Shown here piece by piece: positions 1 through 64,000 of a DNA stretch of 64,000 nt. Made by a program: the position numbers and the translations under genes. The number at the start of each line of letters is the position of its first letter. The stretch's first letter is position 1. The notes beneath the pieces were generated by a model, which was not told the DNA's origin, ran no database searches, and saw only the letters and a program-made list of their open reading frames with translations. Origin of the DNA: Chitinophagaceae bacterium (GTDB lineage Bacteria > Bacteroidota > Bacteroidia > Chitinophagales > Chitinophagaceae); contig JAHBTL010000019.1 in assembly GCA_019638615.1 (NCBI GenBank), forward strand, positions 59,092-123,091. The letters run 5' to 3'.

Positions 1-2
1 TG

Positions 3-482
3 GACACCCTGCTGGTGGATCGTTCAATAGCCGCCGGCTTTCTTCCAAAGCTGCAAGCCGGGTTTGAACAATATAAGGTAGAGGTGCTGGCAGATCCTTC
101 GGCGTATAAAATACTGAAAGGATATCCCTATCTCAGCAAGGCAACTGCTGCAGACTTTGACCGGGAGTTCCAGGATTACAAATGCGCAGTGAGAGTAGTA
201 AAAGATACAGCGGAAGCGCTTACGCATATACGTGAGCATTCGACCAGGCATTCGGAAGCCATAGTAACAGAAGATAAGAAAAAAGCTGAATTGTTTTTAC
301 ATGAAGTAGATGCAGCGGCAGTATATCACAATGCTTCTACAAGATTTACCGACGGAGAAGAGTTTGGCCTGGGTGCAGAGATCGGGATTTCTACGCAAAA
401 GCTGCATGCCCGCGGCCCTTTTGCGTTGGAAAAGCTGGTAACCGAAAAATGGGTGGTAAGAGGAAACGGGCAAGTAAGATAG
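3..482 (+). CDS. proA: Glutamate-5-semialdehyde dehydrogenase (gamma-glutamyl phosphate reductase), C-terminal part
   Basis: The gene enters from the left edge; the frame is open from base 3 and the last 159 residues are present. ProA reduces gamma-glutamyl phosphate to glutamate-5-semialdehyde with NADPH, the second step of proline synthesis in the cytoplasm. Family signatures seen are EHSTRHSEAIVTED, VYHNASTRFTDGEEFGLGAE and the near-terminal RGPFALEKLVTEKWV. In this family the catalytic cysteine sits in a PSxCNA motif directly before the DTLLVD segment with which the window opens, so the active site lies just outside. The GTG at 15 is an internal valine, not a start. proB is probably upstream but is not visible. 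Confidence 0.96.
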   Translation, partial: DTLLVDRSIAAGFLPKLQAGFEQYKVEVLADPSAYKILKGYPYLSKATAADFDREFQDYKCAVRVVKDTAEALTHIREHSTRHSEAIVTEDKKKAELFLHEVDAAAVYHNASTRFTDGEEFGLGAEIGISTQKLHARGPFALEKLVTEKWVVRGNGQVR

Positions 483-620
483 ATAGGTGATTGTTGATTT
501 CTGATTTGATATTTGAAATGACTGAAACTATAAACCACAAACTATAAAAAACACTGACTGCTGAAAGCCCATAGCTGATAGCTCACAGCTCATATTTAAT
601 CCTGAAATTTGAAATTTGTT
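483..620. repeat. Low-complexity spacer between proA and uxaB
   Basis: This spacer is built from degenerate short words: TTTGATATTTGAAATG, AAACTATAAACCACAAACTATA, CATAGCTGATAGCTCACAGCTC and TGAAATTTGAAATTTG. The same vocabulary recurs in spacers at 46859-47020, 48689-48809, 53476-53598 and 54508-54552. No Shine-Dalgarno sequence precedes the uxaB ATG at 621. Confidence 0.6.
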
Positions 621-2099
621 ATGATATTAAACAAAACAAACCTTGGTTCAATAGCGGATACATTTGTTTCGAAGCCTCCGCAGGCTGTATTTGACCTGCC
701 TGAAAAAGTATTACAATTTGGCACCGGCGTATTGTTGCGCGGGCTTCCGGATTACTTCATCGACAAAGCAAACCGGAAAGGAATTTTCAATGGAAGGATT
801 GTGGTGATTAAGTCAACCGATACCGGGGGGGCGGACGCTTTTGAAGAGCAGGATGGATTGTATACTCTTTGTGTGCGCGGTATCAGCCAGGGCGCTAAAG
901 TGGAGGAAAATAGTATATGCGCTGCCATCAGCCGCGTACTATCGGCAAAAAAAGAGTGGAATGCCGTTCTTGCCTGTGCAGGAAATCCTGAAATGCAGAT
1001 TATTATTTCTAACACAACCGAAGTAGGGATACAATATGTGGAAGAAACGATAGATCAGCAGCCACCGGTTTCATTTCCGGCTAAATTGCTTGCTTTTTTA
1101 TATGCCCGTTACCAGGCGCGCGGAGGAAATAATACAGGTATGATTATTATTCCTACCGAGCTGATTGTGGGCAATGGTGATAAATTGCGTGAAATAGTAT
1201 TGAAGTTGGCCGCATACAACCGGATGGATGAAACATTTGTACAGTGGCTGAAAGCCGAAAACAGGTTCTGTAATTCGCTTGTAGACAGGATCGTACCAGG
1301 CAAGCCGGAAGAAGCGCTGCAGCAGCAGATCAGGCAGCAAACGGCTTATGAAGACAACCTGCTTATCATGAGCGAAGTATACCGGCTATGGGCCATTGAA
1401 GGCGATGCCAAAGTAAAAGAAGCATTGTCTTTTGCGCAGGCCGATGATGGTGTAATCATTGCCCCTGATATCGAAAAATACAGGGAGCTTAAGCTGCGCC
1501 TGCTCAACGGAACCCATACGCTAAGCTGCGGGCTGGCATTTCTTTCGGGGTTTACTACCGTGAAGGAAGCAATGGCAGATAAAGCATTCGGACAGTTTGT
1601 GGAGGCTTTGATGCTGCAAAATATTGCACCCGCCATCCCCGGAAAAGTTTCCGGCGAAGAAGCGGAGGCATTTGGTCGGCAGGTGCTCGACAGGTTCCGT
1701 AATCCTTATATCAATCACCAGTGGATCAGTATTACAATGCAATACACTTCTAAAATGAAGATGCGCGTAATACCGGTGCTGTTAAAATATTTCAAAGACC
1801 AGGGAACGATACCTCAGTACATGGCAACAGGTTTTGCTGCGTATCTATTATTTATGAAAGCCGTTGAAAAAAATGACGATAAATATTCGGGTGTTTATAA
1901 TAGTAAGCCCTATCCCATCAACGATGATAAAGCAGGATGTTTTTATGAACTTTGGAAGAAATATGAAGCAAACGAATTGGTAATGCAGGTACTGAGCGAT
2001 ACAGGTCTGTGGGAAACGGATCTTACGGCATTGCCCGGTTTCGGAAAAACCGTGCAGGATCAGTTGAACAGGCTGGCCAGTGCAACACTGCCGAAGTGA
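621..2099 (+). CDS. uxaB: Tagaturonate reductase (altronate oxidoreductase)
   Basis: A cytoplasmic NADH-dependent enzyme of the mannitol dehydrogenase family that interconverts D-tagaturonate and D-altronate in galacturonate breakdown. The N-terminal Rossmann segment has VLQFGTGVLLRG (about residues 30-41). The C-terminal domain has KLRLLNGTHT (near residue 295), matching the K..N..H catalytic pattern of the family. Length (492 residues) is usual. I chose ATG 621; the frame also has a TTG at 609, but the conserved part starts after the ATG. No other hexuronate gene (uxaA, uxaC) is near it, so it is a lone pathway member here. Fructuronate reductase is the main alternative, but the FGTGVLLRG form favours UxaB. 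Confidence 0.9.
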   Translation: MILNKTNLGSIADTFVSKPPQAVFDLPEKVLQFGTGVLLRGLPDYFIDKANRKGIFNGRIVVIKSTDTGGADAFEEQDGLYTLCVRGISQGAKVEENSICAAISRVLSAKKEWNAVLACAGNPEMQIIISNTTEVGIQYVEETIDQQPPVSFPAKLLAFLYARYQARGGNNTGMIIIPTELIVGNGDKLREIVLKLAAYNRMDETFVQWLKAENRFCNSLVDRIVPGKPEEALQQQIRQQTAYEDNLLIMSEVYRLWAIEGDAKVKEALSFAQADDGVIIAPDIEKYRELKLRLLNGTHTLSCGLAFLSGFTTVKEAMADKAFGQFVEALMLQNIAPAIPGKVSGEEAEAFGRQVLDRFRNPYINHQWISITMQYTSKMKMRVIPVLLKYFKDQGTIPQYMATGFAAYLLFMKAVEKNDDKYSGVYNSKPYPINDDKAGCFYELWKKYEANELVMQVLSDTGLWETDLTALPGFGKTVQDQLNRLASATLPK

Positions 2100-2207
2100 G
2101 TGGAACTGGGTTTCATCGCTTCACTGTACTATCCAATGTTTGTGCCTACGTAAATGATTAGTTAAATCGCCGCTGTAAAAAGGTGTTAAAGTGCACTATT
2201 TCATTTC

Positions 2208-2241
2208 TTTGTAAATGATTGTACCGGCGCCGCTATCTTTG
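2208..2241 (+). promoter_or_regulatory. Putative Bacteroidota-type promoter of the TonB-dependent receptor gene
   Basis: TTTG (2208-2211), 22 nt spacer, then TATCTTTG (2234-2241), matching the known -33 TTTG / -7 TAnnTTTG pattern of this phylum. It would start transcription about 30 nt ahead of the ATG at 2280. Confidence 0.6.
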
Positions 2242-2279
2242 CGCCCTTATTTTTTAACCTGCTGAAAGGATATATAACG

Positions 2280-4649
2280 ATGAACAGGATTTTTTTTCAG
2301 GCACTTATCTTTTTTGCCAGTCTGCCCTCTCTTGCAAATGCACAATCCTATGCCTCCCTCTCCGGAACCGTTACCAATAATGATGCCGGGCCGTTGGCCG
2401 GGGTTTCTATAGCGCTGTTGAATACCGGCAGGGGCACAGTAAGCGATGCAAAAGGTTTTTTTCATCTTGATAAGATCATTCCCGGAAAATATGTTGTACA
2501 GGTTTCAGCGGTAGGCTACGCTTCGGTAAGCAGGGATATACAGCTTGTTGCAGGCGCAGGCAATGAAATTTCCTTTGTGCTGGACGAAGCGGATAACAGG
2601 CTGGATGCCGTAGTGGTAACTGCCCAGAAAAAAGACGAACAATTACAGCAGGTGCCTTTTAGCATCAGTGCGCTTTCTGCCAGGCAGGTAAAAGAATACC
2701 GGTTGTGGAATGCCAAAGATATCACCGGCATAGTGCCCAATCTCAGCTCTACCAACGGCGGCGACGAAAGAAATGTAACATCTATAAGGGGGATCACTAC
2801 TACCTCTTACGATCCTGCAATAGCTACTTACGTGGATGGTGTAAACCAGTTTACCCTCGATTCTTATTCTTCGCAATTGCTGGATATTGAACGCATAGAA
2901 GTGCTAAGGGGACCGCAGGGCACTTTGTACGGAAGAAATGCAATGGGCGGAGTAATTAATATTATTACAAAACAGCCTTCGGATAAAACAACTGCTTTTG
3001 CCGAGCTGAATTTTGGAAACTACCATCAGCAGCGTTACGAACTGGGATTTAAAACGCCCCTGGTGAAAAACAAACTTTACTTCGGTGCTGCCGGTATGTA
3101 TTCAAAACGTGATGGATATTATACCAATACTTTTAACAATGCTTCTTTCGGCGATCAGAAAATAGCTGCCGGTAATTATTACCTGAAATACAAGCCAGCA
3201 GAAAAATGGATGATCTCTTTTAACCTGCGTCACCAGGCACATCGTAACAATGGCGCATATCCATTGGTAAACGGTATGGAAGAAGCCTTTGAAAAACCAT
3301 ACGAACTTTCGCAGAACGCAGTAGGTAAAATGGTGGACAATACAACGTTTGGTTCGCTGGTTGTTAATTATGCGGGTCGTGGTTTTAATTTCAGTTCCCA
3401 GACCGCTTATCAAACCAATTACAGGTATTATAAAAATCCTATTGACGGCGATTTTTCCCCGGCAGATATTGTAACTATTGGAAATGATTATGGAAAGCGC
3501 TGGAACAAAGTAAAAACCTGGACACAGGAATTCAGGTTCAGCTCACCTGCCGCCTCTGCCAATCGCCTGCAATGGACTGCCGGAACCTACCTTTTTGCAG
3601 ATGATCGTCCTAACAGGCAGGCAACGCATTATGGCGAAGATGCAGGATTGTATGGCATTCCTGATATTAATTTTTCTACTATTAATACTACCAAGGGAAA
3701 AGGTGCGGGCATTGCCTTTTATGGGCAGGCAACTTATCGCCTGCTCGAAAAACTTGATCTTACGGCAGGGATCCGCTACGATTACGAAAATAAAAAGTAC
3801 AATGTATCGGGTGAATACCAGCAGGACGGAGAAGCGGCCATGATCACACTGCCGGACACATCTGCTACCGTACATTACAATGCCTTTTCTCCCAGGATGG
3901 GATTGACCTGGAGGGTTTCAGATGGCAGCAATGTATATGGCATTTATAGCAGGGGTTTTCGTACAGGAGGGCTTACACAGCTTTCTTCAGATCCTTCCCA
4001 GCCTCCGCTGTACCAGTACGATCCTGAATACAGCAATAATTTTGAAGCCGGTATAAAAAACAGCTTCCTGCAAAACCGGCTCTATCTTAACATCGCCGTA
4101 TTCTATACCAATATTACGGGCGTTCAGGTACCCACATTGGTGCTGCCAGACGCTATTACTATTATCCGGAATGCAGGTAAGCTGAATAGTAAAGGTTTTG
4201 AAATAGAAGCCACCGCCATGCCGGTAAAAGGTTTGCAGCTAAACTACAATTTCGGCTACACCAATGCATCGTATGCCAATCTGAAGCTTTCTCAAAACGG
4301 GGCTTCGGCTGATCTGGATGGTAAAAAGCAAATCTATACGCCTGAATTCACTTCTATGTTGTCGACGCAATACAGCTATACCATTCTCCCCAGGCAACAA
4401 TTGAAGGCGGTAATCCGGGGTGAATGGGTGTACCTGGGCAGGCAATGTTTCGATCTTAATAATTCAATCAGCCAGTCGCCTTACAGCCTGCTGAATGCCA
4501 GAGCGGGGGCGTCCTTCAGAAATGCCGAGCTGATGTTTTGGGCGAGAAACATCGGAGGAAAAAAATACATTGCCTATGCCTACGATTTTGGGGCAGTGCA
4601 CCTGGGCGATCCTGAAACGCTCGGCATAACATTGGGAGTGAGGATATAA
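2280..4649 (+). CDS. TonB-dependent outer-membrane receptor
   Basis: A 789-residue outer-membrane transporter. A signal peptide (about residues 1-21, ending SLANA) is followed by a carboxypeptidase-regulatory-like domain (about 27-110, with GTVTNNDAGPLAGVSIALL), a plug domain (about 115-235, containing LDAVVVTAQKKDEQLQQVP, IERIEVLRGPQGTLYGRNAMGG and VINIITKQPSDKT) and a 22-strand type barrel ending in GITLGVRI. The plug resembles siderophore or small-ligand receptors more than SusC, and no SusD-like partner is adjacent, so the substrate cannot be told. Its own promoter is proposed just upstream. The following 284 bp before cmoA show no clear terminator. Confidence 0.93.
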   Translation: MNRIFFQALIFFASLPSLANAQSYASLSGTVTNNDAGPLAGVSIALLNTGRGTVSDAKGFFHLDKIIPGKYVVQVSAVGYASVSRDIQLVAGAGNEISFVLDEADNRLDAVVVTAQKKDEQLQQVPFSISALSARQVKEYRLWNAKDITGIVPNLSSTNGGDERNVTSIRGITTTSYDPAIATYVDGVNQFTLDSYSSQLLDIERIEVLRGPQGTLYGRNAMGGVINIITKQPSDKTTAFAELNFGNYHQQRYELGFKTPLVKNKLYFGAAGMYSKRDGYYTNTFNNASFGDQKIAAGNYYLKYKPAEKWMISFNLRHQAHRNNGAYPLVNGMEEAFEKPYELSQNAVGKMVDNTTFGSLVVNYAGRGFNFSSQTAYQTNYRYYKNPIDGDFSPADIVTIGNDYGKRWNKVKTWTQEFRFSSPAASANRLQWTAGTYLFADDRPNRQATHYGEDAGLYGIPDINFSTINTTKGKGAGIAFYGQATYRLLEKLDLTAGIRYDYENKKYNVSGEYQQDGEAAMITLPDTSATVHYNAFSPRMGLTWRVSDGSNVYGIYSRGFRTGGLTQLSSDPSQPPLYQYDPEYSNNFEAGIKNSFLQNRLYLNIAVFYTNITGVQVPTLVLPDAITIIRNAGKLNSKGFEIEATAMPVKGLQLNYNFGYTNASYANLKLSQNGASADLDGKKQIYTPEFTSMLSTQYSYTILPRQQLKAVIRGEWVYLGRQCFDLNNSISQSPYSLLNARAGASFRNAELMFWARNIGGKKYIAYAYDFGAVHLGDPETLGITLGVRI

Positions 4650-4856
4650 AAAGCTGCTTTTTTGTTTTTAACAAGCTGTTCTGGCACATACATTTCCGGG
4701 AAAAATATTGCTATCATTTACATACCTTCTTCGGTTTCACTACGAAGAGCTTGTTTTTATATACGCGCATCCTTTTTTGTTATACAATTAAAGATACGGC
4801 TGTGAAATGCCCGTCTGTACCGGATTAGGAGATGAGTCGGCTGGTCTAAGGCTTTT

Positions 4857-4937
4857 GTGTTAAACAAGGTTAATGAAGATGATTATGGTTCGATAATTGC
4901 AATGGCTTTTCCTTTAAGTGGAGGGTTAACAACATGA
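4857..4937 (+). other. Possible short upstream ORF overlapping the cmoA start
   Basis: A 26-codon frame (GTG at 4857, or 12 residues from ATG 4902) ends in TGA at 4935-4937, overlapping the cmoA ATG as ATGA. It reads VLNKVNEDDYGSIIAMAFP then LSGGLTT, which has protein-like composition. The GGAGGG at about 4919-4924 inside it is a good Shine-Dalgarno for cmoA, which is rare in this window and fits translational coupling. It has no recognised homologue. Confidence 0.3.
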
Positions 4938-5659
4938 GAGATCAGGTATTCAGCGAAGAAATACCCAAGGCAAAAGATTTTGCTTTTAATGCCGGTGTAG
5001 CCGATGTATTCGACGACATGGTAAACCGTTCGGTTCCTTTTTACGAAGAGATGCAACGAATGATAGCCGAACTGGCAGCCAGCCATGCTGTCCCCTTTAC
5101 CAATGTATACGACCTGGGGTGTTCTACCGGAACTACTATTGTTAATATGAGTAGCCGGCTAAAGCCCGGGGTAAAAGTGATAGGCATTGACGATTCTGAA
5201 GAAATGCTCAAAAAATGTAAGGCAAAGCTTGATTTAACCTCTTTGCAGGATTCGTATGAACTGCATTGCGCCGATATTAGTGGAGGCATAAATATTACAA
5301 ATGCATCGGTTGCAATATTATGCCTTACGTTACAATTTGTGCGTCCGTTGCACAGGGAAGCACTGTTGAAAGATATATACAACGGACTGAATAATGGAGG
5401 TGTTTTAATACTTGTTGAAAAAATACTGGCAGAAAACAGCGCTTTCAACCGGTCTTTCATCAATTATTATTACGATTATAAACGCAGGAACCAGTACAGC
5501 GAACTGGAAATATCTCAAAAAAGGGAAGCCCTTGAAAACGTTTTGATTCCTTACAGGTTAAGTGAAAATATTTGTATGCTCAACCGTGCAGGCTTTTTAC
5601 GTACAGAACTTTTTTTTAAATGGTACAATTTTTCAGGACTCATAGCGGTAAAAGAATAA
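4934..5659 (+). CDS. cmoA: Carboxy-S-adenosyl-L-methionine (Cx-SAM) synthase
   Basis: CmoA converts SAM and prephenate to carboxy-SAM and phenylpyruvate. In gammaproteobacteria CmoB then uses Cx-SAM to make cmo5U34 in tRNA. The protein (241 residues) matches the CmoA pattern along its length: N-terminal VADVFDDMVNRSVPFYEEMQ, SAM site DLGCSTG (60-66), IGIDDSEEML (83-92), LTLQFV (131-136), and YSELEISQKREALENVL (188-204), whose arginine (R197) fits the residue that holds the extra carboxylate. No cmoB is in the window. The next gene, 9 bp on, is a membrane methyltransferase of a different family, so the acceptor of the carboxymethyl group may not be tRNA. A strong Shine-Dalgarno precedes the ATG. 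Confidence 0.9.
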   Translation: MRDQVFSEEIPKAKDFAFNAGVADVFDDMVNRSVPFYEEMQRMIAELAASHAVPFTNVYDLGCSTGTTIVNMSSRLKPGVKVIGIDDSEEMLKKCKAKLDLTSLQDSYELHCADISGGINITNASVAILCLTLQFVRPLHREALLKDIYNGLNNGGVLILVEKILAENSAFNRSFINYYYDYKRRNQYSELEISQKREALENVLIPYRLSENICMLNRAGFLRTELFFKWYNFSGLIAVKE

Positions 5660-5668
5660 CTACAGCAA

Positions 5669-6391
5669 ATGGTTAAGATCGGCAGATTCTTTTTCAGGTA
5701 CAGGAATTTCATCTTTATTCTTTTTTATGCCATGCTTTTTGTTCCGTCTCCTCCCGTTTTTTCCCGGGAAACACTCGGTGAGAACTATCATTATTTCCCT
5801 ATCATTTGCGGATTGCTGATTACGGTTACGGGACAATTGATAAGAGGGGGAACCATAGGGCTGGCATATATATTACGTGGAGGAAAAGATAGAAAACCTT
5901 ATGCCGACGGGCTGGTGACGGAAGGTATTTTCCGGCATTGCCGCAACCCTTTATATGCAGGGAATATTCTTATGCTGCTGGGCGTAGGTATTTTGGCAAA
6001 TTCCCTGCTTTATGTAGCGGTAATGATCCCAATGTTCATGTTTATTTACCAGGCGATCGTATTGGCGGAAGAGGACTTTTTGCGTGGGAAATTCGGCGCC
6101 GGCTTTGATGAATATTGCAGGCGGGTCAACAGGTGGCTGCCCAACTTCAAAGGATTGAGTAAAACTTTTGAAAGCATGCGTTTCAACTGGAAACGCTGGT
6201 TGCTGAAAGAATACAATACACAGTTTGTTTGGCTTTGTGGCATCACACTCATCCTCCTGCTGCTTTATCCTCAACTCACAGGTCACAACGCAATAATGCG
6301 AAACAGCCTGCTGATGATCATTCTTCCTGTTTTATTTATCCTGTATTTGTTGGTCCGTTACCTGAAAAAAAGCGGTAAGCTGGCAGAATAA
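5669..6391 (+). CDS. Isoprenylcysteine carboxyl methyltransferase (ICMT/PEMT)-family membrane protein
   Basis: A 240-residue integral membrane protein. Hydrophobic segments lie at about 12-30, 44-58, 98-130 and two at the C-terminus (about 180-235). The family SAM-binding signature is present: RHCRNPLYAGN (89-99), then EEDFLRGKFGAGFDEYCRRVNRW (134-156). Characterised relatives methylate prenylcysteine carboxylates, phospholipids or other small acceptors; substrate is unknown here. It starts 9 bp after cmoA and is almost surely cotranscribed with it, which raises the possibility that it uses Cx-SAM rather than SAM. The C-terminal two membrane helices (LLKEYNTQFVWLCGITLILLL onward) are an extension beyond the catalytic core. 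Confidence 0.8.
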   Translation: MVKIGRFFFRYRNFIFILFYAMLFVPSPPVFSRETLGENYHYFPIICGLLITVTGQLIRGGTIGLAYILRGGKDRKPYADGLVTEGIFRHCRNPLYAGNILMLLGVGILANSLLYVAVMIPMFMFIYQAIVLAEEDFLRGKFGAGFDEYCRRVNRWLPNFKGLSKTFESMRFNWKRWLLKEYNTQFVWLCGITLILLLLYPQLTGHNAIMRNSLLMIILPVLFILYLLVRYLKKSGKLAE

Positions 6392-6479
6392 TATTTTACC
6401 CTGTTTTGTAAAACTTCGTGATAAAATCATAATTTAATTTTATCGTGCGCATAACGAAAAGCAGGATGAACGGTTCACT

Positions 6480-7385
6480 ATGGCTAATTTTTTACTGATC
6501 GGAATATGTTTACTGGCCGGAGTGCTTGTACGGCGATTCACTTCCCTTCCATCGGATGCCCACAAAGGGGTCAATTCATTTATTATTCACTTGGCTTTAC
6601 CGGCTGTTTCTTTCAAATACCTGCCGCATATTCAATGGACTACCGCCCTGCTGATACCAGCGCTCATGCCGGTTGCATTGTGGCTGTGCGCGTGGTTATA
6701 CATCAGGCTATATGCCGGAGTAACTGCCATTGACAAAAAAACGGAAAACGGATTGAAACTTACCACGGGATTGAGCAATACCTCTTTTATAGGCTTTCCG
6801 ATGGTAACAGCCTATTTTGGAGAACACGCACTGGGTATTGCTGTAATATGCGACCAGGTTTCCTTCCTGTTACTGTCTACGGCAGGTATAGTACTTGCGT
6901 TGAATGCATCCGATGATCATCAGATGTCGGCTTCGCTGGTAGCAAAAAAGGTATTGCGGTTTCCCCCGTTCATTGCGTGCGTGCTGGCACTTACTGTACC
7001 GCATTTTGCTGATATCTCTTTGCTGGATCCTTTATTTGACAAACTCGCGGCTACTATTGGGCCGCTGGCTTTATTCTCTACAGGGTTGCAATTGAAATTT
7101 GATGGCTGGCTGAAAGAAGTGAAACACATCAGCATGGCATTATTATACAAGCTGGTGCTGGCGCCGCTGCTGATAGTGGGAATACTTTTTTTAATACAAG
7201 CCAAAGGGTTGATCGCCCAGGTAACTGCTTTCGAGTCCGCCATGCCATCCTTTCTTACTGCCGGGGTCATTGCAAGCGAGTACGGGCTTAATCCCAGGCT
7301 TTCCAACCTTGTAGTGGGCTTTAGCATATTATTAGCATTTATAACAAGTGCGGTATGGTATATGCTTATCATTCATTTGTTATAA
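6480..7385 (+). CDS. AEC (auxin efflux carrier)-family transporter
   Basis: A 301-residue, very hydrophobic protein with about ten membrane spans in two five-helix halves. Typical features are the opening repeat GICLLAGVLVRRF, the mid-protein TGLSNTSFIGFPMVTAYFGE (near residue 100) and the C-terminal SAMPSFLTAGVIASEYGLNP, which is the second crossover region. Bacterial members export or import organic acids such as malate; the substrate is not readable from sequence. It has its own 88 bp upstream spacer after the methyltransferase gene. Its end (7385) is 50 bp before the likely start of the next gene (7436), so the two may be cotranscribed. Confidence 0.85.
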   Translation: MANFLLIGICLLAGVLVRRFTSLPSDAHKGVNSFIIHLALPAVSFKYLPHIQWTTALLIPALMPVALWLCAWLYIRLYAGVTAIDKKTENGLKLTTGLSNTSFIGFPMVTAYFGEHALGIAVICDQVSFLLLSTAGIVLALNASDDHQMSASLVAKKVLRFPPFIACVLALTVPHFADISLLDPLFDKLAATIGPLALFSTGLQLKFDGWLKEVKHISMALLYKLVLAPLLIVGILFLIQAKGLIAQVTAFESAMPSFLTAGVIASEYGLNPRLSNLVVGFSILLAFITSAVWYMLIIHLL

Positions 7386-7435
7386 AAACAGGCTGTTACA
7401 AAGTTTTTATTTTGATACTTTTAAATAGATTGATT

Positions 7436-8383
7436 ATGCAAAAGAAACAATTAGGAAAAACAGACCTGTACGTTGCGCCATGGGCATTTGGCGGGAATGT
7501 ATTTGGCTGGACGCTGGATGAAAAGAGATCGTTTAAAATGCTGGACGCTTTTGTGGCCGCTGGTTTTAATTTTGTCGATACGGCCGATTCGTACTCAACA
7601 TGGGTACCGGGCAACAAAGGGGGCGAAAGTGAAACCATTATAGGAAAATGGAGGAAATCAAGAGGGAACAAAGATGTGATTATTGCTACTAAAATAGGTT
7701 CCGACATGGGACAGGGACATAAAGACCTTTCGAAAAAATATATACTGAAAGGTGCAGAAGATTCCTTAAGGCGATTGCAAACAGATGTGATTGATTTATA
7801 CCAAACGCACTGGGACGATCCTGCTACTCCTGTTGAAGAAACGCTCGAAGCCTATGCACAACTGGTGCAGCAGGGTAAGGTAAAGTGGATCGGCGCTTCC
7901 AATTTGTCGGCAGAAAGACTGGAGGCTTCGTTGCAGGCCGCCCAACAACTCGGTTTCCCGCTCTACCAAACATTTCAACCTGAATACAACCTCTATGCAC
8001 GCCGGCAATTTGAAACAGAATTATTGCCGCTATGCCTGGCAAACGGGTTGAGTGTAATAAGTTACTATTCTCTTGCTTCCGGGTTTCTGACCGGTAAATA
8101 CCGTACGGAAAGCGACCTGGGCAAAAGCCCCAGGGGCGGCGGAGTGAAAAAATACATGGACGAACGGGGAGTTAAGATTCTGGCCGCGTTAGATAAAATA
8201 TCGTCCCGGTACAATACTACGCCGGCTGCCATTGCTATTGCCTGGTTAGTTACCCAACCTGCGGTAGCGGCGCCTATTGCCAGCGCTACTACCCATGAGC
8301 AATTAAACGAGCTTGCAGAAGGAGCCAGCCTCGCGCTCGATGCAGAGGCTTTGCAATTGCTGAACGAAGCTTCTGCATATTAA
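7436..8383 (+). CDS. Aldo/keto reductase
   Basis: A 315-residue cytoplasmic NADPH-dependent oxidoreductase of the TIM-barrel AKR family, close to the YajO/AKR11-12 type. The catalytic tetrad is visible: Asp and Tyr in FVDTADSYS, Lys in VIIATKIG, His in DLYQTHWDDP. The cofactor-binding end is WLVTQPAVAAPIASATTHEQL. I place the start at ATG 7436 (MQKKQLGKTDLYVAPW), because the family begins here and the 27 extra codons upstream run back over the end of the AEC gene. Substrate unknown. Confidence 0.92.
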   Translation: MQKKQLGKTDLYVAPWAFGGNVFGWTLDEKRSFKMLDAFVAAGFNFVDTADSYSTWVPGNKGGESETIIGKWRKSRGNKDVIIATKIGSDMGQGHKDLSKKYILKGAEDSLRRLQTDVIDLYQTHWDDPATPVEETLEAYAQLVQQGKVKWIGASNLSAERLEASLQAAQQLGFPLYQTFQPEYNLYARRQFETELLPLCLANGLSVISYYSLASGFLTGKYRTESDLGKSPRGGGVKKYMDERGVKILAALDKISSRYNTTPAAIAIAWLVTQPAVAAPIASATTHEQLNELAEGASLALDAEALQLLNEASAY

Positions 8384-8683
8384 GGCGCTACAGGCAACAG
8401 TATGCTATTCAAATTAAACCCCATTCGGGGTAGGTTTCCTAGAATATGGCAATGATGAGATGCTGACTGAAAAAATTGCATAGCATGAAAATTATTATTA
8501 TACCCTTTTCTGCAGAAAAGACAGTTATAATAAACAAAATACTCTTGCACGTCCCTGATATACCGCTTGCATGAACATTTTAATTGAGCAAATGTTTCGT
8601 AGGAATAATCAGTATCAAACATTTTTAACACTGCGATATTGATATAGGGTTGTATTAAATTAAGGATATGTTGACGAGGGAGA

Positions 8684-8715
8684 AGCAGTTCTCACAGTAG
8701 GGCAACTGCTTTTTT
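8684..8715 (+). terminator. Terminator-like hairpin
   Basis: AGCAGTT (8684-8690) pairs with AACTGCT (8704-8710) and a run of six T follows. It lies 300 bp after the aldo/keto reductase stop, so it may belong to the repeat cluster rather than to that gene. Confidence 0.45.
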
Positions 8716-8777
8716 CTGCGAGGATTGCTTCTCCCGACCTTCGGTTGGGATCGCAATGACCGGTAAGAAGCGGTAAA

Positions 8778-8808
8778 GGGTTTCCAACCTTCATAAGGTT
8801 GGAAACCC
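8778..8808. repeat. Palindromic repeat, family P (GGGTTTCCAACCTT / AAGGTTGGAAACCC)
   Basis: Two perfect 14-nt arms with a 3-nt loop. Close relatives are at 31191-31220, 37660-37680 and 40290-40320, and looser forms at 29287-29348, 33779-33791 and 35004-35016. Confidence 0.75.
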
Positions 8809-8934
8809 TGCGACTGGAAAGCGAGGGTATATCCCCTGTTTTGCAGGCCTGCCTGCTGGACTAATTTGAACGTTCTCACCGAAGGTAAATACCCCGCTTT
8901 TGGTCATGTCGCAGCCTAAGTTTATTTTAGCACT

Positions 8935-9861
8935 ATGAGTAATTTCCAGTTCCCCGGGCAAACCGCTTTTTACAAAGGAAAAGTAAGAGATGTATATACC
9001 ATTGGTGAAACGCTGGTAATGATTGCCAGCGACAGGATTTCCGCGTTTGATGTGATCCTTCCCCGGCCTATTCCTTTTAAGGGGCAGGTGCTGAACCAGA
9101 TTGCTGCGCAAATGTTGCAGGCTACCAGGGATATTTGCCCTAACTGGTTGCAGGCTGTACCCGCTCCCAATGTCTCTATCGGTAAAAAGTGCACCCCTTT
9201 TAAACTGGAGATGGTGGTGCGCGGTCACCTGGTAGGACATGCATGGCGTACGTATAGCAGTGGCAAACGGGTATTGTGCGGAGTAGTGCTGCCCGAGGGA
9301 TTAAAAGAAAACGATGCATTTCCCACCCCCATTATCACTCCTGCTACCAAAGCGGAGCAGGGGCATGATGAAGATATTTCCAAAGAAGAAATTATTGTAA
9401 GAGGTCTGGCTACAGAAAAGGAATGGGAAATACTGGCAGATTATACCCGGCGGCTCTTTGCAAGAGGGCAGGCCATAGCGGCAAAACATGGCCTGATACT
9501 GGCAGATACCAAATATGAGTTTGGCCGGATAGGCGATACCATTTACCTGATGGATGAAATTCATACGCCTGATTCCTCCAGGTATTTTTATGCCGAGGGA
9601 TTTAATGAAAGACAGCAGAAAGGGGAACGTCAGAAACAATTAAGCAAGGAGTTTGTAAGAGAATGGCTGATTGCGAATGATTTTATGGGTAAAGAAGGCC
9701 AAACGGCTCCCGTGATGAGTGATGAATGGGTACAAACGATCAGCAACAGGTACATAGAACTGTATGAAAAAGTAACAGGTAACCGGTTTGTTCCTGAGCC
9801 GCTCAGCGAACAGGAAGCATACAACAGGATCGTAGCTGCTCTGCAACAACTGAAATCATAG
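8935..9861 (+). CDS. purC: Phosphoribosylaminoimidazole-succinocarboxamide (SAICAR) synthase
   Basis: Joins aspartate to CAIR with ATP in purine synthesis; cytoplasmic. At 308 residues it is the longer, yeast-like form. Seen signatures are [10 protein letters not shown] (near 14-23), [29 protein letters not shown], the catalytic-region [11 protein letters not shown] and the [13 protein letters not shown] motif. ATG 8935 gives a start ([19 protein letters not shown]) with the usual short lead before the first motif. The lactonase gene begins 3 bp after its stop, so the two are likely one transcript. No other purine gene is in the window. Confidence 0.97.
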
Positions 9862-9864
9862 TAT

Positions 9865-10998
9865 ATGAAAATAGCAGGCTTCTTGAGCACAATAATTTTA
9901 TCTACCGCTTCATTAACACTTATGGCACAGCAATCAGAAGAAAAATATTTAATAGCCGGCACTTATACCGGTAGTGGAAGTGAAGGCATATACGTATATA
10001 CTTTCAATACAGGTGATGGAACCTACAAACAGGTCAGCGCTGTAAAAACCTCTAACCCTTCGTTTGTGGCAGTATCGCCCGACGAAAAATTTGTATATGC
10101 GGTAAATGAAAACAGTGATAATGACAATGGGGGAGAAGTGAGCGCTTTTTCATTTGATAAAAAAACAGGCGTTCTTACTTTCCTTAATAAGCAGTTGTCT
10201 GCGGGTGATCATCCCTGTTATGTTGAAGTAGATAAAACAGGCAAATGGGTAATTGCCGGAAACTACAGCAGCGGAACGCTTTCCGTACTGCCTGTACAGC
10301 CCGATGGCAGTTTAGGCAAAGCTGTTACTACCCTGCAGCATACGGGTACCGGTGTAGACAAAAGCAGGCAGGAGAAGCCACATGTTCATTGCACGATCCT
10401 TTCAAAAGATAATAAATGGTTATTTGTACCCGACCTGGGGATAGATAAAGTAATGATTTATGCTTTTGATGCGGCCACGGGCAGATTAACACCTGGTCCG
10501 CAGCCTTTTGCAAAAGTGGCGGATGGCGCAGGGCCCAGGCATCTTACCTTTCGTCCTGATAATAAATGCGCGTATTTAATGGAAGAAATGGGAGGGTCGG
10601 TGACGGTGTTCGATTACATAAGCGGCAGGCTGCATGCCGTTCAGCACATCAAATCGGTGCAGGATAATGATAAAGGATTTATTGGCAGTGCAGACATTCA
10701 TGTATCGGAAGACGGAAAGTTTTTATACGCTTCTAACAGGGGTGGCTTTAATACGATTGCCATTTTTAGTATTGACCAGCAAAATGGAAAGCTTACATTG
10801 GTGGGGCATCAGCCTTCGGGTGGCGAGATCCCGCGCAACTTTACTTTAACCCCGGGAGGTAATTTTTTACTGGCTGCCAACCAGGAGTCGAACGATGTAG
10901 CAATATTTAAAATTAATAAGAAGACAGGACTGCTTACAGATACCGGTAAACGCATCGGCATTCCTAAACCTGTTTGCCTGAAATGGATGAATAAATAA
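9865..10998 (+). CDS. Secreted lactonase, 6-phosphogluconolactonase (YbhE)-type seven-bladed propeller
   Basis: 377 residues with a signal peptide (about 1-21, ending LMAQQ), then a lactonase propeller. Typical motifs are YLIAGTYTGSGSEGIYVYTF, HPCYVEVDKTGKWVIAGNY, KPHVHCTILSKDNKWLFVPDLG, GAGPRHLTFRPD and GGEIPRNFTLTPGGNFLLAANQ. Relatives hydrolyse 6-phosphogluconolactone, but export to the periplasm makes a role on a non-phosphorylated sugar lactone equally likely. A PQQ-dependent dehydrogenase that could make periplasmic lactones is encoded at 19375. The gene starts 3 bp after purC; the functional link between the two is not obvious. Confidence 0.85.
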   Translation: MKIAGFLSTIILSTASLTLMAQQSEEKYLIAGTYTGSGSEGIYVYTFNTGDGTYKQVSAVKTSNPSFVAVSPDEKFVYAVNENSDNDNGGEVSAFSFDKKTGVLTFLNKQLSAGDHPCYVEVDKTGKWVIAGNYSSGTLSVLPVQPDGSLGKAVTTLQHTGTGVDKSRQEKPHVHCTILSKDNKWLFVPDLGIDKVMIYAFDAATGRLTPGPQPFAKVADGAGPRHLTFRPDNKCAYLMEEMGGSVTVFDYISGRLHAVQHIKSVQDNDKGFIGSADIHVSEDGKFLYASNRGGFNTIAIFSIDQQNGKLTLVGHQPSGGEIPRNFTLTPGGNFLLAANQESNDVAIFKINKKTGLLTDTGKRIGIPKPVCLKWMNK

Positions 10999-11104
10999 AT
11001 TGCAACTTTTTCTTTCCCCGGAAATAGTTATCAACCTCTTGCATATAAAGCAGGTAATATCGCGTTCATCCCTTATTTTCGTTCTTTAACACTACAATCA
11101 GTTT

Positions 11105-11623
11105 ATGCAGGCAGTCAACCTGAGATCATTTAAACAAAAAGTAAAACATCATAAAAGAGCTTTCAAAGGGTTTTTAACGCGACTCGAAAATAATCCACCC
11201 CGTAAACTGGATGATCTTGCCATCCGCGTTGATAAAGAAGTGTGGCATGAAACAGATTGCCTGAGTTGTGCCAACTGCTGTAAAACGATGAGTCCTACTT
11301 TTACTACCCGTGATCTCAAGCGTATATCGGCGCATCTGGGTATGACGGTGCAATCCTTCAAAGACAAATGGTTGTATTACGATAAAAAAGATAAGGACTG
11401 GATGAACAAGCAGCAGCCCTGCCAGTTCCTGGATCTAAGTACAAATATGTGCAGCATTTATGAAGTGCGTCCCGATGATTGTGCGGGCTTTCCTCACCTC
11501 ACCAAAAAAAGGATGGTGGACTATATGCATGTGCATAAGCAAAACATTTCCTATTGCCCGGCTACTTATAAAATGGTGGAGAAAATGAAGCACCTGCTGG
11601 CTATCGGGAAACGTCTTCAATAA
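11105..11623 (+). CDS. YkgJ-family cysteine-cluster protein
   Basis: 172 residues with the family's CxxCxxCC signature (DCLSCANCCK, cysteines 52, 55, 58, 59) and further cysteines in QQPCQFLD, NMCSIYEVRPDDCAGFPH and SYCPAT. Together these fit a zinc or iron-sulfur site. The function of the family is not established. The N-terminus is basic and lacks a signal peptide, so it is probably cytoplasmic. Its last 23 bp overlap the end of the convergent yraN-family gene. Confidence 0.85.
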   Translation: MQAVNLRSFKQKVKHHKRAFKGFLTRLENNPPRKLDDLAIRVDKEVWHETDCLSCANCCKTMSPTFTTRDLKRISAHLGMTVQSFKDKWLYYDKKDKDWMNKQQPCQFLDLSTNMCSIYEVRPDDCAGFPHLTKKRMVDYMHVHKQNISYCPATYKMVEKMKHLLAIGKRLQ

Positions 11624-11957
11624 AAAAATAGGCCGCCGGTTGCCCGTAAAGCAACATAATAGAAAGAATGTCGTATTGTATCCTTTTCCACTCCGGGTAC
11701 TGGTATAAAAATGCTTCGCCTGCCTTCATCAGCTTTTCTATTTTGGCATCGGTTACGCTTTCTTCGGGGTACCCGAATTGTAGAGAACGGCGGGTTTTTA
11801 CTTCGATAAAATGAAGCATGTTTTCCTTTTCCGCTATAATATCAATTTCGTAGTATGAATGCCGCCAGTTGGTATGGAGTATGGTGAATGAGTGCTGTTG
11901 CAGGTAGGCAACTGCAAGCGCTTCGCCTTTTTCGCCGGTGGTATGATGGTGCGCCAT
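11601..11957 (-). CDS. YraN-family (UPF0102) endonuclease-like protein
   Basis: 118 residues, the usual family size. It has the PD-(D/E)xK-like core: GEKGEALAVAYL (9-20), WRHSYYEIDIIAE (31-43, with E37 and D39) and FIEVKTRRS (50-58, with E52 and K54), followed by KIEKLMKAGEAFL. Family members resemble Holliday-junction resolvases, but no cellular role is proven. It converges with the cysteine-cluster gene and overlaps it by 23 bp. Confidence 0.88.
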   Translation of the reverse strand: MAHHHTTGEKGEALAVAYLQQHSFTILHTNWRHSYYEIDIIAEKENMLHFIEVKTRRSLQFGYPEESVTDAKIEKLMKAGEAFLYQYPEWKRIQYDILSIMLLYGQPAAYFFIEDVSR

Positions 11958-12277
11958 AGAAGCAATTTCAATAATTGTACAATCATCAAACAGGGTGCAT
12001 TCCAGGTTGTCGCACCGTTTTTCCCTCTCTGCTGTGTGGATAGGGAATAAAAACCTGCCTGTCGGCAGACGGGGGAGAGGGCAATTAAAAATGCAGCGAC
12101 AATTATATATACCCCATATAGAAATTGCCGCAGATGCGCAGATTTAATCTGTGCATCTGCGGCTAAAAAATCCGGGGTATATCCTATATTTTGCGGGCCC
12201 CGCCCGCGAGGCTAATCTGGAATGCATCCTATCGAACATTTAATCAAAACAACTTTCAATTTTACCGGTAACCACAA
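11958..12277. other. Gene-free spacer filled by a repeat element
   Basis: Most of this 320 bp spacer (11993-12230) is a composite of inverted-repeat elements, described separately. The flanks show no ORF. Confidence 0.65.
11993..12230 (-). repeat. MITE-like element, copy B, with nested hairpins
   Basis: Bounded by GGGTGCATTCC at the left and GGAATGCATCC at the right. Its left 120 bp, read on the minus strand, align with the element at 22978-23082 (shared blocks AATTGTCGCTGCAT, TTTTTATTCCCT, GTGCGACAA, TGGAATGCACCCT). Inside the right end sits a second module flanked by ATATACCCC / GGGGTATAT with a near-perfect inner stem GCCGCAGATGCGCAGAT / ATCTGTGCATCTGCGGC. This looks like one small element inserted in another. 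Confidence 0.65.
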
Positions 12278-12838
12278 CTAAGCTTTGTGCCCTTTGGGCA
12301 TGTATTGTTTCAGCAGGTACCAGCCGCCAAATAATACAGTGCTGAAAAACAGGGTGCCGTAAAGGGAATTTTTATAAAAAGGCAACCCGTCTGCAAAACA
12401 CATCATCAATCCATCCCATGTTTTGGGACGTTGTAACCCACTACCGCTGCTCCAAACCAGGAAATTGGAAAGAAAAAAGTAAATGGTCGGAGCAGCGATC
12501 GAAGCTGCCAGCACATTTAACACAGTTGGCTTTTTAATAAGGAAGCCAACTACAGTCATTAAAGCAAAAAGGATATAATTGGTAAGCTGTCCTTCATAAA
12601 ACCCCTGCATTTGAGAGTAGCCCAGGTTATACAATATCTCGTATATCGTATCCGATAATACCATTGAAAACAAGGGTAAGGCAAAAGCCCATTTCCAGTC
12701 TTTAATAACAGCTCCTGCAAACAATGCCATAGCGATCTGGGGTGCAAAGCCATAGGGTCTGCCCGGCACAATGCGATACAGTGCGGCAATGGCTATTAAA
12801 GCAATAAAAAGGATCAGGAAGGTTTTGTTGAATTTCAT
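12278..12838 (-). CDS. Small integral membrane protein, DUF6580-like (ECF S-component-like)
   Basis: 186 residues with about five membrane spans. It opens MKFNKTFLILFIALIAIAAL, then PGRPYGFAPQIAMALFAGAVIKDWKWAFALPLFSMVLSD and LTNYILFALMTVVGFLIKK. The layout resembles the DUF6580 family of putative transport proteins, which look like substrate-binding subunits of ECF vitamin transporters; I am not certain of the match. I chose the ATG at 12838, since the 25 upstream codons are not hydrophobic in a matching way and precede the conserved start. No partner ATPase is near. Confidence 0.65.
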   Translation of the reverse strand: MKFNKTFLILFIALIAIAALYRIVPGRPYGFAPQIAMALFAGAVIKDWKWAFALPLFSMVLSDTIYEILYNLGYSQMQGFYEGQLTNYILFALMTVVGFLIKKPTVLNVLAASIAAPTIYFFLSNFLVWSSGSGLQRPKTWDGLMMCFADGLPFYKNSLYGTLFFSTVLFGGWYLLKQYMPKGHKA

Positions 12839-12913
12839 ATCCCGGAATTGTGACATCAAAAATACTAAAATTTGCAGTAAGGCTACCAACCTCCAATAAA
12901 GGGGGTAATTCAA

Positions 12914-14092
12914 TTTTTCGGGGAGTGACCAAAAAGGTTACTAAATAAATAATTTATTCGGGTAGGTGATGGAGACTAATAGTCGTTTATGCGATTCTCA
13001 ACGCCTTCATTTACCTTTTTGGTCAGCCCCTGGAAAGATCATTGGGGATAGTATCAGCTTTGAGTGCTGTAATAGTAATAAAACACGCTTGCCGTCATTC
13101 CGATCCCGCCCAAATGTGTGTTGAACCAAAGGTATATTGCGGCGGGAGAGGAATCTGCCAGGCATTTGTACTACTGCTCAACATCTGCCCTACTGCCAGG
13201 CAGATTCCTCCTTCGCGAAAGAGCGATTTAACTACCATGTTTGTGTTGGCTCAATCGGAATAACGGAGAAGCAACCATTTATTCCGAACCCCCAACGATC
13301 GACATTACCTTTGGAGCATAACATTACTTTAAAAGCGAAATCTCTGGCATTTCAGATGTATTTCAATTTTTCGCAAGCGGAAATGTGCAACAGATTGAAA
13401 TCCGTTGGAACAATATGCTACCGGGCCGGCGGCTCTTGTAGTTCGGTGTTCCAGAGCCATTGGCTCGATCACATATTCCCGCGTGGGATTTCAATCCCAT
13501 GCGAAAAATTAGAATGCACCCGGGCAAATGCATCTAACAAGAAGCAGGGTGACGGTTATCTATATGCTTCCTACTCAGCCAACCCTGGTCATTCATTTGT
13601 CCCCATTGGGACAACAGGTGGGTAGAAAATCCAATCGTCCATTGCAGCGTCCCATACGGGACGCCTGGTATTTCAGGGAAAGGATTCCGCATTACCACGC
13701 AGCCCGTTCTGTAAGGCTCGGAACCCTTCGTTCCAGCAATCATACATTCATTTTGTATCTCCCGGTTATCACCTGGCGTCCCTACAGGGACGCATCAAAC
13801 CATTTTCTGTATTAGCTACCTGCCTGCCATCCCTATGGGATGATATGCACTGTTTGTGAAGGGTATCTTCATCATTGGGCAATATTACAGATGTAGCCCG
13901 AACGGCTGGCATGATACAGTAATATACCGGTTCAAAATCGGCATCCATTTCATATAAGATGTAAAAGCTCCGTCTGCTATAGCGCGCATTGATTTAGGTA
14001 TGTTTGTCCTGGCATTTCAGGCTAAATTAATATTTTGAAGTGCCGGGCAAAGCCTGAAAGGCTTACACCATCAACGATTTAATACTATGCAT
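12914..14092. repeat. 1.2 kb gene-free tract of decayed palindromic repeats
   Basis: No credible protein. Inverted arms GAGGAATCTGCCAGGCA (13148-13164) and TGCCAGGCAGATTCCTC (13194-13210) face each other with one mismatch. Farther right lies a string of small palindromes: GAGCCATTGGCTC, GGGATTTCAATCCC, CCCATTGGG, GCGTCCCATACGGGACGC, GCGTCCCTACAGGGACGC, CATCCCTATGGGATG and GCCTGAAAGGC. Such CGTCCC...GGGACG words are common dispersed repeats in Bacteroidota genomes. ORFs up to 162 codons here have repeat-driven composition and I do not accept them. Confidence 0.6.
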
Positions 14093-15661
14093 TTATAAAA
14101 TGGTAACGGGGAATTCCCGGTATTCCGATCCTGTTGTCCAGCGTATCTTATAATCCCCTGTATAGTTTACTTTACCCAAGGGGTCTTTTCCATCCCAGTG
14201 CATTATAAATGTTTCTTCTCCTATTTTGCCTGTATATAAGTTAGCGATTTTTTTACCTGTTACCGAATACAGGTCCACCTGTAATTTTCCGGGAATCCAC
14301 GATTTGCAAATGATGACTGATTTTTCTTTTTTTGTGACGATATGCGGAAGTACAGCGGCAAGGTAGAGTTCCCTGCTTTCTGTAAAGTGCATTTCGGGTA
14401 TGGTAACTTTTCCTTTGGCATATTTCCTTTTAAAGCCCGGAGGACTTTTAAGCACAGTATTTTCATAATGTAAGCGCCCGGCCGGATGCCTGCCTTTCCT
14501 GAACCGCAGCTCATACAGGTCACGTATGGTTTGGTTAAAATCGAGCAGACCTGTCCAGAGCTCACCCGCATTCTTTGACACGGTGGAATGCCCGTAGGCC
14601 CGCCTGAATGCTTCGATGCCCGTAGTATCATTGTCTGCACCCAGTCCGTTTGAATTAATGAATTTTGGATTTTCTGTATCCTTATTCCACATCACGGAGA
14701 GGTTGGTATTGATGATCCTTTGTATATCTTCTTCACTAAAGACTATTCCATAATGATAGGCTTCGGCAATTTTTTCTACATCACTCGCCTGGTAACCCGA
14801 GCGCCAGGGATGAACCCAAACGCCATGGCGTGTATCTTTCTTTTCTTCATCAATATCGCCGGGGGTAAGGGGGTCAAAATAGTTCCAGCAATAATGATCG
14901 TCAAAATATTGGAAATGACTTTTTAATGTGAAGAAAATCCTTTCCGCCCTGTTTCTGTAAACTGCACTGTCTGTAATACGGTAAAGCCGCAGATAAACCT
15001 GTCCTGCATCCAACTGTTTATTAAATGGATGGCTGATTCCGGCCCGGTTAGCAGCAGGATCGTATATCCACTCGTTTAGATTACCAGGCTTTAAAAACTT
15101 ACTGAAGCCGGTATAAGCGCCATATGAACCATCCTCATACCATGTTCCTCTTTTGTCCCACTTTTCTGCGAAATCTTTTTTAGCTATTTCAACATACGCG
15201 TTTGCACTGCTACCGTACTTTTTTTTCAGGTAATCATTTTCCAAAACCAGAACGGAGAAATCAAGCATTCCTGTCATCAGAATGGCATCGCCTACCAGTG
15301 CGTCCTGCCAGTATCTTTCGTCATAAGCATACGGGCCAATCCATCCTTTGTATCCGTCCGGATCGGTGTCCATCCTGCTGATCAGAAAATCGTAATATGC
15401 TATTCCGGCATCCAGCCATGCTGTATCTCCGGTGAGTTGAAAGTTTTCTACATACTGATCCATTCCCACCCGGGCATGCCAGCAGAAGTCTTCTCCTTTT
15501 GCATTTTCTGCAAATGCGGAGTTATTGATCATTTTGGCGGATAATGCTTTTGGCGTTATGCTGACCAAAGGATCATTTTGAGCAGGAACGGAAATGACAG
15601 TGCATAAAAGTACCGGGAAGAATAAAAGTGCAAAAAAGTTGGGTTGTATAGTCATATACAT
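14093..15661 (-). CDS. Secreted protein, probable (alpha/alpha)6-barrel glycan-acting enzyme with C-terminal FlgD-like Ig domain
   Basis: 522 residues (ATG 15661, or 15655 two codons later). A signal peptide (about 1-28, ending SVPAQ) leads to a helical body with aromatic motifs such as CWHARVGMDQYVENF, ERYWQDALVGDAILMTGMLDF and GVWVHPWRSGYQASDVEKIAEAYHYG. These recall alpha/alpha-barrel polysaccharide lyases, hydrolases or uronyl epimerases, but I cannot name the family. The last about 85 residues (KLQVDLYSVTGKKIANLYTG, HWDGKDPLGK, GDYKIRWTTG) match the FlgD-type Ig-like domain found at the end of many secreted Bacteroidota proteins. It stands alone and diverges from the S41 gene. Confidence 0.6.
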   Translation of the reverse strand: MYMTIQPNFFALLFFPVLLCTVISVPAQNDPLVSITPKALSAKMINNSAFAENAKGEDFCWHARVGMDQYVENFQLTGDTAWLDAGIAYYDFLISRMDTDPDGYKGWIGPYAYDERYWQDALVGDAILMTGMLDFSVLVLENDYLKKKYGSSANAYVEIAKKDFAEKWDKRGTWYEDGSYGAYTGFSKFLKPGNLNEWIYDPAANRAGISHPFNKQLDAGQVYLRLYRITDSAVYRNRAERIFFTLKSHFQYFDDHYCWNYFDPLTPGDIDEEKKDTRHGVWVHPWRSGYQASDVEKIAEAYHYGIVFSEEDIQRIINTNLSVMWNKDTENPKFINSNGLGADNDTTGIEAFRRAYGHSTVSKNAGELWTGLLDFNQTIRDLYELRFRKGRHPAGRLHYENTVLKSPPGFKRKYAKGKVTIPEMHFTESRELYLAAVLPHIVTKKEKSVIICKSWIPGKLQVDLYSVTGKKIANLYTGKIGEETFIMHWDGKDPLGKVNYTGDYKIRWTTGSEYREFPVTIL

Positions 15662-16033
15662 TCTTTTTGAATCGTTTGCTTTGATGGATATTCATAATGC
15701 CGGCAATTAGGCAGACCTGATAGTTTGTGTAAATATCCTAAAACTTCTTGTTACAACGATTTTTTAACGAGGGGCAGCAGCTTTATTAAACTCATGATGA
15801 ATCCTTACAAATCAACAAAAAATCTTGGTTTAACGACTATGGTGGTAACACCTAACCTGTAGGGAAAAATTCTTCCTGTACAACTTTGCTCTTCCTGCCT
15901 GCTACTGGCGATTATCTATTGCCTCTGCTCTCATTGAGAATTTAAAATTTTAATACGTCTGCCCTGACCCGTGCCCAGGCCTCGGTCAAAGTATATAAAA
16001 ATGCCCTACATTTATTAAATATTCATTCATCAT
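15662..16033. other. Divergent intergenic region, nothing recognised
   Basis: 372 bp between two divergently transcribed secreted-protein genes. It must carry both promoters, but I see no clear TTTG / TAnnTTTG pair, ORF or repeat. Confidence 0.5.
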
Positions 16034-19000
16034 ATGCCCATAGCCAAACCATTTTATATAACCGCCTTTCTTATTTTAACCTTTTTAATTCAAAACTTTT
16101 CAATTGCACAGGGAACAAGGCTTCTTCGTCAACCATCACTAAGCAGCAAACATATTGCCTTTGAATACGGCGCTGATATCTGGATCGTAGATAAAAACGG
16201 GGGCGAAGCCAGGCGCATCACCAGTACGCAGGCGGTTGAAGCCGACCCGCATTTATCACCCGACGGGCTTTCTATTGCATTTACTTCTAACCGTTCCGGC
16301 GAAGCTAATGTATACGTTGTATCTATAGAAGGAGGAACACCTGCACGTTTAACCTGGTACCCTTCCCCTTCTTTTGCAAGGGGCTGGAGCCCTGATGGAA
16401 AAAACGTGTTATATGCTTCTACCCGTGAAACGGCGCCTTCAGATTATTGCAGGTTGTGGACGGTACCGGTTAAAGGAGGACCTTCCCGGTTACTCTCTTC
16501 TCCTTTTGGTTTTGACGGATCCTTTTCACCGGATGGTAAAAAAATTGTTGTTGACCGGGTAAGCAGGTGGGACGTAGAATGGAGAGGATACAGGGGCGGG
16601 CAGAATACTGCGCTGCAGATTTTAGATATTAATTCGTTGGCTGAAAAAGCAATTCCCAACGAGCGGACGTATGACAAACACCCTGCCTGGATAGGCAATA
16701 TGGTTTATTTTTTATCAGACAGGAGTGACATTATGAACATCTGGTCGTTTGATCCTGGTAATAATCAGCTAACCCAGGTAACGCATGTAAAACATGCAGA
16801 TATAAAATGGTTGGATGGAAATGAAAATGAACTGGTGTATGAATGGAATGGATACCTGCATTTATTGGATCGGGCAAGCGGCAAAGCGCAACAGCTTACG
16901 ATCAATGTAAGCGGCGATTTTCCCTGGGCAGAAACCAAATGGGAAAATGTGTCTTCAAAAGTGTCAGGCGCTTCTCTATCGCCAACGGGTAAACGAATCC
17001 TGGTAGAAGCAAGGGGTGAAATATTTACGGTGCCTGTTGAAAATGGCGATGTACGGAATATCACGCAAAGTTCGGGAGCTGCGGACAGGAGGCCTATCTG
17101 GTCGCCCGACGGTAAACAGATCGCCTGGTTTTCTGATGCCGGCGGCAACGGATATGCATTACACATTGCCAACCAGGATGCAAGCAATATAGTTAAAACA
17201 ATTTCAATCGGCGATGCCAAAATGGCGTGGGAACCCACCTGGTCACCGGATAGCAGGTACATTGCTTTTGCAGATAATAAAGTACGTATAAAAGTTTTAG
17301 AATTATCCAGCGGAAAGATTACAACCGTTGATACGGGCGGTCTGAATATTGAACGGGGTAATATGGGCATAACCTGGTCGCCCGACTCTAAATGGCTGGC
17401 CTATGCAAAAACGGCGGCTAATAATTTCAGGCGAATCCATGTATGGTTTATGGAAACCAATAAAAAAACGGCTTTGACTGACCCGATGGCGGATGCGGTA
17501 GCGCCAGCCTGGGACAGGGATGGCCGTTATCTTTATTTTCTTGCTTCTACTTCTATCGCATTGCGTTCCGGTTGGGCGAATACAAGTTCGATGACGGCGA
17601 AGCCTACTTTTGGCGGCTATATCGTTGTACTGCGGAAAGAGGACCCTACCCCGTTTCCATTGAAAAGTGATGAGGAACCCGATTCAACGGCTGATAACAA
17701 AAAAGCAAAAGACACTACCGCAAAATCGAAAGCGGTACGGATTGATTTGGAAAATATAGATAAACGCATTTTAGCGCTGCCTGTTCCGCAGGCTAACTAT
17801 GATAACATGATTGCCGGGCCAAAGGGAACGGTATTCATCAGTGCAGAAAATACATTGAGTAAGTTTTCTATTGAATCCAAAAAGCTGGAAGATTTTGCAA
17901 AAGGGATAAATGATGCTTCTGTATCCGCAAATGGTGAAAAAATTTTGTTAAGGTCCGGAGGCGAAAGCTGGCGTGTTGTTTCCACGGCAAAAGCGCCTTC
18001 ACCCGATGAAGGTAAAGTTACAATGGTACTTAAAATGGAACTCAACCGGATTGCAGAATGGAAACAGATATTTGAAGAAGCCTATCGTTATGAGCGGGAT
18101 TATTTTTATGATCCTGACCTGCATGGCAGAAACTGGCAGGATGTATGGGATCGTTATTCACCACTGGTTCCGTACATCAGGCACCGCAGCGATCTTACTT
18201 ATATATTAGACCAGGTAGGCGGCGAGTTATCCGTTGGGCATAGTTTTGTATTTGGAGGTGATTTTCCCGCTGTAGAAAAAAATGATATTGGCTTGTTGGG
18301 CGCCGACCTGGTACAAAAGGAAGGCCGCTGGCAGATTAAAAAAATATTTACAACGGAAAGCTGGAACCCGGGATTGTTTGCGCCATTAGCTCAACCCGAC
18401 CTTAAAGCAAAGGAAGGCGATTTTATTATAAAGATTGACGGCGTTGACCTCACTGCCGATACAGATCCTTATTCATTATTACAGGGCAAAGCGAATAAAC
18501 AAACGGTTTTAATGGTAAATAATAAACCGGCTGCCGATGGCGCATGGAAGATAATTGTTTCCCCTATTGATAATGAAGATGGACTGAGACAACGGGCATG
18601 GGTAGAAGATAACCGGAGAAAAGTAGATGAGCTTTCCAAAGGAAAACTTGGGTATATCTGGGTACCGAATACCGGCGGCCCGGGATTCGTATCCTTTAAC
18701 CGCTATTATTTTGCGCAGCAGGATAAAGAAGGAGCCGTTATAGATGAGCGTTATAACGGCGGCGGATTACTCGATGATTATATGGTAGACCTAATGGTGC
18801 GCAGGTTGCGTGCAGCGTATACGAATGAAGTGCCGGGCGGCGCCGCAGGTCGTTTGCCTGCAGGCATACTCGGTCCAAAGGCCTTGCTGATTAATGAGAT
18901 GGCGGGTTCCGGCGGAGATTTTTTTCCCTGGGCATTCAGGCACCAGAAGGTAGGCCCGCTGATCGGTACAAGAACATGGGGCGGCCTGGTAAAATCATCC

Positions 19001-19255
19001 GTTCATTACGGGTTTATAGATGGGGGAGCAATGACCTCACCCGATAATGCGATTTTCGATCCGGTTGCTAATAAATGGATAGCGGAGAATGAGGGTATAG
19101 CCCCGGATATTGAACAAAAGATAGACGCCCTATCCGCATCCAAAGGAAGAGACATGCAACTGGAAAAAGCAGTCGAAGAAGTGTTAAGGCTTCTGGAAAA
19201 GGAACCAACGCCGAAAGTTGTGCATCCTGATTATTCAAAACCGGCTAAGAATTAG
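16034..19255 (+). CDS. Tricorn-like S41-family peptidase with TolB/PD40 propeller, PDZ and C-terminal protease domains
   Basis: 1073 residues with a signal peptide (about 1-25, ending SIAQG). The first about 560 residues carry PD40/TolB-type repeats (ADPHLSPDGLSIAFTSNRSGE, ARGWSPDGKNVLYAS, GSFSPDGKKIV, RPIWSPDGKQIAWFSD, EPTWSPDSRYIAFAD, MGITWSPDSKWLAYA), forming two propellers as in tricorn. Then follow a helical region with GELSVGHSF, a PDZ-like segment (KAKEGDFIIKIDGVDL) and the tail-specific protease core. The nucleophile is Ser959 in EMAGSGGDFFPW, with ENEGIAPDIE near the end. It probably trims peptides in the periplasm. Length agrees with the family; no part seems missing. Confidence 0.92.
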   Translation: MPIAKPFYITAFLILTFLIQNFSIAQGTRLLRQPSLSSKHIAFEYGADIWIVDKNGGEARRITSTQAVEADPHLSPDGLSIAFTSNRSGEANVYVVSIEGGTPARLTWYPSPSFARGWSPDGKNVLYASTRETAPSDYCRLWTVPVKGGPSRLLSSPFGFDGSFSPDGKKIVVDRVSRWDVEWRGYRGGQNTALQILDINSLAEKAIPNERTYDKHPAWIGNMVYFLSDRSDIMNIWSFDPGNNQLTQVTHVKHADIKWLDGNENELVYEWNGYLHLLDRASGKAQQLTINVSGDFPWAETKWENVSSKVSGASLSPTGKRILVEARGEIFTVPVENGDVRNITQSSGAADRRPIWSPDGKQIAWFSDAGGNGYALHIANQDASNIVKTISIGDAKMAWEPTWSPDSRYIAFADNKVRIKVLELSSGKITTVDTGGLNIERGNMGITWSPDSKWLAYAKTAANNFRRIHVWFMETNKKTALTDPMADAVAPAWDRDGRYLYFLASTSIALRSGWANTSSMTAKPTFGGYIVVLRKEDPTPFPLKSDEEPDSTADNKKAKDTTAKSKAVRIDLENIDKRILALPVPQANYDNMIAGPKGTVFISAENTLSKFSIESKKLEDFAKGINDASVSANGEKILLRSGGESWRVVSTAKAPSPDEGKVTMVLKMELNRIAEWKQIFEEAYRYERDYFYDPDLHGRNWQDVWDRYSPLVPYIRHRSDLTYILDQVGGELSVGHSFVFGGDFPAVEKNDIGLLGADLVQKEGRWQIKKIFTTESWNPGLFAPLAQPDLKAKEGDFIIKIDGVDLTADTDPYSLLQGKANKQTVLMVNNKPAADGAWKIIVSPIDNEDGLRQRAWVEDNRRKVDELSKGKLGYIWVPNTGGPGFVSFNRYYFAQQDKEGAVIDERYNGGGLLDDYMVDLMVRRLRAAYTNEVPGGAAGRLPAGILGPKALLINEMAGSGGDFFPWAFRHQKVGPLIGTRTWGGLVKSSVHYGFIDGGAMTSPDNAIFDPVANKWIAENEGIAPDIEQKIDALSASKGRDMQLEKAVEEVLRLLEKEPTPKVVHPDYSKPAKN

Positions 19256-19374
19256 CGCTGACCGGGAAGTTGTGTGCAGAACGAAAAATTAAAATGCGCC
19301 CTGTTCAGAAGTTTTGCCGGGGATGCAGCGATCGTCAAATGGTATACGCATCCGGTTATAAATGATTTAAATGT

Positions 19375-21483
19375 TTACTCCAGGCAAAATGCAACATAGG
19401 CATCTCCCGACGGGGAGCCTACTTTTCCACCACCACCTGCTGCTATTACAATATACTGTTTGCCCCCCATCATATAGGTTGCGGGTGTGGCATAACCGCC
19501 TGCCGGTAGTTTGTGCTCCCATAAAAGTTTACCGTTGTTCTTATCAAAAATCCTGAATTTCTCATCGTAGGTAGCGCCAATCATTACCAGTCCGCCGGCA
19601 GTCACTACGGCTCCACCCAGGTTGGGCGTGCCGGTTTGCGGAATGCCTTTTTCAGTCAGCTCAGGATATTCTCCCAATGGTATCTGCCATAATATTTCAC
19701 CTTTGTTCAGGTCTATGGCATTCAGCGTTCCCCACGGAGGCTGAACACCGGGATAACCGTTCTGGTCTGTAAGAGCGATCCAGCCATTGTGTACATAACG
19801 GTAATTTCCCCGCACGCTGTCTTTGGCACGCTGCTGCGAACCGGATGGTTTTTCAAACAAAAAATCGATCAATGCTTTTTTATCTTCCGGCGACAGGTTG
19901 GGGAAGGCTGGCATTTGTCCCTTGCCGGTTTGTAGCAATTCACCTACCTGTTTTTCCGAATATTTTCCCTGCAGCTTTAACAGTGATGGATATACCGGGG
20001 TGCCTTTCCTGTCGGCGCCATGACACATGGTACAATTATTAAGGGTATAAATTTTTTCGCCCTGTGGTATACTTTCTGTTTCGTTCACAGCCACGGCTTT
20101 CATTTTAATAAGCAATGGCACTTCATTGGCGTTTACATACATCACACCGGCGTAGGGATCTACCGATGCGCCGCCCCATTCGGCGCCGCCACGGGTTCCC
20201 GGAAACTGTACTACGCCTGCTGTATCGGGTGGCAGGTAGATGCTACCCTTTTTAGCCCCCTTTATTTTTTCGGTTACATACCTGTACGAAGTATCTGAAA
20301 TACGGACCACATCGCTGTCACCGTAATAGTGGCGTACAAATGGCTTCGGCTTAACAGGAAAAGGCTGGGTAGGCCAGGTTTGTTCTCCCAGTAAGGCAGA
20401 CGGCGGCACGGGTTTTTCTTCTATGGGAAAAACAGGCTTGCCGGTTACACGATCAAATAAAAATACCATTCCCATTTTAGTGACCTGCGCTACCGCTTCA
20501 ATTTTTTCCCCTTCGTTTATAACATCCACCAATACGGGAGGCGCGGGCAGATCATAATCCCACAAATCGTGGTGCACCAGTTGGTAATGCCATAGCCTTT
20601 CGCCTGTAGCGGCGTTCAATGCCACCAGACAGTTGCCGAAAAGATTTTGTCCTTTGCGGTTGCCTCCGTAAAAATCAAATGCCGGCGAGCCCAGGGGAAT
20701 GTATACTATTCCTTTTTCTTCGTCCATGCTCATGCCGGCCCAGCAGTTCACACCGCCGGTTTCTTTATACGCTTCGGCATCCCAGGTCTCATGCCCGAAT
20801 TCTCCGGGTTGGGGAATGCTGTGAAATGTCCATACAATTTTGCCCGACTCGGTATCGTAGGCGCGCACGAATCCCGGTGCGGCATCGTATCCTTCTCCCA
20901 ACGCCGTACCCTGTATCAAAAGGTTTTTGTAAATAATACCGGGAGTAGTGGCCCATACCGATAAAGTGGAAGGCTCGCGCCCCAATCCTTCACGCAGATC
21001 TATCTTTCCTTCTTTTCCAAACGAAGGGATCAATGTGCCGTTGACAGCGTCGAGCGCATACAGCCATACTCCCGCGGAGAAAAATATTCTTTTATCTTCT
21101 CCTTCTTCCCGGTAAGTAACCCCACGGTTAACGCCGGTCGCTTCTTCATTTACAAAGGGATCGAATTTCCATAGCTCTTTGCCTGTGCCGGCATCCAGCG
21201 CTATCAGCTTTAACCTGGGCGAAGTAAGATACATCCTGTTGCCAACGATAATGGGATTGCACTGGATGGCAGAGCGGTTGCCTTCCCGGGCATCGCCACA
21301 GCGGTAAGTCCAGGCAACTTTAAGCTGGTTGAGATTGGTTGTATTAATCTGGCTGAGTGCCGAATAGCCTGTACTGGCCTTATCTCCCCGGTAAACCTGC
21401 CAGGTATTATAAGGAGAGGAAGATGGTTCACAGGAACAAAGTGCAACCAGGCACACCACGATTATATACTTACATGAATGCAT
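19375..21483 (-). CDS. PQQ-dependent dehydrogenase (membrane-anchored quinoprotein) with inserted cytochrome c domain
   Basis: 702 residues. The N-terminus (MHSCKYIIVVCLVALCSCEP) looks like a lipoprotein signal, so the enzyme is likely anchored in the outer membrane or inner-membrane periplasmic face. The body is a quinoprotein propeller (NTWQVYRGDKASTGYSALSQ, LKVAWTYRCGD, HDLWDYDLPAPPVLVD, GGAEWGGASVDP). A c-type heme domain is inserted at about residues 465-540, with heme motif CTMCH (484-488) and a candidate Met ligand in GQMPAFPNL; the last propeller blades follow it (PPWGTLNAIDLNKGEILWQIPLGEY). It oxidises an alcohol or sugar, passing electrons through PQQ and heme. No PQQ synthesis genes are in the window. 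Confidence 0.88.
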   Translation of the reverse strand: MHSCKYIIVVCLVALCSCEPSSSPYNTWQVYRGDKASTGYSALSQINTTNLNQLKVAWTYRCGDAREGNRSAIQCNPIIVGNRMYLTSPRLKLIALDAGTGKELWKFDPFVNEEATGVNRGVTYREEGEDKRIFFSAGVWLYALDAVNGTLIPSFGKEGKIDLREGLGREPSTLSVWATTPGIIYKNLLIQGTALGEGYDAAPGFVRAYDTESGKIVWTFHSIPQPGEFGHETWDAEAYKETGGVNCWAGMSMDEEKGIVYIPLGSPAFDFYGGNRKGQNLFGNCLVALNAATGERLWHYQLVHHDLWDYDLPAPPVLVDVINEGEKIEAVAQVTKMGMVFLFDRVTGKPVFPIEEKPVPPSALLGEQTWPTQPFPVKPKPFVRHYYGDSDVVRISDTSYRYVTEKIKGAKKGSIYLPPDTAGVVQFPGTRGGAEWGGASVDPYAGVMYVNANEVPLLIKMKAVAVNETESIPQGEKIYTLNNCTMCHGADRKGTPVYPSLLKLQGKYSEKQVGELLQTGKGQMPAFPNLSPEDKKALIDFLFEKPSGSQQRAKDSVRGNYRYVHNGWIALTDQNGYPGVQPPWGTLNAIDLNKGEILWQIPLGEYPELTEKGIPQTGTPNLGGAVVTAGGLVMIGATYDEKFRIFDKNNGKLLWEHKLPAGGYATPATYMMGGKQYIVIAAGGGGKVGSPSGDAYVAFCLE

Positions 21484-21596
21484 ATTGAATTAAGAGACGC
21501 CGGCTTGCATAAACTAATCTGTTGTTGCAGAAATAAATTAAACAAAGCTTTGTAAATGAGTGAAGGGCAATATTGCTTGTGGGCAAAGTAAGAAAT

Positions 21597-22691
21597 CTAT
21601 GATATGGCACGGATGTATTTTTCCATTTCATGCTGTGTGCCTATTGTAATTCTCGACCATTTTCCCTGTTCCTCCCATATACCCGTTCCTGTAATATGGT
21701 TAAGCGCAAGCTGTCGGGTATAATCTTTTTTGTAATGCTCCAGCGAAAAATAAACAAAGTTGGTGTACGAGGGAATGCAGGGGATACCCATTCGTTCCAT
21801 TTGTTCCATGGTATATTTCCTGGAATGCTGAATGCGTGTATATACACTTTTTACAAACTGCTTATCCTGCAGGGAGGCAATGGCCGCGGCGGCAGATACC
21901 ACACTGATGCTGCCATTGGGCCAGGGCTGCAAGCCGGCAAACAGTTCAATGGTTTCGGGGTGTGCAATAGCATAACCCGCCCGGGCGCCGGCAAGCCCGT
22001 AAATTTTTGAAAAGGTTTTTGCTATTACCAGGTTCTTATTTTCGTGTACAAGATCACACAACGATTTTTCTTCCGTAAAATCAATATAAGCTTCGTCAAC
22101 CAGGACAATGGCTTTTTTCGATGCTTCTGTAACAAAATCAACCAGCTCTTTTCTTGCACACAAAGTGCCGGTGGGATTGTTGGGATTGCAGATATACACG
22201 ATACAGGTGTCAGACTTGATAGCGCTTAAAACCGCTGGCAGGTTTATTTTCTTACCGGTGGTAAGTGGCACAACAATTCTTTCAACGCCAAACTTTTCAG
22301 CGATACCGGTCCAGTAATTAAAAGAAGGAGATGGTGAAACAGTGCTGCCTTTTTTCAATGCGGCAATGCGGGCGGCTATATCCAGCACTTCGGTAGAGCC
22401 GGCGCTCGTTAAAATGTTGTCTGCAGATACATTGTTCTTTTTTGCAAGCGCTGCACGAAGTGTATCGGTCAGGTTCCTTGTATACCTGTTGCTAAGGGAG
22501 ATATGGTCTGCCATTGCCTTTTTTGCCAGGGGTGAAGGGCCATAAGGGTTTTCGTTTGCAACAAGCCTTATAGGCTCATCGTCGGCGGGAAAATTGCCGG
22601 CCGGCGCCGCTATTGTTTCGAATTTGCCGATTCCAAGGCCGGCCATACCCAGCCCCATTTGTTTCAGCCAGTTCCTCCTGTTGGTTACCAT
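21597..22691 (-). CDS. Tat-exported PLP-dependent aminotransferase, histidinol-phosphate aminotransferase-like
   Basis: 364 residues of fold-type I aminotransferase. The N-terminus has a twin-arginine signal (TNRRNWLKQMGLGMAGLGIG), so a PLP enzyme appears to be exported folded. Family motifs are LVANENPYGPSPLAKKAM, YICNPNNPTGTL, VLVDEAYIDFTE and the Schiff-base lysine in AKTFSKIYGLAGARAGYAIA. It resembles HisC in sequence, but with a Tat signal and no his genes nearby it is unlikely to serve histidine synthesis. Comparable Tat-tagged HisC-like proteins are seen in this phylum with unknown substrates. It precedes, on the same strand, the PQQ dehydrogenase gene 113 bp downstream. Confidence 0.85.
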   Translation of the reverse strand: MVTNRRNWLKQMGLGMAGLGIGKFETIAAPAGNFPADDEPIRLVANENPYGPSPLAKKAMADHISLSNRYTRNLTDTLRAALAKKNNVSADNILTSAGSTEVLDIAARIAALKKGSTVSPSPSFNYWTGIAEKFGVERIVVPLTTGKKINLPAVLSAIKSDTCIVYICNPNNPTGTLCARKELVDFVTEASKKAIVLVDEAYIDFTEEKSLCDLVHENKNLVIAKTFSKIYGLAGARAGYAIAHPETIELFAGLQPWPNGSISVVSAAAAIASLQDKQFVKSVYTRIQHSRKYTMEQMERMGIPCIPSYTNFVYFSLEHYKKDYTRQLALNHITGTGIWEEQGKWSRITIGTQHEMEKYIRAIS

Positions 22692-23138
22692 ACAAGGTAG
22701 TTTTAAAAATGAAGTGAATAAATTGATCTATCGCATATATTGTAAGAATGTTACAGTGTGCCGAAAATTTTTAAATGCCCGGGTGATGCATTGGCTAAAG
22801 TTCGTATTTTTTATTCAGACCTGTTCGCGGGAGGCAGATGTAGGAGGAATCTATTGCAAAAGGCTATAAATATGAAAGCAGTGACTGGCGCGGAGGTAGA
22901 TGCCTCAAAGCAAGCTGTTGCTATAGTATAAAAAGCTTGTCTGCCAAGGAAAGAATGTATCTGCCCCGTATCTTCTCGGGTGCATTTCAAATTGTCGCTG
23001 CATATTTAGCTGCCCTCACCCTTTTTATTCCCTCTCCGCACAGCGGCGAGTGAAAAGTGGTGCGACAATTTGGAATGCACCCTATCTGCTCTTACACACC
23101 TTAAAATTCCAAAGTTTTGCTACCTTGGATAAAATTTA
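22692..23138. other. Divergent spacer carrying a MITE-like element
   Basis: 447 bp between divergent genes. The part from 22978 to 23082 is the repeat listed next. The rest shows no ORF. TTTTG CTACCTTGG (about 23115-23129) is a weak match to a -7 element for the gene at 23139. Confidence 0.5.
22978..23082 (+). repeat. MITE-like element, copy A
   Basis: 105 bp with terminal inverted repeats: GGGTGCATTTCAAATTGTCG at the left and, read on the other strand, GGGTGCATTCCAAATTGTCG at the right (19 of 20 matching). The interior contains CCCTCACCC and TATTCCCTCTCC. It aligns in inverted orientation with the element at 11993-12230. It is too short to encode anything and no transposase is present in the window. 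Confidence 0.75.
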
Positions 23139-24584
23139 ATGATTATGCCTGTCCACACGAAAAATACGACCCGTAGAAAATTTATCGGCAACACGTCATT
23201 GGCTGCCGCCGGTTTTTTTATTGTTCCACGCCATGTGTTAGGAAAAGGATATATAGCCCCCAGCGACAAACTTAATATTGCAGGTATTGGCGCCGGCGGA
23301 AAAGCCAATGTGAATATTCCTTATGCCTATAATAAAGGCACTGATAATATTGTTGCCTTGTGCGATGTGGATGACAGGCAGGCTGTGGAAAACCGGAAGC
23401 TATTTCCCAAAGCGCCTTACTACCGCGACTTCAGGAAGATGCTTGAAAAGGAAAATAAAAATATTGACGCTGTTATTATTACCACCCCCGATCACATGCA
23501 CGCTGTACAGGCATTGGCCGTTATGCAAATGGGCAAGCATGTATATTGCGAAAAGCCGCTTACGCATGATATTTACGAGGCAAGAATATTAACCAGGGCG
23601 GCCGATAAATACAAAGTAGTTACCCAAATGGGAAACCAGGGCAGCAGCGGTGACGATACCCGTCGTATAGAAACCTGGGTGCAGGATGGTTTAATCGGTG
23701 AGGTACGTACGGTGCATGTATGGACCAATCGTCCTACCTGGCCACAGGGAGTGCCGGCACCGCAAGGTAAATTTGCAATTCCTAAAGAGGTAGATTGGGA
23801 ACTATGGCTGGGCACTGCGCCTTACCGCGATTTTAATCCTGCCTACCTTCCTGCCATATGGCGCGGCTGGACTGATTTTGGAACAGGCTCTCTTGGCGAT
23901 ATGGGATGCCATTTCATTGATGTGCCCTACAGGGCATTAAAGCTTGGCTATCCCGTATCGGTGGAAACAAGCGTTGGTTCCGTATATACAGGATTCTTCC
24001 AGGAAGCTATTTATCCCGACAGCTATCCTCCTTCTGCCAAAACACATATACAATTCCCTGCACGCGAAGGAATGCCTGAAGTAGAAATGGTATGGTATGA
24101 CGGTGGTATTAAACCCAAACGCCCGGAAGAGTTATTGCCCGATGAAGAAATGGGAGAATGGGATGGAGGCATTATTTTCGAAGGATCGAAAGGAAAGATC
24201 ATGGCAGGGCTGTTCGGCAGGAACCCAACGTTGCTGCCTACCCGAAAAATGCAGGAAACGGAATTGCCCAAATCGAAATTTGAGCTGGTGGAAGGAAGTA
24301 CGGAGGGGCACCAGCAACAATGGGTAAAAGCATGTAAAAAAGGCTATGGAGCGTACACGAGCTCTTCGTTCGATAAATCAGGTCCATTGACAGAAACCGT
24401 ATTAATGGGCAACCTTGCTGTGCACAGCTATAATTATTTTGAGAAAGATGCGAAGGGTGAAAGAAAATTTCCCGGCAGGAAAAAACTGCTGTGGGATGGT
24501 GAAAATATGCGGATCACCAATTTTGAGCCTGCCAACAGGTTTGTACGCAGGCAATACAGGGGCAACTGGAAGCTGGAATTATAA
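23139..24584 (+). CDS. Tat-exported Gfo/Idh/MocA-family oxidoreductase
   Basis: 481 residues. A twin-arginine signal (NTTRRKFIGNTSLAAAGFFI) precedes a Rossmann domain (LNIAGIGAGGKANVNI, LCDVDD, VIITTPDHMHAVQALAVM) and the family motif YCEKPLTHDIYEARIL, whose lysine lies in the catalytic site. The C-terminal half is the usual alpha/beta sheet domain with GWTDFGTGSLGDMGCHFIDVPYRAL. Members act on sugars, inositols or glycans using a tightly held NAD(P). The substrate is unknown. ATG 23139 or 23145 could start it. A strong terminator lies at 24684-24726. Confidence 0.88.
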   Translation: MIMPVHTKNTTRRKFIGNTSLAAAGFFIVPRHVLGKGYIAPSDKLNIAGIGAGGKANVNIPYAYNKGTDNIVALCDVDDRQAVENRKLFPKAPYYRDFRKMLEKENKNIDAVIITTPDHMHAVQALAVMQMGKHVYCEKPLTHDIYEARILTRAADKYKVVTQMGNQGSSGDDTRRIETWVQDGLIGEVRTVHVWTNRPTWPQGVPAPQGKFAIPKEVDWELWLGTAPYRDFNPAYLPAIWRGWTDFGTGSLGDMGCHFIDVPYRALKLGYPVSVETSVGSVYTGFFQEAIYPDSYPPSAKTHIQFPAREGMPEVEMVWYDGGIKPKRPEELLPDEEMGEWDGGIIFEGSKGKIMAGLFGRNPTLLPTRKMQETELPKSKFELVEGSTEGHQQQWVKACKKGYGAYTSSSFDKSGPLTETVLMGNLAVHSYNYFEKDAKGERKFPGRKKLLWDGENMRITNFEPANRFVRRQYRGNWKLEL

Positions 24585-24683
24585 AAAGCCGGATTGGCTG
24601 CCCTGCGTTGGTTTAGGTATTGCCCGGAAATAATGCTGAACCCTGATCTGCAGCAAAATCCCGGATGGGAGCAATTAATGTTT

Positions 24684-24726
24684 GAAGATATTGAGGTTTA
24701 TTGCACAACCTCATTATCTTCTTTTT
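24684..24726 (+). terminator. Strong rho-independent terminator
   Basis: GAAGATATTGAGGTT (24684-24698) pairs with AACCTCATTATCTTC with one mismatch, giving a 15-bp stem and 8-nt loop, followed by five T. It ends transcription of the oxidoreductase gene. Confidence 0.85.
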
Positions 24727-24864
24727 GAAGCGTGCGTTAGAGTATGCTTGCAATATTCTTTAACAGGATAGAGTATAGTCCAACTTGAATATTCCTCTCT
24801 GTACAGGACAAAGTATATATCATTAAACCATAAAAAATACGCTTAATACAGTCTTCTGCAACGT

Positions 24865-26031
24865 ATGTACTCAAGAAGAGTGTTTATAAAAAACTATTCC
24901 TTGCCGGGGCTAGCCGTGGTTACGGCCCCTTCCTGGCTTTCGGTAGACAGCAGGTGTGAGGGCAAAATGGCGTTTCTGAGTCCGGTGGATGGCGATATCC
25001 TACACCGGTATGATGGAACGATGACGGAAAATTTTTTGAAAACGACAGTAAAAGTTACGGCTCCGGCAGGTAGCATATTGACTGTTAACGGCGTAAAAAC
25101 AGTGTATAACAATGGCATATATACTGCAGAAGTAACGATGCAGGATTTCGAAAATGTGATTGAACTGGCGGAGATAAAAACAAAATCAAAAAAGAGAATA
25201 ACTGTATACTGGCTGAAAAACCTGGCCGATAAATACCGGTTATCCATTGATGATGCGGTCTGGTTCTTAAAAGATATACAGGCCCATGCGGAGGCTTATC
25301 GCTCCTTGTTTGATAATCCTTTTCTCGGGTTCCTGAAGCAACTGCATGATGCACATGGCACAAAAGTTCATCTTAATATTTTTTTTCAAAGCGATGATTT
25401 CAATCTCACTCAAATGACGGATAAGTTTAAAAATGAGTGGAGAGCAAATGCAGATTGGCTGCAACTGAGTTTTCATGCAAAAGCCGAATTTCCGGATGAC
25501 CCGTACAAATTTGCAGGGTATGCACAGGTAAAGGAAGAATGTGAAGACGTGATAAAAGAAATACGAAGGTTTGCCGGCGAAGAGCTGGCAGCCTCTATAA
25601 CCACGCTTCACTGGGGCGAAGTTCCGGTGGAAGTATCAAGGGCGTTGAGGGATGCGGGCTACTCCACGCAGTTGTGTGATTTTAATGTGGATGACGGACT
25701 GCCACCATGTTCGTATTACCTGGATATTCTGCAGAGACGGCACATCAATAAAAGGTTTGTATGGCGCGACAACAGGGAAGGAATCATATTTGTAAAAAGC
25801 AGTATTATTATCGACACAAAAAAGCAGCATGAAATCCTTCCTTACCTGGACAGGTATGAACAGCAGTCGCGAAAACCTCCCTATGCTGATTTGCTGATCC
25901 ATGAACAATACTTTTATGAGCATTATCATAACTACCAGCCTGATTACAGGCAAAAGGTATTCACTGCTGTTCAGTGGGCTGAAAAAAATGGATATGCACC
26001 GGCTTTTTTTTATGAAACTGCTAATAGATGA
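24865..26031 (+). CDS. Secreted protein, possible polysaccharide-deacetylase (NodB)-like
   Basis: 388 residues. The N-terminus (MYSRRVFIKNYSLPGLAVV) looks like a degenerate Tat or Sec signal. Residues about 35-115 form a small beta domain (FLSPVDGDILHRYDG, TVKVTAPAGSILTVNGV) of Ig-like type. The rest has deacetylase-like elements: LSIDDAVWFLKDI, KVHLNIFFQSDDF, DWLQLSFHAKAEFPDDPY and LLIHEQYFYEHY, which could be the metal Asp and His sites of a NodB fold. I cannot confirm activity. The next gene starts 1 bp after its stop, so the two are an operon. Confidence 0.55.
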   Translation: MYSRRVFIKNYSLPGLAVVTAPSWLSVDSRCEGKMAFLSPVDGDILHRYDGTMTENFLKTTVKVTAPAGSILTVNGVKTVYNNGIYTAEVTMQDFENVIELAEIKTKSKKRITVYWLKNLADKYRLSIDDAVWFLKDIQAHAEAYRSLFDNPFLGFLKQLHDAHGTKVHLNIFFQSDDFNLTQMTDKFKNEWRANADWLQLSFHAKAEFPDDPYKFAGYAQVKEECEDVIKEIRRFAGEELAASITTLHWGEVPVEVSRALRDAGYSTQLCDFNVDDGLPPCSYYLDILQRRHINKRFVWRDNREGIIFVKSSIIIDTKKQHEILPYLDRYEQQSRKPPYADLLIHEQYFYEHYHNYQPDYRQKVFTAVQWAEKNGYAPAFFYETANR

Positions 26032-26032
26032 T

Positions 26033-27415
26033 ATGATGTATACCGGAAAACAAAATACTTACCTGGTTGCAGTAAAGTTACTGTGGCTCACAATAATCCT
26101 CGGGAATGTTTTTTCATTGCATGCCCAGCAGATCAAAGTGGGCGTTTTTAATGCAGATGTTACGCCTCCCGTGGGAAGCCCGGTGGCATATGCTGTTACA
26201 CGATCTGTCATGGATCCGCTCAGTGCCAGAGGCGTTGTGATACTTCTTTCAAATGAAAAGCCGGTTGTGTTGTGCGCCGTAGACTGGATTGGGATAGCCA
26301 ACGAAGGATTGGAAATATGGCAAAAAGAACTGGCCGCCGCTGCTCATACAACAACAGACCGTGTGTCGGTACATGCGCTTCACCAGCATGACGGGGTACA
26401 CTGCGATTTTACAATGGCAGGAATTATGAGCAAATATGGAATAGTCAACGCCCCGTTTGATACTGCCTTTCAGCTTTCCGCTATTCAGCGTGTAGCCGGT
26501 GCTGTTGGTATGGCTGTACGTGCGGCGCAACCGGTAACACATATAGGATTCGGGGAAGCCAAAGTGGAAAAAGTAGCATCGAACCGGCGGATACTGGGTG
26601 ATGATGGCAAGGTGAAAATGATCCGGTGGAGCAAAACAACTGATCCTGCCGCTATTGCAGCGCCGGAAGGATTGATCGATCCCTGGTTGAAATGTGTAAG
26701 TTTCTGGAACAATGAAAAGCCGGTGGCGGTGATGACCTATTATGCCACCCATCCCCAGAGTTATTATGGCAAAGGAGATGTGACCTGTGAGTTTGTGGGC
26801 ATTGCGCGCAACGATCGGGAATCAAAGACAGGAATGCCTCATATACATTTTAACGGGGCCGGCGGCGATATAACTGCGGGGAAATACAACGATGGTTCCG
26901 AGGCGATGCGTCCTGTACTTGCAAGCCGCATGGAACAGGCAATGGCAGAAGCATGGCAGCAAACGCAAAAGATATTGCTTGTTGAAAAAGATATTTCCTG
27001 GAAAAATGTTGAAGTGCGGCTTCCGCTGGGAAAAAATATTATTGAACAGCAACTGAGGGATACCCTTGCCAGTAAAACGGCCTCGCGCTCCGACCTGTTG
27101 GCCGCGTCAGAAAAGCTGGCCTGGTATCAACGGTCTGTTGCAGGTCAAAAAGTAAATATTTCTTCGCTGCGGCTGGGAAAAGTATGGTTGCTGAATTTGC
27201 CCGGAGAATTGTTTGTAGACTACCAGCTGGCTGCGCAGAAAATGCGTAAAAAAGACCATGTTTGCACCGCCGCTTACGAAGAATATGGGCCCGGGTATAT
27301 TGGCACCAAAGCATCTTATTCCCAGGGAGGGTATGAAACAAGCGGGATTGTTTCCGGTGTTGATCCTGGGGTGGAAAAGGTAATAAAAAGAGCAATGAGG
27401 AAAGTATTGAAATAA
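26033..27415 (+). CDS. Secreted neutral/alkaline non-lysosomal ceramidase-like protein
   Basis: About 460 residues from ATG 26033 or 26036; the first codons (MYTGKQNTYLVAVKLLWLTIILGNVFSLHAQQ) make a signal peptide. The mature protein starts IKVGVFNADVTPPVGSPV, the hallmark opening of the neutral ceramidase N-terminal domain. It continues with HALHQHDGVHCDFTMAG and YYATHPQSYYGKGDVTCEF, which hold histidines suited to the family's zinc site. Many Bacteroidota members of this family are annotated as hypothetical and may cleave other amides or esters. It directly follows the deacetylase-like gene and ends before a terminator. Confidence 0.7.
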   Translation: MMYTGKQNTYLVAVKLLWLTIILGNVFSLHAQQIKVGVFNADVTPPVGSPVAYAVTRSVMDPLSARGVVILLSNEKPVVLCAVDWIGIANEGLEIWQKELAAAAHTTTDRVSVHALHQHDGVHCDFTMAGIMSKYGIVNAPFDTAFQLSAIQRVAGAVGMAVRAAQPVTHIGFGEAKVEKVASNRRILGDDGKVKMIRWSKTTDPAAIAAPEGLIDPWLKCVSFWNNEKPVAVMTYYATHPQSYYGKGDVTCEFVGIARNDRESKTGMPHIHFNGAGGDITAGKYNDGSEAMRPVLASRMEQAMAEAWQQTQKILLVEKDISWKNVEVRLPLGKNIIEQQLRDTLASKTASRSDLLAASEKLAWYQRSVAGQKVNISSLRLGKVWLLNLPGELFVDYQLAAQKMRKKDHVCTAAYEEYGPGYIGTKASYSQGGYETSGIVSGVDPGVEKVIKRAMRKVLK

Positions 27416-27484
27416 CCCGCCTTTACAACCAATATGCAATTTGAGTTTTGGCGTATTGCATTGTATAAAAAACGGGATATGAAA

Positions 27485-27518
27485 GGGAGAGCGAGTTTAT
27501 CCCTGCTCTCCCTGTGCT
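27485..27518. terminator. Terminator between convergent genes
   Basis: GGGAGAGC (27485-27492) pairs with GCTCTCCC (27505-27512), and GTGCTTTT follows. It lies between the ceramidase-like gene and the convergent Gfo/Idh/MocA gene ending at 27520. Confidence 0.6.
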
Positions 27519-27519
27519 T

Positions 27520-28797
27520 TTAAAAATCCATGAAATTCCATGGTCCCCGGTAGGGCCGCGATATCATCATATTGGCGAACGGATGATCGAACAATTCTTT
27601 GTCGGGATTCCATTTGAGTGGACGGCGCAATTCGTAAGCAATATTTACAGCATTGCATACGGTGGCAGTGCGATGCCCTGTTTCAACATCTGTAATGGGC
27701 TTCGATCTTTTCTTTATCGCATTGATCCAGTCCTGCTGGTGGTTATCGCTGAAATATACTGTTTTATCGGTGGGTTTAAGCTTCAGTTCCGCAATGTGCG
27801 CGGGATTAGACCGGATGAAAGACCTTGATACTTCAATCGTACCTTCAGTGCCGATAAACTGAATGGCATTATCCTCCCCCCATTTTTTATGGTGTACCGA
27901 AATGCCGTTTTTGTAAGTGTAGTATAATCCGCTTTTTGCACCCGGCTCATCCGGAGGTGTAAAGCTCACGGGCCCTGAATGATCCATCCCCAGCGCCCAT
28001 TGCACAATATCAAACATATGCGCTCCCCAGTCGGTTATCAATCCCCCGCCAAAGCCTTTGTAACCCCGCCACCATGCCCATGAGTCGTCCTCAATAGGCG
28101 GTGATAATGTTGGGTTATACCCCCTGTACAACGATGGGCCGATCCACATATCCCAGTCCAGGTAATCAGGAGTAGGCAATGTAGGTAAATCACATGCTCT
28201 TACCGGTTCGCCAACAGATACATTTATTTCTTTGATGTCACCTATATATCCGTTCAGCACCAGCTCGGTGGCCTGCCGGAAATTGTAGGAAGAGCGCTGC
28301 ATACTACCGGTCTGGAGTACACGCTTATACTTTTTAACGGCGTTCGCCATCGCTCTTCCTTCCGCAATGGTCAATGCCAACGGTTTTTCGCAATAAATAT
28401 CTTTTCCTGCCTTAGCCGCGTCTATTGTGATCTGCGCGTGCCAGTGATCGGGCGTAGCTACTACTATCGCATCAATGTCTTTTCTTTCCAGCATTTCACG
28501 GTAATGACCATAGCCGGTTACATTCGCGTTTACTTTTTTACTATTGGCTTCATTCGCCTTTTCAATAAACCGGTTGAGCTTTTTTTGATCCACATCCGAA
28601 GTGGCCACTACGATGGTTTCATTGAGCCTGGAAAGTGAACCGAGAAGCCCCAGACCCATTTTCCCGTTACCTGCAAATCCCAGGCTGATCCTGTCGCTGG
28701 GAGCCAGGTAACCGGTGCCTCCCAGCACATGCCTGGGGACAATGGTAAACGCAGCCGCGCTCATCACTGTCGATTTAATAAAATCCTTTCTGTGCAT
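27520..28797 (-). CDS. Tat-exported Gfo/Idh/MocA-family oxidoreductase (second paralogue)
   Basis: 425 residues with a Tat-like leader (MHRKDFIKSTVMSAAAFTIVPRHVLGGTGYLAPSD). The leader's VPRHVLG.GY.APSD section is almost the same as in the paralogue at 23139, so the two are duplicates of one secreted group. The Rossmann part has ISLGFAGNGKMGLG and VVATPDHWHAQITIDAA, and the catalytic-lysine motif is YCEKPLALTIAEGRAM. GGGLITDWGAHMFDIVQWALG marks the C-terminal domain. The substrate is unknown, probably a sugar or glycan. The stop of the broken ParE gene lies 7 bp upstream. Confidence 0.88.
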   Translation of the reverse strand: MHRKDFIKSTVMSAAAFTIVPRHVLGGTGYLAPSDRISLGFAGNGKMGLGLLGSLSRLNETIVVATSDVDQKKLNRFIEKANEANSKKVNANVTGYGHYREMLERKDIDAIVVATPDHWHAQITIDAAKAGKDIYCEKPLALTIAEGRAMANAVKKYKRVLQTGSMQRSSYNFRQATELVLNGYIGDIKEINVSVGEPVRACDLPTLPTPDYLDWDMWIGPSLYRGYNPTLSPPIEDDSWAWWRGYKGFGGGLITDWGAHMFDIVQWALGMDHSGPVSFTPPDEPGAKSGLYYTYKNGISVHHKKWGEDNAIQFIGTEGTIEVSRSFIRSNPAHIAELKLKPTDKTVYFSDNHQQDWINAIKKRSKPITDVETGHRTATVCNAVNIAYELRRPLKWNPDKELFDHPFANMMISRPYRGPWNFMDF

Positions 28798-28803
28798 AGA
28801 AAA

Positions 28804-29103
28804 TTACCAGTATATTAGCTTTGAAGAAATAAATTCACAAATAATTAATTCATTATCGTTTTCTATAAATACAATTGTATATTTCTTTTTATAAGAAACA
28901 CATTTATAACCTAATTAAATCCTAAGAGGCTCCTGGCATACTTTGTATGATTTTCTGTCATCTGCAAGCTTTTGAATGTAGTTGTATACTTCATCGGAAA
29001 ATTTTTCGGCAGTGGCCAACATTCCTTTGGACTCAATGTACCACGCAATGGCCGCAATGCTTTCAGCTGCTTCAGGTCTCACCCTTACTTTTCTGCTGCC
29101 CAT
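28804..29103 (-). pseudogene. ParE/RelE-family toxin interrupted by an in-frame stop
   Basis: The reading frame from ATG 29103 gives 62 residues (MGSRKVRVRPEAAESIAAIAW ... KVCQEPLRI) and stops at TAA 28915-28917. Translation in the same frame beyond the stop continues with LGYKCVSYKKKYTIVFIEND and then ELIICEFISSKLIYW, which is exactly the conserved C-terminal part of ParE toxins, to a second stop at 28804. The whole frame would be 99 residues, the normal length. A single change (for example TCA to TAA) explains it. The truncated product lacks the last strands and C-terminus, so the toxin is probably dead. Confidence 0.85.
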
Positions 29104-29255
29104 TTGCGAATAAGTTTTTTGCTATACGCACGGGCCTGCATCGCTGTCAGAAGTTTTTGAGGTTTTGTTTTTAGAGCGGCTTTCAATTGCAATGCATGGT
29201 ACTCCTTTTCAGGAATCAGGACATATTTCTTTTTGTCTATTACAATTTGCGTCAT
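29085..29255 (-). CDS. Small antitoxin partner of the ParE-family toxin
   Basis: A 56-residue ORF directly ahead of the toxin gene and overlapping it by 19 bp, the usual layout of type II pairs. It starts MTQIVIDKKKYVLIPEKEYH and ends KKLIRKWAAEK. The short beta-strand start (IVIDKKKYVLIPEKEYHAL) resembles the DNA-binding or dimerisation start of small antitoxins in this phylum. It appears intact although the toxin is broken, as expected if toxin loss came first. It is identified by position and shape, not by a firm family match. Confidence 0.65.
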   Translation of the reverse strand: MTQIVIDKKKYVLIPEKEYHALQLKAALKTKPQKLLTAMQARAYSKKLIRKWAAEK

Positions 29256-29660
29256 GTGTTAAAGGTACAAAAAATTATGGTTAAAAGAGTTCCGAACCTT
29301 CTTTAACCGGCTATTATTCAGGCTGACTGTTGCTAAGGTTCGGAACCCGGGGCAATATGCAGCAAAGACAACCGCAAACAAAAATGGCTGGAAGTAGTTC
29401 GTGAGCTGTATAAAAAGCATGGAATTCCAATGACAATGCGTTTATTGAAATGTGGACAAAAGGACATTCAGAGTAGGTAAATCGCTGGTATTTTTTAAAT
29501 AAGTAATAACCAGGCACAGGTCGGGAGACCTGCGCCAGCAGGGAGGCGTTTGTACTTTACTGTCAGCACTAAGGCAAAGTGTATAACTATTCAACTTAAA
29601 AGCGAAATCCCTGCAAGCTAATTGATTTCTATTTTCCTTCGTTTAATACATTTAAAATCA
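29256..29660. other. Gene-free stretch with inverted repeat and a coding-like scrap
   Basis: Inverted arms GAGTTCCGAACCTT (29287-29300) and AAGGTTCGGAACCC (29335-29348) face each other across 34 nt. After them a plus-strand frame (about 29352-29480) reads ICSKDNRKQKWLEVVRELYK then KHGIPMTMRLLKCGQKDIQS before a stop. It lacks a start and looks like the tail of a lost gene I cannot name. Confidence 0.4.
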
Positions 29661-30119
29661 CTATTGCGTAATCGGAGGCCCAACAATTTTTAACCCCAGT
29701 TCCTCGTGCACCCTTACTATTTCTTCTACAGAGAGTATGGAAGTGTACGCATCCAGCTTTTCAAAAACTTTTTCAACCGGACCGGTTGGATTTACCGTGA
29801 ACAACAGCTTTCCTGTATCCGTAATACAAAGTGTGGTATGCACGGTATTTCGCGGTATGAAAACCACATCGCCGGGTTTGCTGTAAAACCGTTCATCACC
29901 CGCCTGGAAAATATGCTCGCCTTCCAGTACGTAAAATGTTTCATCTACATCATGCATATGCAATGGCGGACCCTGGTTCTTTTTATACTCCGCTATAAAA
30001 ATGCTCAACTGGTTACCGGTATCACTGCCCGAAAGCTTTACATACACCGGCATACCCAATACATTCAGCGACCTGCCGTGTTTGCCTTCCGCTGATCTTA
30101 AAATAAATGGTAATGGCAT
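29661..30119 (-). CDS. Cupin-domain protein (copy 1)
   Basis: 152 residues from ATG 30119 (the frame opens at a TTG two codons earlier). A single cupin barrel has GPPLHMHDVDETFYVLEGEHIF as its first motif (metal-type His, His, Glu) and PGDVVFIPRNTVHTT as its second. No catalytic identity can be given; such proteins bind small molecules or are isomerases or dioxygenases. It is a near duplicate of the cupin at 40371-40829 (16 differences in 152 residues by eye). It lies 83 bp downstream of the AraC-type regulator gene on the same strand, so it may be that regulator's target. Confidence 0.85.
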   Translation of the reverse strand: MPLPFILRSAEGKHGRSLNVLGMPVYVKLSGSDTGNQLSIFIAEYKKNQGPPLHMHDVDETFYVLEGEHIFQAGDERFYSKPGDVVFIPRNTVHTTLCITDTGKLLFTVNPTGPVEKVFEKLDAYTSILSVEEIVRVHEELGLKIVGPPITQ

Positions 30120-30202
30120 GATCAATTGTTTTTAATGGTGAGTTTACTGCTGCAATATTATGCCTATGCAGTTGTGCCCTGATGATAAAAAATCGCAAAC
30201 TT

Positions 30203-30985
30203 TTATATGCCTACAAAATCCGGGTTTGCCTGCAAACGTTTTTCCGGGTTTAAGTTGACGTGTTCTAAAAAAACACGGGGTGTTACTTCAGCAAAATGTT
30301 TGCAATCTCTTACCAGGTGCTGATAATCTGTGTAACCGTTTTGCACGGCAATGCTTAACCAGTCTTTTGACGGGAACATTTCCTTGATTTCGTAAGCCTG
30401 GTAAAACCTGCACATACGGGCAAAGTACTTGGGTGTTACGCCTGTTCTGTGCATGAATTTGTATTCAAAATTCCGGTGACTCATACAGGCTTCTTTTGCG
30501 GTTTTGTCCAGCTTAAAATCAAGCGGATTGTAGTAAATAAAACTGCCAATACTATCAATCGGCAAAAAGTCGGGGTTTAACTGCTTTATTTTTTTGATGA
30601 AATAATTGTTTAAAATATGCGGGATATCTTCATAGCCCGGTGTATTGGCCAGCGCATCATTAACGCTTTCCACTTCTTTGCCAAGTAGGAGAGATGCGTC
30701 TACATTACCGCCCGGGATCTCACACATATTTATTTTAAGGAAATGCGATAAGGCACAAGGCTGAAACTCTACATTTACCAGCATAAACTCGTGTGTCTGC
30801 TGAAAATCAAGCCTGGCTTCCGATATTCCGAAAATATTTACCGGCGGGCGCTTTTCGGTGTGACCCAGCGAAGGAGTGCGAGCCGTCAGCACGCCTCTGA
30901 ACTGAAAAGTAATTCCCTGCTTGGGATTGATGGGGTATGCCTTTACAGGAACTTCCTCCTTCTCATCAAATGTAAGATGCACCAA
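30203..30985 (-). CDS. AraC-family transcriptional regulator, N-terminus apparently frameshifted
   Basis: The C-terminal part has the two-helix-turn-helix AraC domain (KTAKEACMSHRNFEYKFMHRTG, VTPKYFARMCRFYQAYEIK, WLSIAVQNGYTDYQHLVRDCKHF, VTPRVFLEH). The N-terminal part (VPVKAYPINPKQGITFQFRG) is of the DUF6597-like sensory type. The frame opens with a TTG at 30985 and no ATG. Just upstream a different frame has ATG 31035 reading ICKRIKPHTFVS, which is how family members normally begin. A small indel near 31000 appears to split the gene. The regulator may be inactive or the read may be in error. The motif at 31157-31174 lies upstream. Confidence 0.75.
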   Translation of the reverse strand: MVHLTFDEKEEVPVKAYPINPKQGITFQFRGVLTARTPSLGHTEKRPPVNIFGISEARLDFQQTHEFMLVNVEFQPCALSHFLKINMCEIPGGNVDASLLLGKEVESVNDALANTPGYEDIPHILNNYFIKKIKQLNPDFLPIDSIGSFIYYNPLDFKLDKTAKEACMSHRNFEYKFMHRTGVTPKYFARMCRFYQAYEIKEMFPSKDWLSIAVQNGYTDYQHLVRDCKHFAEVTPRVFLEHVNLNPEKRLQANPDFVGI

Positions 30986-31156
30986 CAGGGATTCCTGCTT
31001 ACAAACGTGTGGGGCTTTATGCGCTTACATATCATGGCGGCAATTGAGTTATTATCTTTCAGGATACATTATCAACAGCCGTTGCCGTCTATCCCGACCA
31101 AAGATCCTGAAGTCGATTCTCTGAGGATAAGATATAATCCCGTTTTGAACTGTACA

Positions 31157-31220
31157 ATCACACATTTGGGTGATTTTTTCAACCACAAAAGGGGTTCCAA
31201 CCTTACCATGGTTGGAAACC
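31157..31220. repeat. Composite repeat: motif M plus palindrome P
   Basis: Motif M, ATCACACATTTGGGTGAT (31157-31174), is followed by TTTTTTC and then palindrome P (GGGGTTCCAACC / GGTTGGAAACC, 31191-31220). The same order occurs at 37635-37680 and 40259-40320. It lies upstream of the AraC-type gene and downstream of the broken hydrolase gene. Confidence 0.7.
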
Positions 31221-31255
31221 ATGCCGGTTTACTTTTTGATGATATTATTCCCCTA

Positions 31256-32574
31256 TTATTTAAACCAATCAATCGTATCCGGCTTTATAAATGGCTTTTC
31301 AAAAAAATCCAGCACTATCTCCCGGAACAGCTCAGGTTTCTCCCATGCTGCGCCATGTGTAGCACCGGGAATTATACATAAATTCGAATTAGGTATGTTC
31401 TTAAAAATATCCAACGTATGTAGTAATGGAACGAAATCCCTGTCGCCTGACATTACTAAAATATCAGCAGTAATTGCTGTTAATCTTGCGGGATCTATAT
31501 CAGGGTACTTCCATATTAATGTACTGAGCTGCTTCTCTTTTTGTTCGAAGAATTTTTTGCTTTGTTCTCAAAATATCTAAAAACAGGAGCTTCAATTCCA
31601 ACGGTATCAGTCAATACATTAGCGGCAAAAGCAACTGCTTTTTTAACTTTCTCAGGATGGTTTAATGCTAAAATGATTGCTAAAATTGCTCCGTCACTAT
31701 GCCCCCATATATATGCAGAATCGATTTTTAATTTATTTAAGAGCCCGTTTATGTCAGATGCCATTAATTCATAGGTCAACTCAGAATCGTTATCAATGGA
31801 TTTACCCTGTCCCCTGCTGTCTACTGCTATAACTTTATAATGTTGTACAAAATAGGACAAATGCCCTCGGGCTGCGGCTATTGAGCCACCGTTCCCGTGA
31901 AGAATCACTAACGGCTTACCTTCTCCATAAATTTCATAATACAGCTTTATTCCATTAACCTCTGCATACTTACCAGCTTTGCTATTTGTGCCGTAGTTGG
32001 GAACTCCTTCGCCGGAAATCAAAAAACACTGTTTCCCGTTTTTCACTTTTTCGCTGACTGGTTCACCTGTAAATAAGGAATTGATACCCATACTCTCTAC
32101 GCCAATCCCCTGCTTCCATTCCTCTATTCCTTTTTCAAAGTCAGCTTTATATATGCTTTCCCATTTTTTATCTTTCGTTTGTACCTCAAGGCTGACATCG
32201 TCAACATAAAATCTGCCGTTATATATGCTCCATATACCAAAAATTATTTGGGTGTAATCGTCGTCTATGGTTCCTTCAATACTATATTCCTTCCATTCAC
32301 CTGACTGAATTGGGGCATCTCCCATATTATTAAAGAAGCCGTTTTTTCCCTCTCTGTCTACCCTTATCCATAAATGGGCGGCGGCATCCCCATCTTCTAT
32401 TTCAGTCCGAATAAATGCCCGGTACCTGAATTTCAGTCCTGCATACCCCTGTTCGGTAATTGCACGAGGAGCATATGAAACCCAAATTTCCTGTGCCTGA
32501 AGACTGTCGGCTGCTAAGGTGATCAAAACTGTCAGAAAAATCAGCTTTACGGATCTTTGAATAATTGTGATCAT
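31256..32574 (-). pseudogene. Secreted alpha/beta hydrolase with N-terminal carbohydrate-binding-like domain, frameshifted
   Basis: The first frame (32574-31516) has a signal peptide (ending DSLQAQ), a beta-sandwich domain (about 25-165, EIWVSYAPRAITEQGYAGLKF, GRFYVDDVSLEV) and a hydrolase start with KPLVILHGNGGS, VIAVDSRGQGKS and nucleophile elbow IWGHSDGAIL. It then runs off as NKKRSSSVH and stops. In the next frame the family continues: FEQKEKQLSTLIWKYPDIDP, ADILVMSGDRDFV and the catalytic-His segment PGATHGAAWEKPE, to a stop at 31256. The break sits at a run of six A (plus strand TTTTTT, about 31554-31559); one more A restores the frame. It could be true decay, a phase-variable tract or a sequencing error. 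Confidence 0.85.
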
Positions 32575-32690
32575 AACTGAAGATGTTTGTTTTTATCTTT
32601 TTTCTATTAAACCTATAAGGTTTGCCGGACAGCATAGCAGCGCTGCTAAGGACCAGGGCCCGGAATAAATATGTTGAGTTTACCGTTTCT

Positions 32691-33743
32691 TTATTTTACA
32701 AGAATCCAATAAGCATAGGTATTAAATCCGGTCGGATTATTAAGGTCTTGAGAGGTTGACGGCAGATCGTGCGCTGCTCCGTTTTTCCATACTTTGGCTG
32801 TACTCAATCCGGTGTTCAAATCGGCTGAAATTCCCGAAACATACACATCGCCGCCCGATACGGCTACGGACGAGGCATCGCTGAAATCATAGCCTTCGCC
32901 TAAATTTTGCGCTATTCCGTTTTTCCACAGAATAGCAACATCCATCCAGTCTTCATCGTATTCGATACCTGCCACATATACATCGCTACCCGATACGGCA
33001 ACAGAGAGGGGTTGTGTAATGACCGGCGCATTGGGGATAATATCGGAAAGCGGTTGTATCACACCGTTCTTCCAAAGCCTCGGCGCCTGGGTTGAGCCAT
33101 CGCTTACATCCCCGGTAACATATACATCGCTGCCCGATACCAGCACTGCGGTCGCTTCGGAACTGCCTGTAACGCCACTTATATCTACAAGGTTGCTTTG
33201 TGCCGTACCGTTTTTCCATACTCTGGCAGATTTTTTACCGTTCGCAGCATATTCATATCCTGCAGCATATACATCGCTGCCCGATACATAAATCAAATCA
33301 ATACCTGCGTTATACGCGCCATCGGTAAGAATTGTTGCCGTACCGTTTTTCCACACTTTCGCCACTCTCTTGCCATCAGAATTTTTCTCATCTCCACCGG
33401 CATATACATCATTTCCCGATACAAAAACCGAAACGGCTAATGCGTGGTATGTGCCATTGGTAAGGTATTGCGGCGTACCGTTTTTCCATATCACAGCTTT
33501 GGATCCATCGTATCCGGCCACATACACATCGCCATTGTCTGTTACATAAGGCGTGTAAGCTACAGCAACGTTTGAACCGTCCGTAAGGTATTGGGGTGTG
33601 TCATTTTTCCAGAGTACGGCTTTATTGCCGTCGAAGCCTGTTACATACACGCTTGGCGGTGCGGGTGGTTCAGGTGTTTCTTTTTTGCTGCAGGCAATCA
33701 GCGTAACCAGTGTCAGAACCGGTAAAAGGAATCTTAGTTTCAT
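32691..33743 (-). CDS. Lipoprotein built of seven WKNG repeats, probable seven-bladed propeller
   Basis: 350 residues. The lipoprotein signal is LPVLTLVTLIACSKKE. The mature protein is made of seven units, each with a strand VYV(A/T)G, a variable loop, then A.(V/L)WKNGT and a closing L(T/S)DG: VYVTGFDGNKAVLWKND, VYVAGYDGSKAVIWKNG, VYAGGDEKN..., VYAAGYEYA..., VYVTGDVSD..., VYVAGIEYD... and VYVSGISAD.... Seven such units suggest a complete seven-bladed propeller. The function is unknown; surface binding is a guess. It follows the NHL-repeat lipoprotein gene after 58 bp on the same strand. Confidence 0.75.
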   Translation of the reverse strand: MKLRFLLPVLTLVTLIACSKKETPEPPAPPSVYVTGFDGNKAVLWKNDTPQYLTDGSNVAVAYTPYVTDNGDVYVAGYDGSKAVIWKNGTPQYLTNGTYHALAVSVFVSGNDVYAGGDEKNSDGKRVAKVWKNGTATILTDGAYNAGIDLIYVSGSDVYAAGYEYAANGKKSARVWKNGTAQSNLVDISGVTGSSEATAVLVSGSDVYVTGDVSDGSTQAPRLWKNGVIQPLSDIIPNAPVITQPLSVAVSGSDVYVAGIEYDEDWMDVAILWKNGIAQNLGEGYDFSDASSVAVSGGDVYVSGISADLNTGLSTAKVWKNGAAHDLPSTSQDLNNPTGFNTYAYWILVK

Positions 33744-33778
33744 GGTTTTTATTTTTAATTGTTATGGAACGGCAGACA

Positions 33779-33791
33779 GGGTTCAGAACCC
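33779..33791. repeat. Short palindrome GGGTTCAGAACCC
   Basis: It lies in the 58 bp spacer between two lipoprotein genes. A twin, GGGTTCAAAACCC, is at 35004-35016 in the next spacer. Both look like collapsed forms of palindrome P and could mark RNA ends or processing sites. Confidence 0.5.
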
Positions 33792-33801
33792 TTTTACGTC
33801 A

Positions 33802-34944
33802 TTACTCCTGAGTTATTTTTCGGATGCGGTGGTTATAATGATCAGCCACATATATATTGCCCGAAGCGTCCACCGCTACACTGGTGGGAGAGTTAAACTT
33901 CGCCGCTGCGCCGGCGCCATCGGCGTATCCCCATGCACTGCCTGCCAAGGTGCTGACCGTGCCCGAAGGAGTGATTTTCCGGATTCGGTTGTTGCCCTGA
34001 TCAGCCACATATATGTTGTCCGAAGCGTCCACCGCTACACCGGCGGGATAGTAAAACATCGCCGTCGCGCCCGTACCATCGGCATACCCCGCTGTACTCC
34101 CTGCCAAGGTGCTGACCGTGCCCGTGGGAGTGATTTTTCGGATAAGGTGATTATTTATATCAGCCACATATACATTGCCCGAAGCGTCCGTAGCTACGCC
34201 CCAGGGGTCGTAAAACATTGCCGTTGCGCCCATGCCATCGGCATATCCCTCTGCACTACCTGCCAAAGTGCTGACCGTGCCCGAAGAAGTGATTTTGCGG
34301 ATACGATCGTTATTCAGATCAGCCACATATAGATTCCCCGAAACATCCAACGCTATACCGGTAGGATAGTAAAACTTCGCCGTTGCGCCCGTGCCATCGG
34401 CATATCCCTCCGTACTACCTGCCAATGTGCTGACCGTGCCTGAAGAAGTGATTTTTCGGATGCGGTAGTTATATTCATCCGTCACATATACATTTCCCGA
34501 AGCATCTACCGCTACACCGAAGGGATGATCAAACATCGTCGTTGCGGCAGCACCGTCAGCATACCCTTCTGTACTTCCGGCAAGTGTGTTCACGATACTG
34601 GTAGGAACGTAGGTAAACGAAGCGCCAGATTCCGCAGTACGCCCCACAACCGTTACGCGCAATGTGCCGCTGCAGTCCATGCTTTTTGGTACGCTCACCT
34701 TTAGCTCCGTGGAGGTAGCCGAAACAATGGTTGCCGCCACACCGTTGAAGGTAATGCTGTTTTCGGCAGGCACTGTACTGAAGTTAGTTCCTGAAATGGT
34801 AATGATGTCACCGTGCTGCCCTTTGTCGGGGCTGAAACTGCTAATGACGGGGGCTGCAGGCGTTTTTTCCTCCTTGTTCTTTTTACAGCCTGTTAACGCC
34901 ATGCCGGCTATTGCCGCAATGATGATAGGTCTTGTTACTTTCAT
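33802..34944 (-). CDS. Lipoprotein with IPT/TIG domain and five tandem NHL-type repeats
   Basis: 380 residues. The lipoprotein signal is IAGMALTGCKKN. Residues about 33-112 form an IPT/TIG Ig-like domain (PVISSFSPDKGQHGDIITISGTNF). The rest is five direct repeats of 53 residues with VSTLAGSTEGYADGTGATA, F..P.GVAVDASGNIYVAD and NRIRKIT, the pattern of NHL propeller blades. At the DNA level the repeats are exactly 159 bp (the GTGCTGACC word recurs at 33950, 34109, 34268, 34427) and very similar, so copy number could change by recombination. The stop follows the last blade at once. It is probably exposed on the cell surface or in the periplasm; the ligand is unknown. Confidence 0.8.
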   Translation of the reverse strand: MKVTRPIIIAAIAGMALTGCKKNKEEKTPAAPVISSFSPDKGQHGDIITISGTNFSTVPAENSITFNGVAATIVSATSTELKVSVPKSMDCSGTLRVTVVGRTAESGASFTYVPTSIVNTLAGSTEGYADGAAATTMFDHPFGVAVDASGNVYVTDEYNYRIRKITSSGTVSTLAGSTEGYADGTGATAKFYYPTGIALDVSGNLYVADLNNDRIRKITSSGTVSTLAGSAEGYADGMGATAMFYDPWGVATDASGNVYVADINNHLIRKITPTGTVSTLAGSTAGYADGTGATAMFYYPAGVAVDASDNIYVADQGNNRIRKITPSGTVSTLAGSAWGYADGAGAAAKFNSPTSVAVDASGNIYVADHYNHRIRKITQE

Positions 34945-35003
34945 TGTAAAATTATTTTAAATTGTTAAAAATTCATTGCGTACGGGCGTTACCGTTATCA
35001 CCA

Positions 35004-35016
35004 GGGTTCAAAACCC
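35004..35016. repeat. Short palindrome GGGTTCAAAACCC
   Basis: It lies between the outer-membrane barrel gene (stop at 35028) and the NHL lipoprotein gene. It matches the palindrome at 33779-33791 in all but one base. Confidence 0.5.
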
Positions 35017-35027
35017 TTCTTCAAACA

Positions 35028-37457
35028 TCAATACTTCACCCGCCCTTTCTCATCTTCCGCGCCCGTGGTTCTGCTGCGGGCTGCTTTAAGCTTTTGTTTT
35101 CCGAAGCTGCGGGTATAGGTCAGCTTAAAAGTTCGCCACGAAAAACGCAGGTGTGCGTCTCCCACAAGATTCTTTTCCGGCAGATGGGTAGACATCCGTA
35201 AATCCATCGAGTTAAAAAGGTTGTTCACGGAAAGGTTAAGATTATCTCTTGACCCCAGCTTTTTTCTCAGGCCAAAATCCAGCGACCCCATTGGTTTCAA
35301 CACCATAATTCCATTAAGGCTGCGGGAGTTGTAAAAGCCGGACAGCTCCATCGATAAATTCGCAGGCAACGTAAATGACTGGCTCATATTAATGCTGATC
35401 ATTCCCTGGTCCATCCTTACGGGCGCTTTTTCATATACCGCATTTACCTGTTGCCATATTCCTGTAATGTTGTATTGCATGCTCCACCAGCTTGTAACAG
35501 TTACGGGAATGGAGAGCACAATGGTTACCAGCTTTTGATTATCCAGGTTTTCCGGCCTGGAAACAGTTTTGTTGGCTGCAGAATCAACCCGGGGCTGGAA
35601 GAATGTGATACTGTTGTATTCTTTGGTGAAGGAAGCCTGGAGGAAATATTTTTTAAACGTATACCCCACACTAACGGCATGAGAAATAGCCGGTTGCAAA
35701 GCAGCGTTACCGGTCAATAGGGAGTTTCGGGAAATATAATAGGTGAAAGGAGCCAGGTCGTTGAATGAAGGCCTGGTGATGCGGCTGCTATACGAAAGGT
35801 TAATGGTGTTTTTTTCATTCAGCTTGTGAGAAATGAATATAGTGGGGAACAACCTGCCGTAATGCCTGTCAACAATATTTTTCTCAGTGGCTGTTTCCAG
35901 GTTTGAATTGGTATATTCATAGCGCAGTCCGCCTTTCAGGGATGTTTTCTCGCTGGCTGTTATATTGAGGGAAGCATAAGCCGCTGAATAATTTTCTTTC
36001 AGCGTATAGGTGGATGAGAGGGAAGGATCTTGCACCCAGTTGCCCTGCATGAGCTTTTCAAAACGGAGCTCATTGGAAAAGTCGGCCAAAGTACCTTTTA
36101 CACCGGCTTCCAGGTTTACTTTTTCCGACAGCCTGGCTGAATAATCTACGGCGCCAATCCAGAAATGCAAAGGAGTCAATTTGCCATTGCGGGTGGTTTC
36201 ATCGTAAATAAAATCCCCTGTTTTATTGTAGTACTGGCCGTAATAGTTAACTGGTTGATTGTTTTTATAATGCAGGTAATAAGCATTGAAAGAGAGGTTA
36301 TCGCCTTTTTTAAACTGTTGCTGAAGGTTCAGGTTAACGCCATAGTCCTGCCAGTTGTTCAGCTCGCTGTTCGTATTGATCGCCATGGTATCCGGAAGGC
36401 CATTCAGGTTGAATGCGATTGTGTTGCGCTCCGATTGCCTGAACCAGCGCCCGTTGCTGGTAAGCAAAACACCTATTGTTGTGCGGCGGGCAACCTGGTA
36501 ATCCAGGCCCAGCCGGATATTATGCGTGCGGGTAGTATCCTTTCTGTCTCCATTGGTATAGGTTTCATACATATCGCCCTTGTTCGACACCCGGGTATAC
36601 GAAGAATTCGGAAACAGGCTTTTTACCCGTGCGTAAGAAATATCTCCATAAATGTTCAGCTTTTCTGTACGGTGATTAAAATTCAGGCTTGCCTGGGTTA
36701 CCCAACCCTTTCCGTATCCCAGGGTGGCGGAAAACGACCCATTGGTACCTAAATGATCATTCTGCTTTAATACAATGTTGATATACCCGGCGTTGCCTTC
36801 GGCATCGAAATTGGCAGGCGGAGTGGTAATGAGCTCTATCCTGTCAATATTCCCGGCGCTCATACCCTCCAGCAGTTGCAGCATCGCGGCAACAGGCATA
36901 TAATTCAGTTTCCCGTTGATCATTACCCTCACTCCTTCTTTACCCAGCATGGCTATGGTGTTGGCTTGCCTGTTTACAGCTACGCCGGGCGAGCGTTCTA
37001 GTATCTGCAACGCGGTATTACCCGCCGCTGTAATGCTCGCTGCTACATTGATCGTAAGGCGGTCGGGCTTTTGCTCATATAAAGGGCGCGTAGCCGTTAC
37101 CGTTATATCTGTTAAGGTTGAAGCGGATGCTTCCAGTTTTGTTGTACCGCGATCTACATTTTTAGCATCGGCAATCACCTGGAACAAAGCGCTGTACTGA
37201 GGTAGAAAACCGGTATGAGAAAAGCCGGCGAAATAATCACCGGCAGGCAGGTTTTCAAAAGAATAAATGCCGGCGCTGTTGGTAACCGTACCTTTTACGA
37301 GCGCGGAATCAGAGGGGCGCAGCAATAGTACCGTTGCACCGGCAATGGGGCTGCTATTCATGTCTGTTACCGTACCATAGATCTTTGACTGAGCCAGGAG
37401 CAACACGGGTGTAGCGGTGACAAGCAAAAAGATGACAATACATATACTTTTTTTCAT
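35028..37457 (-). CDS. Outer-membrane beta-barrel protein, TonB-receptor-like with carboxypeptidase-regulatory domain
   Basis: 809 residues from ATG 37457 (MKKSICIVIFLLVTATPVLLLAQ signal peptide); 14 upstream codons are left out because the signal starts here. A carboxypeptidase-regulatory-like domain (GTVTDMNSSPIAGATVLLL, about 25-105) is followed by a plug-like segment (DRLTINVAASITAAGNTALQ, LLEGMSAGNIDRIELITTPP, GYINIVLKQND) and a large barrel of the outer-membrane beta-barrel family 3 type. Such proteins are relatives of TonB receptors without a clear TonB box. The ligand is unknown. The two lipoprotein genes follow on the same strand at 83 and 58 bp, suggesting a shared surface complex. 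Motif M lies 178 bp upstream. Confidence 0.85.
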   Translation of the reverse strand: MKKSICIVIFLLVTATPVLLLAQSKIYGTVTDMNSSPIAGATVLLLRPSDSALVKGTVTNSAGIYSFENLPAGDYFAGFSHTGFLPQYSALFQVIADAKNVDRGTTKLEASASTLTDITVTATRPLYEQKPDRLTINVAASITAAGNTALQILERSPGVAVNRQANTIAMLGKEGVRVMINGKLNYMPVAAMLQLLEGMSAGNIDRIELITTPPANFDAEGNAGYINIVLKQNDHLGTNGSFSATLGYGKGWVTQASLNFNHRTEKLNIYGDISYARVKSLFPNSSYTRVSNKGDMYETYTNGDRKDTTRTHNIRLGLDYQVARRTTIGVLLTSNGRWFRQSERNTIAFNLNGLPDTMAINTNSELNNWQDYGVNLNLQQQFKKGDNLSFNAYYLHYKNNQPVNYYGQYYNKTGDFIYDETTRNGKLTPLHFWIGAVDYSARLSEKVNLEAGVKGTLADFSNELRFEKLMQGNWVQDPSLSSTYTLKENYSAAYASLNITASEKTSLKGGLRYEYTNSNLETATEKNIVDRHYGRLFPTIFISHKLNEKNTINLSYSSRITRPSFNDLAPFTYYISRNSLLTGNAALQPAISHAVSVGYTFKKYFLQASFTKEYNSITFFQPRVDSAANKTVSRPENLDNQKLVTIVLSIPVTVTSWWSMQYNITGIWQQVNAVYEKAPVRMDQGMISINMSQSFTLPANLSMELSGFYNSRSLNGIMVLKPMGSLDFGLRKKLGSRDNLNLSVNNLFNSMDLRMSTHLPEKNLVGDAHLRFSWRTFKLTYTRSFGKQKLKAARSRTTGAEDEKGRVKY

Positions 37458-37634
37458 AGCCTGATGATTTGATGGCAGGGCAACGTTACCCGCTATCATA
37501 TTATATTAACAGAATAAGGTATTTGCCTGCTTAAAAATAATTGGACTGGCGAGGCTTTTAAGGAGAGATTGAATTAGTGCGGGCAGGATGCTATCTATTG
37601 GAATGCAAGCTACAAACCTGCAGGGAGATATACA

Positions 37635-37680
37635 ATCACACATTTGGGTGATTTTTTCACCTTCCAAAGGTTGGAAACCC
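37635..37680. repeat. Composite repeat: motif M plus half palindrome P
   Basis: ATCACACATTTGGGTGAT (37635-37652), TTTTTTC, then CCTTCCAAAGGTTGGAAACCC (37660-37680), which is P with its left arm cut short. It lies between the permease gene (stop at 37687) and the barrel-protein gene that starts at 37457. Confidence 0.7.
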
Positions 37681-37686
37681 TTTCAG

Positions 37687-40065
37687 TTACTCCGTGCGCA
37701 ATGCCTTTACCGGGTTAACGACTGCCGCCTTAACTGCCTGGTAAGCCACCGTAATAACCGCAATCAGTATTGCCATAAAAGCAGCCAGCGGAAATATCCA
37801 CCACGCAATGGTGGTACGGTACTGGTAATGCTGCAGCCAGTTGTGCAGCGACCACCACGCCACAGGAAAGGCAACCACGCAGGAAATACAAACCAGCTTT
37901 AAAAAATCGACCGATAATAATTGGGTCAATGAGCCTACAGAAGCGCCCAGCACCTTTCTTATCCCGATCTCTTTTGTTCTCCGCTCTGCCGTATAAGCCG
38001 CAAGGCCAAATAAACCGAGGCACGAAATAAGAATAGCTAATACCGAAAAAATGATGGCCAGGTTCCCGATAAGCATTTCAGACAGGAATAATTTGTTGAA
38101 CTTTTCATCCACAAACTTATATTCAAAGGGATATCCTTTGTTGAAGGATGTCAGTAAACGGTCTGTGGCAGTGATGACCTTTTGTATATCTGCACCTTCT
38201 TTTGCGCTGATGATCATATCATCTCCGGCTTGTGGCAGGCAGTATATCATTACAGGACCGGCAGATCCATACATATTATTAAAAACAAAATCCTCTACAA
38301 TGCCTATGATCTCTACCTTTACCTGGGGCGACTTGCGTGAGATATAGGAGCCTGGTTTTCCCTGTTCCCCCATCTTCTTTGCTAAAGTTTCATTGATGAT
38401 AACGCTGTGCATGCTGTCAGCGTCTGTATCATAAAAGTCGCGGCCGGCTTTGATCTTCATTTTCATGGTAGCAATATAGCCGGCGCTTACGCCTACGTCA
38501 AATGTCTGGGATTTATCGTTGGGGGACTTACCCTCCCAGGTGTATTCATCCGAAGAAGTATGCATATACAGCGGCTCACTCCAGGTGACGGCTGCATTTT
38601 CGATAAGCCCTGTTTTCAACAACTCATCCCTGATCGCAGGAAAATGGTTATTAACACTTTTGGGGATCAATACTTCCACCATGTTTTTTACATTGTAACC
38701 CAGGTTCCTCGATTTGACATGCCCGATCTGCCGGTAAATGGTGATGGTAGCAATAATGAGCATAACGGATATTGTGAATTGCAGGACGACCAATCCTTTT
38801 CTCATGAATACAGGAGTACCGCCTTTAGATATTTTCAGCCCTTTTAAAACCTGTGCAGGTTTGAATGATGACAAGTAGAACGCCGGGTACAAGCCGGAAA
38901 CCACGCCGCAAATAACTCCTGCAGACAGTAAGAAAATAAAATGAACAGGCTGTAACAGATCAATATGCAGTTCTTTGCCGATGATCTTATTGAACAAAGG
39001 AATACCAAGACAGATCATGACTACAGCCGCTATCACCGAAAACAATGCCATTAGTAACGACTCCTCCATGAACTGCCTGACCAGGCTGAATCTGCCGGCG
39101 CCGGAAACTTTACGCACCCCTACTTCAAGCGCCCGCTTTTCTGATCGCGCAGTGGAAAGATTCATAAAATTGATACAGCCGATCAGGAGAATAAGGATGG
39201 CGATCACGGAGAACAGGTTAATATACTCTATCTTGCCTTCCGAGGGTTTTCCATTCACCAGTTTGTCATAGAGGTTTACGTCTTTTATGGAAAGCAGGAA
39301 GGTCTGCAGGGGAGAGTTCTCCACCTTTGCCGGCATATAATCTCTGAGCATTTTACCAAGATGATCAACATTTGCCGAGGGCTCCGTTTCAACAAGGGTA
39401 GTATGAAATATATTCCATTTGTTCCATTCCGGCCACAGCAGGTCGTCATACACCTTGAAAGGAGATATCCAGTTAAACCTGAAAGAAGAATTTTCGGGGA
39501 GGTCTTTGAATACGCCGGTGATCTTAAAGCTGCCGTCTTTTGACCAGGGCGCTTCACTTTGGGTAACGATGGTTTTGCCCACAGGATTTTCATTATTGAA
39601 GAATGCTTTCGAGAGGCTTTCGCTGATGATAATGGATTCGGGAGATGGCAGGAAGGGCGGTGCGCCATAGACAAAAGGAAGATCCAGCATGGAAATAATG
39701 GAGGAGTCGGCATACTGTCCCATTTTGAATATCTTTTTGTCGCCCAGCACAAAAAGCTGTTTGTTTTCCCAGGTGATACGGCCAATACGCTTAATGCCCG
39801 GCATATTTTTCTCCAGGTCGGGCGTCATAGGCGTTGGTGCGCCATTCTTAAAATTTCCGGAAGGATCATTTCTATCCTGCTGTACAAGGAAAAACAGGTT
39901 GTCTTTTTTAATGAATTGCTGATTAAAGGACCGTTCGTTCTCTATCCATAAAAAAATAAAGCCGGCGCAGGCAATACCGGCGGCAAGACCAATAATATTC
40001 AGGAGACTGAACGTTTTATTTCTCCGGATACTCCTGAGTAAAACAAGGATCTTATTGTATAGCAT
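37687..40065 (-). CDS. ABC transporter permease, MacB/FtsX family with two FtsX units
   Basis: 792 residues. One N-terminal membrane helix (SLLNIIGLAAGIACAGFIFL) leads to a large MacB periplasmic domain, then three helices (LFSVIAILILLIGCINFMNL, LLMALFSVIAAVVMICLGIP, HFIFLLSAGVICGVVSGLYP). A second helix-periplasmic domain-three helix unit follows, ending in the FtsX signature LISCLGLFGLAAYTAERRTKEIGIRKVLGA. The protein is a fused double permease as is common in this phylum, needing a separate ATPase that is not next to it. Members work in export, signalling or mechanotransmission. The motif at 40259-40276 lies about 190 bp upstream. Confidence 0.92.
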   Translation of the reverse strand: MLYNKILVLLRSIRRNKTFSLLNIIGLAAGIACAGFIFLWIENERSFNQQFIKKDNLFFLVQQDRNDPSGNFKNGAPTPMTPDLEKNMPGIKRIGRITWENKQLFVLGDKKIFKMGQYADSSIISMLDLPFVYGAPPFLPSPESIIISESLSKAFFNNENPVGKTIVTQSEAPWSKDGSFKITGVFKDLPENSSFRFNWISPFKVYDDLLWPEWNKWNIFHTTLVETEPSANVDHLGKMLRDYMPAKVENSPLQTFLLSIKDVNLYDKLVNGKPSEGKIEYINLFSVIAILILLIGCINFMNLSTARSEKRALEVGVRKVSGAGRFSLVRQFMEESLLMALFSVIAAVVMICLGIPLFNKIIGKELHIDLLQPVHFIFLLSAGVICGVVSGLYPAFYLSSFKPAQVLKGLKISKGGTPVFMRKGLVVLQFTISVMLIIATITIYRQIGHVKSRNLGYNVKNMVEVLIPKSVNNHFPAIRDELLKTGLIENAAVTWSEPLYMHTSSDEYTWEGKSPNDKSQTFDVGVSAGYIATMKMKIKAGRDFYDTDADSMHSVIINETLAKKMGEQGKPGSYISRKSPQVKVEIIGIVEDFVFNNMYGSAGPVMIYCLPQAGDDMIISAKEGADIQKVITATDRLLTSFNKGYPFEYKFVDEKFNKLFLSEMLIGNLAIIFSVLAILISCLGLFGLAAYTAERRTKEIGIRKVLGASVGSLTQLLSVDFLKLVCISCVVAFPVAWWSLHNWLQHYQYRTTIAWWIFPLAAFMAILIAVITVAYQAVKAAVVNPVKALRTE

Positions 40066-40370
40066 ATTACAGGTTTTGGTTGTGAGAGATACTATACCAT
40101 CTGTTTAATATTGCGCCAACATGGTGCCGGATCTTTATATATTTGAAAAGCAACGCAATAAGTATCATCGCCTCATTGAACTGTACGATTTTGGTGCAAT
40201 GCACTGTGCGGTTTTGATACAACGGGCATCTCATTTAAAACAGCAAGAAAGGGCCGCAATCACACATTTGGGTAATTTCTTGCAAGCCAGGGTTTCCAAC
40301 CTTCCAAAGGTTGGAAACCCTTCCCATATGTTGGGTGTACGCATTTAACAGGCTGAATGCACTCCAACTT
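40066..40370. other. Spacer holding a composite repeat
   Basis: 305 bp between two minus-strand genes. It holds the composite repeat 40259-40320. A 75-codon plus-strand ORF here (40121-40348) spans the repeat and is not accepted as a gene. Confidence 0.55.
40259..40320. repeat. Composite repeat: variant motif M plus full palindrome P
   Basis: ATCACACATTTGGGTAAT (40259-40276; one base off the other copies) precedes palindrome P (GGGTTTCCAACCTT, CCA, AAGGTTGGAAACCC; 40290-40320). Confidence 0.7.
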
Positions 40371-40829
40371 TTACGGTGTAATCGGAGGTCCGACGATCTT
40401 TAATCCCAGTTCCTCATGCACTCTCACAATTTCTTCCACAGGTGGCATGGAAGTATATTCGTCCAGCTTTTCAAAGATCTTTTCCACCGGCCCCGTTGGG
40501 TTTACCGTGAACAACAACTTTCCCGTATCGGTGATACAAAGCGTGGTATGCACGGTATTTCGCGGTATAAAAACCACATCGCCCGGTTTGCCATAAAACC
40601 GTTCATCGCCTGCCTGGAAAATATGCTCACCTTCCAGCACGTAAAAAGTTTCGTCTATATCATGACTATGCAGCGGAGGACCCTGGTTCTTTTTATACTC
40701 CGCTATAAAAATGCTCAACTGGTTACCGGTATCGCTGCCGGCAAGCTTTAGATATACTGGCATTCCTAATACATTCAGGGGTCTTCCCTGTTTGCTTTCT
40801 GCTGACTTTAAAATAAATGGAGATGGCAT
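40371..40829 (-). CDS. Cupin-domain protein (copy 2)
   Basis: 152 residues, starting MPSPFILKSAESKQG at ATG 40829. It is a near copy of the cupin at 29661-30119, with the same cupin motifs (GPPLHSHDIDETFYVLEGEH, PGDVVFIPRNTVHTT). Differences lie mainly at the start and in YTSMPPVEE, while the barrel core is unchanged. It follows the response-regulator gene on the same strand after a 209 bp spacer. Role unknown. The high similarity across 10 kb suggests a recent duplication, although neighbours of the two copies are not duplicated. Confidence 0.85.
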   Translation of the reverse strand: MPSPFILKSAESKQGRPLNVLGMPVYLKLAGSDTGNQLSIFIAEYKKNQGPPLHSHDIDETFYVLEGEHIFQAGDERFYGKPGDVVFIPRNTVHTTLCITDTGKLLFTVNPTGPVEKIFEKLDEYTSMPPVEEIVRVHEELGLKIVGPPITP

Positions 40830-41038
40830 GATCGTTATGATTTATTGTTGAAAGAATACGACTTGCCCTGCATCACCTGGTCCATGATGTTGGCAATACA
40901 TTGCGTAATGCCTGCCAGTATCACAAAGCAGGAAATTCAGAAGATGACAGTTGGATTAAATGGAGTGACCCTGTTCAGTGCACAACTTTAAAACAGGTGA
41001 GTACAGACTTCACGGAGAAGGTTTAGTGCAGGATAAGA

Positions 41039-41671
41039 TCAATTATCTTTTACTATCCGGTATTTCAGCGCTTTGGCAATCGCTTCTTTTCCACCACATA
41101 CCTGTAGTTTTGTATAAATATTTTTTAAGTGGGTACGCACGGTATCCATTGAAATAAAACATTCGGCGGCGATTTTTTTATAGGTCAGACCATCCACCAA
41201 CAGTTGCAGAATTTGTTTTTCGCGTACCGACAAATCAAATTCCTGCTGGGGCTTTTGATGAAAGAACTGTAACATTTTTTTAGCGACCCCCGGGCTCACA
41301 GGGGCACTACCGAGTGTTACGTCTTTAATGGCTTCGTACAATTGTTCAGGCGGAGTGCTTTTAAGCAGGTAACCATCCGCCCCGGCCCTAAGCGACCGGA
41401 AGATCTTATCATCATCATCAAATACCGTGTGCATGATCACATTTACGGAAGCATTTTCCTCTTTTATTTTTTCCACTCCGTAAATACCGTTTTTGCCCGG
41501 CATATCAATATCCATCAGCACTACATCGGGCTTATGTTGCCTGATATCCTGCTCCACGGTATTGCAATTAGCAAAAGACGCCACCACCTCCACATCTTTC
41601 ATGCCGCTGAGCATTAAACACAACGATTCCCTCAAAATATCTTTGTCTTCATATATAAGCAGCTTCAGCAT
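41039..41671 (-). CDS. NarL/LuxR-type response regulator
   Basis: 210 residues from ATG 41671 (MLKLLIYEDKDILRES); a longer frame from 41713 would add 14 unlikely residues and overlap motif M. The receiver domain has the acidic pair E8-D9, phospho-acceptor D54 in DVVLMDIDMPGKNG and the Lys in GYLLKSTPPEQL. The C-terminal LuxR helix-turn-helix is LSVREKQILQLLVDGLTYKK, then MDTVRTHLKNIYTKLQV. It is 60 bp downstream of its evident partner, the sensor kinase gene, on the same strand. ATCACCCATTTCCGTGAT lies between the two genes at 41713-41730. Confidence 0.93.
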   Translation of the reverse strand: MLKLLIYEDKDILRESLCLMLSGMKDVEVVASFANCNTVEQDIRQHKPDVVLMDIDMPGKNGIYGVEKIKEENASVNVIMHTVFDDDDKIFRSLRAGADGYLLKSTPPEQLYEAIKDVTLGSAPVSPGVAKKMLQFFHQKPQQEFDLSVREKQILQLLVDGLTYKKIAAECFISMDTVRTHLKNIYTKLQVCGGKEAIAKALKYRIVKDN

Positions 41672-41712
41672 ATAAACTTTATGCAAGTTATACAACGCTT
41701 TTGTTTGTTGCA

Positions 41713-41730
41713 ATCACCCATTTCCGTGAT
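41713..41730. promoter_or_regulatory. Motif M variant between sensor and regulator genes
   Basis: ATCACCCATTTCCGTGAT is an inverted repeat (ATCAC / GTGAT) matching the motif at 31157, 37635 and 40259. It is 42 bp ahead of the response-regulator start and touches the sensor gene's stop. It is a candidate operator, possibly for this regulator itself. Confidence 0.45.
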
Positions 41731-41731
41731 T

Positions 41732-44700
41732 TTATACGGAAACCACCACTTTAATGCCGGTACCCTTGCCAGGAGCGGTAGTAAGAGAAAATGCGGCATT
41801 GATCAGTTTTGCCCTTTGCTGCATATTTTCAATGCCATTGCCTTTTATAACAAAGCCGGGATCAAAGCCCTGTCCATTGTCTTTTATCTCAAGGATCACA
41901 CACTTATATTCTTTTTGAAGGGAAATGGTTACCTGTGTGGCCAGCGAATATTTTGCAAGGTTGTTGACAGACTCTTTGAAAATGAGATACAGGCTGTGCC
42001 TTATGTTGGCATCGGCAATTTCATCGCCGGGTTTTACATTGGTTTTAAAGGTGTAATTAATATTTTTTGCCTCCAGCAGCTCAGCGGCATAACGTTTCAT
42101 ACGGGCAAGAATGATCTCCAGCTTATCATTTTTGGGATTGATGCTCCACACGATATCACGTAAAGCATTGGTTACGTCCGTAGTTTGCTCGTATATTTTT
42201 TGAAGGTACTGCCTGCGGGCGGCGGTGTTTGTTTTTTCCTGCTGCGATAATTGTGAAAGAATGCTGATGCTGGTAAGGGAAGCCCCGATATCATCGTGAA
42301 GATCAGCGGAAATATGCCGGCGGAGCCTTTCCACATTCCGGGCCTGATTGATGCGGTAAGAAAGAAAACCATAGATAAGAGATATGACAGCTATACCCAG
42401 CAATATATAAAACCACCAGGTTTTATACCAGGGCGGGGTTATTGTTAGTTTTATTTCAGACAGCCCGTTGTTTATTAGTTCTTTTTCCTGATGGGCTCTC
42501 ACTTTAAAAGCAAATTTTCCGGGAGGCAACTGCGTATAGTTTATATAATTCCGGGCACTGCTTTTTATCCACCCCGTATCTATTCCGGTAAGCATATATT
42601 CATAAGTAATATTTTTCCCTGGTGAATAACCGGGCGCCTGAAATTCAAAGCCGATAAAGTTTTGCGTATAAGGCAATGTAATGGAGTGAAGATAGGGGGT
42701 AGCCGTATCTGTTAAATATGGGGTATTCATTACCGTTATATTTACGATAAGCGGTTTAATGTCGAGCCGGGGCGGCAATGTCTGTCTTTCATCTACCCTG
42801 TTCAGCCCGTTAATGCCTCCAAACCAGCACCCGCCCATTTTATCTTTATAACAGGATGCAGTGTTAAATTCCATCGACTGAAGGCCGTCTTCTTCCGTAA
42901 ACTTTTCACAGGTACCCGTTGTATAGTCCAGCAATACCAGTCCTGCATTACAACTGATCCATAAATGATCTTGACTGCCAGGCAATACGGCATATATATA
43001 ATCATTGGGCAATGCATTGCCCGTATTCCACAGCTTTACTATTTGCATATCCGATGCAAGCACCTGCACTAGCCCGTCATCCGTAGCTACCCACAGGTAG
43101 GGCCCGTTAAACAAAAAATAGCGGGAAGTGCCTGAAATATGCTGCAATGCGGGATAGGTTGTGAACAGGCCGGTTTTATAATTGTATTTAACGAGGTTTT
43201 GCTCTTCTGTGCTCATATAAATGTCCCCGTTTTCACTTTCATGCATATAGCGTACACCCAGGCGGTGGCTTTCCAGAAATTTACCAGGGTCATAACAAGG
43301 TTCCCATTGCCCGGTTGTAAGATTAAATAGCCGTAGCCCGCCACGCGCCCCGCCGGTTAAAAGCTTATTCGCGGTTTTTAATTTTATCAGCGCGTACAAT
43401 TCCCGGGTCTGAGGATCTTCAGGGTTAGTATACCGGCTAAATTTTTGTGCAGTCCTGTCAAAGCTGTACAATCCTCCCCAGGTTGCCATCCATAACAGGT
43501 GGTTACCTGCCGAAGTGATCTCATAGATATTTCTTGAGCCGACAGCCGTTATATCGTTCAACGGCGGCTGGTAGTAGCGGGCGGTGTTTGTAATGATGTT
43601 CCGGTGCAACAATCCCCCGTACAATGTACCCGCATAAAGGTCTTCATCATTTTCGGAAAATACACTTAATAACATATTATCCTGCAGGGGTTGTCCGGGT
43701 TGTTGGTTGCTTCTCCATAATCCGATCTGTATTTTATGCGGGTCATATTCTGCCACGCCACCTCCGCTTAGCCCAATCCATGTAGTATGCCGGCGGCTGG
43801 TATAAAAGCTAAGCACAAACTGGCTTTTTAAATTATTCTCGCTACTGCCCGACCGGGAGTGTTCAAATGAATGTGCTGGCAGGTTTACCTTCAGCAACCC
43901 TTCACTCCTGCTGCCTACCCATACGGTATTGCTATCGCTTTGATGAATGATCCTGGGTTCCTCCAGGTAGCCGGGCCCTGTAAACAATTTTGTAAAGGGA
44001 ATATATCCCTTTAAATGATCTTCCTCGTAATCGAGCAGCAATATTTCAGCAGCATTAAGAATAAGCCATAACCGGTTGTTGACAAATTTCATTTCCGTAA
44101 TGGGCGCGTTCTTTAAAGCAGGAAACCGGCAGTGCAATTGCAACGGCGTAAAGTTGCCTTCCCTGTAAAAATATACATCATTATCAGCGGCAACATAGAG
44201 GTTCTTTTTTGCGTCTGTGCCGATTGTAATTATTTTGCGAGGTATGCCGGTTTGCCAATGCAGGTTGACCATTTCTTTTTTTTGCTTGTTGTAACAAAAC
44301 AATCCATTGCTCTGTGTCGCGATCCATACATTCTCCTTATCGTCTTCGGTAATATGGGTAATCCAGGGGTTGGGGGCAATTTTGAAATGAGGAAAAACCA
44401 TTTGTGGTGAAAGATATTTGTTCAGCACCCGGTCGTATATAAGCAGTTCACGGGTAGTGCCCAGCCAAAGCAAATCGTTTTTGCTGCTGCACAGGGCAGT
44501 TACCATTTTTGAAAAAGGTTGCCTTTGTTTTGATAAGGTATCTCTGTTCTCAATTTGTGCATTCACCTGCAGGAAATTTTTTCCATCAAACCTGTTGATG
44601 CCATCCTGTGTTCCAAACCATATAAAGCCTTCGCTTGTTTCGGCAATGCAGTAAATGCTGTTCTGGCTTAATCCCTGTGCAGAAGTATATGACTGAAAGT

Positions 44701-44770
44701 TGAGTTGCTGTGAAAAGCAGCACGTACTTAAAAAGGTGTTGGTTGCGGCTAATAATGCTCTCAGGCTCAT
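41732..44770 (-). CDS. Two-component sensor histidine kinase with periplasmic propeller (Reg_prop), Y_Y_Y and HisKA_3 domains
   Basis: 1012 residues. After a signal sequence (ending CCFSQQ) come two-component propeller repeats through about residue 670 (GLSQNSIYCIAETSEGFIWF, GTQDGINRFDG, ENVWIATQSNGLFCY, DHLWISCNAGLVLLD, MGGCWFGGINGLNRVD). A Y_Y_Y domain (YEYMLTGIDTGWIKSS), one membrane helix (TWWFYILLGIAVISLIYGFL), a HisKA_3 dimerisation domain with the phosphorylated His in ISADLHDDIGASLTSI, and an ATPase domain (LYLIFKESVNNLAKYS, DNGQGFDPG, GNGIENMQQRA) follow. Unlike the hybrid sensors for polysaccharide loci, it has no receiver and pairs with the separate regulator downstream. Confidence 0.93.
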   Translation of the reverse strand: MSLRALLAATNTFLSTCCFSQQLNFQSYTSAQGLSQNSIYCIAETSEGFIWFGTQDGINRFDGKNFLQVNAQIENRDTLSKQRQPFSKMVTALCSSKNDLLWLGTTRELLIYDRVLNKYLSPQMVFPHFKIAPNPWITHITEDDKENVWIATQSNGLFCYNKQKKEMVNLHWQTGIPRKIITIGTDAKKNLYVAADNDVYFYREGNFTPLQLHCRFPALKNAPITEMKFVNNRLWLILNAAEILLLDYEEDHLKGYIPFTKLFTGPGYLEEPRIIHQSDSNTVWVGSRSEGLLKVNLPAHSFEHSRSGSSENNLKSQFVLSFYTSRRHTTWIGLSGGGVAEYDPHKIQIGLWRSNQQPGQPLQDNMLLSVFSENDEDLYAGTLYGGLLHRNIITNTARYYQPPLNDITAVGSRNIYEITSAGNHLLWMATWGGLYSFDRTAQKFSRYTNPEDPQTRELYALIKLKTANKLLTGGARGGLRLFNLTTGQWEPCYDPGKFLESHRLGVRYMHESENGDIYMSTEEQNLVKYNYKTGLFTTYPALQHISGTSRYFLFNGPYLWVATDDGLVQVLASDMQIVKLWNTGNALPNDYIYAVLPGSQDHLWISCNAGLVLLDYTTGTCEKFTEEDGLQSMEFNTASCYKDKMGGCWFGGINGLNRVDERQTLPPRLDIKPLIVNITVMNTPYLTDTATPYLHSITLPYTQNFIGFEFQAPGYSPGKNITYEYMLTGIDTGWIKSSARNYINYTQLPPGKFAFKVRAHQEKELINNGLSEIKLTITPPWYKTWWFYILLGIAVISLIYGFLSYRINQARNVERLRRHISADLHDDIGASLTSISILSQLSQQEKTNTAARRQYLQKIYEQTTDVTNALRDIVWSINPKNDKLEIILARMKRYAAELLEAKNINYTFKTNVKPGDEIADANIRHSLYLIFKESVNNLAKYSLATQVTISLQKEYKCVILEIKDNGQGFDPGFVIKGNGIENMQQRAKLINAAFSLTTAPGKGTGIKVVVSV

Positions 44771-45337
44771 TGAAGGGATTTTTATTTTGCGGGAAATTGA
44801 AAAAGCACCTGGTAATTAAAGCTAATGAAAGTATATTGATTTTAATTAATATTTTTGTTGCCCCACTTTTTCTTTTCCTTCATATTCTAGCACACTTAAA
44901 GAATGGATTGTATCACTTTTTGCAATCTTTATAAGCTGTATGTTCGCGGCCCCGAAGGTAAACACTTCATTGAACCTGCTTTTACCGGCGTCAATTTTAA
45001 AGGGCTTTTTGTTTTGCTTTTCCTCTTTGAAAAAAATGTGGGGAGGCTGCCAAAGGTGTGGCCGTCAGGGAGGTAAGTAAAAGTTTTTTCGTTGTATGAT
45101 TGTAGTTTTACAGCCAAAACTACCGGAACAACATTGAGCCGTAGTGGTAAAAATCAGACCTTCTTTAATAGCTGTAAAGGTGCTGTAAAGAAAAGCTACG
45201 GTGCATGATGAAATATAAATTCTATGAGTAACTGGTTTTTCCTGATGTGTTTCGGATGATCTGTCAGTATGCCTGCACCGGAAACTATAATAGGCATCAA
45301 CAAAAATACATTGAACATGTAGTCATTTATGCGAAGA
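44771..45337. other. Gene-free stretch, little recognised
   Basis: 567 bp between two minus-strand genes. A 62-codon minus-strand ORF (44929-45117, MAVKLQSYNEKTFTYLPDGH...) has no known relative and no clear start signal. CAAAAATA at 45301-45308 reads TATTTTTG on the minus strand, a fair -7 element. Nothing else stands out. Confidence 0.45.
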
Positions 45338-46858
45338 TTAAAACAGCCCGGTTGCCTTCAATAAAATTTTCAAACTCCAGATCACCACCATAATTCCCAC
45401 GCAAATGAACATGGTTTTGGTAGGGAGTTTTCCGGCAAGGCGCGCCGCCAGCGGAGCAGCAACAACACCTCCAATGATCAGCCCCACGATCACCTGCCAG
45501 TGGCTTACACCGATCATTGTAAAAAAGGTGAGCGCGCTCGCAAGTGTAACAAAGAATTCGGTAATGCTTACCGAACCGATAACGAACCGCGGGCTGCGTC
45601 CTTTGGAAATAAGAGTGCTGGTTACGAGAGGACCCCAGCCTCCGCCGCCGAATGAATCAAGAAATCCGCCGGCGCCGGCCAGCCATCCTACACGTTTTAC
45701 TTTTTTAGGTTTGTTGTTCTTTTTGCGGAAGGCAATGATCAGTATGCGCAAGCCCAGCAGCATGGTATAGGTGGCAATAAGCGGGCGGATATAATTTCCA
45801 TACGTTTCTCCAAATTTTGACAGGAGGAAAGCGCCTAATACAGCGCCTGCTATACCAGGTATAAGCAAGGCTTTGAATAATTTTTTATTTACATTACCGA
45901 ATTTATAGTGACTGTAACCTGAAGCGCCGCTGGAAAACATTTCGGCGGTATGTATGCTGCCGCTGATAGCGGAAAGGTTCACCCCCAGGGACATTAGTAC
46001 CGTAGTGGATACAACGCCATACCCCATGCCCAATGCGCCATCTACCAGTTGTGCCATAAAGCCTGCGGCTATCATCCAGTAAAACTTTTGATCTATACTT
46101 TCAAAGCCGGTTCGGATCGTATCGGCCAGGCTGCTGAGCGGCAAATAGGAGAGTATGAAATACCCCACGAACATAAAGAAGAAAGCAAACAGGCACCAGG
46201 TAGCTATGCGCCGCCACTTTTTTTCCCCGTTGCCTTTTTCGTCATAGCCGGTTTTCAGCGAAAGGGTCTTGGTGATGTGATTCAGCTCCTGTACCTTCTT
46301 TGCAAAATTCCCGTTCATTTTTCTTCGTATCACTTCCATGTTGTCCAGTACTTCATCCAGTTCTTCAGGTAATACTTCGTTCAGCACTTCTTTTATTCTT
46401 TTGGCGATGGTAGGTGATTTGCCATTGGTAGATACAGCTACTTTTAAATTTCCTTTTTTTACAATAGAGCCAAGATAGAAATCACACAATTCAGGCGTAT
46501 CTGCTACGTTCACCAGTAAGCCGCGTTTCCGTGCATCTGCTTTAACCTGCTTTCCGAGTGATGGATCATCTGCCGCAACAATTACGATATCTATATTGCT
46601 TAAATGATGTTCCGAATAGGGCTCTTCTATAAGAAGAATATTTTCGTGACGATCCCCAATGGCACGTACAGCATCGCTCAATTGGGTGGCAACAAGCGTG
46701 ATATTTGTTGCAGGCGCATTCGATAATACCGCATTCAGCTTTTCGGTACCTACATTTCCCCCGCCGATGATCAGCAGCCGCAATTGCTCCAGTTTTAAAA
46801 AAACCGGGAAGAGAAGATTCGTTTCCTTTTCCTGTATGGTTGTTGTTTCGTCTGTCAT
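45338..46858 (-). CDS. Fusion of siroheme-synthase-like precorrin-2 dehydrogenase domain with TSUP (TauE/SafE) permease
   Basis: 506 residues in two parts. Residues about 14-215 match the CysG N-terminal module: LFPVFLKLEQLRLLIIGGGN, then DIVIVAADDPSLGKQVKADA, TPELCDFYLGSIVKKGNLKV and AVSTNGKSPTIAKRIKE, an NAD-dependent dehydrogenase that with ferrochelatase activity turns precorrin-2 into siroheme. Residues about 225-506 form an eight-helix TSUP carrier (GFMAQLVDGALGMGYGVVST, GFLDSFGGGGWGPLVTSTLI), a family that moves sulfite, sulfonates or similar anions. It closes the sulfur-assimilation gene run, where siroheme is needed by CysI and the carrier could move sulfate or sulfite. Confidence 0.9.
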   Translation of the reverse strand: MTDETTTIQEKETNLLFPVFLKLEQLRLLIIGGGNVGTEKLNAVLSNAPATNITLVATQLSDAVRAIGDRHENILLIEEPYSEHHLSNIDIVIVAADDPSLGKQVKADARKRGLLVNVADTPELCDFYLGSIVKKGNLKVAVSTNGKSPTIAKRIKEVLNEVLPEELDEVLDNMEVIRRKMNGNFAKKVQELNHITKTLSLKTGYDEKGNGEKKWRRIATWCLFAFFFMFVGYFILSYLPLSSLADTIRTGFESIDQKFYWMIAAGFMAQLVDGALGMGYGVVSTTVLMSLGVNLSAISGSIHTAEMFSSGASGYSHYKFGNVNKKLFKALLIPGIAGAVLGAFLLSKFGETYGNYIRPLIATYTMLLGLRILIIAFRKKNNKPKKVKRVGWLAGAGGFLDSFGGGGWGPLVTSTLISKGRSPRFVIGSVSITEFFVTLASALTFFTMIGVSHWQVIVGLIIGGVVAAPLAARLAGKLPTKTMFICVGIMVVIWSLKILLKATGLF

Positions 46859-47020
46859 GAGCGTTTAGCTGTCAGCTATTGGCTGTCAGCAATCGGCAAT
46901 CAGCTATGAGTTACCGGTACTGTGTTGTTACTTGCTTCATTCATTATGTTATCTTCATCCTTGCTTTCCCTACTCCTGCACTATGTATTTTTCAAATCTC
47001 AAATCTCAAATTTCAAATCA
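46859..47020. repeat. Low-complexity spacer between cysI and the fusion gene
   Basis: The right part repeats GCTGTCAGC-like words (AGCTGTCAGCTATTGGCTGTC, shortened here; GCAATCGGCAATCAGCTATG) and the left part is CAAATCTCAAATCTC, then AAATTTCAAAT. It shares this vocabulary with 483-620. Confidence 0.55.
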
Positions 47021-48688
47021 TTAAACCCACCCGATCCGCATTGCAAAATCCCCAAATGTTTCTTCCGGCCGGCGGTCTTTGCTATAAGTTTTCAACAGCC
47101 CGTCAAGCTCTTCCAAGATGGCTTCTTCCCCCAGGCTTTCTTTGTATAGTTTGTTCAATCGCATACCTGCTCTGTCTCCACCGATCTGTAAATTATAAAA
47201 GCCGTACGATGTGCCGATAAAGGCAATTTCGGCGGCATAAGGTCTCGCACAGCCATTCGGGCATCCTGTCATACGTACGCTGATGTTGTCATCATCCAGC
47301 CCGTATTTATGCATAATAGGCTCCATCTTGCTCAGCAGTGCAGGCAGGTAACGCTGCGCTTCCGCAAGCGCAAGAGGACATGTATTGAATGCTACACACG
47401 AAATAGACTCTTTGCGCAGGGGAGTGGCTTGCTCTGTTTGTTTGATAATGCCATATTTATCCAGTATGGCATGTATTTCCGCTTTGTCTTTTTCATTTAC
47501 ATCCGCTACAATAAGATTCTGGTTACAGGTAAACCTGAAATTGGTTTTACGCAGCAATGCTATTTCAAGAAAAGCCGTTTTTAGCGGGAGGTCTTCATCA
47601 TCGTGCACACGGCCGTTTTCAATAAACGCGGTATAGTACCATTTCCCTTCATGATTTTTATGCCACCCGTAAAAATCGGTTCTGCCGGTGAACTGGTAGG
47701 AGCGTTCAGGCTCCAGTGTAAATCCGCAACGTTTTTCCAGTTCCGCTTTAAAAGCTTCCACCCCCATATTATCGAGTGTATATTTAAGGCGCGATAGCTT
47801 TCTGTCGCTGCGGTTGCCAAAGTCGCGCTGCACGGTGATCATTTCATAAACCGCCTTGTACACTTTTTCACCCGCGGGCACAAAGCCAAGTACTGTTCCC
47901 AGGCGCGGATAAGTTGCCGGGTTCCCATGGGTGGCTCCCATTCCTCCGCCGGCAAGAATATTAAAGCCTGCCAGCTTACCTTTTTCTTCAATCGCTATCA
48001 GCCCGCAATCATTGGCAAAAACATCCACATCATTGGTAGGCGGAATAGCAATGCCGATTTTGAATTTGCGCGGCAGGTACCTGTCCTGGTAGAGCGGATC
48101 ATTTTCCGCTGTTTTGTCTGCAAGAGGTTTTTCATCCAGCCATACTTCATAGTAGGCTTTGGTTTTGGGCTTGGCCAACTGGCTTAACCCGTGTGAATAT
48201 TCAAATATTTCCTCGTGCAGCGAAGAAAACTTGGGATGTGCGGCACATATTACATTCCTGTTTACATCGCCGCAGGCGGAGATGGAATCCAGTTTAGCGG
48301 TATTAAATGCCTGGATAGTGGGTTTTACATGCGATTTCAGAATACCATGCAATTGCACGGTTTGGCGGGTAGTGATTTTAATTACGCCGGTTGTGTGGGC
48401 GCCGGCTATATGGTGCAACGCTTCCCATTGTTCAGCGGTGATGAAACCACCCGGTATACGCAGGCGGATCATAAATGAATACAGCCATTCCAGCTTTTTG
48501 GCGCTTCTTTCTTCTCTTCTGTCGCGGTCATCCTGCTGGTACATACCATGAAATTTCACCAGGGCGCGATCGTCTTCACGGATAGCGCCGGTTATTTCAT
48601 CTTTTAAGCTTTCTTTTAAAGTACCCCGTAAACCGTCGCTTTTCATTTTAATATGCTCGGTAGACGACAGGTTATTTTTTTCAGACAT
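47021..48688 (-). CDS. cysI: Sulfite reductase hemoprotein (beta) subunit
   Basis: 555 residues. It reduces sulfite to sulfide with six electrons using a coupled siroheme and [4Fe-4S] cluster; the electrons come from CysJ, encoded just upstream. The cluster and siroheme ligands are visible as CVAFNTC (C-x5-C) and GCPNGC (C-x3-C), near residues 425-475. Substrate-side arginines lie in TTRQTVQLHG, and GDVNRNVICAAHP is typical of the family. The length and the N-terminal EHIKMKSDGLRGTL fit NADPH-dependent assimilatory enzymes. A 121 bp low-complexity spacer separates it from cysJ. Confidence 0.95.
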   Translation of the reverse strand: MSEKNNLSSTEHIKMKSDGLRGTLKESLKDEITGAIREDDRALVKFHGMYQQDDRDRREERSAKKLEWLYSFMIRLRIPGGFITAEQWEALHHIAGAHTTGVIKITTRQTVQLHGILKSHVKPTIQAFNTAKLDSISACGDVNRNVICAAHPKFSSLHEEIFEYSHGLSQLAKPKTKAYYEVWLDEKPLADKTAENDPLYQDRYLPRKFKIGIAIPPTNDVDVFANDCGLIAIEEKGKLAGFNILAGGGMGATHGNPATYPRLGTVLGFVPAGEKVYKAVYEMITVQRDFGNRSDRKLSRLKYTLDNMGVEAFKAELEKRCGFTLEPERSYQFTGRTDFYGWHKNHEGKWYYTAFIENGRVHDDEDLPLKTAFLEIALLRKTNFRFTCNQNLIVADVNEKDKAEIHAILDKYGIIKQTEQATPLRKESISCVAFNTCPLALAEAQRYLPALLSKMEPIMHKYGLDDDNISVRMTGCPNGCARPYAAEIAFIGTSYGFYNLQIGGDRAGMRLNKLYKESLGEEAILEELDGLLKTYSKDRRPEETFGDFAMRIGWV

Positions 48689-48809
48689 AGAGTATTAAAA
48701 ATTTGACATTTGAAATTGGTTCAGAGCTTGTTGTTTATAGTTTCTGGTTTTTTGTTTATTGTGCAGCTTGTAACCTGCAACCCGAAACCTCAAACCATAA
48801 CCCCGAAAC

Positions 48810-50513
48810 CTAATATACATCCAGCAAATACCTTCCTTCTTCTTTTAGCTTTTCAATAAATGCAATGGCGTCGGGAATGGATTTTCCACCCTGCCTTTCT
48901 ATGATCTGCAATAGTGCATTTTCCACGTCATTGCTCATGGGGAATTTAGCACCGCACACATAAACGTATGCTCCGTTGTCTATCCATTTCCATAATTCTT
49001 CCGCGTGTTCAAGCATACGGTGCTGCACATATATTTTGGATTTCTGGTCCCTCGAAAATGCAAGATTTACCTTGCTTAGCACACCCGTGTCGGCCCAGTT
49101 CTGAATTTCAGTCTGGTACAGGAAATCGGATGTGAACTTCTGGTCGCCAAAAAACAGCCAGTTGCGCCCGGTAGCACCGGTAGCATCTCTTTCTGCTATA
49201 AAAGAGCGAAAAGGTGCGATGCCCGTCCCGGGGCCGATCATGATCACATCTTTATCAGCGGCCGGTAATTTGAACTGGGAATTTTTATGGATATAGAAAT
49301 CAATAACGGAATCGACCTTTAATTGCGAAAGATAATCAGAGCACAAGCCGGATTTTGTTTCATTATTTACGTTAAACCTGTCAAGCGCAACGGTTATATG
49401 CACTTCGCCGCTATGCGCTTCAGGAGATGATGAAATAGAATACAACCTGGGTGCTATCGGCTCCAGTATGTTGATTACCTGCTCAAACTGGGCGGCATCT
49501 TTTACGGGATAAATTCGCAAAAGGTCCAGCAGATCGATGCGGGTATCAGGTATTTCCTGCTGCACTATGGAAGCGTATTGCTTTACTACCCGCTCAGGCA
49601 AATGAACAATGTTGATTTTTTTTGTAAGCGCTTCGGCTATGGTATACCGTTCGTTCCTGAATTCAACAGATGTTTCGCCGTCTGCACCGGTAAGCGCCAG
49701 TATATTATCAACGGTTTCTTTTTTGTTATGCGGAATGATGCCGAGGGAGTCGCCGGGTTCATAAGCTACTTCTTCTTCGGATGCAATTTCCAGGTGATAG
49801 GTTTGCTTGTTGGAATCCCTGTCGTTGAGGTTGATATTGGTTAGAATAGTGCCGGTATAATTTTTTTTGCCTTTGGCTTTTTTTGCCGGAACGGGAGAAG
49901 CGTTGCCGCTGCCCCCATCGCTCAGCGATCTCATTACCTGCACGAACCAGGCAGCAGCGTCTTCGGCATAATCAGTGTCGCATTTTTGTAATGGAACAAT
50001 GCGTTTAGCGCCGAGTTTTGCAAGCTGGGCGTCAACGTCTTCTCCTGCTTTACAAAACAGGGGATAAGATGTATCACCCAAAGCCAGCACACTGAATTTT
50101 ATTTTTTCAAGATTGAGCGATTGCTGGTGAATATGGTCATAGAATTTTTTAGCGGTAACCGGCGGTTCTCCATCTCCCTGCGTGCTGATCACCAAAAAGA
50201 GATACTCTTCCTTTGCCAGATCGTTGAGACGGTATTGATCGAGCGAGGTCAGCTTTACATTAATGCCGCTCTTTTTTGCCTGCCCGGCAAACTCGGTGGC
50301 TACTTTTTTGGAATTACCTGTTTCTGTTCCGAATAATATTGAAATTTTGTTCACTTTGGGCGCAGCGGGAGCGCTTGCGGTAACCGGTGTGCCACTACCA
50401 GCATTCGATGCCGAAACAAGCCCGGCAAGGAAACCATTCATCCATATCAATTCCTCGCGGGAGGATTGAGTAACAAGATCCTGGAATGCTTTTAGTCTAT
50501 GCTCTGCTAACAT
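48810..50513 (-). CDS. cysJ: Sulfite reductase flavoprotein (alpha) subunit
   Basis: 567 residues from ATG 50513 (MLAEHRLKAFQDLV); longer frames run into cobA. It passes electrons from NADPH via FAD and FMN to CysI. The flavodoxin domain begins SILFGTETGNSKKVATEF (about 50-67) and has STQGDGEPPVTAKKFYD. The FAD domain has APRLYSISSSPEAHSGEVHI, and the NADPH domain MIGPGTGIAPFRSFIAERD and CGAKFPMSNDVENALL, ending RYLLDVY. The start overlaps the end of cobA by 17 bp, which suggests coupled translation. Confidence 0.95.
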   Translation of the reverse strand: MLAEHRLKAFQDLVTQSSREELIWMNGFLAGLVSASNAGSGTPVTASAPAAPKVNKISILFGTETGNSKKVATEFAGQAKKSGINVKLTSLDQYRLNDLAKEEYLFLVISTQGDGEPPVTAKKFYDHIHQQSLNLEKIKFSVLALGDTSYPLFCKAGEDVDAQLAKLGAKRIVPLQKCDTDYAEDAAAWFVQVMRSLSDGGSGNASPVPAKKAKGKKNYTGTILTNINLNDRDSNKQTYHLEIASEEEVAYEPGDSLGIIPHNKKETVDNILALTGADGETSVEFRNERYTIAEALTKKINIVHLPERVVKQYASIVQQEIPDTRIDLLDLLRIYPVKDAAQFEQVINILEPIAPRLYSISSSPEAHSGEVHITVALDRFNVNNETKSGLCSDYLSQLKVDSVIDFYIHKNSQFKLPAADKDVIMIGPGTGIAPFRSFIAERDATGATGRNWLFFGDQKFTSDFLYQTEIQNWADTGVLSKVNLAFSRDQKSKIYVQHRMLEHAEELWKWIDNGAYVYVCGAKFPMSNDVENALLQIIERQGGKSIPDAIAFIEKLKEEGRYLLDVY

Positions 50514-51348
50514 GTGCTTTCTTATTATGGTTGATATTGCTTTGTAATGATGCCATGGGTTTGAAATACTGTTCGCGTACAGATGCATTGGCAAGCCAGG
50601 CAAACTGTTCGTGCAGCGCTACTACTTTACCTACGATCACCAGCGATGGGGAAATAAAGCTGTAGCCTTCAAACTTGTTGGTAAACTCATATATGCCCGA
50701 AGTATGTACCTGTTGCAATGGGGTAGTTCCCTGTTCTATAACGGCTATGTGCCTGTCTTGCGCAACCCCGTAACGGATCAGCTTTGATACGATGCCTTCC
50801 ACGGTTTCGGCAGACATGTAAAATACGAGCGTATCGCTGGTGCGGGCCAATTCTTCCCAATACTGATCGGGTACTATATCCGACTTATAATAGGTAAGCA
50901 GCCGGACGGCCGTAGCGTAACCTCTGGCGGTAAGCGGAATGCCTGCGTAGGCGGCAGCGCCCAACGCAGCCGTTACGCCCGGTACAATTTCGTATGGAAT
51001 ATTGTTTTGAATCAACACCTGTAATTCGTCAAGTATGTTGGAGAAGATAGAAACGTCGCCTCCTTTCAGCCGTACAACCAGCTTGCCCTGCTGCGCAAAT
51101 TGTACCATCAGTTCATTGATGGTTTCCTGCGGGGTTGAATTGCCGCGGCGGCATTGTTTGCCTACATAGATCACTTCGGCCGCAGGATTGACGTAGCGGT
51201 TTAAAATTTCGGGACTCACCAGTCGATCCGTTAACACAATATCGGCGGTTTGCAGGCAGCACGCGGCTTTCATGGTTATTAATTCAGGATCACCCGGACC
51301 CGCTGCCGCCAGTATTATTTTGCCTTGTATGTTGTTCGCGTTGCTCAT
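50497..51348 (-). CDS. cobA: Uroporphyrinogen-III C-methyltransferase (SUMT)
   Basis: 283 residues. It methylates uroporphyrinogen III twice with SAM to give precorrin-2, the siroheme precursor. Signatures are LAAAGPGDPELITMKAACCL (near the start), ADIVLTDRLVSPEIL, VRLKGGDVSIFSNILDEL and PGVTAALGAAAYAGIPLTARG. Only the methyltransferase domain is present; the CysG-type dehydrogenase half is in the fusion protein at 45338-46858, so siroheme synthesis is split between two genes at the two ends of the cysJI pair. cobA lies 24 bp after cysE and overlaps cysJ. Confidence 0.95.
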   Translation of the reverse strand: MSNANNIQGKIILAAAGPGDPELITMKAACCLQTADIVLTDRLVSPEILNRYVNPAAEVIYVGKQCRRGNSTPQETINELMVQFAQQGKLVVRLKGGDVSIFSNILDELQVLIQNNIPYEIVPGVTAALGAAAYAGIPLTARGYATAVRLLTYYKSDIVPDQYWEELARTSDTLVFYMSAETVEGIVSKLIRYGVAQDRHIAVIEQGTTPLQQVHTSGIYEFTNKFEGYSFISPSLVIVGKVVALHEQFAWLANASVREQYFKPMASLQSNINHNKKAHVSRA

Positions 51349-51372
51349 GTATGTATCAAAACAATATCATTG

Positions 51373-52161
51373 TTATTGTAAAGTGCTGCTCTGTTCAACA
51401 AGCGTATTCTTTGGAACGCTTTTGGTCAGCCACACATTTCCGCCTATCGTACTTCCTTCTCCTATTACCGTTTCTCCGCCCAGTATGGTGGCGCCTGAAT
51501 AGATGATCACATTGTCTTCAATGGTAGGATGGCGCTTGCCATCTGCTTTTTCCCTGGAGGCGCTCAATGCTCCAATTGTCACTCCCTGGTATATCTTTAC
51601 ATTTTTACCGATAATGGTAGTTTCTCCTATTACGATGCCTGTGCCATGATCAATAAAAAATGATTCACCGATGGTAGCGCCGGGATGAATGTCTATACCT
51701 GTTTTGCTGTGCGCAAATTCCGTAATCAAACGTGGCAATATTTTTACCCGCTGTTTCCACAACTGGTTAGATAAACGGTATATGGCTATTGCATAAAAGC
51801 CCGGGTAAGCAACAATCACTTCCTCTACCGATTCTGCTGCGGGATCGTATTGAAGTATGGCCTCAGCATCTTTCAAAAGTGTGTTGTAGATGCCGGGTAT
51901 AGCGGCAAAAAAATCGTCGGCCACCGATTGCGCTTTCTTTCCGTCGCGCACCACCTCATACACCAGTGTGGAAAGATGGCTTTTCAAAGATTCAAAAGCT
52001 TTCTCCAACTCATATTGGTTTTGCTGCCGGAGCGTAGCCGGAAGAAACAACAGGTTGAACAGCTCGTCAATAAACAGCTTAGCCAGTTCCCGGTCCGGGA
52101 AAGCCAGGAAAGTTTTGCTTTTTCTTTCCTCCAGTTGCTGTATGAATTTTTTCTGCGACAC
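51373..52161 (-). CDS. cysE: Serine O-acetyltransferase (EpsC-type)
   Basis: 262 residues. It makes O-acetylserine from serine and acetyl-CoA, the carbon skeleton for cysteine. The N-terminal half is helical (DRELAKLFIDELFNLLF, AEAILQYDPAAESVEEVIVA), and the C-terminal half is a left-handed hexapeptide helix (GIDIHPGATIGESFFIDHGT, GIVIGETTIIGKNVKIYQGV, DNVIIYSGATILGGETVIG). The His in IDHGTG is the catalytic site of the family. There is no O-acetylserine sulfhydrylase gene in the window; it must be elsewhere, or MetY shares the role. Confidence 0.92.
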   Translation of the reverse strand: MSQKKFIQQLEERKSKTFLAFPDRELAKLFIDELFNLLFLPATLRQQNQYELEKAFESLKSHLSTLVYEVVRDGKKAQSVADDFFAAIPGIYNTLLKDAEAILQYDPAAESVEEVIVAYPGFYAIAIYRLSNQLWKQRVKILPRLITEFAHSKTGIDIHPGATIGESFFIDHGTGIVIGETTIIGKNVKIYQGVTIGALSASREKADGKRHPTIEDNVIIYSGATILGGETVIGEGSTIGGNVWLTKSVPKNTLVEQSSTLQ

Positions 52162-52230
52162 TGATTAAGGTATATGGTGTAAGGTAAAAGGTGTGGGGTG
52201 GAAGGCCTTATACCCTCAACCTCATACCTT

Positions 52231-53475
52231 CTACTGTATCATACACGCTCCCACCGTTACATTGCTTGTTTCGTCGATCAATATGACGCCTCCATTGGCT
52301 CTTAAGCTTTTATAGCTGTCGTACACTACCGGCTGGGCGGTTTTAATTACGGCTTTTACAATATCATTCAAACCTGCCTGCTCGGGTCCGAATTTTTTTT
52401 CCAGCGAGTTTACATCCAGCCTGTATTCAATATCTTTCACCACGCTTCTGACCCGTGTGCTGTTAATTTGCAGCAAATATTTATTGCCGGGAATAAGCGG
52501 CTTGTTATCCATCCAGCACAACAATACCTCTATTTCTTTTTCGGTTTTGGGTAAGTCATTGTTCAGCACAATTACATCGCCGCGACTGACATCAATATCA
52601 TCCTGCAGGTGTATCACCGCAGCTTGCGGCGCAAATACCTCGTCTGCCTGTTTGCCTCCGTCGGTTTCAATGGCGGATATCACGCTGGTTGCGCCCGATG
52701 GTAAGATGGTAACGGCATCTCCTTTTTTATAAATACCACTGATCACTTTGCCCGCGTATCCCCTGTAGTCATGCAATGCTTCAGTTTGGGGACGGATAAC
52801 GTATTGCACCGGGAAACGAGCTTTATGGAGATTGATCGCTTTTTCTACTTCCACTGTTTCCAGCAGGTGTAGAAGCGATTCGCCTTCGTACCATGAAAGC
52901 GCGGTTGATTTTTCCACAATATTATCGCCATTCAATGCACTGATGGGGATATAGGTTACATCTTCCAGGCCCAATGCTTTCGCCAGGTCGGCATACTCAA
53001 TTACAATGTTGTTGTATATGTCCTGTGAAAAGCCTACCAGGTCCATTTTGTTGATCGCAACAATCACCCTGGGCATATTAAGCAGCGATGCGATGATGGA
53101 ATGCCGGCGTGTTTGTTCAGCAACGCCATTGCGGGCGTCAATCAGTATAATAATAAGATCCGAATTGGAGGCGCCGGTAACCATATTGCGGGTGTATTGT
53201 ATATGCCCCGGCGCATCGGCTATAATAAACTTGCGTTTAGGCGTAGCAAAATATTTGTAAGCTACATCAATGGTAATGCCCTGTTCACGCTCGGCGCGCA
53301 AACCGTCGGTAAGCAGCGCCAGGTCTATCTCGCCGTCTTCTCGGTTTTTAGTCTGCTTCTCAATAGCTTCCAACTGGTCTATCATTATACTCTTGCTGTC
53401 GTACAATAAGCGACCGATCAGGGTGCTTTTCCCATCGTCCACACTTCCCGCAGTTATAAATCGTAGTATGTCCAT
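52231..53475 (-). CDS. cysN: Sulfate adenylyltransferase large subunit (GTPase)
   Basis: 414 residues. With CysD it makes adenosine phosphosulfate (APS) from ATP and sulfate, driven by GTP hydrolysis. GTPase motifs are G1 GSVDDGKSTLIG (about 10-21), G3 DAPGHIQYTRNM and G4 NKMD, with the switch region REQGITIDVAYKYF. Domains II and III follow (FPVQYVIRPQTEALHDYRGY). The protein ends after domain III; the APS kinase (CysC) domain that is often fused to CysN in other bacteria is absent, in line with an APS reductase downstream. Confidence 0.95.
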   Translation of the reverse strand: MDILRFITAGSVDDGKSTLIGRLLYDSKSIMIDQLEAIEKQTKNREDGEIDLALLTDGLRAEREQGITIDVAYKYFATPKRKFIIADAPGHIQYTRNMVTGASNSDLIIILIDARNGVAEQTRRHSIIASLLNMPRVIVAINKMDLVGFSQDIYNNIVIEYADLAKALGLEDVTYIPISALNGDNIVEKSTALSWYEGESLLHLLETVEVEKAINLHKARFPVQYVIRPQTEALHDYRGYAGKVISGIYKKGDAVTILPSGATSVISAIETDGGKQADEVFAPQAAVIHLQDDIDVSRGDVIVLNNDLPKTEKEIEVLLCWMDNKPLIPGNKYLLQINSTRVRSVVKDIEYRLDVNSLEKKFGPEQAGLNDIVKAVIKTAQPVVYDSYKSLRANGGVILIDETSNVTVGACMIQ

Positions 53476-53598
53476 TTAAAAGTTTGAGGTTTGTTGTTTG
53501 TAGTTTATTGCTTGTCGAGGCTATCAGGAAGAAATTCCCCAATCAAGCTCCGAATGTTCGGAGCCAAATCAAAAATCTCCAAATCAGAAATCCCCCAA
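53476..53598. repeat. Low-complexity spacer between cysD and cysN
   Basis: Words TTTGAGGTTTGTTGTTTG, TAGTTTATTG and AAATCAAAAATCTCC, AAATCAGAAATC mark the same spacer style as at 483-620 and 48689-48809. CTCCGAATGTTCGGAG (53549-53564) is a perfect 16-nt palindrome. Confidence 0.5.
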
Positions 53599-54507
53599 TT
53601 AAAAATACCCGTTCTTCTTCCTGTCTTCCATTGCCGCTTCCGATACCTTATCATCAATTCTTGTTTCGCCTCTTTCGCTGGTTTTGGTAGCAATGATTTC
53701 GGTAATGATATCGTCAAGTGTAACAGCGTTAGATGCGACTGCCGCGGTGCAGGTCATATCACCTACCGTGCGGTAACGCACCTTTTTATTTACAATAACA
53801 TCTGTATCGTCTATGCGTATGTATTCGGATACCGCTACATACTGTCCTTCGTATTCGAGCACTTCTCTTTCATGTGCGAAGTAGATGGAAGGAAGGGCGA
53901 TCTTTTCACGGCGGATATAGTTCCATACATCCAGTTCCGTCCAGTTGCTGATGGGGAACACCCTTACATTTTCACCTTTGTTGATTTTGCCGTTGTAGGT
54001 GTTCCATAATTCCGGGCGCTGCTTTTTGGGATCCCATTGTCCGAATTCATCCCGTACAGAAAAGATCCTTTCTTTCGCTCTGGCCTTTTCTTCATCCCTG
54101 CGTGCGCCGCCGATGCAGGCATCAAATCCAAATTCTTCTATTGTATCCAGTAAAGTATAAGTCTGCAGTTGGTTACGGCTGGCAAATTTTCCTTTTTGTT
54201 CGGTGAGTTTTTTTGTCTTTATAGTATCCTCTACCAGTCTTACCACCAGCTTTTCACCAATGCTTTCCGCCAGTTGATCCCGGAATTGCAATGCTTCCGG
54301 GAAATTGTGCCCGGTATCAATATGTACCAGGGGAAAGGGAAATTTCCCCGGGCGAAAAGCTTTCAATGCCAGGTGGACCAATACAATAGAATCTTTTCCC
54401 CCGCTGAACAGCAAAGCCGGTTTTTCAAACTGTCCCGCCACTTCACGAAAAATGTGAATGGACTCCGATTCCAGCTCGTCTAGATAATCCAGGTGATGTA
54501 CGCTCAT
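53599..54507 (-). CDS. cysD: Sulfate adenylyltransferase small subunit
   Basis: 302 residues of the PP-loop (ATP pyrophosphatase) family. It carries out the adenylyl transfer that makes APS, together with CysN. The PP-loop is ALLFSGGKDSIVLVHLALKA (about 32-51), and further motifs are FPLVHIDTGHNFPEALQFRD, CIGGARRDEEKARAKERIFS, SNWTELDVWNYIRREKI and the C-terminal GETRIDDKVSEAAMEDRKKNGYF, which is typical of CysD. It is separated from cysH by 45 bp and from cysN by a 123 bp spacer. Confidence 0.96.
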   Translation of the reverse strand: MSVHHLDYLDELESESIHIFREVAGQFEKPALLFSGGKDSIVLVHLALKAFRPGKFPFPLVHIDTGHNFPEALQFRDQLAESIGEKLVVRLVEDTIKTKKLTEQKGKFASRNQLQTYTLLDTIEEFGFDACIGGARRDEEKARAKERIFSVRDEFGQWDPKKQRPELWNTYNGKINKGENVRVFPISNWTELDVWNYIRREKIALPSIYFAHEREVLEYEGQYVAVSEYIRIDDTDVIVNKKVRYRTVGDMTCTAAVASNAVTLDDIITEIIATKTSERGETRIDDKVSEAAMEDRKKNGYF

Positions 54508-54552
54508 TTATTTTTTTTTGATTTGAAATCTGAAATTTCAAATTTGAAATTT
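54508..54552. repeat. A/T simple-sequence spacer between cysH and cysD
   Basis: TTTGAAATCTGAAATTTC, AAATTTGAAATTTTT: one of the recurring degenerate TTTGAAAT spacers. Confidence 0.5.
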
Positions 54553-55284
54553 TTAATTCTTCACTTCTTCATGTACATGCAATCCGCATTCTTTCTTCGA
54601 TGCGTCTTCCCACCACCAGCGCCCGGCCCGGAAATCTTCACCCGGGCGAATGGCTCTTGTGCAGGGTGCGCAGCCTATACTTACAAAACCTTTATCATGT
54701 AAAGGATTATAGGGTATTTCATTCTTGTTAATGAAAGCGATCGTTTCATCGGTTGTCCAGTGCAGGATCGGGTGATACTTTACCACGTTATTCACCCCGT
54801 CCCATTCCAACTGCTGCATATCGTGCCTGTTAGGCGAATGCTCGGCGCGTATACCGGTGATCCATACTTTCTTTCCTTTCAACGCCCGTTGCAGGGGTTC
54901 CACCTTGCGTATGTGGCAGCACTGCTTACGGTTCTCAACCGATTCATAAAAGCTGTTAGGGCCTTTCTGTTCAATGAATTGCTGAAGCGAAAGACTGTCG
55001 GGATAAAAAGCGGTGATCGGGTGATTGTATTTTTCCAGCGTGCGGCTCCAGGTAGAATAAGTTTCAGGAAACATACGGCCTGTATCCAAAGTAAAGACCT
55101 GGATATCCAGGTTTTCGCTGAATATGATATGGGCGATCGCCTGATCTTCCCAACTGAAGCTGGTGGAGAAAACAACCTGTCCCGGGTAGCTGTTCGCAAT
55201 GTTCTTTAAACTTTGAGCGATATTGGTCTCGCCGACGAGCCGGGAAATTTCCTGAATATCTCCGGTGAGCGTTGTTTGAGTCAT
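54553..55284 (-). CDS. cysH: Adenylyl-sulfate (APS) reductase, thioredoxin-dependent
   Basis: 243 residues. It reduces the activated sulfate to sulfite, with thioredoxin as donor. The PP-loop-like region is SFSWEDQAIAH, followed by VFTLDTGRMFPETY. The paired cysteines of the [4Fe-4S] type are present, RKQCCHIRKVEPL and SIGCAPCTRA, which mark enzymes that use APS; PAPS reductases lack them. The catalytic cysteine is in the C-terminal KKECGLHVHEE. So PAPS and an APS kinase are not needed, which fits the lack of cysC here. It is the first gene of the run and sits behind a polycysteine leader ORF. Confidence 0.93.
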   Translation of the reverse strand: MTQTTLTGDIQEISRLVGETNIAQSLKNIANSYPGQVVFSTSFSWEDQAIAHIIFSENLDIQVFTLDTGRMFPETYSTWSRTLEKYNHPITAFYPDSLSLQQFIEQKGPNSFYESVENRKQCCHIRKVEPLQRALKGKKVWITGIRAEHSPNRHDMQQLEWDGVNNVVKYHPILHWTTDETIAFINKNEIPYNPLHDKGFVSIGCAPCTRAIRPGEDFRAGRWWWEDASKKECGLHVHEEVKN

Positions 55285-55331
55285 AATCCGTTGAAATTGA
55301 TGGGGAGTTTGAGTTTCTTGTCAGGCAACCT

Positions 55332-55350
55332 GCCTGCTTTCAAAGCAGGC
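55332..55350 (-). promoter_or_regulatory. Perfect 19-nt palindrome in the cysH leader (candidate attenuator hairpin)
   Basis: GCCTGCTTTGAAAGCAGGC on the minus strand, with 9-bp arms around one base (the loop must open by a few pairs in RNA). It begins 4 nt after the stop of the polycysteine ORF and ends 47 nt before the cysH start. The next bases give a competing hairpin, CAGGC-AGGTT-GCCTG (55322-55336), sharing the CAGGC arm. No T-run follows, so control of translation or RNA stability is likelier than termination. Confidence 0.55.
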
Positions 55351-55354
55351 CGTA

Positions 55355-55393
55355 TCAGCAACAACAACAGCAGTATATATCTATTTTCACCAT
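55355..55393 (-). CDS. Polycysteine leader peptide ahead of cysH (MVKIDIYCCCCC)
   Basis: A 12-codon ORF, ATG 55393 to TGA 55357-55355, encoding MVKIDIYCCCCC. Five consecutive cysteine codons (TGC TGT TGT TGT TGC, 55372-55358) end right at the stop. It lies about 27 nt downstream of the transcription start implied by the promoter element at 55428-55435 and 70 nt upstream of cysH. A strong palindrome follows 4 nt after its stop. Five cysteines in 12 codons is very unlikely by chance, and the gene behind it starts sulfate reduction. A ribosome short of Cys-tRNA would pause on this run and change folding of the leader. Similar polycysteine leader ORFs control cysteine genes in mycobacteria; here the role is inferred. 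Confidence 0.75.
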   Translation of the reverse strand: MVKIDIYCCCCC

Positions 55394-55427
55394 CAAAGCG
55401 ATTTTATTACTCTATTAAATTGGTGGA

Positions 55428-55460
55428 CAAAGATAGTATCTAATTTTCAATCTTCCGAAA
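55428..55460 (-). promoter_or_regulatory. Putative promoter of the cys operon
   Basis: On the minus strand, TATCTTTG (55435-55428) is an exact TAnnTTTG -7 element. The -33 region about 21 nt upstream is TTTCG (55460-55456), a near match to TTTG. It would start transcription near 55420. Confidence 0.55.
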
Positions 55461-55485
55461 GTTTGCCTGAACAATTTTGATTTTT

Positions 55486-55518
55486 TTTGATTATTAACAG
55501 ATTTTACTATTACCTTTG
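55486..55518 (+). promoter_or_regulatory. Putative promoter of the SAM riboswitch transcript
   Basis: TTTG (55486-55489), 21 nt, TACCTTTG (55511-55518). It starts transcription about 12 nt before the riboswitch's first stem and is divergent from the cys promoter 50 bp away. Confidence 0.65.
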
Positions 55519-55537
55519 CGCCAGTTCTTTAATACAT

Positions 55538-55655
55538 ACTTATCAAGAAAGGCAGAGGGACTGGCCCGATGAAGCCTTGGCAACCTGTTTTGCAATCGTT
55601 TGCAATTGTAAAGCAAGGTGCCAATTCCATCACGCTATAAGCGTGACAGATAAGT
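55538..55655 (+). ncRNA. SAM-I (S-box) riboswitch aptamer
   Basis: It has the conserved S-box core: the P1 stem ACTTATC (55538-55544) with GATAAGT (55649-55655), then the AGAGGGACTGGCCC, GATGAAGCC and GGCAACC blocks of the first half and GGTGCCAATTCC of the second, with the variable stem CACGC-TATAA-GCGTG near the end. It binds SAM and switches the terminator at 55700-55735. It controls the metY-metX-hom side. Confidence 0.95.
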
Positions 55656-55699
55656 CAGACGAAAAGCTGGAATTCATAATATATTTAAGATAAAGTAGT

Positions 55700-55735
55700 A
55701 AGCTCTTCCGAAGACTTGTCGGGAGAGCTTTTTTT
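55700..55735 (+). terminator. Riboswitch-controlled terminator
   Basis: AAGCTCTTCCGA (55700-55711) pairs with TCGGGAGAGCTT (55719-55730), 12 bp with one wobble, followed by seven T. GACTTGTC (55713-55720) in its loop can instead pair with GATAAGTC (55649-55656), the 3' side of P1, giving an antiterminator when SAM is absent. Confidence 0.88.
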
Positions 55736-55979
55736 ATGCCCCTGTACCAGCAGGGTGTCTGCAAAAAAACAGTCCTTCATTTGCCGCTCAAAACCAGCAT
55801 CGTAGAAAATATAAGTGGCTGAAAATGTAAGTTAAATGAAAAAAAAGCCGGTTTACTCATACAGAGAAGCTATATGATAAATGGCAGTGTAACCGGGAGA
55901 GACAAAGAGTAAATTTGTTAGCTTCTTTTAAATGTAAAGAATAGTGAGCTTTGAAAGAAAAGAAATAACGAATAAAATT

Positions 55980-56012
55980 TTTGCAGAATGCTTTTAAAAC
56001 CTGTTATTTTTG
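55980..56012 (+). promoter_or_regulatory. Second putative promoter, downstream of the riboswitch
   Basis: TTTG (55980-55983), 21 nt, TATTTTTG (56005-56012), an exact match with the same spacing as the riboswitch promoter. Transcription would start near 56019, skip the riboswitch and read the polycysteine ORF at 56030. Confidence 0.6.
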
Positions 56013-56029
56013 TAGCGTTACGCAGTAGT

Positions 56030-56110
56030 ATGGAATTGAAACAACACACAAATAATAGGAATATATCTGCACTAACGTGTTGTTGCAGTGATTATATGCC
56101 TGTGGCATAA
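56030..56110 (+). CDS. Cys-Cys-Cys leader peptide ahead of metY
   Basis: A 26-codon ORF, ATG 56030 to TAA 56108-56110. It begins MELKQHTNNRNIS and ends ALTCCCSDYMPVA, with three consecutive cysteine codons (TGT TGT TGC, 56078-56086) as residues 17-19. It starts about 10 nt after the expected start site of the second promoter. The Cys codons lie in the 3' arm of a perfect helix: AACAACAC (56040-56047) with GTGTTGTT (56077-56084). A second perfect hairpin, TATGCC-TGT-GGCATA (56095-56109), covers the stop codon. metY begins 89 nt on. Position, Cys run and folding match a leader that senses cysteine supply, as with the leader before cysH. Confidence 0.65.
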   Translation: MELKQHTNNRNISALTCCCSDYMPVA

Positions 56111-56163
56111 ACTGTATTCACAGCTCCTCTTTGCCTATTTTTTTCTTAAATATTTTTCTTTAG

Positions 56164-57519
<1,356 letters not shown>

Positions 57520-57523
57520 CAGG

Positions 57524-57561
57524 AAAAGAGACGTGAAAGCTTAATTTTGCGTCTCTTTTTT
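57524..57561. terminator. Terminator between metY and metX
   Basis: AAAAGAGACG (57524-57533) pairs with CGTCTCTTTT, and further T follow. Its loop contains TAATTTTG (57542-57549), which fits a -7 element, but I see no TTTG at -33. metX may be reached by read-through or from a weak promoter here. Confidence 0.7.
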
Positions 57562-57593
57562 ATACCTGTATTTCACCGGTAATGTTGTTATAC

Positions 57594-58661
57594 ATGTCAA
57601 CCCAGGTTTATACATATCATATGCCTTTTACACTGGAAAGCGGTGTAACGGTGCCATCCTATCATCTTGCTTATACAACTTTGGGAAAGCTGAATGCGCG
57701 CAAAGACAACGTGGTATGGGTTTTTCATGCACTTACGGCCAATAGCAATCCGGCCGACTGGTGGCCCGGGTTGGTAGGCGAGGGGAAGTTTTTTGACCCG
57801 GCAAAGTATTTTATTATTTGCGTGAACATGCCCGGCAGTTGCTATGGCAGCATGGGTCCGCTGGAAGTGAACCCCGAAACGGGGGAAAGATGGTACCACG
57901 ATTTCCCTTTATTTACTACCCGAGACATAGTACGGTCGTACATACCGCTGAAACAATACCTGGGAATTGAAAAAATTCATGTGGGCATTGGCGGGTCGAT
58001 GGGAGGCCAGCAGTTGCTGGAGTGGGCCATTGAAGAACCCGGTTTGTTCGATCACATTATAGGGTTGGCTACCAATGCACAGCATTCACCCTGGGGAGTA
58101 GCATTCAATGCTTCCCAAAGGATGTGTATAGAAACAGACAGTACCTGGAATGAACGTATACCTGAAGCAGGTATAAAGGGAATGATGGCTGCCAGGAGTA
58201 TAGCGCTGCTCAGCTATCGTAATTATTATACCTACAACCTTACGCAGCCACGCGATAAAAAGACCGCATGGCCCGTTCCGCATCCGTATGGCGGGGAAGC
58301 TGCAGAAAGCTATCAACGCTACCAGGGAGAAAAGCTGGCCAAACGCTTTAACGCATTCAGCTATTACAGGTTAAGTCAGGCTATGGATGCGCACGATGTT
58401 GGACGAGGCCGTAATTCCATAGAGGAAGCACTGGGCCGTATTCGTTCCAAAGCGTTGATGATAGGTATTGCAAATGATCTGCTGTTCCCCCCTGAAGAGC
58501 AGGAAAAAATAGCAGCACACATACAAGATGCGGAATATCATTTAATAGAATCGTTTTATGGTCACGACGGCTTTTTGCTGGAATATGAAAAGATAGAAAA
58601 CCTGTTAAAAGATTTTGTGCAAGCAGATAATATCAGTTATTTAAAATTAGTAAACCAGTAA
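57594..58661 (+). CDS. metX: Homoserine O-acetyltransferase
   Basis: 355 residues from ATG 57594 (MSTQVYTYHMPFTLESG); ATG 57582 would add four residues. An alpha/beta hydrolase-fold enzyme that acetylates homoserine with acetyl-CoA to give the substrate of MetY. The nucleophile elbow is GIGGSMGGQQLLEWA, the start of the core is NVVWVFHALTANSNPADWWP, and the acid/His part is GIANDLLFPPEEQEKIA, then ESFYGHDGFLLEYE. The MetX signature NMPGSCYGSMGP is present. It lies between metY and hom and ends 2 bp before hom. Confidence 0.96.
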   Translation: MSTQVYTYHMPFTLESGVTVPSYHLAYTTLGKLNARKDNVVWVFHALTANSNPADWWPGLVGEGKFFDPAKYFIICVNMPGSCYGSMGPLEVNPETGERWYHDFPLFTTRDIVRSYIPLKQYLGIEKIHVGIGGSMGGQQLLEWAIEEPGLFDHIIGLATNAQHSPWGVAFNASQRMCIETDSTWNERIPEAGIKGMMAARSIALLSYRNYYTYNLTQPRDKKTAWPVPHPYGGEAAESYQRYQGEKLAKRFNAFSYYRLSQAMDAHDVGRGRNSIEEALGRIRSKALMIGIANDLLFPPEEQEKIAAHIQDAEYHLIESFYGHDGFLLEYEKIENLLKDFVQADNISYLKLVNQ

Positions 58662-58663
58662 AC

Positions 58664-59920
58664 ATGGAAGCAAATAAACAGTTGAATATAGGGTTGTTTG
58701 GATTTGGAGTAGTAGGAGAGGGTTTGTATAAGGTATTGGAACAAACTCCTTCGCTTCAGGCAAATATTGTAAAGGTTTGTATAAAAGATCCGTCCAAAAA
58801 AAGAAATGCGCCCGCTTCGTTGTTCACTACCGACCGGTACGCCCTGCTAAATGATCCCGGAATCAACGTGATCGTGGAAGTGATCAACGAGTCGGAAGCA
58901 GCTTTCGAAATTGTTTCTACCGCCTTAAAGAACGGGAAAGCAGTGGTAAGCGCCAGCAAAAAAATGATTGCCGAACATTTGCCTGAGATACTGGAATTGC
59001 AGAAAAAGTACGACCAGCCTTTTCTTTGCGAGTCCGCAGCATGTGCCTCTATACCGGTGATCAGGAACCTGGAAGAATATTACGACAACGACTTATTACA
59101 CTCCATCAGGGCTATTGTAAATGGCTCTACCAACTTCATTCTTACCAAAATGTTTGAAGATAAGCTCGATTTCAAGCAGGCTTTGATTTTGGCGCAGCAG
59201 CTGGGCTTTGCGGAAGCGGATCCTTCGCTGGATGTAGATGGATGGGATGCCTTAAATAAATGGACTTTTTTGTTGACACATGCTTATGGTATTGTGGAAA
59301 AGCCGGAAAATATAGTGTTCAACGGCATTCAGAATATCAAGCTCAGCGACGCCTCTGTTGCAAAAGAAAAAAATCATGAGATCAAGCTGGTGGCGCAGGC
59401 AAAGAAATTGCACAACGGTAAGGTAGCCGCGTTCGTGCTGCCCCAGTTCGTGAACCACGAAGATCCGCTGGCTTTTGTGAAAAATGAATTCAACGGGGTG
59501 GTGATTGAAAGCAGCTTTGCCGATAAGCAGTTCTTTTATGGTAAAGGCGCCGGAAGTTTTCCTACCGCTTCTGCTGTGCTAAGCGATATTTCGGCTTTGC
59601 GCTATCAGTACCGGTATGAATATAAAAAGTTGTATTATCATAAGCCACAGGAGCTTACCAATGATTTTTATGTGCGCACATATGTAAGCTTTGATGACTG
59701 GAAACATGTGCCCCGCGATGATTTTGAATGGATAGAAGAATGGCACGCAGGCGAGCGCAAATACCTGGTAGGCGTTCTGCATTTTGACAAGTTGAAAAAT
59801 AATAAGTGGTGGAAAGAAAATAATGTGTCGCTGATCCTTTCTCCCGATGCTATTATCGAAGACATTGAGATCAGGAAATTAAAAAAGAAGAGCCTGGAAC
59901 TGGCAGGGATACTCGACTGA
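58664..59920 (+). CDS. hom: Homoserine dehydrogenase
   Basis: 418 residues. It reduces aspartate semialdehyde to homoserine with NAD(P)H. The Rossmann opening is LNIGLFGFGVVGEGLYKVLE (about 7-26). Then follow VVSASKKMIAEHL, the signature IRAIVNGSTNFILTKM, and AEADPSLDVDGWDALNKWTF, which holds the catalytic Asp/Lys pair. GAGSFPTASAVLSDI is typical of the substrate domain. The last 90 residues are a short C-terminal extension that I cannot match to a standard ACT domain. No aspartokinase is fused or next to it. It starts 2 bp after metX and ends before a terminator. Confidence 0.94.
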   Translation: MEANKQLNIGLFGFGVVGEGLYKVLEQTPSLQANIVKVCIKDPSKKRNAPASLFTTDRYALLNDPGINVIVEVINESEAAFEIVSTALKNGKAVVSASKKMIAEHLPEILELQKKYDQPFLCESAACASIPVIRNLEEYYDNDLLHSIRAIVNGSTNFILTKMFEDKLDFKQALILAQQLGFAEADPSLDVDGWDALNKWTFLLTHAYGIVEKPENIVFNGIQNIKLSDASVAKEKNHEIKLVAQAKKLHNGKVAAFVLPQFVNHEDPLAFVKNEFNGVVIESSFADKQFFYGKGAGSFPTASAVLSDISALRYQYRYEYKKLYYHKPQELTNDFYVRTYVSFDDWKHVPRDDFEWIEEWHAGERKYLVGVLHFDKLKNNKWWKENNVSLILSPDAIIEDIEIRKLKKKSLELAGILD

Positions 59921-59944
59921 CCGATCGACGATTTCTTATAAAAG

Positions 59945-59971
59945 CTGCTTCCGGTTGCGAAGCGGTTTTTT
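59945..59971 (+). terminator. Terminator after hom
   Basis: CTGCTTC (59945-59951) pairs with GAAGCGG (59959-59965; one wobble), followed by six T. It ends the metY-metX-hom run. Confidence 0.7.
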
Positions 59972-60193
59972 ATTTGCCGTCTCATGCAGGTAATTCCTTG
60001 CAATGCATTCAGGCTCATTCCCGGTAACAATTATGTGTACTGCCTGTTCTTTTAACAGGCACAAGCGTCCAGCCTGATCTTTCCAGCATATTATGTCCTC
60101 ATTGATTGCTTCATGGCACGGGTACCGGTAGCATATCTCACAAGTGCGGCTACTGCCTGTGCTTTGTTTTGGCAGCGTCGGTCAATTGAGTGG

Positions 60194-60745
60194 TCAATTC
60201 AGTTGCGGATCGGTAGGAAAATTGATCATCATCGAATAGTCGTCTCCTAATAATTTCAATGAATCCTTCCAGATATCGTTGGGACTGCGATGGAAAACAA
60301 TGCTTTTTTTTGCTTCAGCGGTTATCCAGCTTTTTCCTTTCATTTCTTCATCCAGTTGCCTGCTCCCCCAGCCTGAATAACCAATGTAAAACCTGATTTT
60401 TTTGTGATCGAGCAGGTCTTTCCGTAACAATGATTTTGCCAGCTCAAAGTCTCCACCCCAGTAAATCCCGTCAATTACCTCCACTCCACCGGGTATCAGT
60501 TCGGGACAGGTATGCAAAAAATGGAGGGTATCAGCCTGCACTGGGCCGCCTACAAAAACCGGTATTTTAATGCCTTCCAGCTCCGGCACCAATTCATCTA
60601 CCGTATGTTGTAAGCCTTTGTTTAGCACAAAACCCAGGCTGCCTTCTTCCTGGTGCTCGCAAAGCAGTACTACCGTTCTCATGAAATGTGGATCTTTCAG
60701 GAACGGTTCAGCAATTAATAATATACCGGCCGAAAGTGTATGCAT
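60194..60745 (-). CDS. YqgE/AlgH-family protein
   Basis: 183 residues, the usual family length, without signal peptide. Signatures are GILLIAEPFLKDPHFMRTVV, LLCEHQEEGSLGFVLNKGL, VFVGGPVQADTLHFLHTCPE and RFYIGYSGWGSRQLDEEMKG. The family is widespread and its fold is known, but its biochemical role is not. It is encoded alone and diverges from the sensor kinase gene at 60916. The 273 bp between it and hom hold the hom terminator and no further ORF. Confidence 0.93.
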   Translation of the reverse strand: MHTLSAGILLIAEPFLKDPHFMRTVVLLCEHQEEGSLGFVLNKGLQHTVDELVPELEGIKIPVFVGGPVQADTLHFLHTCPELIPGGVEVIDGIYWGGDFELAKSLLRKDLLDHKKIRFYIGYSGWGSRQLDEEMKGKSWITAEAKKSIVFHRSPNDIWKDSLKLLGDDYSMMINFPTDPQLN

Positions 60746-60915
60746 CGTTCTAAGTTAGTGTAGAAAACATTGACAGGCAATTAATATCTGTAGTTTTTTG
60801 TATAATTGCTTACGCTAAACCTTCTTCTTATGGATATGACTCCTATGCATAAAACTTCGTTAAATAGCCTCCGGCAACCCTGCCGGCGGCGATATAAAAG
60901 TAATTTTGGTAACGG

Positions 60916-62250
60916 ATGAAGAAAATCTACGTACTGATCATTATACTTATTTCTCTTTCACTTATCGGCATTGTCATCATACAGGTTATGCTGATCAAAA
61001 ATGCTATTAGGTTGAAAATAGAAGATGTTGAACAAAACATCCAACTGGCTGTTGTTGAAGTAGGACAGGAAATAGCGGAGCAAAAAGGCAAGCTTCCCAC
61101 CATGGGATTTTCGAAGTTATATCCTGAATGGCCTTATGACCAGTTTCTCCAATTGCCAAAGCCGCCCACGGTAGCCCAACGGTATAATCCTACCCAGGTT
61201 TATGAAAAGCTCAGAAGGGCCTTACAGAAATACGGGCTAAAAAATACATCGTTTGAATTTGCTATTCTTAACCGGCAGAATGTGGGCAACAATTATGAAA
61301 TGCAAACGGTTAATTTCAGCAAGCTCTTTGCAGATACTGTTCATAACCGAACCTTTTGGTTCCCGCTTTCGGCTCCCGGCGGCAGTATAGCGGAAGGGTT
61401 GGTGGCCGAAGAGGAGTTATGGGTTTTGGTGCCCAATGTAAAAACGATCCTGCTTCCTTCATTGAGCTGGATGATTGCGGGCTCTGTTTTGTTTACATTG
61501 ATTATATCTACCGCTTTTTTTGTAACAGTCAGCACCATGCTGCGGCAGAAAAAATTAAGCGAGATAAAGAGTGATTTTATCAACAACATGACGCATGAGT
61601 TTAAAACGCCGCTGGCAACAATTTCCCTGGCGGTGGATGCCCTTAAAAATGAAAAGGTATTGCAGAACAAAGAAAAGATGGAGTATTTCAGCGTTATTAT
61701 CAAGGATGAAAACAAGCGGATGAATAAACAGGTGGAAACCATTTTGCAGGCCGCTTTGCTTGACAAACAGGATGTACAGTTGGATTTAAAAGCGCATCAT
61801 GTGCATGATATAATCAACAGCGTGATGGACAATTTTAAATTGCAGATGGAGGATAAGAATGGAAAGGCGACCGTTTTGCTGGATGCCCGGAATGATATGA
61901 TAGAAGCCGATGAGGTACATTTTACCAACCTGCTGAGTAACTTGATTGACAACGCAATCAAATATTCAAAAGACAGCGGGCTGCAGATACATATTTCCAC
62001 CGTGAACGCCGGTAATAATATACGCATACGGATTGAAGACAATGGCATAGGAATGAGCCGGGAAACCGTAAGCCGCATATTTGAAAAATTTTACCGGGCC
62101 CATACCGGTAATATCCACAACGTTAAGGGATTTGGTCTTGGCCTGAGCTATGTTAAAGCAATGGTAGAGGCGCAGAAAGGAAAGATAAAAGTTGACAGCG
62201 CTGTGGGAAGAGGCTCTATCTTTACGCTTGAATTTCCCCTGGTTCGATAA
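60916..62250 (+). CDS. Membrane sensor histidine kinase
   Basis: 444 residues. Membrane helices at about 8-27 and 179-208 enclose a periplasmic sensor of about 150 residues. HisKA has H227 in DFINNMTHEFKTPLATISLA, followed directly by the ATPase domain with N box LLSNLIDNAIKYSKDSG, G1 IEDNGIGM, F box KFYRAHTGNIHNVKG and G2 GFGLGLSYVKAMV. There is no HAMP domain and no adjacent response regulator, which is unusual for this kinase type. The sequence TAATTTTG (60901-60908) just ahead of the ATG could be a -7 element that gives a nearly leaderless mRNA. The next gene is convergent. Confidence 0.93.
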   Translation: MKKIYVLIIILISLSLIGIVIIQVMLIKNAIRLKIEDVEQNIQLAVVEVGQEIAEQKGKLPTMGFSKLYPEWPYDQFLQLPKPPTVAQRYNPTQVYEKLRRALQKYGLKNTSFEFAILNRQNVGNNYEMQTVNFSKLFADTVHNRTFWFPLSAPGGSIAEGLVAEEELWVLVPNVKTILLPSLSWMIAGSVLFTLIISTAFFVTVSTMLRQKKLSEIKSDFINNMTHEFKTPLATISLAVDALKNEKVLQNKEKMEYFSVIIKDENKRMNKQVETILQAALLDKQDVQLDLKAHHVHDIINSVMDNFKLQMEDKNGKATVLLDARNDMIEADEVHFTNLLSNLIDNAIKYSKDSGLQIHISTVNAGNNIRIRIEDNGIGMSRETVSRIFEKFYRAHTGNIHNVKGFGLGLSYVKAMVEAQKGKIKVDSAVGRGSIFTLEFPLVR

Positions 62251-62317
62251 GATATCTCGCAAGGAGCCAGTGATTTTATAACTTTCACGATAATTCAGGT
62301 TTGCAGATAATCCCTTC

Positions 62318-63958
62318 TTACCTGCTCACCTTCACATTCCTGAACATAAAAGGGTTGCTGCTGAGTCTTAGCGTCTTGCCGCTGGCTGTAGTTACATTCC
62401 TGAGCATCACCTCTTTGGTTATGACATAGGGAAACTTCTCCTTGTAAGAGCTGTCCGTATTTCCCGGATTGAAGTCGGCGAAAATAGCAGGACCCTCATA
62501 ATCTGCCGGGTGACCGGAGTCGTCAATTGTAAGATTTTCGATAGTGATGCGTTCCGGCATATAGCAGGGGTAGCCAAAATCATGCAGACCTGAATAGGCA
62601 CCGTTGATGAGGGTGGCGTCGTCTGCCCGCGATACTAAAATGCAGTTGCGTATAATGAATGCTCCCTGCCAGGTACCGCCGTAATCGGAGCGGAGGTTAA
62701 CAAGGCTGCTTCCATAGATGGTAGTATTTTCAATGGTTAAAGTGCCGCTGCCAATGGCATTGATGCCCATGTGTCCAAGCACGGAGTTGCGGATAGCAGC
62801 ATTGGCAACGCCCTTGTGAGCATCAAAGCGGGAAAAGGTACAGGCGTCGTACAAGAGGTTTTTGCAATAGTTGGAACCCATGATACCCCAATACCTGCTG
62901 TCGTTGATATCGTTCGTCTGGCGGCAGTTCACAAACGATATATGAAGCGCATGGTCGACAGAAATATCGTAAGTGCCCATGGGCACAGGCTCACCGGCCG
63001 AGCCAATAGTGCGGTATGTTTTGCGCCCGGTGAGGATGCTGTTTTTAACCGTTACATGGGCGCAGTTGCTGATATTGATGAAGCCGCCATAGGGAGCGCC
63101 GTGATCTCCCTCTCCGGTAACGCGGTGTTCAAGACCATCTACTACCACATTTGAACGTTGGATGGCAATGTTGCGGGCATAATAGGCATACTTGGATTCA
63201 GCTTTATTGGCAATGCTTGTAAAGCGCCCGCCGGCAATGTTCAGCGTATCTTCGTCAATGGGAAGAGCGGTGATATCCGTAATACCGCTGAAATCCCAGA
63301 TAATAGGAGCATTCATATCCACATTGCCGTTTTTATCAGCAATGAAAATATCTGTTTGTGCAGACCCGTTATCCTGGTTCGGGCCAAACCGGATATAGTG
63401 TTTTACCCCTGTATTGGTTACTGTGATCAGGCAGGTTGCGGGCAGGGAGATACTGAGTTTTGCCTGGTTGCGCTTCAGCGATGTTATTCCTTCCGGTTTA
63501 AACGGCGCAAGCCTGGAACGCACTTCAAAAACAGACGCATTCCGGTTTTCCACTTCCGTATCGTCAATAATAAAAGCTGCTGTTCCGAAATCGGTGCTGG
63601 TTCGTATCACTGCCGTGCGCTCTTTGCCTCCAATATAGTAAGTAGCCCCTTCATCCGCCTTCACTAAAAGATCCTGCTGATTGGCAAATGCATGGGTTGC
63701 GGCAATGGTATTGATATCATCGGTTTTACCGTCGCCCTTTGCGCCGAAATCACTATAGCGTACCCATCCCCTGGCTTTGAATTTTTGAACATCTTTGGGT
63801 AATACATTTACCTGCAATTGCCCGGCTTCATTTATACGTACCCCGGTTTTGCCCTGTTGATATGTTACCACTATGTTTTGCTGCCCGGTTCCGGTTTGAG
63901 CATATACTGCGATCAGATATGTAAGGAAGAATGATAATAGGAGAAAATGTTTGATCAT
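62318..63958 (-). CDS. Secreted right-handed beta-helix protein, pectate-lyase-superfamily type
   Basis: 546 residues with a signal peptide (about 1-20, ending VYAQT). The start of the beta-helix is the classic YSDFGAKGDGKTDDINTIAA (about 68-87) of the pectate-lyase-3 / glycosyl-hydrolase-28-like group. Later coils have VVDGLEHRVTGEGDHGAPYG, NISNCAHVTVKNSILTGRKT and GTLTIENTTIYGSSLVNLRS. It probably acts on or binds a polysaccharide. Catalytic residues cannot be assigned without a structure comparison. The gene converges with the kinase gene after 67 bp. The window ends 42 bp upstream of it. Confidence 0.75.
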   Translation of the reverse strand: MIKHFLLLSFFLTYLIAVYAQTGTGQQNIVVTYQQGKTGVRINEAGQLQVNVLPKDVQKFKARGWVRYSDFGAKGDGKTDDINTIAATHAFANQQDLLVKADEGATYYIGGKERTAVIRTSTDFGTAAFIIDDTEVENRNASVFEVRSRLAPFKPEGITSLKRNQAKLSISLPATCLITVTNTGVKHYIRFGPNQDNGSAQTDIFIADKNGNVDMNAPIIWDFSGITDITALPIDEDTLNIAGGRFTSIANKAESKYAYYARNIAIQRSNVVVDGLEHRVTGEGDHGAPYGGFINISNCAHVTVKNSILTGRKTYRTIGSAGEPVPMGTYDISVDHALHISFVNCRQTNDINDSRYWGIMGSNYCKNLLYDACTFSRFDAHKGVANAAIRNSVLGHMGINAIGSGTLTIENTTIYGSSLVNLRSDYGGTWQGAFIIRNCILVSRADDATLINGAYSGLHDFGYPCYMPERITIENLTIDDSGHPADYEGPAIFADFNPGNTDSSYKEKFPYVITKEVMLRNVTTASGKTLRLSSNPFMFRNVKVSR

Positions 63959-64000
63959 CCTTAAAGGTATCGGAAATATTCCTGCAAAATAGCTTCATCG

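Follow-up and report, generated by a model that had tools for sequence, protein, structure and literature searches.

In classical attenuators of the trp and his type, a leader ORF carries regulatory codons for the amino acid that the operon produces. For cysteine, polycysteine short ORFs of mycobacteria were reportedly described by Canestrari and others in 2020, in a paper whose title is said to call them leaderless. In the passages concerned, such mycobacterial ORFs are cited as cysteine-responsive regulators (PMC9094748), and the M. smegmatis case is termed translation attenuation (PMC13236596). In Mycobacterium, Propionibacterium acnes and Bifidobacterium longum, cys leader peptides have been predicted together with pyrimidine-rich spacer motifs and no terminators; Rho was suggested to act on these leaders, a prediction that the authors call rather weak (PMC1262725, passages on these leaders). 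Within Bacteroidota, amino-acid operons of F. psychrophilum have been suggested to be under leader-peptide attenuation (PMC9723704, main-text passages), and short ORFs have been noted in long 5' regions of B. thetaiotaomicron, with no cysteine leader named in the passages concerned (PMC7366714). No cysteine leader in Bacteroidota was found in the open literature, as covered by titles, the starts of abstracts and cited passages, with subscription papers mostly outside this scope.

The window analysed here (the whole 64,000-nt stretch, from a Chitinophagaceae genome of 7.18 Mb) contains a short upstream ORF (uORF), MVKIDIYCCCCC and its stop, on the minus strand at positions 55355..55393 (read from 55393 to 55355). 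Its codons, read directly from the minus strand, are ATG GTG AAA ATA GAT ATA TAC TGC TGT TGT TGT TGC TGA. A sequence-only reading of this DNA had described a 12-codon ORF with five terminal Cys codons and an immediate stop, lying between an exact TAnnTTTG element and cysH and leading a sulfate-assimilation operon. The ORF proved exact and the coordinates agree: the element (TATCTTTG, a motif match at 55428..55435, minus strand) lies 34 nt upstream of the uORF start, and the uORF stop is 70 nt upstream of cysH. The operon follows on the same strand, opening with cysH, for (P)APS reductase (54553..55284), and continuing with cysD (53599..54507), cysN (52231..53475), a cysE-like serine O-acetyltransferase gene (51373..52161), a uroporphyrinogen-III C-methyltransferase (SUMT) gene (50497..51348), a cysJ-like flavoprotein gene (48810..50603), cysI, for the sulfite reductase hemoprotein (47021..48688), and a gene in which a siroheme-synthase-like N-terminus is fused to a TauE/SafE permease (45338..46858). 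An Rfam search of 55250-56250 (E up to 1) yielded no family in the cysH leader; the sole match was RF00162, on the opposite strand at 55537-55656.

The annotation of this uORF rests on the direct reading and on its recurrence in relatives. Genes for cysH were found in 95 of 147 genomes of the window's family, Chitinophagaceae (group f1), in 192 of 395 of the phylum and in 98 of 198 of the order, the three draws overlapping. The 131 cysH loci studied comprised 94 of the 95 family genomes, 4 further family loci and 33 better-scoring loci from outside the family. Within 400 nt upstream of cysH, 38 of the 131 loci have a short ORF that starts with ATG and contains three consecutive Cys codons (CCC), namely 37 of 98 in the family, 1 of 3 in group f62 and none of 30 from seven other groups (f3, f5, f8, f10, f4, f9 and f2, with 10, 7, 5, 3, 2, 2 and 1 loci, respectively). 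When family leaders were compared with shuffled ones within 250 nt upstream, the polycysteine ORFs that the sequence-only reading would expect before cysH were borne out: Cys runs of at least three occurred in 37 of 98 leaders, whereas 50 shuffled sets averaged 0.26 (maximum 1); runs of at least four occurred in 23 of 98, with a shuffle mean of 0.02 (maximum 1). The reverse strand of the same 98 leaders had no Cys-run ORF, and the second commonest run residue in the family cysH leaders was Leu (10 observed, 4.42 in shuffles). The Cys codons persist in many genera, before genes for cysteine and homocysteine synthesis, but not at L002, one of the two same-genus relatives found: in that genome (G028) the uORF starts at the same place but reads MVMRNIQALSC before its stop, the Cys run being lost. 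By eye, the sequence after this Cys-less uORF resembles an inserted palindromic repeat.

Presence of the uORF went with the position of cysH in its operon. Among the 98 family loci, it was present at 39 of the 69 in which cysH is apparently the first gene and at only 3 of the 29 in which another ORF ends just upstream of cysH; the remaining 30 of the 69 had no Cys leader by the criteria used. For the analyses of leader anatomy a set of 42 was assembled from 37 leaders with CCC (the 38 less L150) and five with looser Cys clusters (L013, L066, L089, L106, L111), the latter admitted by patterns written post hoc, after inspection. L150, whose cysH is distant (34% identity), was left out of the 42-leader analyses but contributes to both the 37 of 98 and the first-gene comparison. 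On a quick, midpoint-rooted cysH tree, 41 of the 42 leaders fell within one group of 61 rows, and leader presence required 14 changes, compared with 35.5 for shuffled labels. When 20 family loci with a gene preceding cysH were fetched further upstream, Cys-dense uORFs lying outside long ORFs were seen in five (L334, L340, L349, L350 and L351), of which only that of L334 precedes a sulfur synthesis gene (metY). By look, an Rrf2-like gene occurs upstream of cysH in at least 12 of these 20 loci and a gene of about 211 aa in at least 13. In nine loci (L332, L337, L339, L342, L343, L347, L349, L350, L351) cysH appeared to be preceded by the gene of about 211 aa together with a short gene with an Rrf2-looking start, and no Cys leader was seen before these genes there.

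Such ORFs were also sought away from cysH. Across 80 named loci (1.18 Mb in total, some of the genomes overlapping the main sample), 11 short ORFs with CCC lay outside long ORFs; seven of them precede cysH (L201, L205, L208, L237, L238, L242) or, in L209, a sulfite-reductase-like gene belonging to that operon, while the other four (L207, L221, L228, L256) precede neither. In the window's own genome, four Cys codons gave 146 matches and three Cys codons followed by TAA or TGA gave 87; the first 30 of each, 60 loci in all, were checked. Among these, the window uORF and a doubtful case, L297, were the only short ATG ORFs outside long ones; matches L049 and L058 overlap long ORFs, and L285 is too short to judge.

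The uORFs of the 42 leaders range from 12 to 38 residues in length and contain a median of 5 Cys, encoded by both codons (163 TGT and 68 TGC in total). The Cys cluster, taken over the last 12 residues, is interrupted by other residues in 32 of 42, and Cys is the final residue in 30, with one residue after the last Cys in 8 and two in 4. All three stop codons are used, and the non-Cys positions vary even between near relatives. Since the peptide varies, the Cys codons are mixed and the clusters are broken, yet Cys stands before the stop, a nucleotide repeat is not what is conserved. The variable peptide, the use of both TGT and TGC and the Cys ending in 30 of 42 together suggest that what selection maintains is the decoding of Cys close to the end of a short ORF, rather than a particular peptide or a repeat in the DNA. 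Metal binding by short Cys-rich peptides is conceivable, and a function of the peptide itself, as a metal- or thiol-binding product or an arrest peptide, would make Cys decoding incidental. Three Flavobacterium leaders that share a longer stretch around NFARGRL (see below) would suit such a function, but in the cysH set Cys alone is kept, in peptides of widely differing length with variably broken clusters, and six Cys-leader peptides had no match in NCBIfam; an acting peptide is accordingly regarded as improbable.

Upstream of the uORF, TAnnTTTG, which we take to be the Bacteroidota -7 promoter element, was present within 100 nt in 37 of the 42 leaders (mean 5.0, maximum 9, in 50 shuffled sets). 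In these 37 the distance from TTTG to ATG is 11 to 55 nt (median 29). Because the element stands upstream of the uORF in so many leaders, the uORF is probably transcribed as part of the leader. An imperfect operator-like palindrome, GTCCACCAATTTAATAGAG, with three mismatches to GTCTAC-n7-GTAGAC, lies at 55410..55428 on the minus strand. With spacings of 7 to 10 allowed in the scan (the leaders mostly having 7), this palindrome was found near the promoter with at most three mismatches in 33 of 42 leaders (mean 1.7, maximum 4, in ten shuffled sets) and with at most two in 21 of 42 (none in shuffles), and it is a probable repressor site as judged from its sequence. In Chryseobacterium L214 an Rrf2-type gene lies directly upstream of cysH, and because of this adjacency an Rrf2 protein may be considered a candidate regulator at the palindrome. 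It could then be argued that the ORF arose by chance and that control of cysH is exerted at the promoter alone, through a regulator that binds the palindrome. The frequency of the palindrome near the promoter, the Rrf2-type gene of L214 and the sister genome G028 without a Cys run would all fit this, but a Cys-run count in family cysH leaders more than 100 times that of shuffles makes it exceedingly improbable, and promoter control and the Cys leader probably coexist.

Related leaders were found at other sulfur genes, beginning in the window itself. On the plus strand, a SAM riboswitch (RF00162, Rfam match) lies at 55537..55656, and behind it metY, for O-acetylhomoserine sulfhydrylase (56200..57519), followed by metX-like and homoserine dehydrogenase genes. 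A terminator-like hairpin with a T run was noted at 55700-55730 (plus strand), after the riboswitch, and a second promoter element follows about 275 nt past this site. In the window metY thus has, behind the riboswitch, its own promoter element (TATTTTTG, 56005..56012) and a second Cys uORF, MELKQHTNNRNISALTCCCSDYMPVA and its stop, at 56030..56110 (with a longer in-frame start at 55988), both on the plus strand; a hairpin, TATGCC-TGT-GGCATA, spans the uORF stop at 56095..56109 (plus strand). Of 26 full-length metY matches in 60 genomes, the 24 family loci with full upstream sequence were retained (L167 and L183, which are short, were dropped). In these 24, uORFs with CC were present at 16 (shuffle mean 1.22, maximum 4; reverse strand 4), with CCC at 11 (shuffle mean 0.06; reverse strand 2) and with CCM at 11 (shuffle mean 0.02; reverse strand 1). 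A stem of at least 6 bp over the uORF stop was found in 9 of the 16 metY Cys leaders, compared with 1 to 5 in ten shuffled sets; in a typical example, GTATGCC-GTAA-GGCATAC, the loop contains the stop codon. The metY uORFs of relatives were often seen to end in Cys-Cys-Met-Pro, with the stop codon in the hairpin loop. No stop-covering hairpin was found in the 13 Sphingobacteriaceae Cys leaders. SAM riboswitches were found at 13 of the 26 metY loci, and at eight (L162, L163, L165, L166, L168, L169, L173, L184) the riboswitch and a Cys-rich uORF occur together; at L176 and L179 the riboswitch is accompanied by a uORF with a mere CC.

Group f3 was taken as Sphingobacteriaceae because the leader of its locus L305 matches that of Pedobacter miscanthi (L239). 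Its operon opens with a sulfite-reductase-like (NIR_SIR) gene of 694 aa, a match to which was present in 62 of 81 f3 genomes. Among the best 30 of these loci, 13 have a CC-containing uORF whose end lies 66 to 102 nt ahead of the NIR_SIR gene (shuffle mean 0.62) and 7 have a CCM uORF (shuffle mean 0.00), and the reverse strand of the same 30 loci had no CC or CCM uORF. In 16 named loci of the Sphingobacteriaceae group, a Cys-dense uORF before the sulfite-reductase-like gene was present only in L209 and L239. In Flavobacterium, Cys-dense uORFs occur at 4 of 21 cysH loci, a count in which one genome enters twice (L157 and L250). Three of these loci (L082, L211, L225) have two short ORFs each, rich in Met and Cys, one with MMMCMCC and one with MMMCCM, the latter followed by R or Q and then by NFARGRL in all three; the uORF of L237 differs from theirs. 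Two further Flavobacterium loci that were inspected, L243 and L250, have another gene ahead of cysH; in L243 this gene is TauE-like according to Pfam.

Across the family the same order recurs: promoter element, short 5' stretch, short ORF ended by Cys, stop, mostly weakly folded spacer and cysH. On the comparative evidence, the uORF is probably a leader through which the ribosome senses the charging of tRNA-Cys. It would probably serve to switch the sulfate-to-cysteine genes on when charged Cys-tRNA runs short, and a ribosome-mediated attenuator without a terminator appears the most likely form. Genes of Bacteroidota are mostly translated without Shine-Dalgarno sequences. Transcription of the leader would start a few nucleotides after TTTG, and ribosomes would load at the uORF AUG. 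With cysteine plentiful, the ribosome would decode the Cys codons, terminate and leave; the freed uORF RNA could then pair with the cysH start region, leaving cysH poorly translated, and the untranslated C-rich spacer would expose the transcript to Rho, lowering expression of the whole operon. With Cys-tRNA short, the ribosome would stall at the Cys codons and cover the uORF RNA, so that cysH translation could start and shield the operon from Rho. That the output step consists of start-site masking with Rho polarity, and not of a terminator hairpin, is a best guess on modest statistics, to which we give nearly an even chance.

The sequence-only reading had stressed a strong palindrome 4 nt after the uORF stop, and classical transcription attenuation would use it as an intrinsic terminator. 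The palindrome is present, as an 8-bp hairpin (GCCTGCTT-TGA-AAGCAGGC, 55332..55350, minus strand), and inspection by eye also allows an alternative that overlaps it, CAGGC-AGGTT-GCCTG. The hairpin has no U run after it and is not conserved, a stem of at least 6 bp starting within 12 nt of the stop being found in only 4 of the 42 Cys leaders, and the importance attached to it did not hold. Intrinsic terminator-like sites between uORF and cysH were found in 5 of 42 leaders, no excess over the 1 to 7 in ten shuffled sets, and none was found on the minus strand over 55200-56300; taken in its entirety, the window's leader has no better a predicted fold than its shuffles (z -0.20). A terminator working through this palindrome is therefore very improbable.

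Pairing between the leader and the cysH start was examined in the 42-leader set. The uORF body paired with the cysH start region beyond expectation in a swap test (p = 0.0003, one of six such tests, uncorrected) and in z scores (mean z -0.71, p = 0.0045, one of fifteen z tests, uncorrected), and four control regions in the same z test gave p values of 0.346 or more. For the 30 nt just 5' of the Cys codons against the cysH start, p was 0.0585. Pairing of the Cys codons themselves was rejected as a general rule, both with the cysH start (p = 0.34) and with the spacer (p = 0.13, swap tests). Opening the cysH start region would cost a mean of 7.24 kcal/mol; when the 5' part was shuffled, in ten sets, the cost was 5.5 to 6.1. 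In the model, a ribosome on the Cys codons relieved this by a mean of 1.17 kcal/mol (median 0.29; shuffles 0.12 to 0.61), the relief being carried by a subset that includes L024, L106, L072, L093, L010 and L112, the first four of which have the strongest pairing. A ribosome at the stop codon gave a mean relief of 0.97 kcal/mol, so close to the value for stalling that the model hardly separates stalling from normal termination. In the window's own leader the modelled relief by stalling was -0.89, that is, none. In its predicted minimum-energy fold the cysH start region pairs with part of the Cys run, and in its predicted centroid fold with the uORF start: TTGATGG around the uORF start (55390..55396, minus strand) is complementary to CCATCAA in the cysH initiation region (55297..55303, minus strand), a pair supported by sequence and centroid structure. 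Extension of the start-site pairing to the other leader sets failed (z 0.06 for metY and -0.06 for the sulfite reductase set).

The spacers tell a similar story of partial generality. That of the window (55285..55354, minus strand) is untranslated and mildly C-rich (19 C, 14 G). In the 42 leaders the C/G ratio is 2.04, C exceeds G in 40 of 42 spacers, compared with 59 of 88 control 5' regions (drawn from the window and the cysH-centred loci, a few of which may themselves be Cys leaders), and 34 of 42 spacers fold more weakly than -7 kcal/mol. Such C-rich, G-poor sequence would suit Rho. The same Cys-tRNA sensor could thus feed a different output, Rho-dependent transcription attenuation without start-site masking, in which a ribosome stalled on the Cys codons directly alters the access of Rho to the C-rich spacer. 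The composition, weak folding and untranslated state of the cysH spacers favour this, and for cys leaders with pyrimidine-rich spacers in mycobacteria the same idea has been offered as a weak prediction (PMC1262725, in the passages concerned). Against it, a loading site that begins past the stop would not be covered by a ribosome on the Cys codons; metY regions lacking a Cys uORF are likewise C-rich (C/G 1.65, C above G in 8 of 8), whereas Sphingobacteriaceae spacers are not (C/G 0.95, C above G in 5 of 13); and the action of Rho is unreadable from sequence. As an account of the output step it is rather unlikely, and it is compatible with Cys-tRNA sensing. Because the pairing and the C-rich spacer each fail in some leader sets, sensing of Cys-tRNA charging is held with good confidence, and start-site masking with Rho polarity is kept as a working model of the output.

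As the sequence-only reading had stated, polycysteine leaders are known from mycobacteria, having been predicted in Mycobacterium and other Actinobacteria (PMC1262725, passages on these leaders). Its further suggestion of a new regulator class for the phylum is too strong, because of these actinobacterial leaders and because leader-peptide attenuation has already been suggested in Flavobacterium (PMC9723704, main-text passages). More tentatively, and at somewhat less than an even chance, Bacteroidota may hold an old, terminatorless family of sulfur-amino-acid leaders that converged with the mycobacterial one, with Cys-only leaders before cysH, Cys-Cys-Met leaders before metY and sulfite reductase genes, Flavobacterium leaders of the Met-Met-Met-Cys-Cys type in which Cys-tRNA and Met-tRNA would be read jointly, and a metY leader stacked behind a SAM riboswitch. 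If so, the metY operon would carry two independent RNA sensors of the sulfur pathway. Cys-tRNA sensing at cysH would by itself extend cysteine-sensing leaders to Bacteroidota. An RNA sensor would be paired with a promoter palindrome at cysH and with a SAM riboswitch at metY, and several dozen leaders with a common sensor and apparently no common terminator would form a testable set.

Compared with known systems, the cysH leaders share with trp/his-type attenuators the codons for the product amino acid and differ in having no conserved terminator. Like the mycobacterial polycysteine ORFs, they are short ORFs with Cys codons ahead of cysteine synthesis genes; those ORFs are described as leaderless, whereas most uORFs here appear to have a short 5' stretch, and the Bacteroidota leaders add Met-Cys variants and the metY leader behind a SAM riboswitch. 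The F. psychrophilum leaders belong to the same phylum and also to amino-acid synthesis operons, with no cysteine operon named in the main-text passages (PMC9723704). The uORFC-8-2 motif of cysS in Rhodobacterales likewise has a uORF whose tandem Cys codons are interpreted as sensing Cys-tRNA but, in the passages describing it, differs in its intrinsic terminator, its two stems, its gene, cysS, and its only two conserved Cys codons (PMC8632094). The actinobacterial cys leaders, as described in the passages concerned, have the same anatomy as the leaders reported here, with Cys codons near the stop, no conserved terminator and pyrimidine-rich spacer motifs, in a different phylum (PMC1262725).
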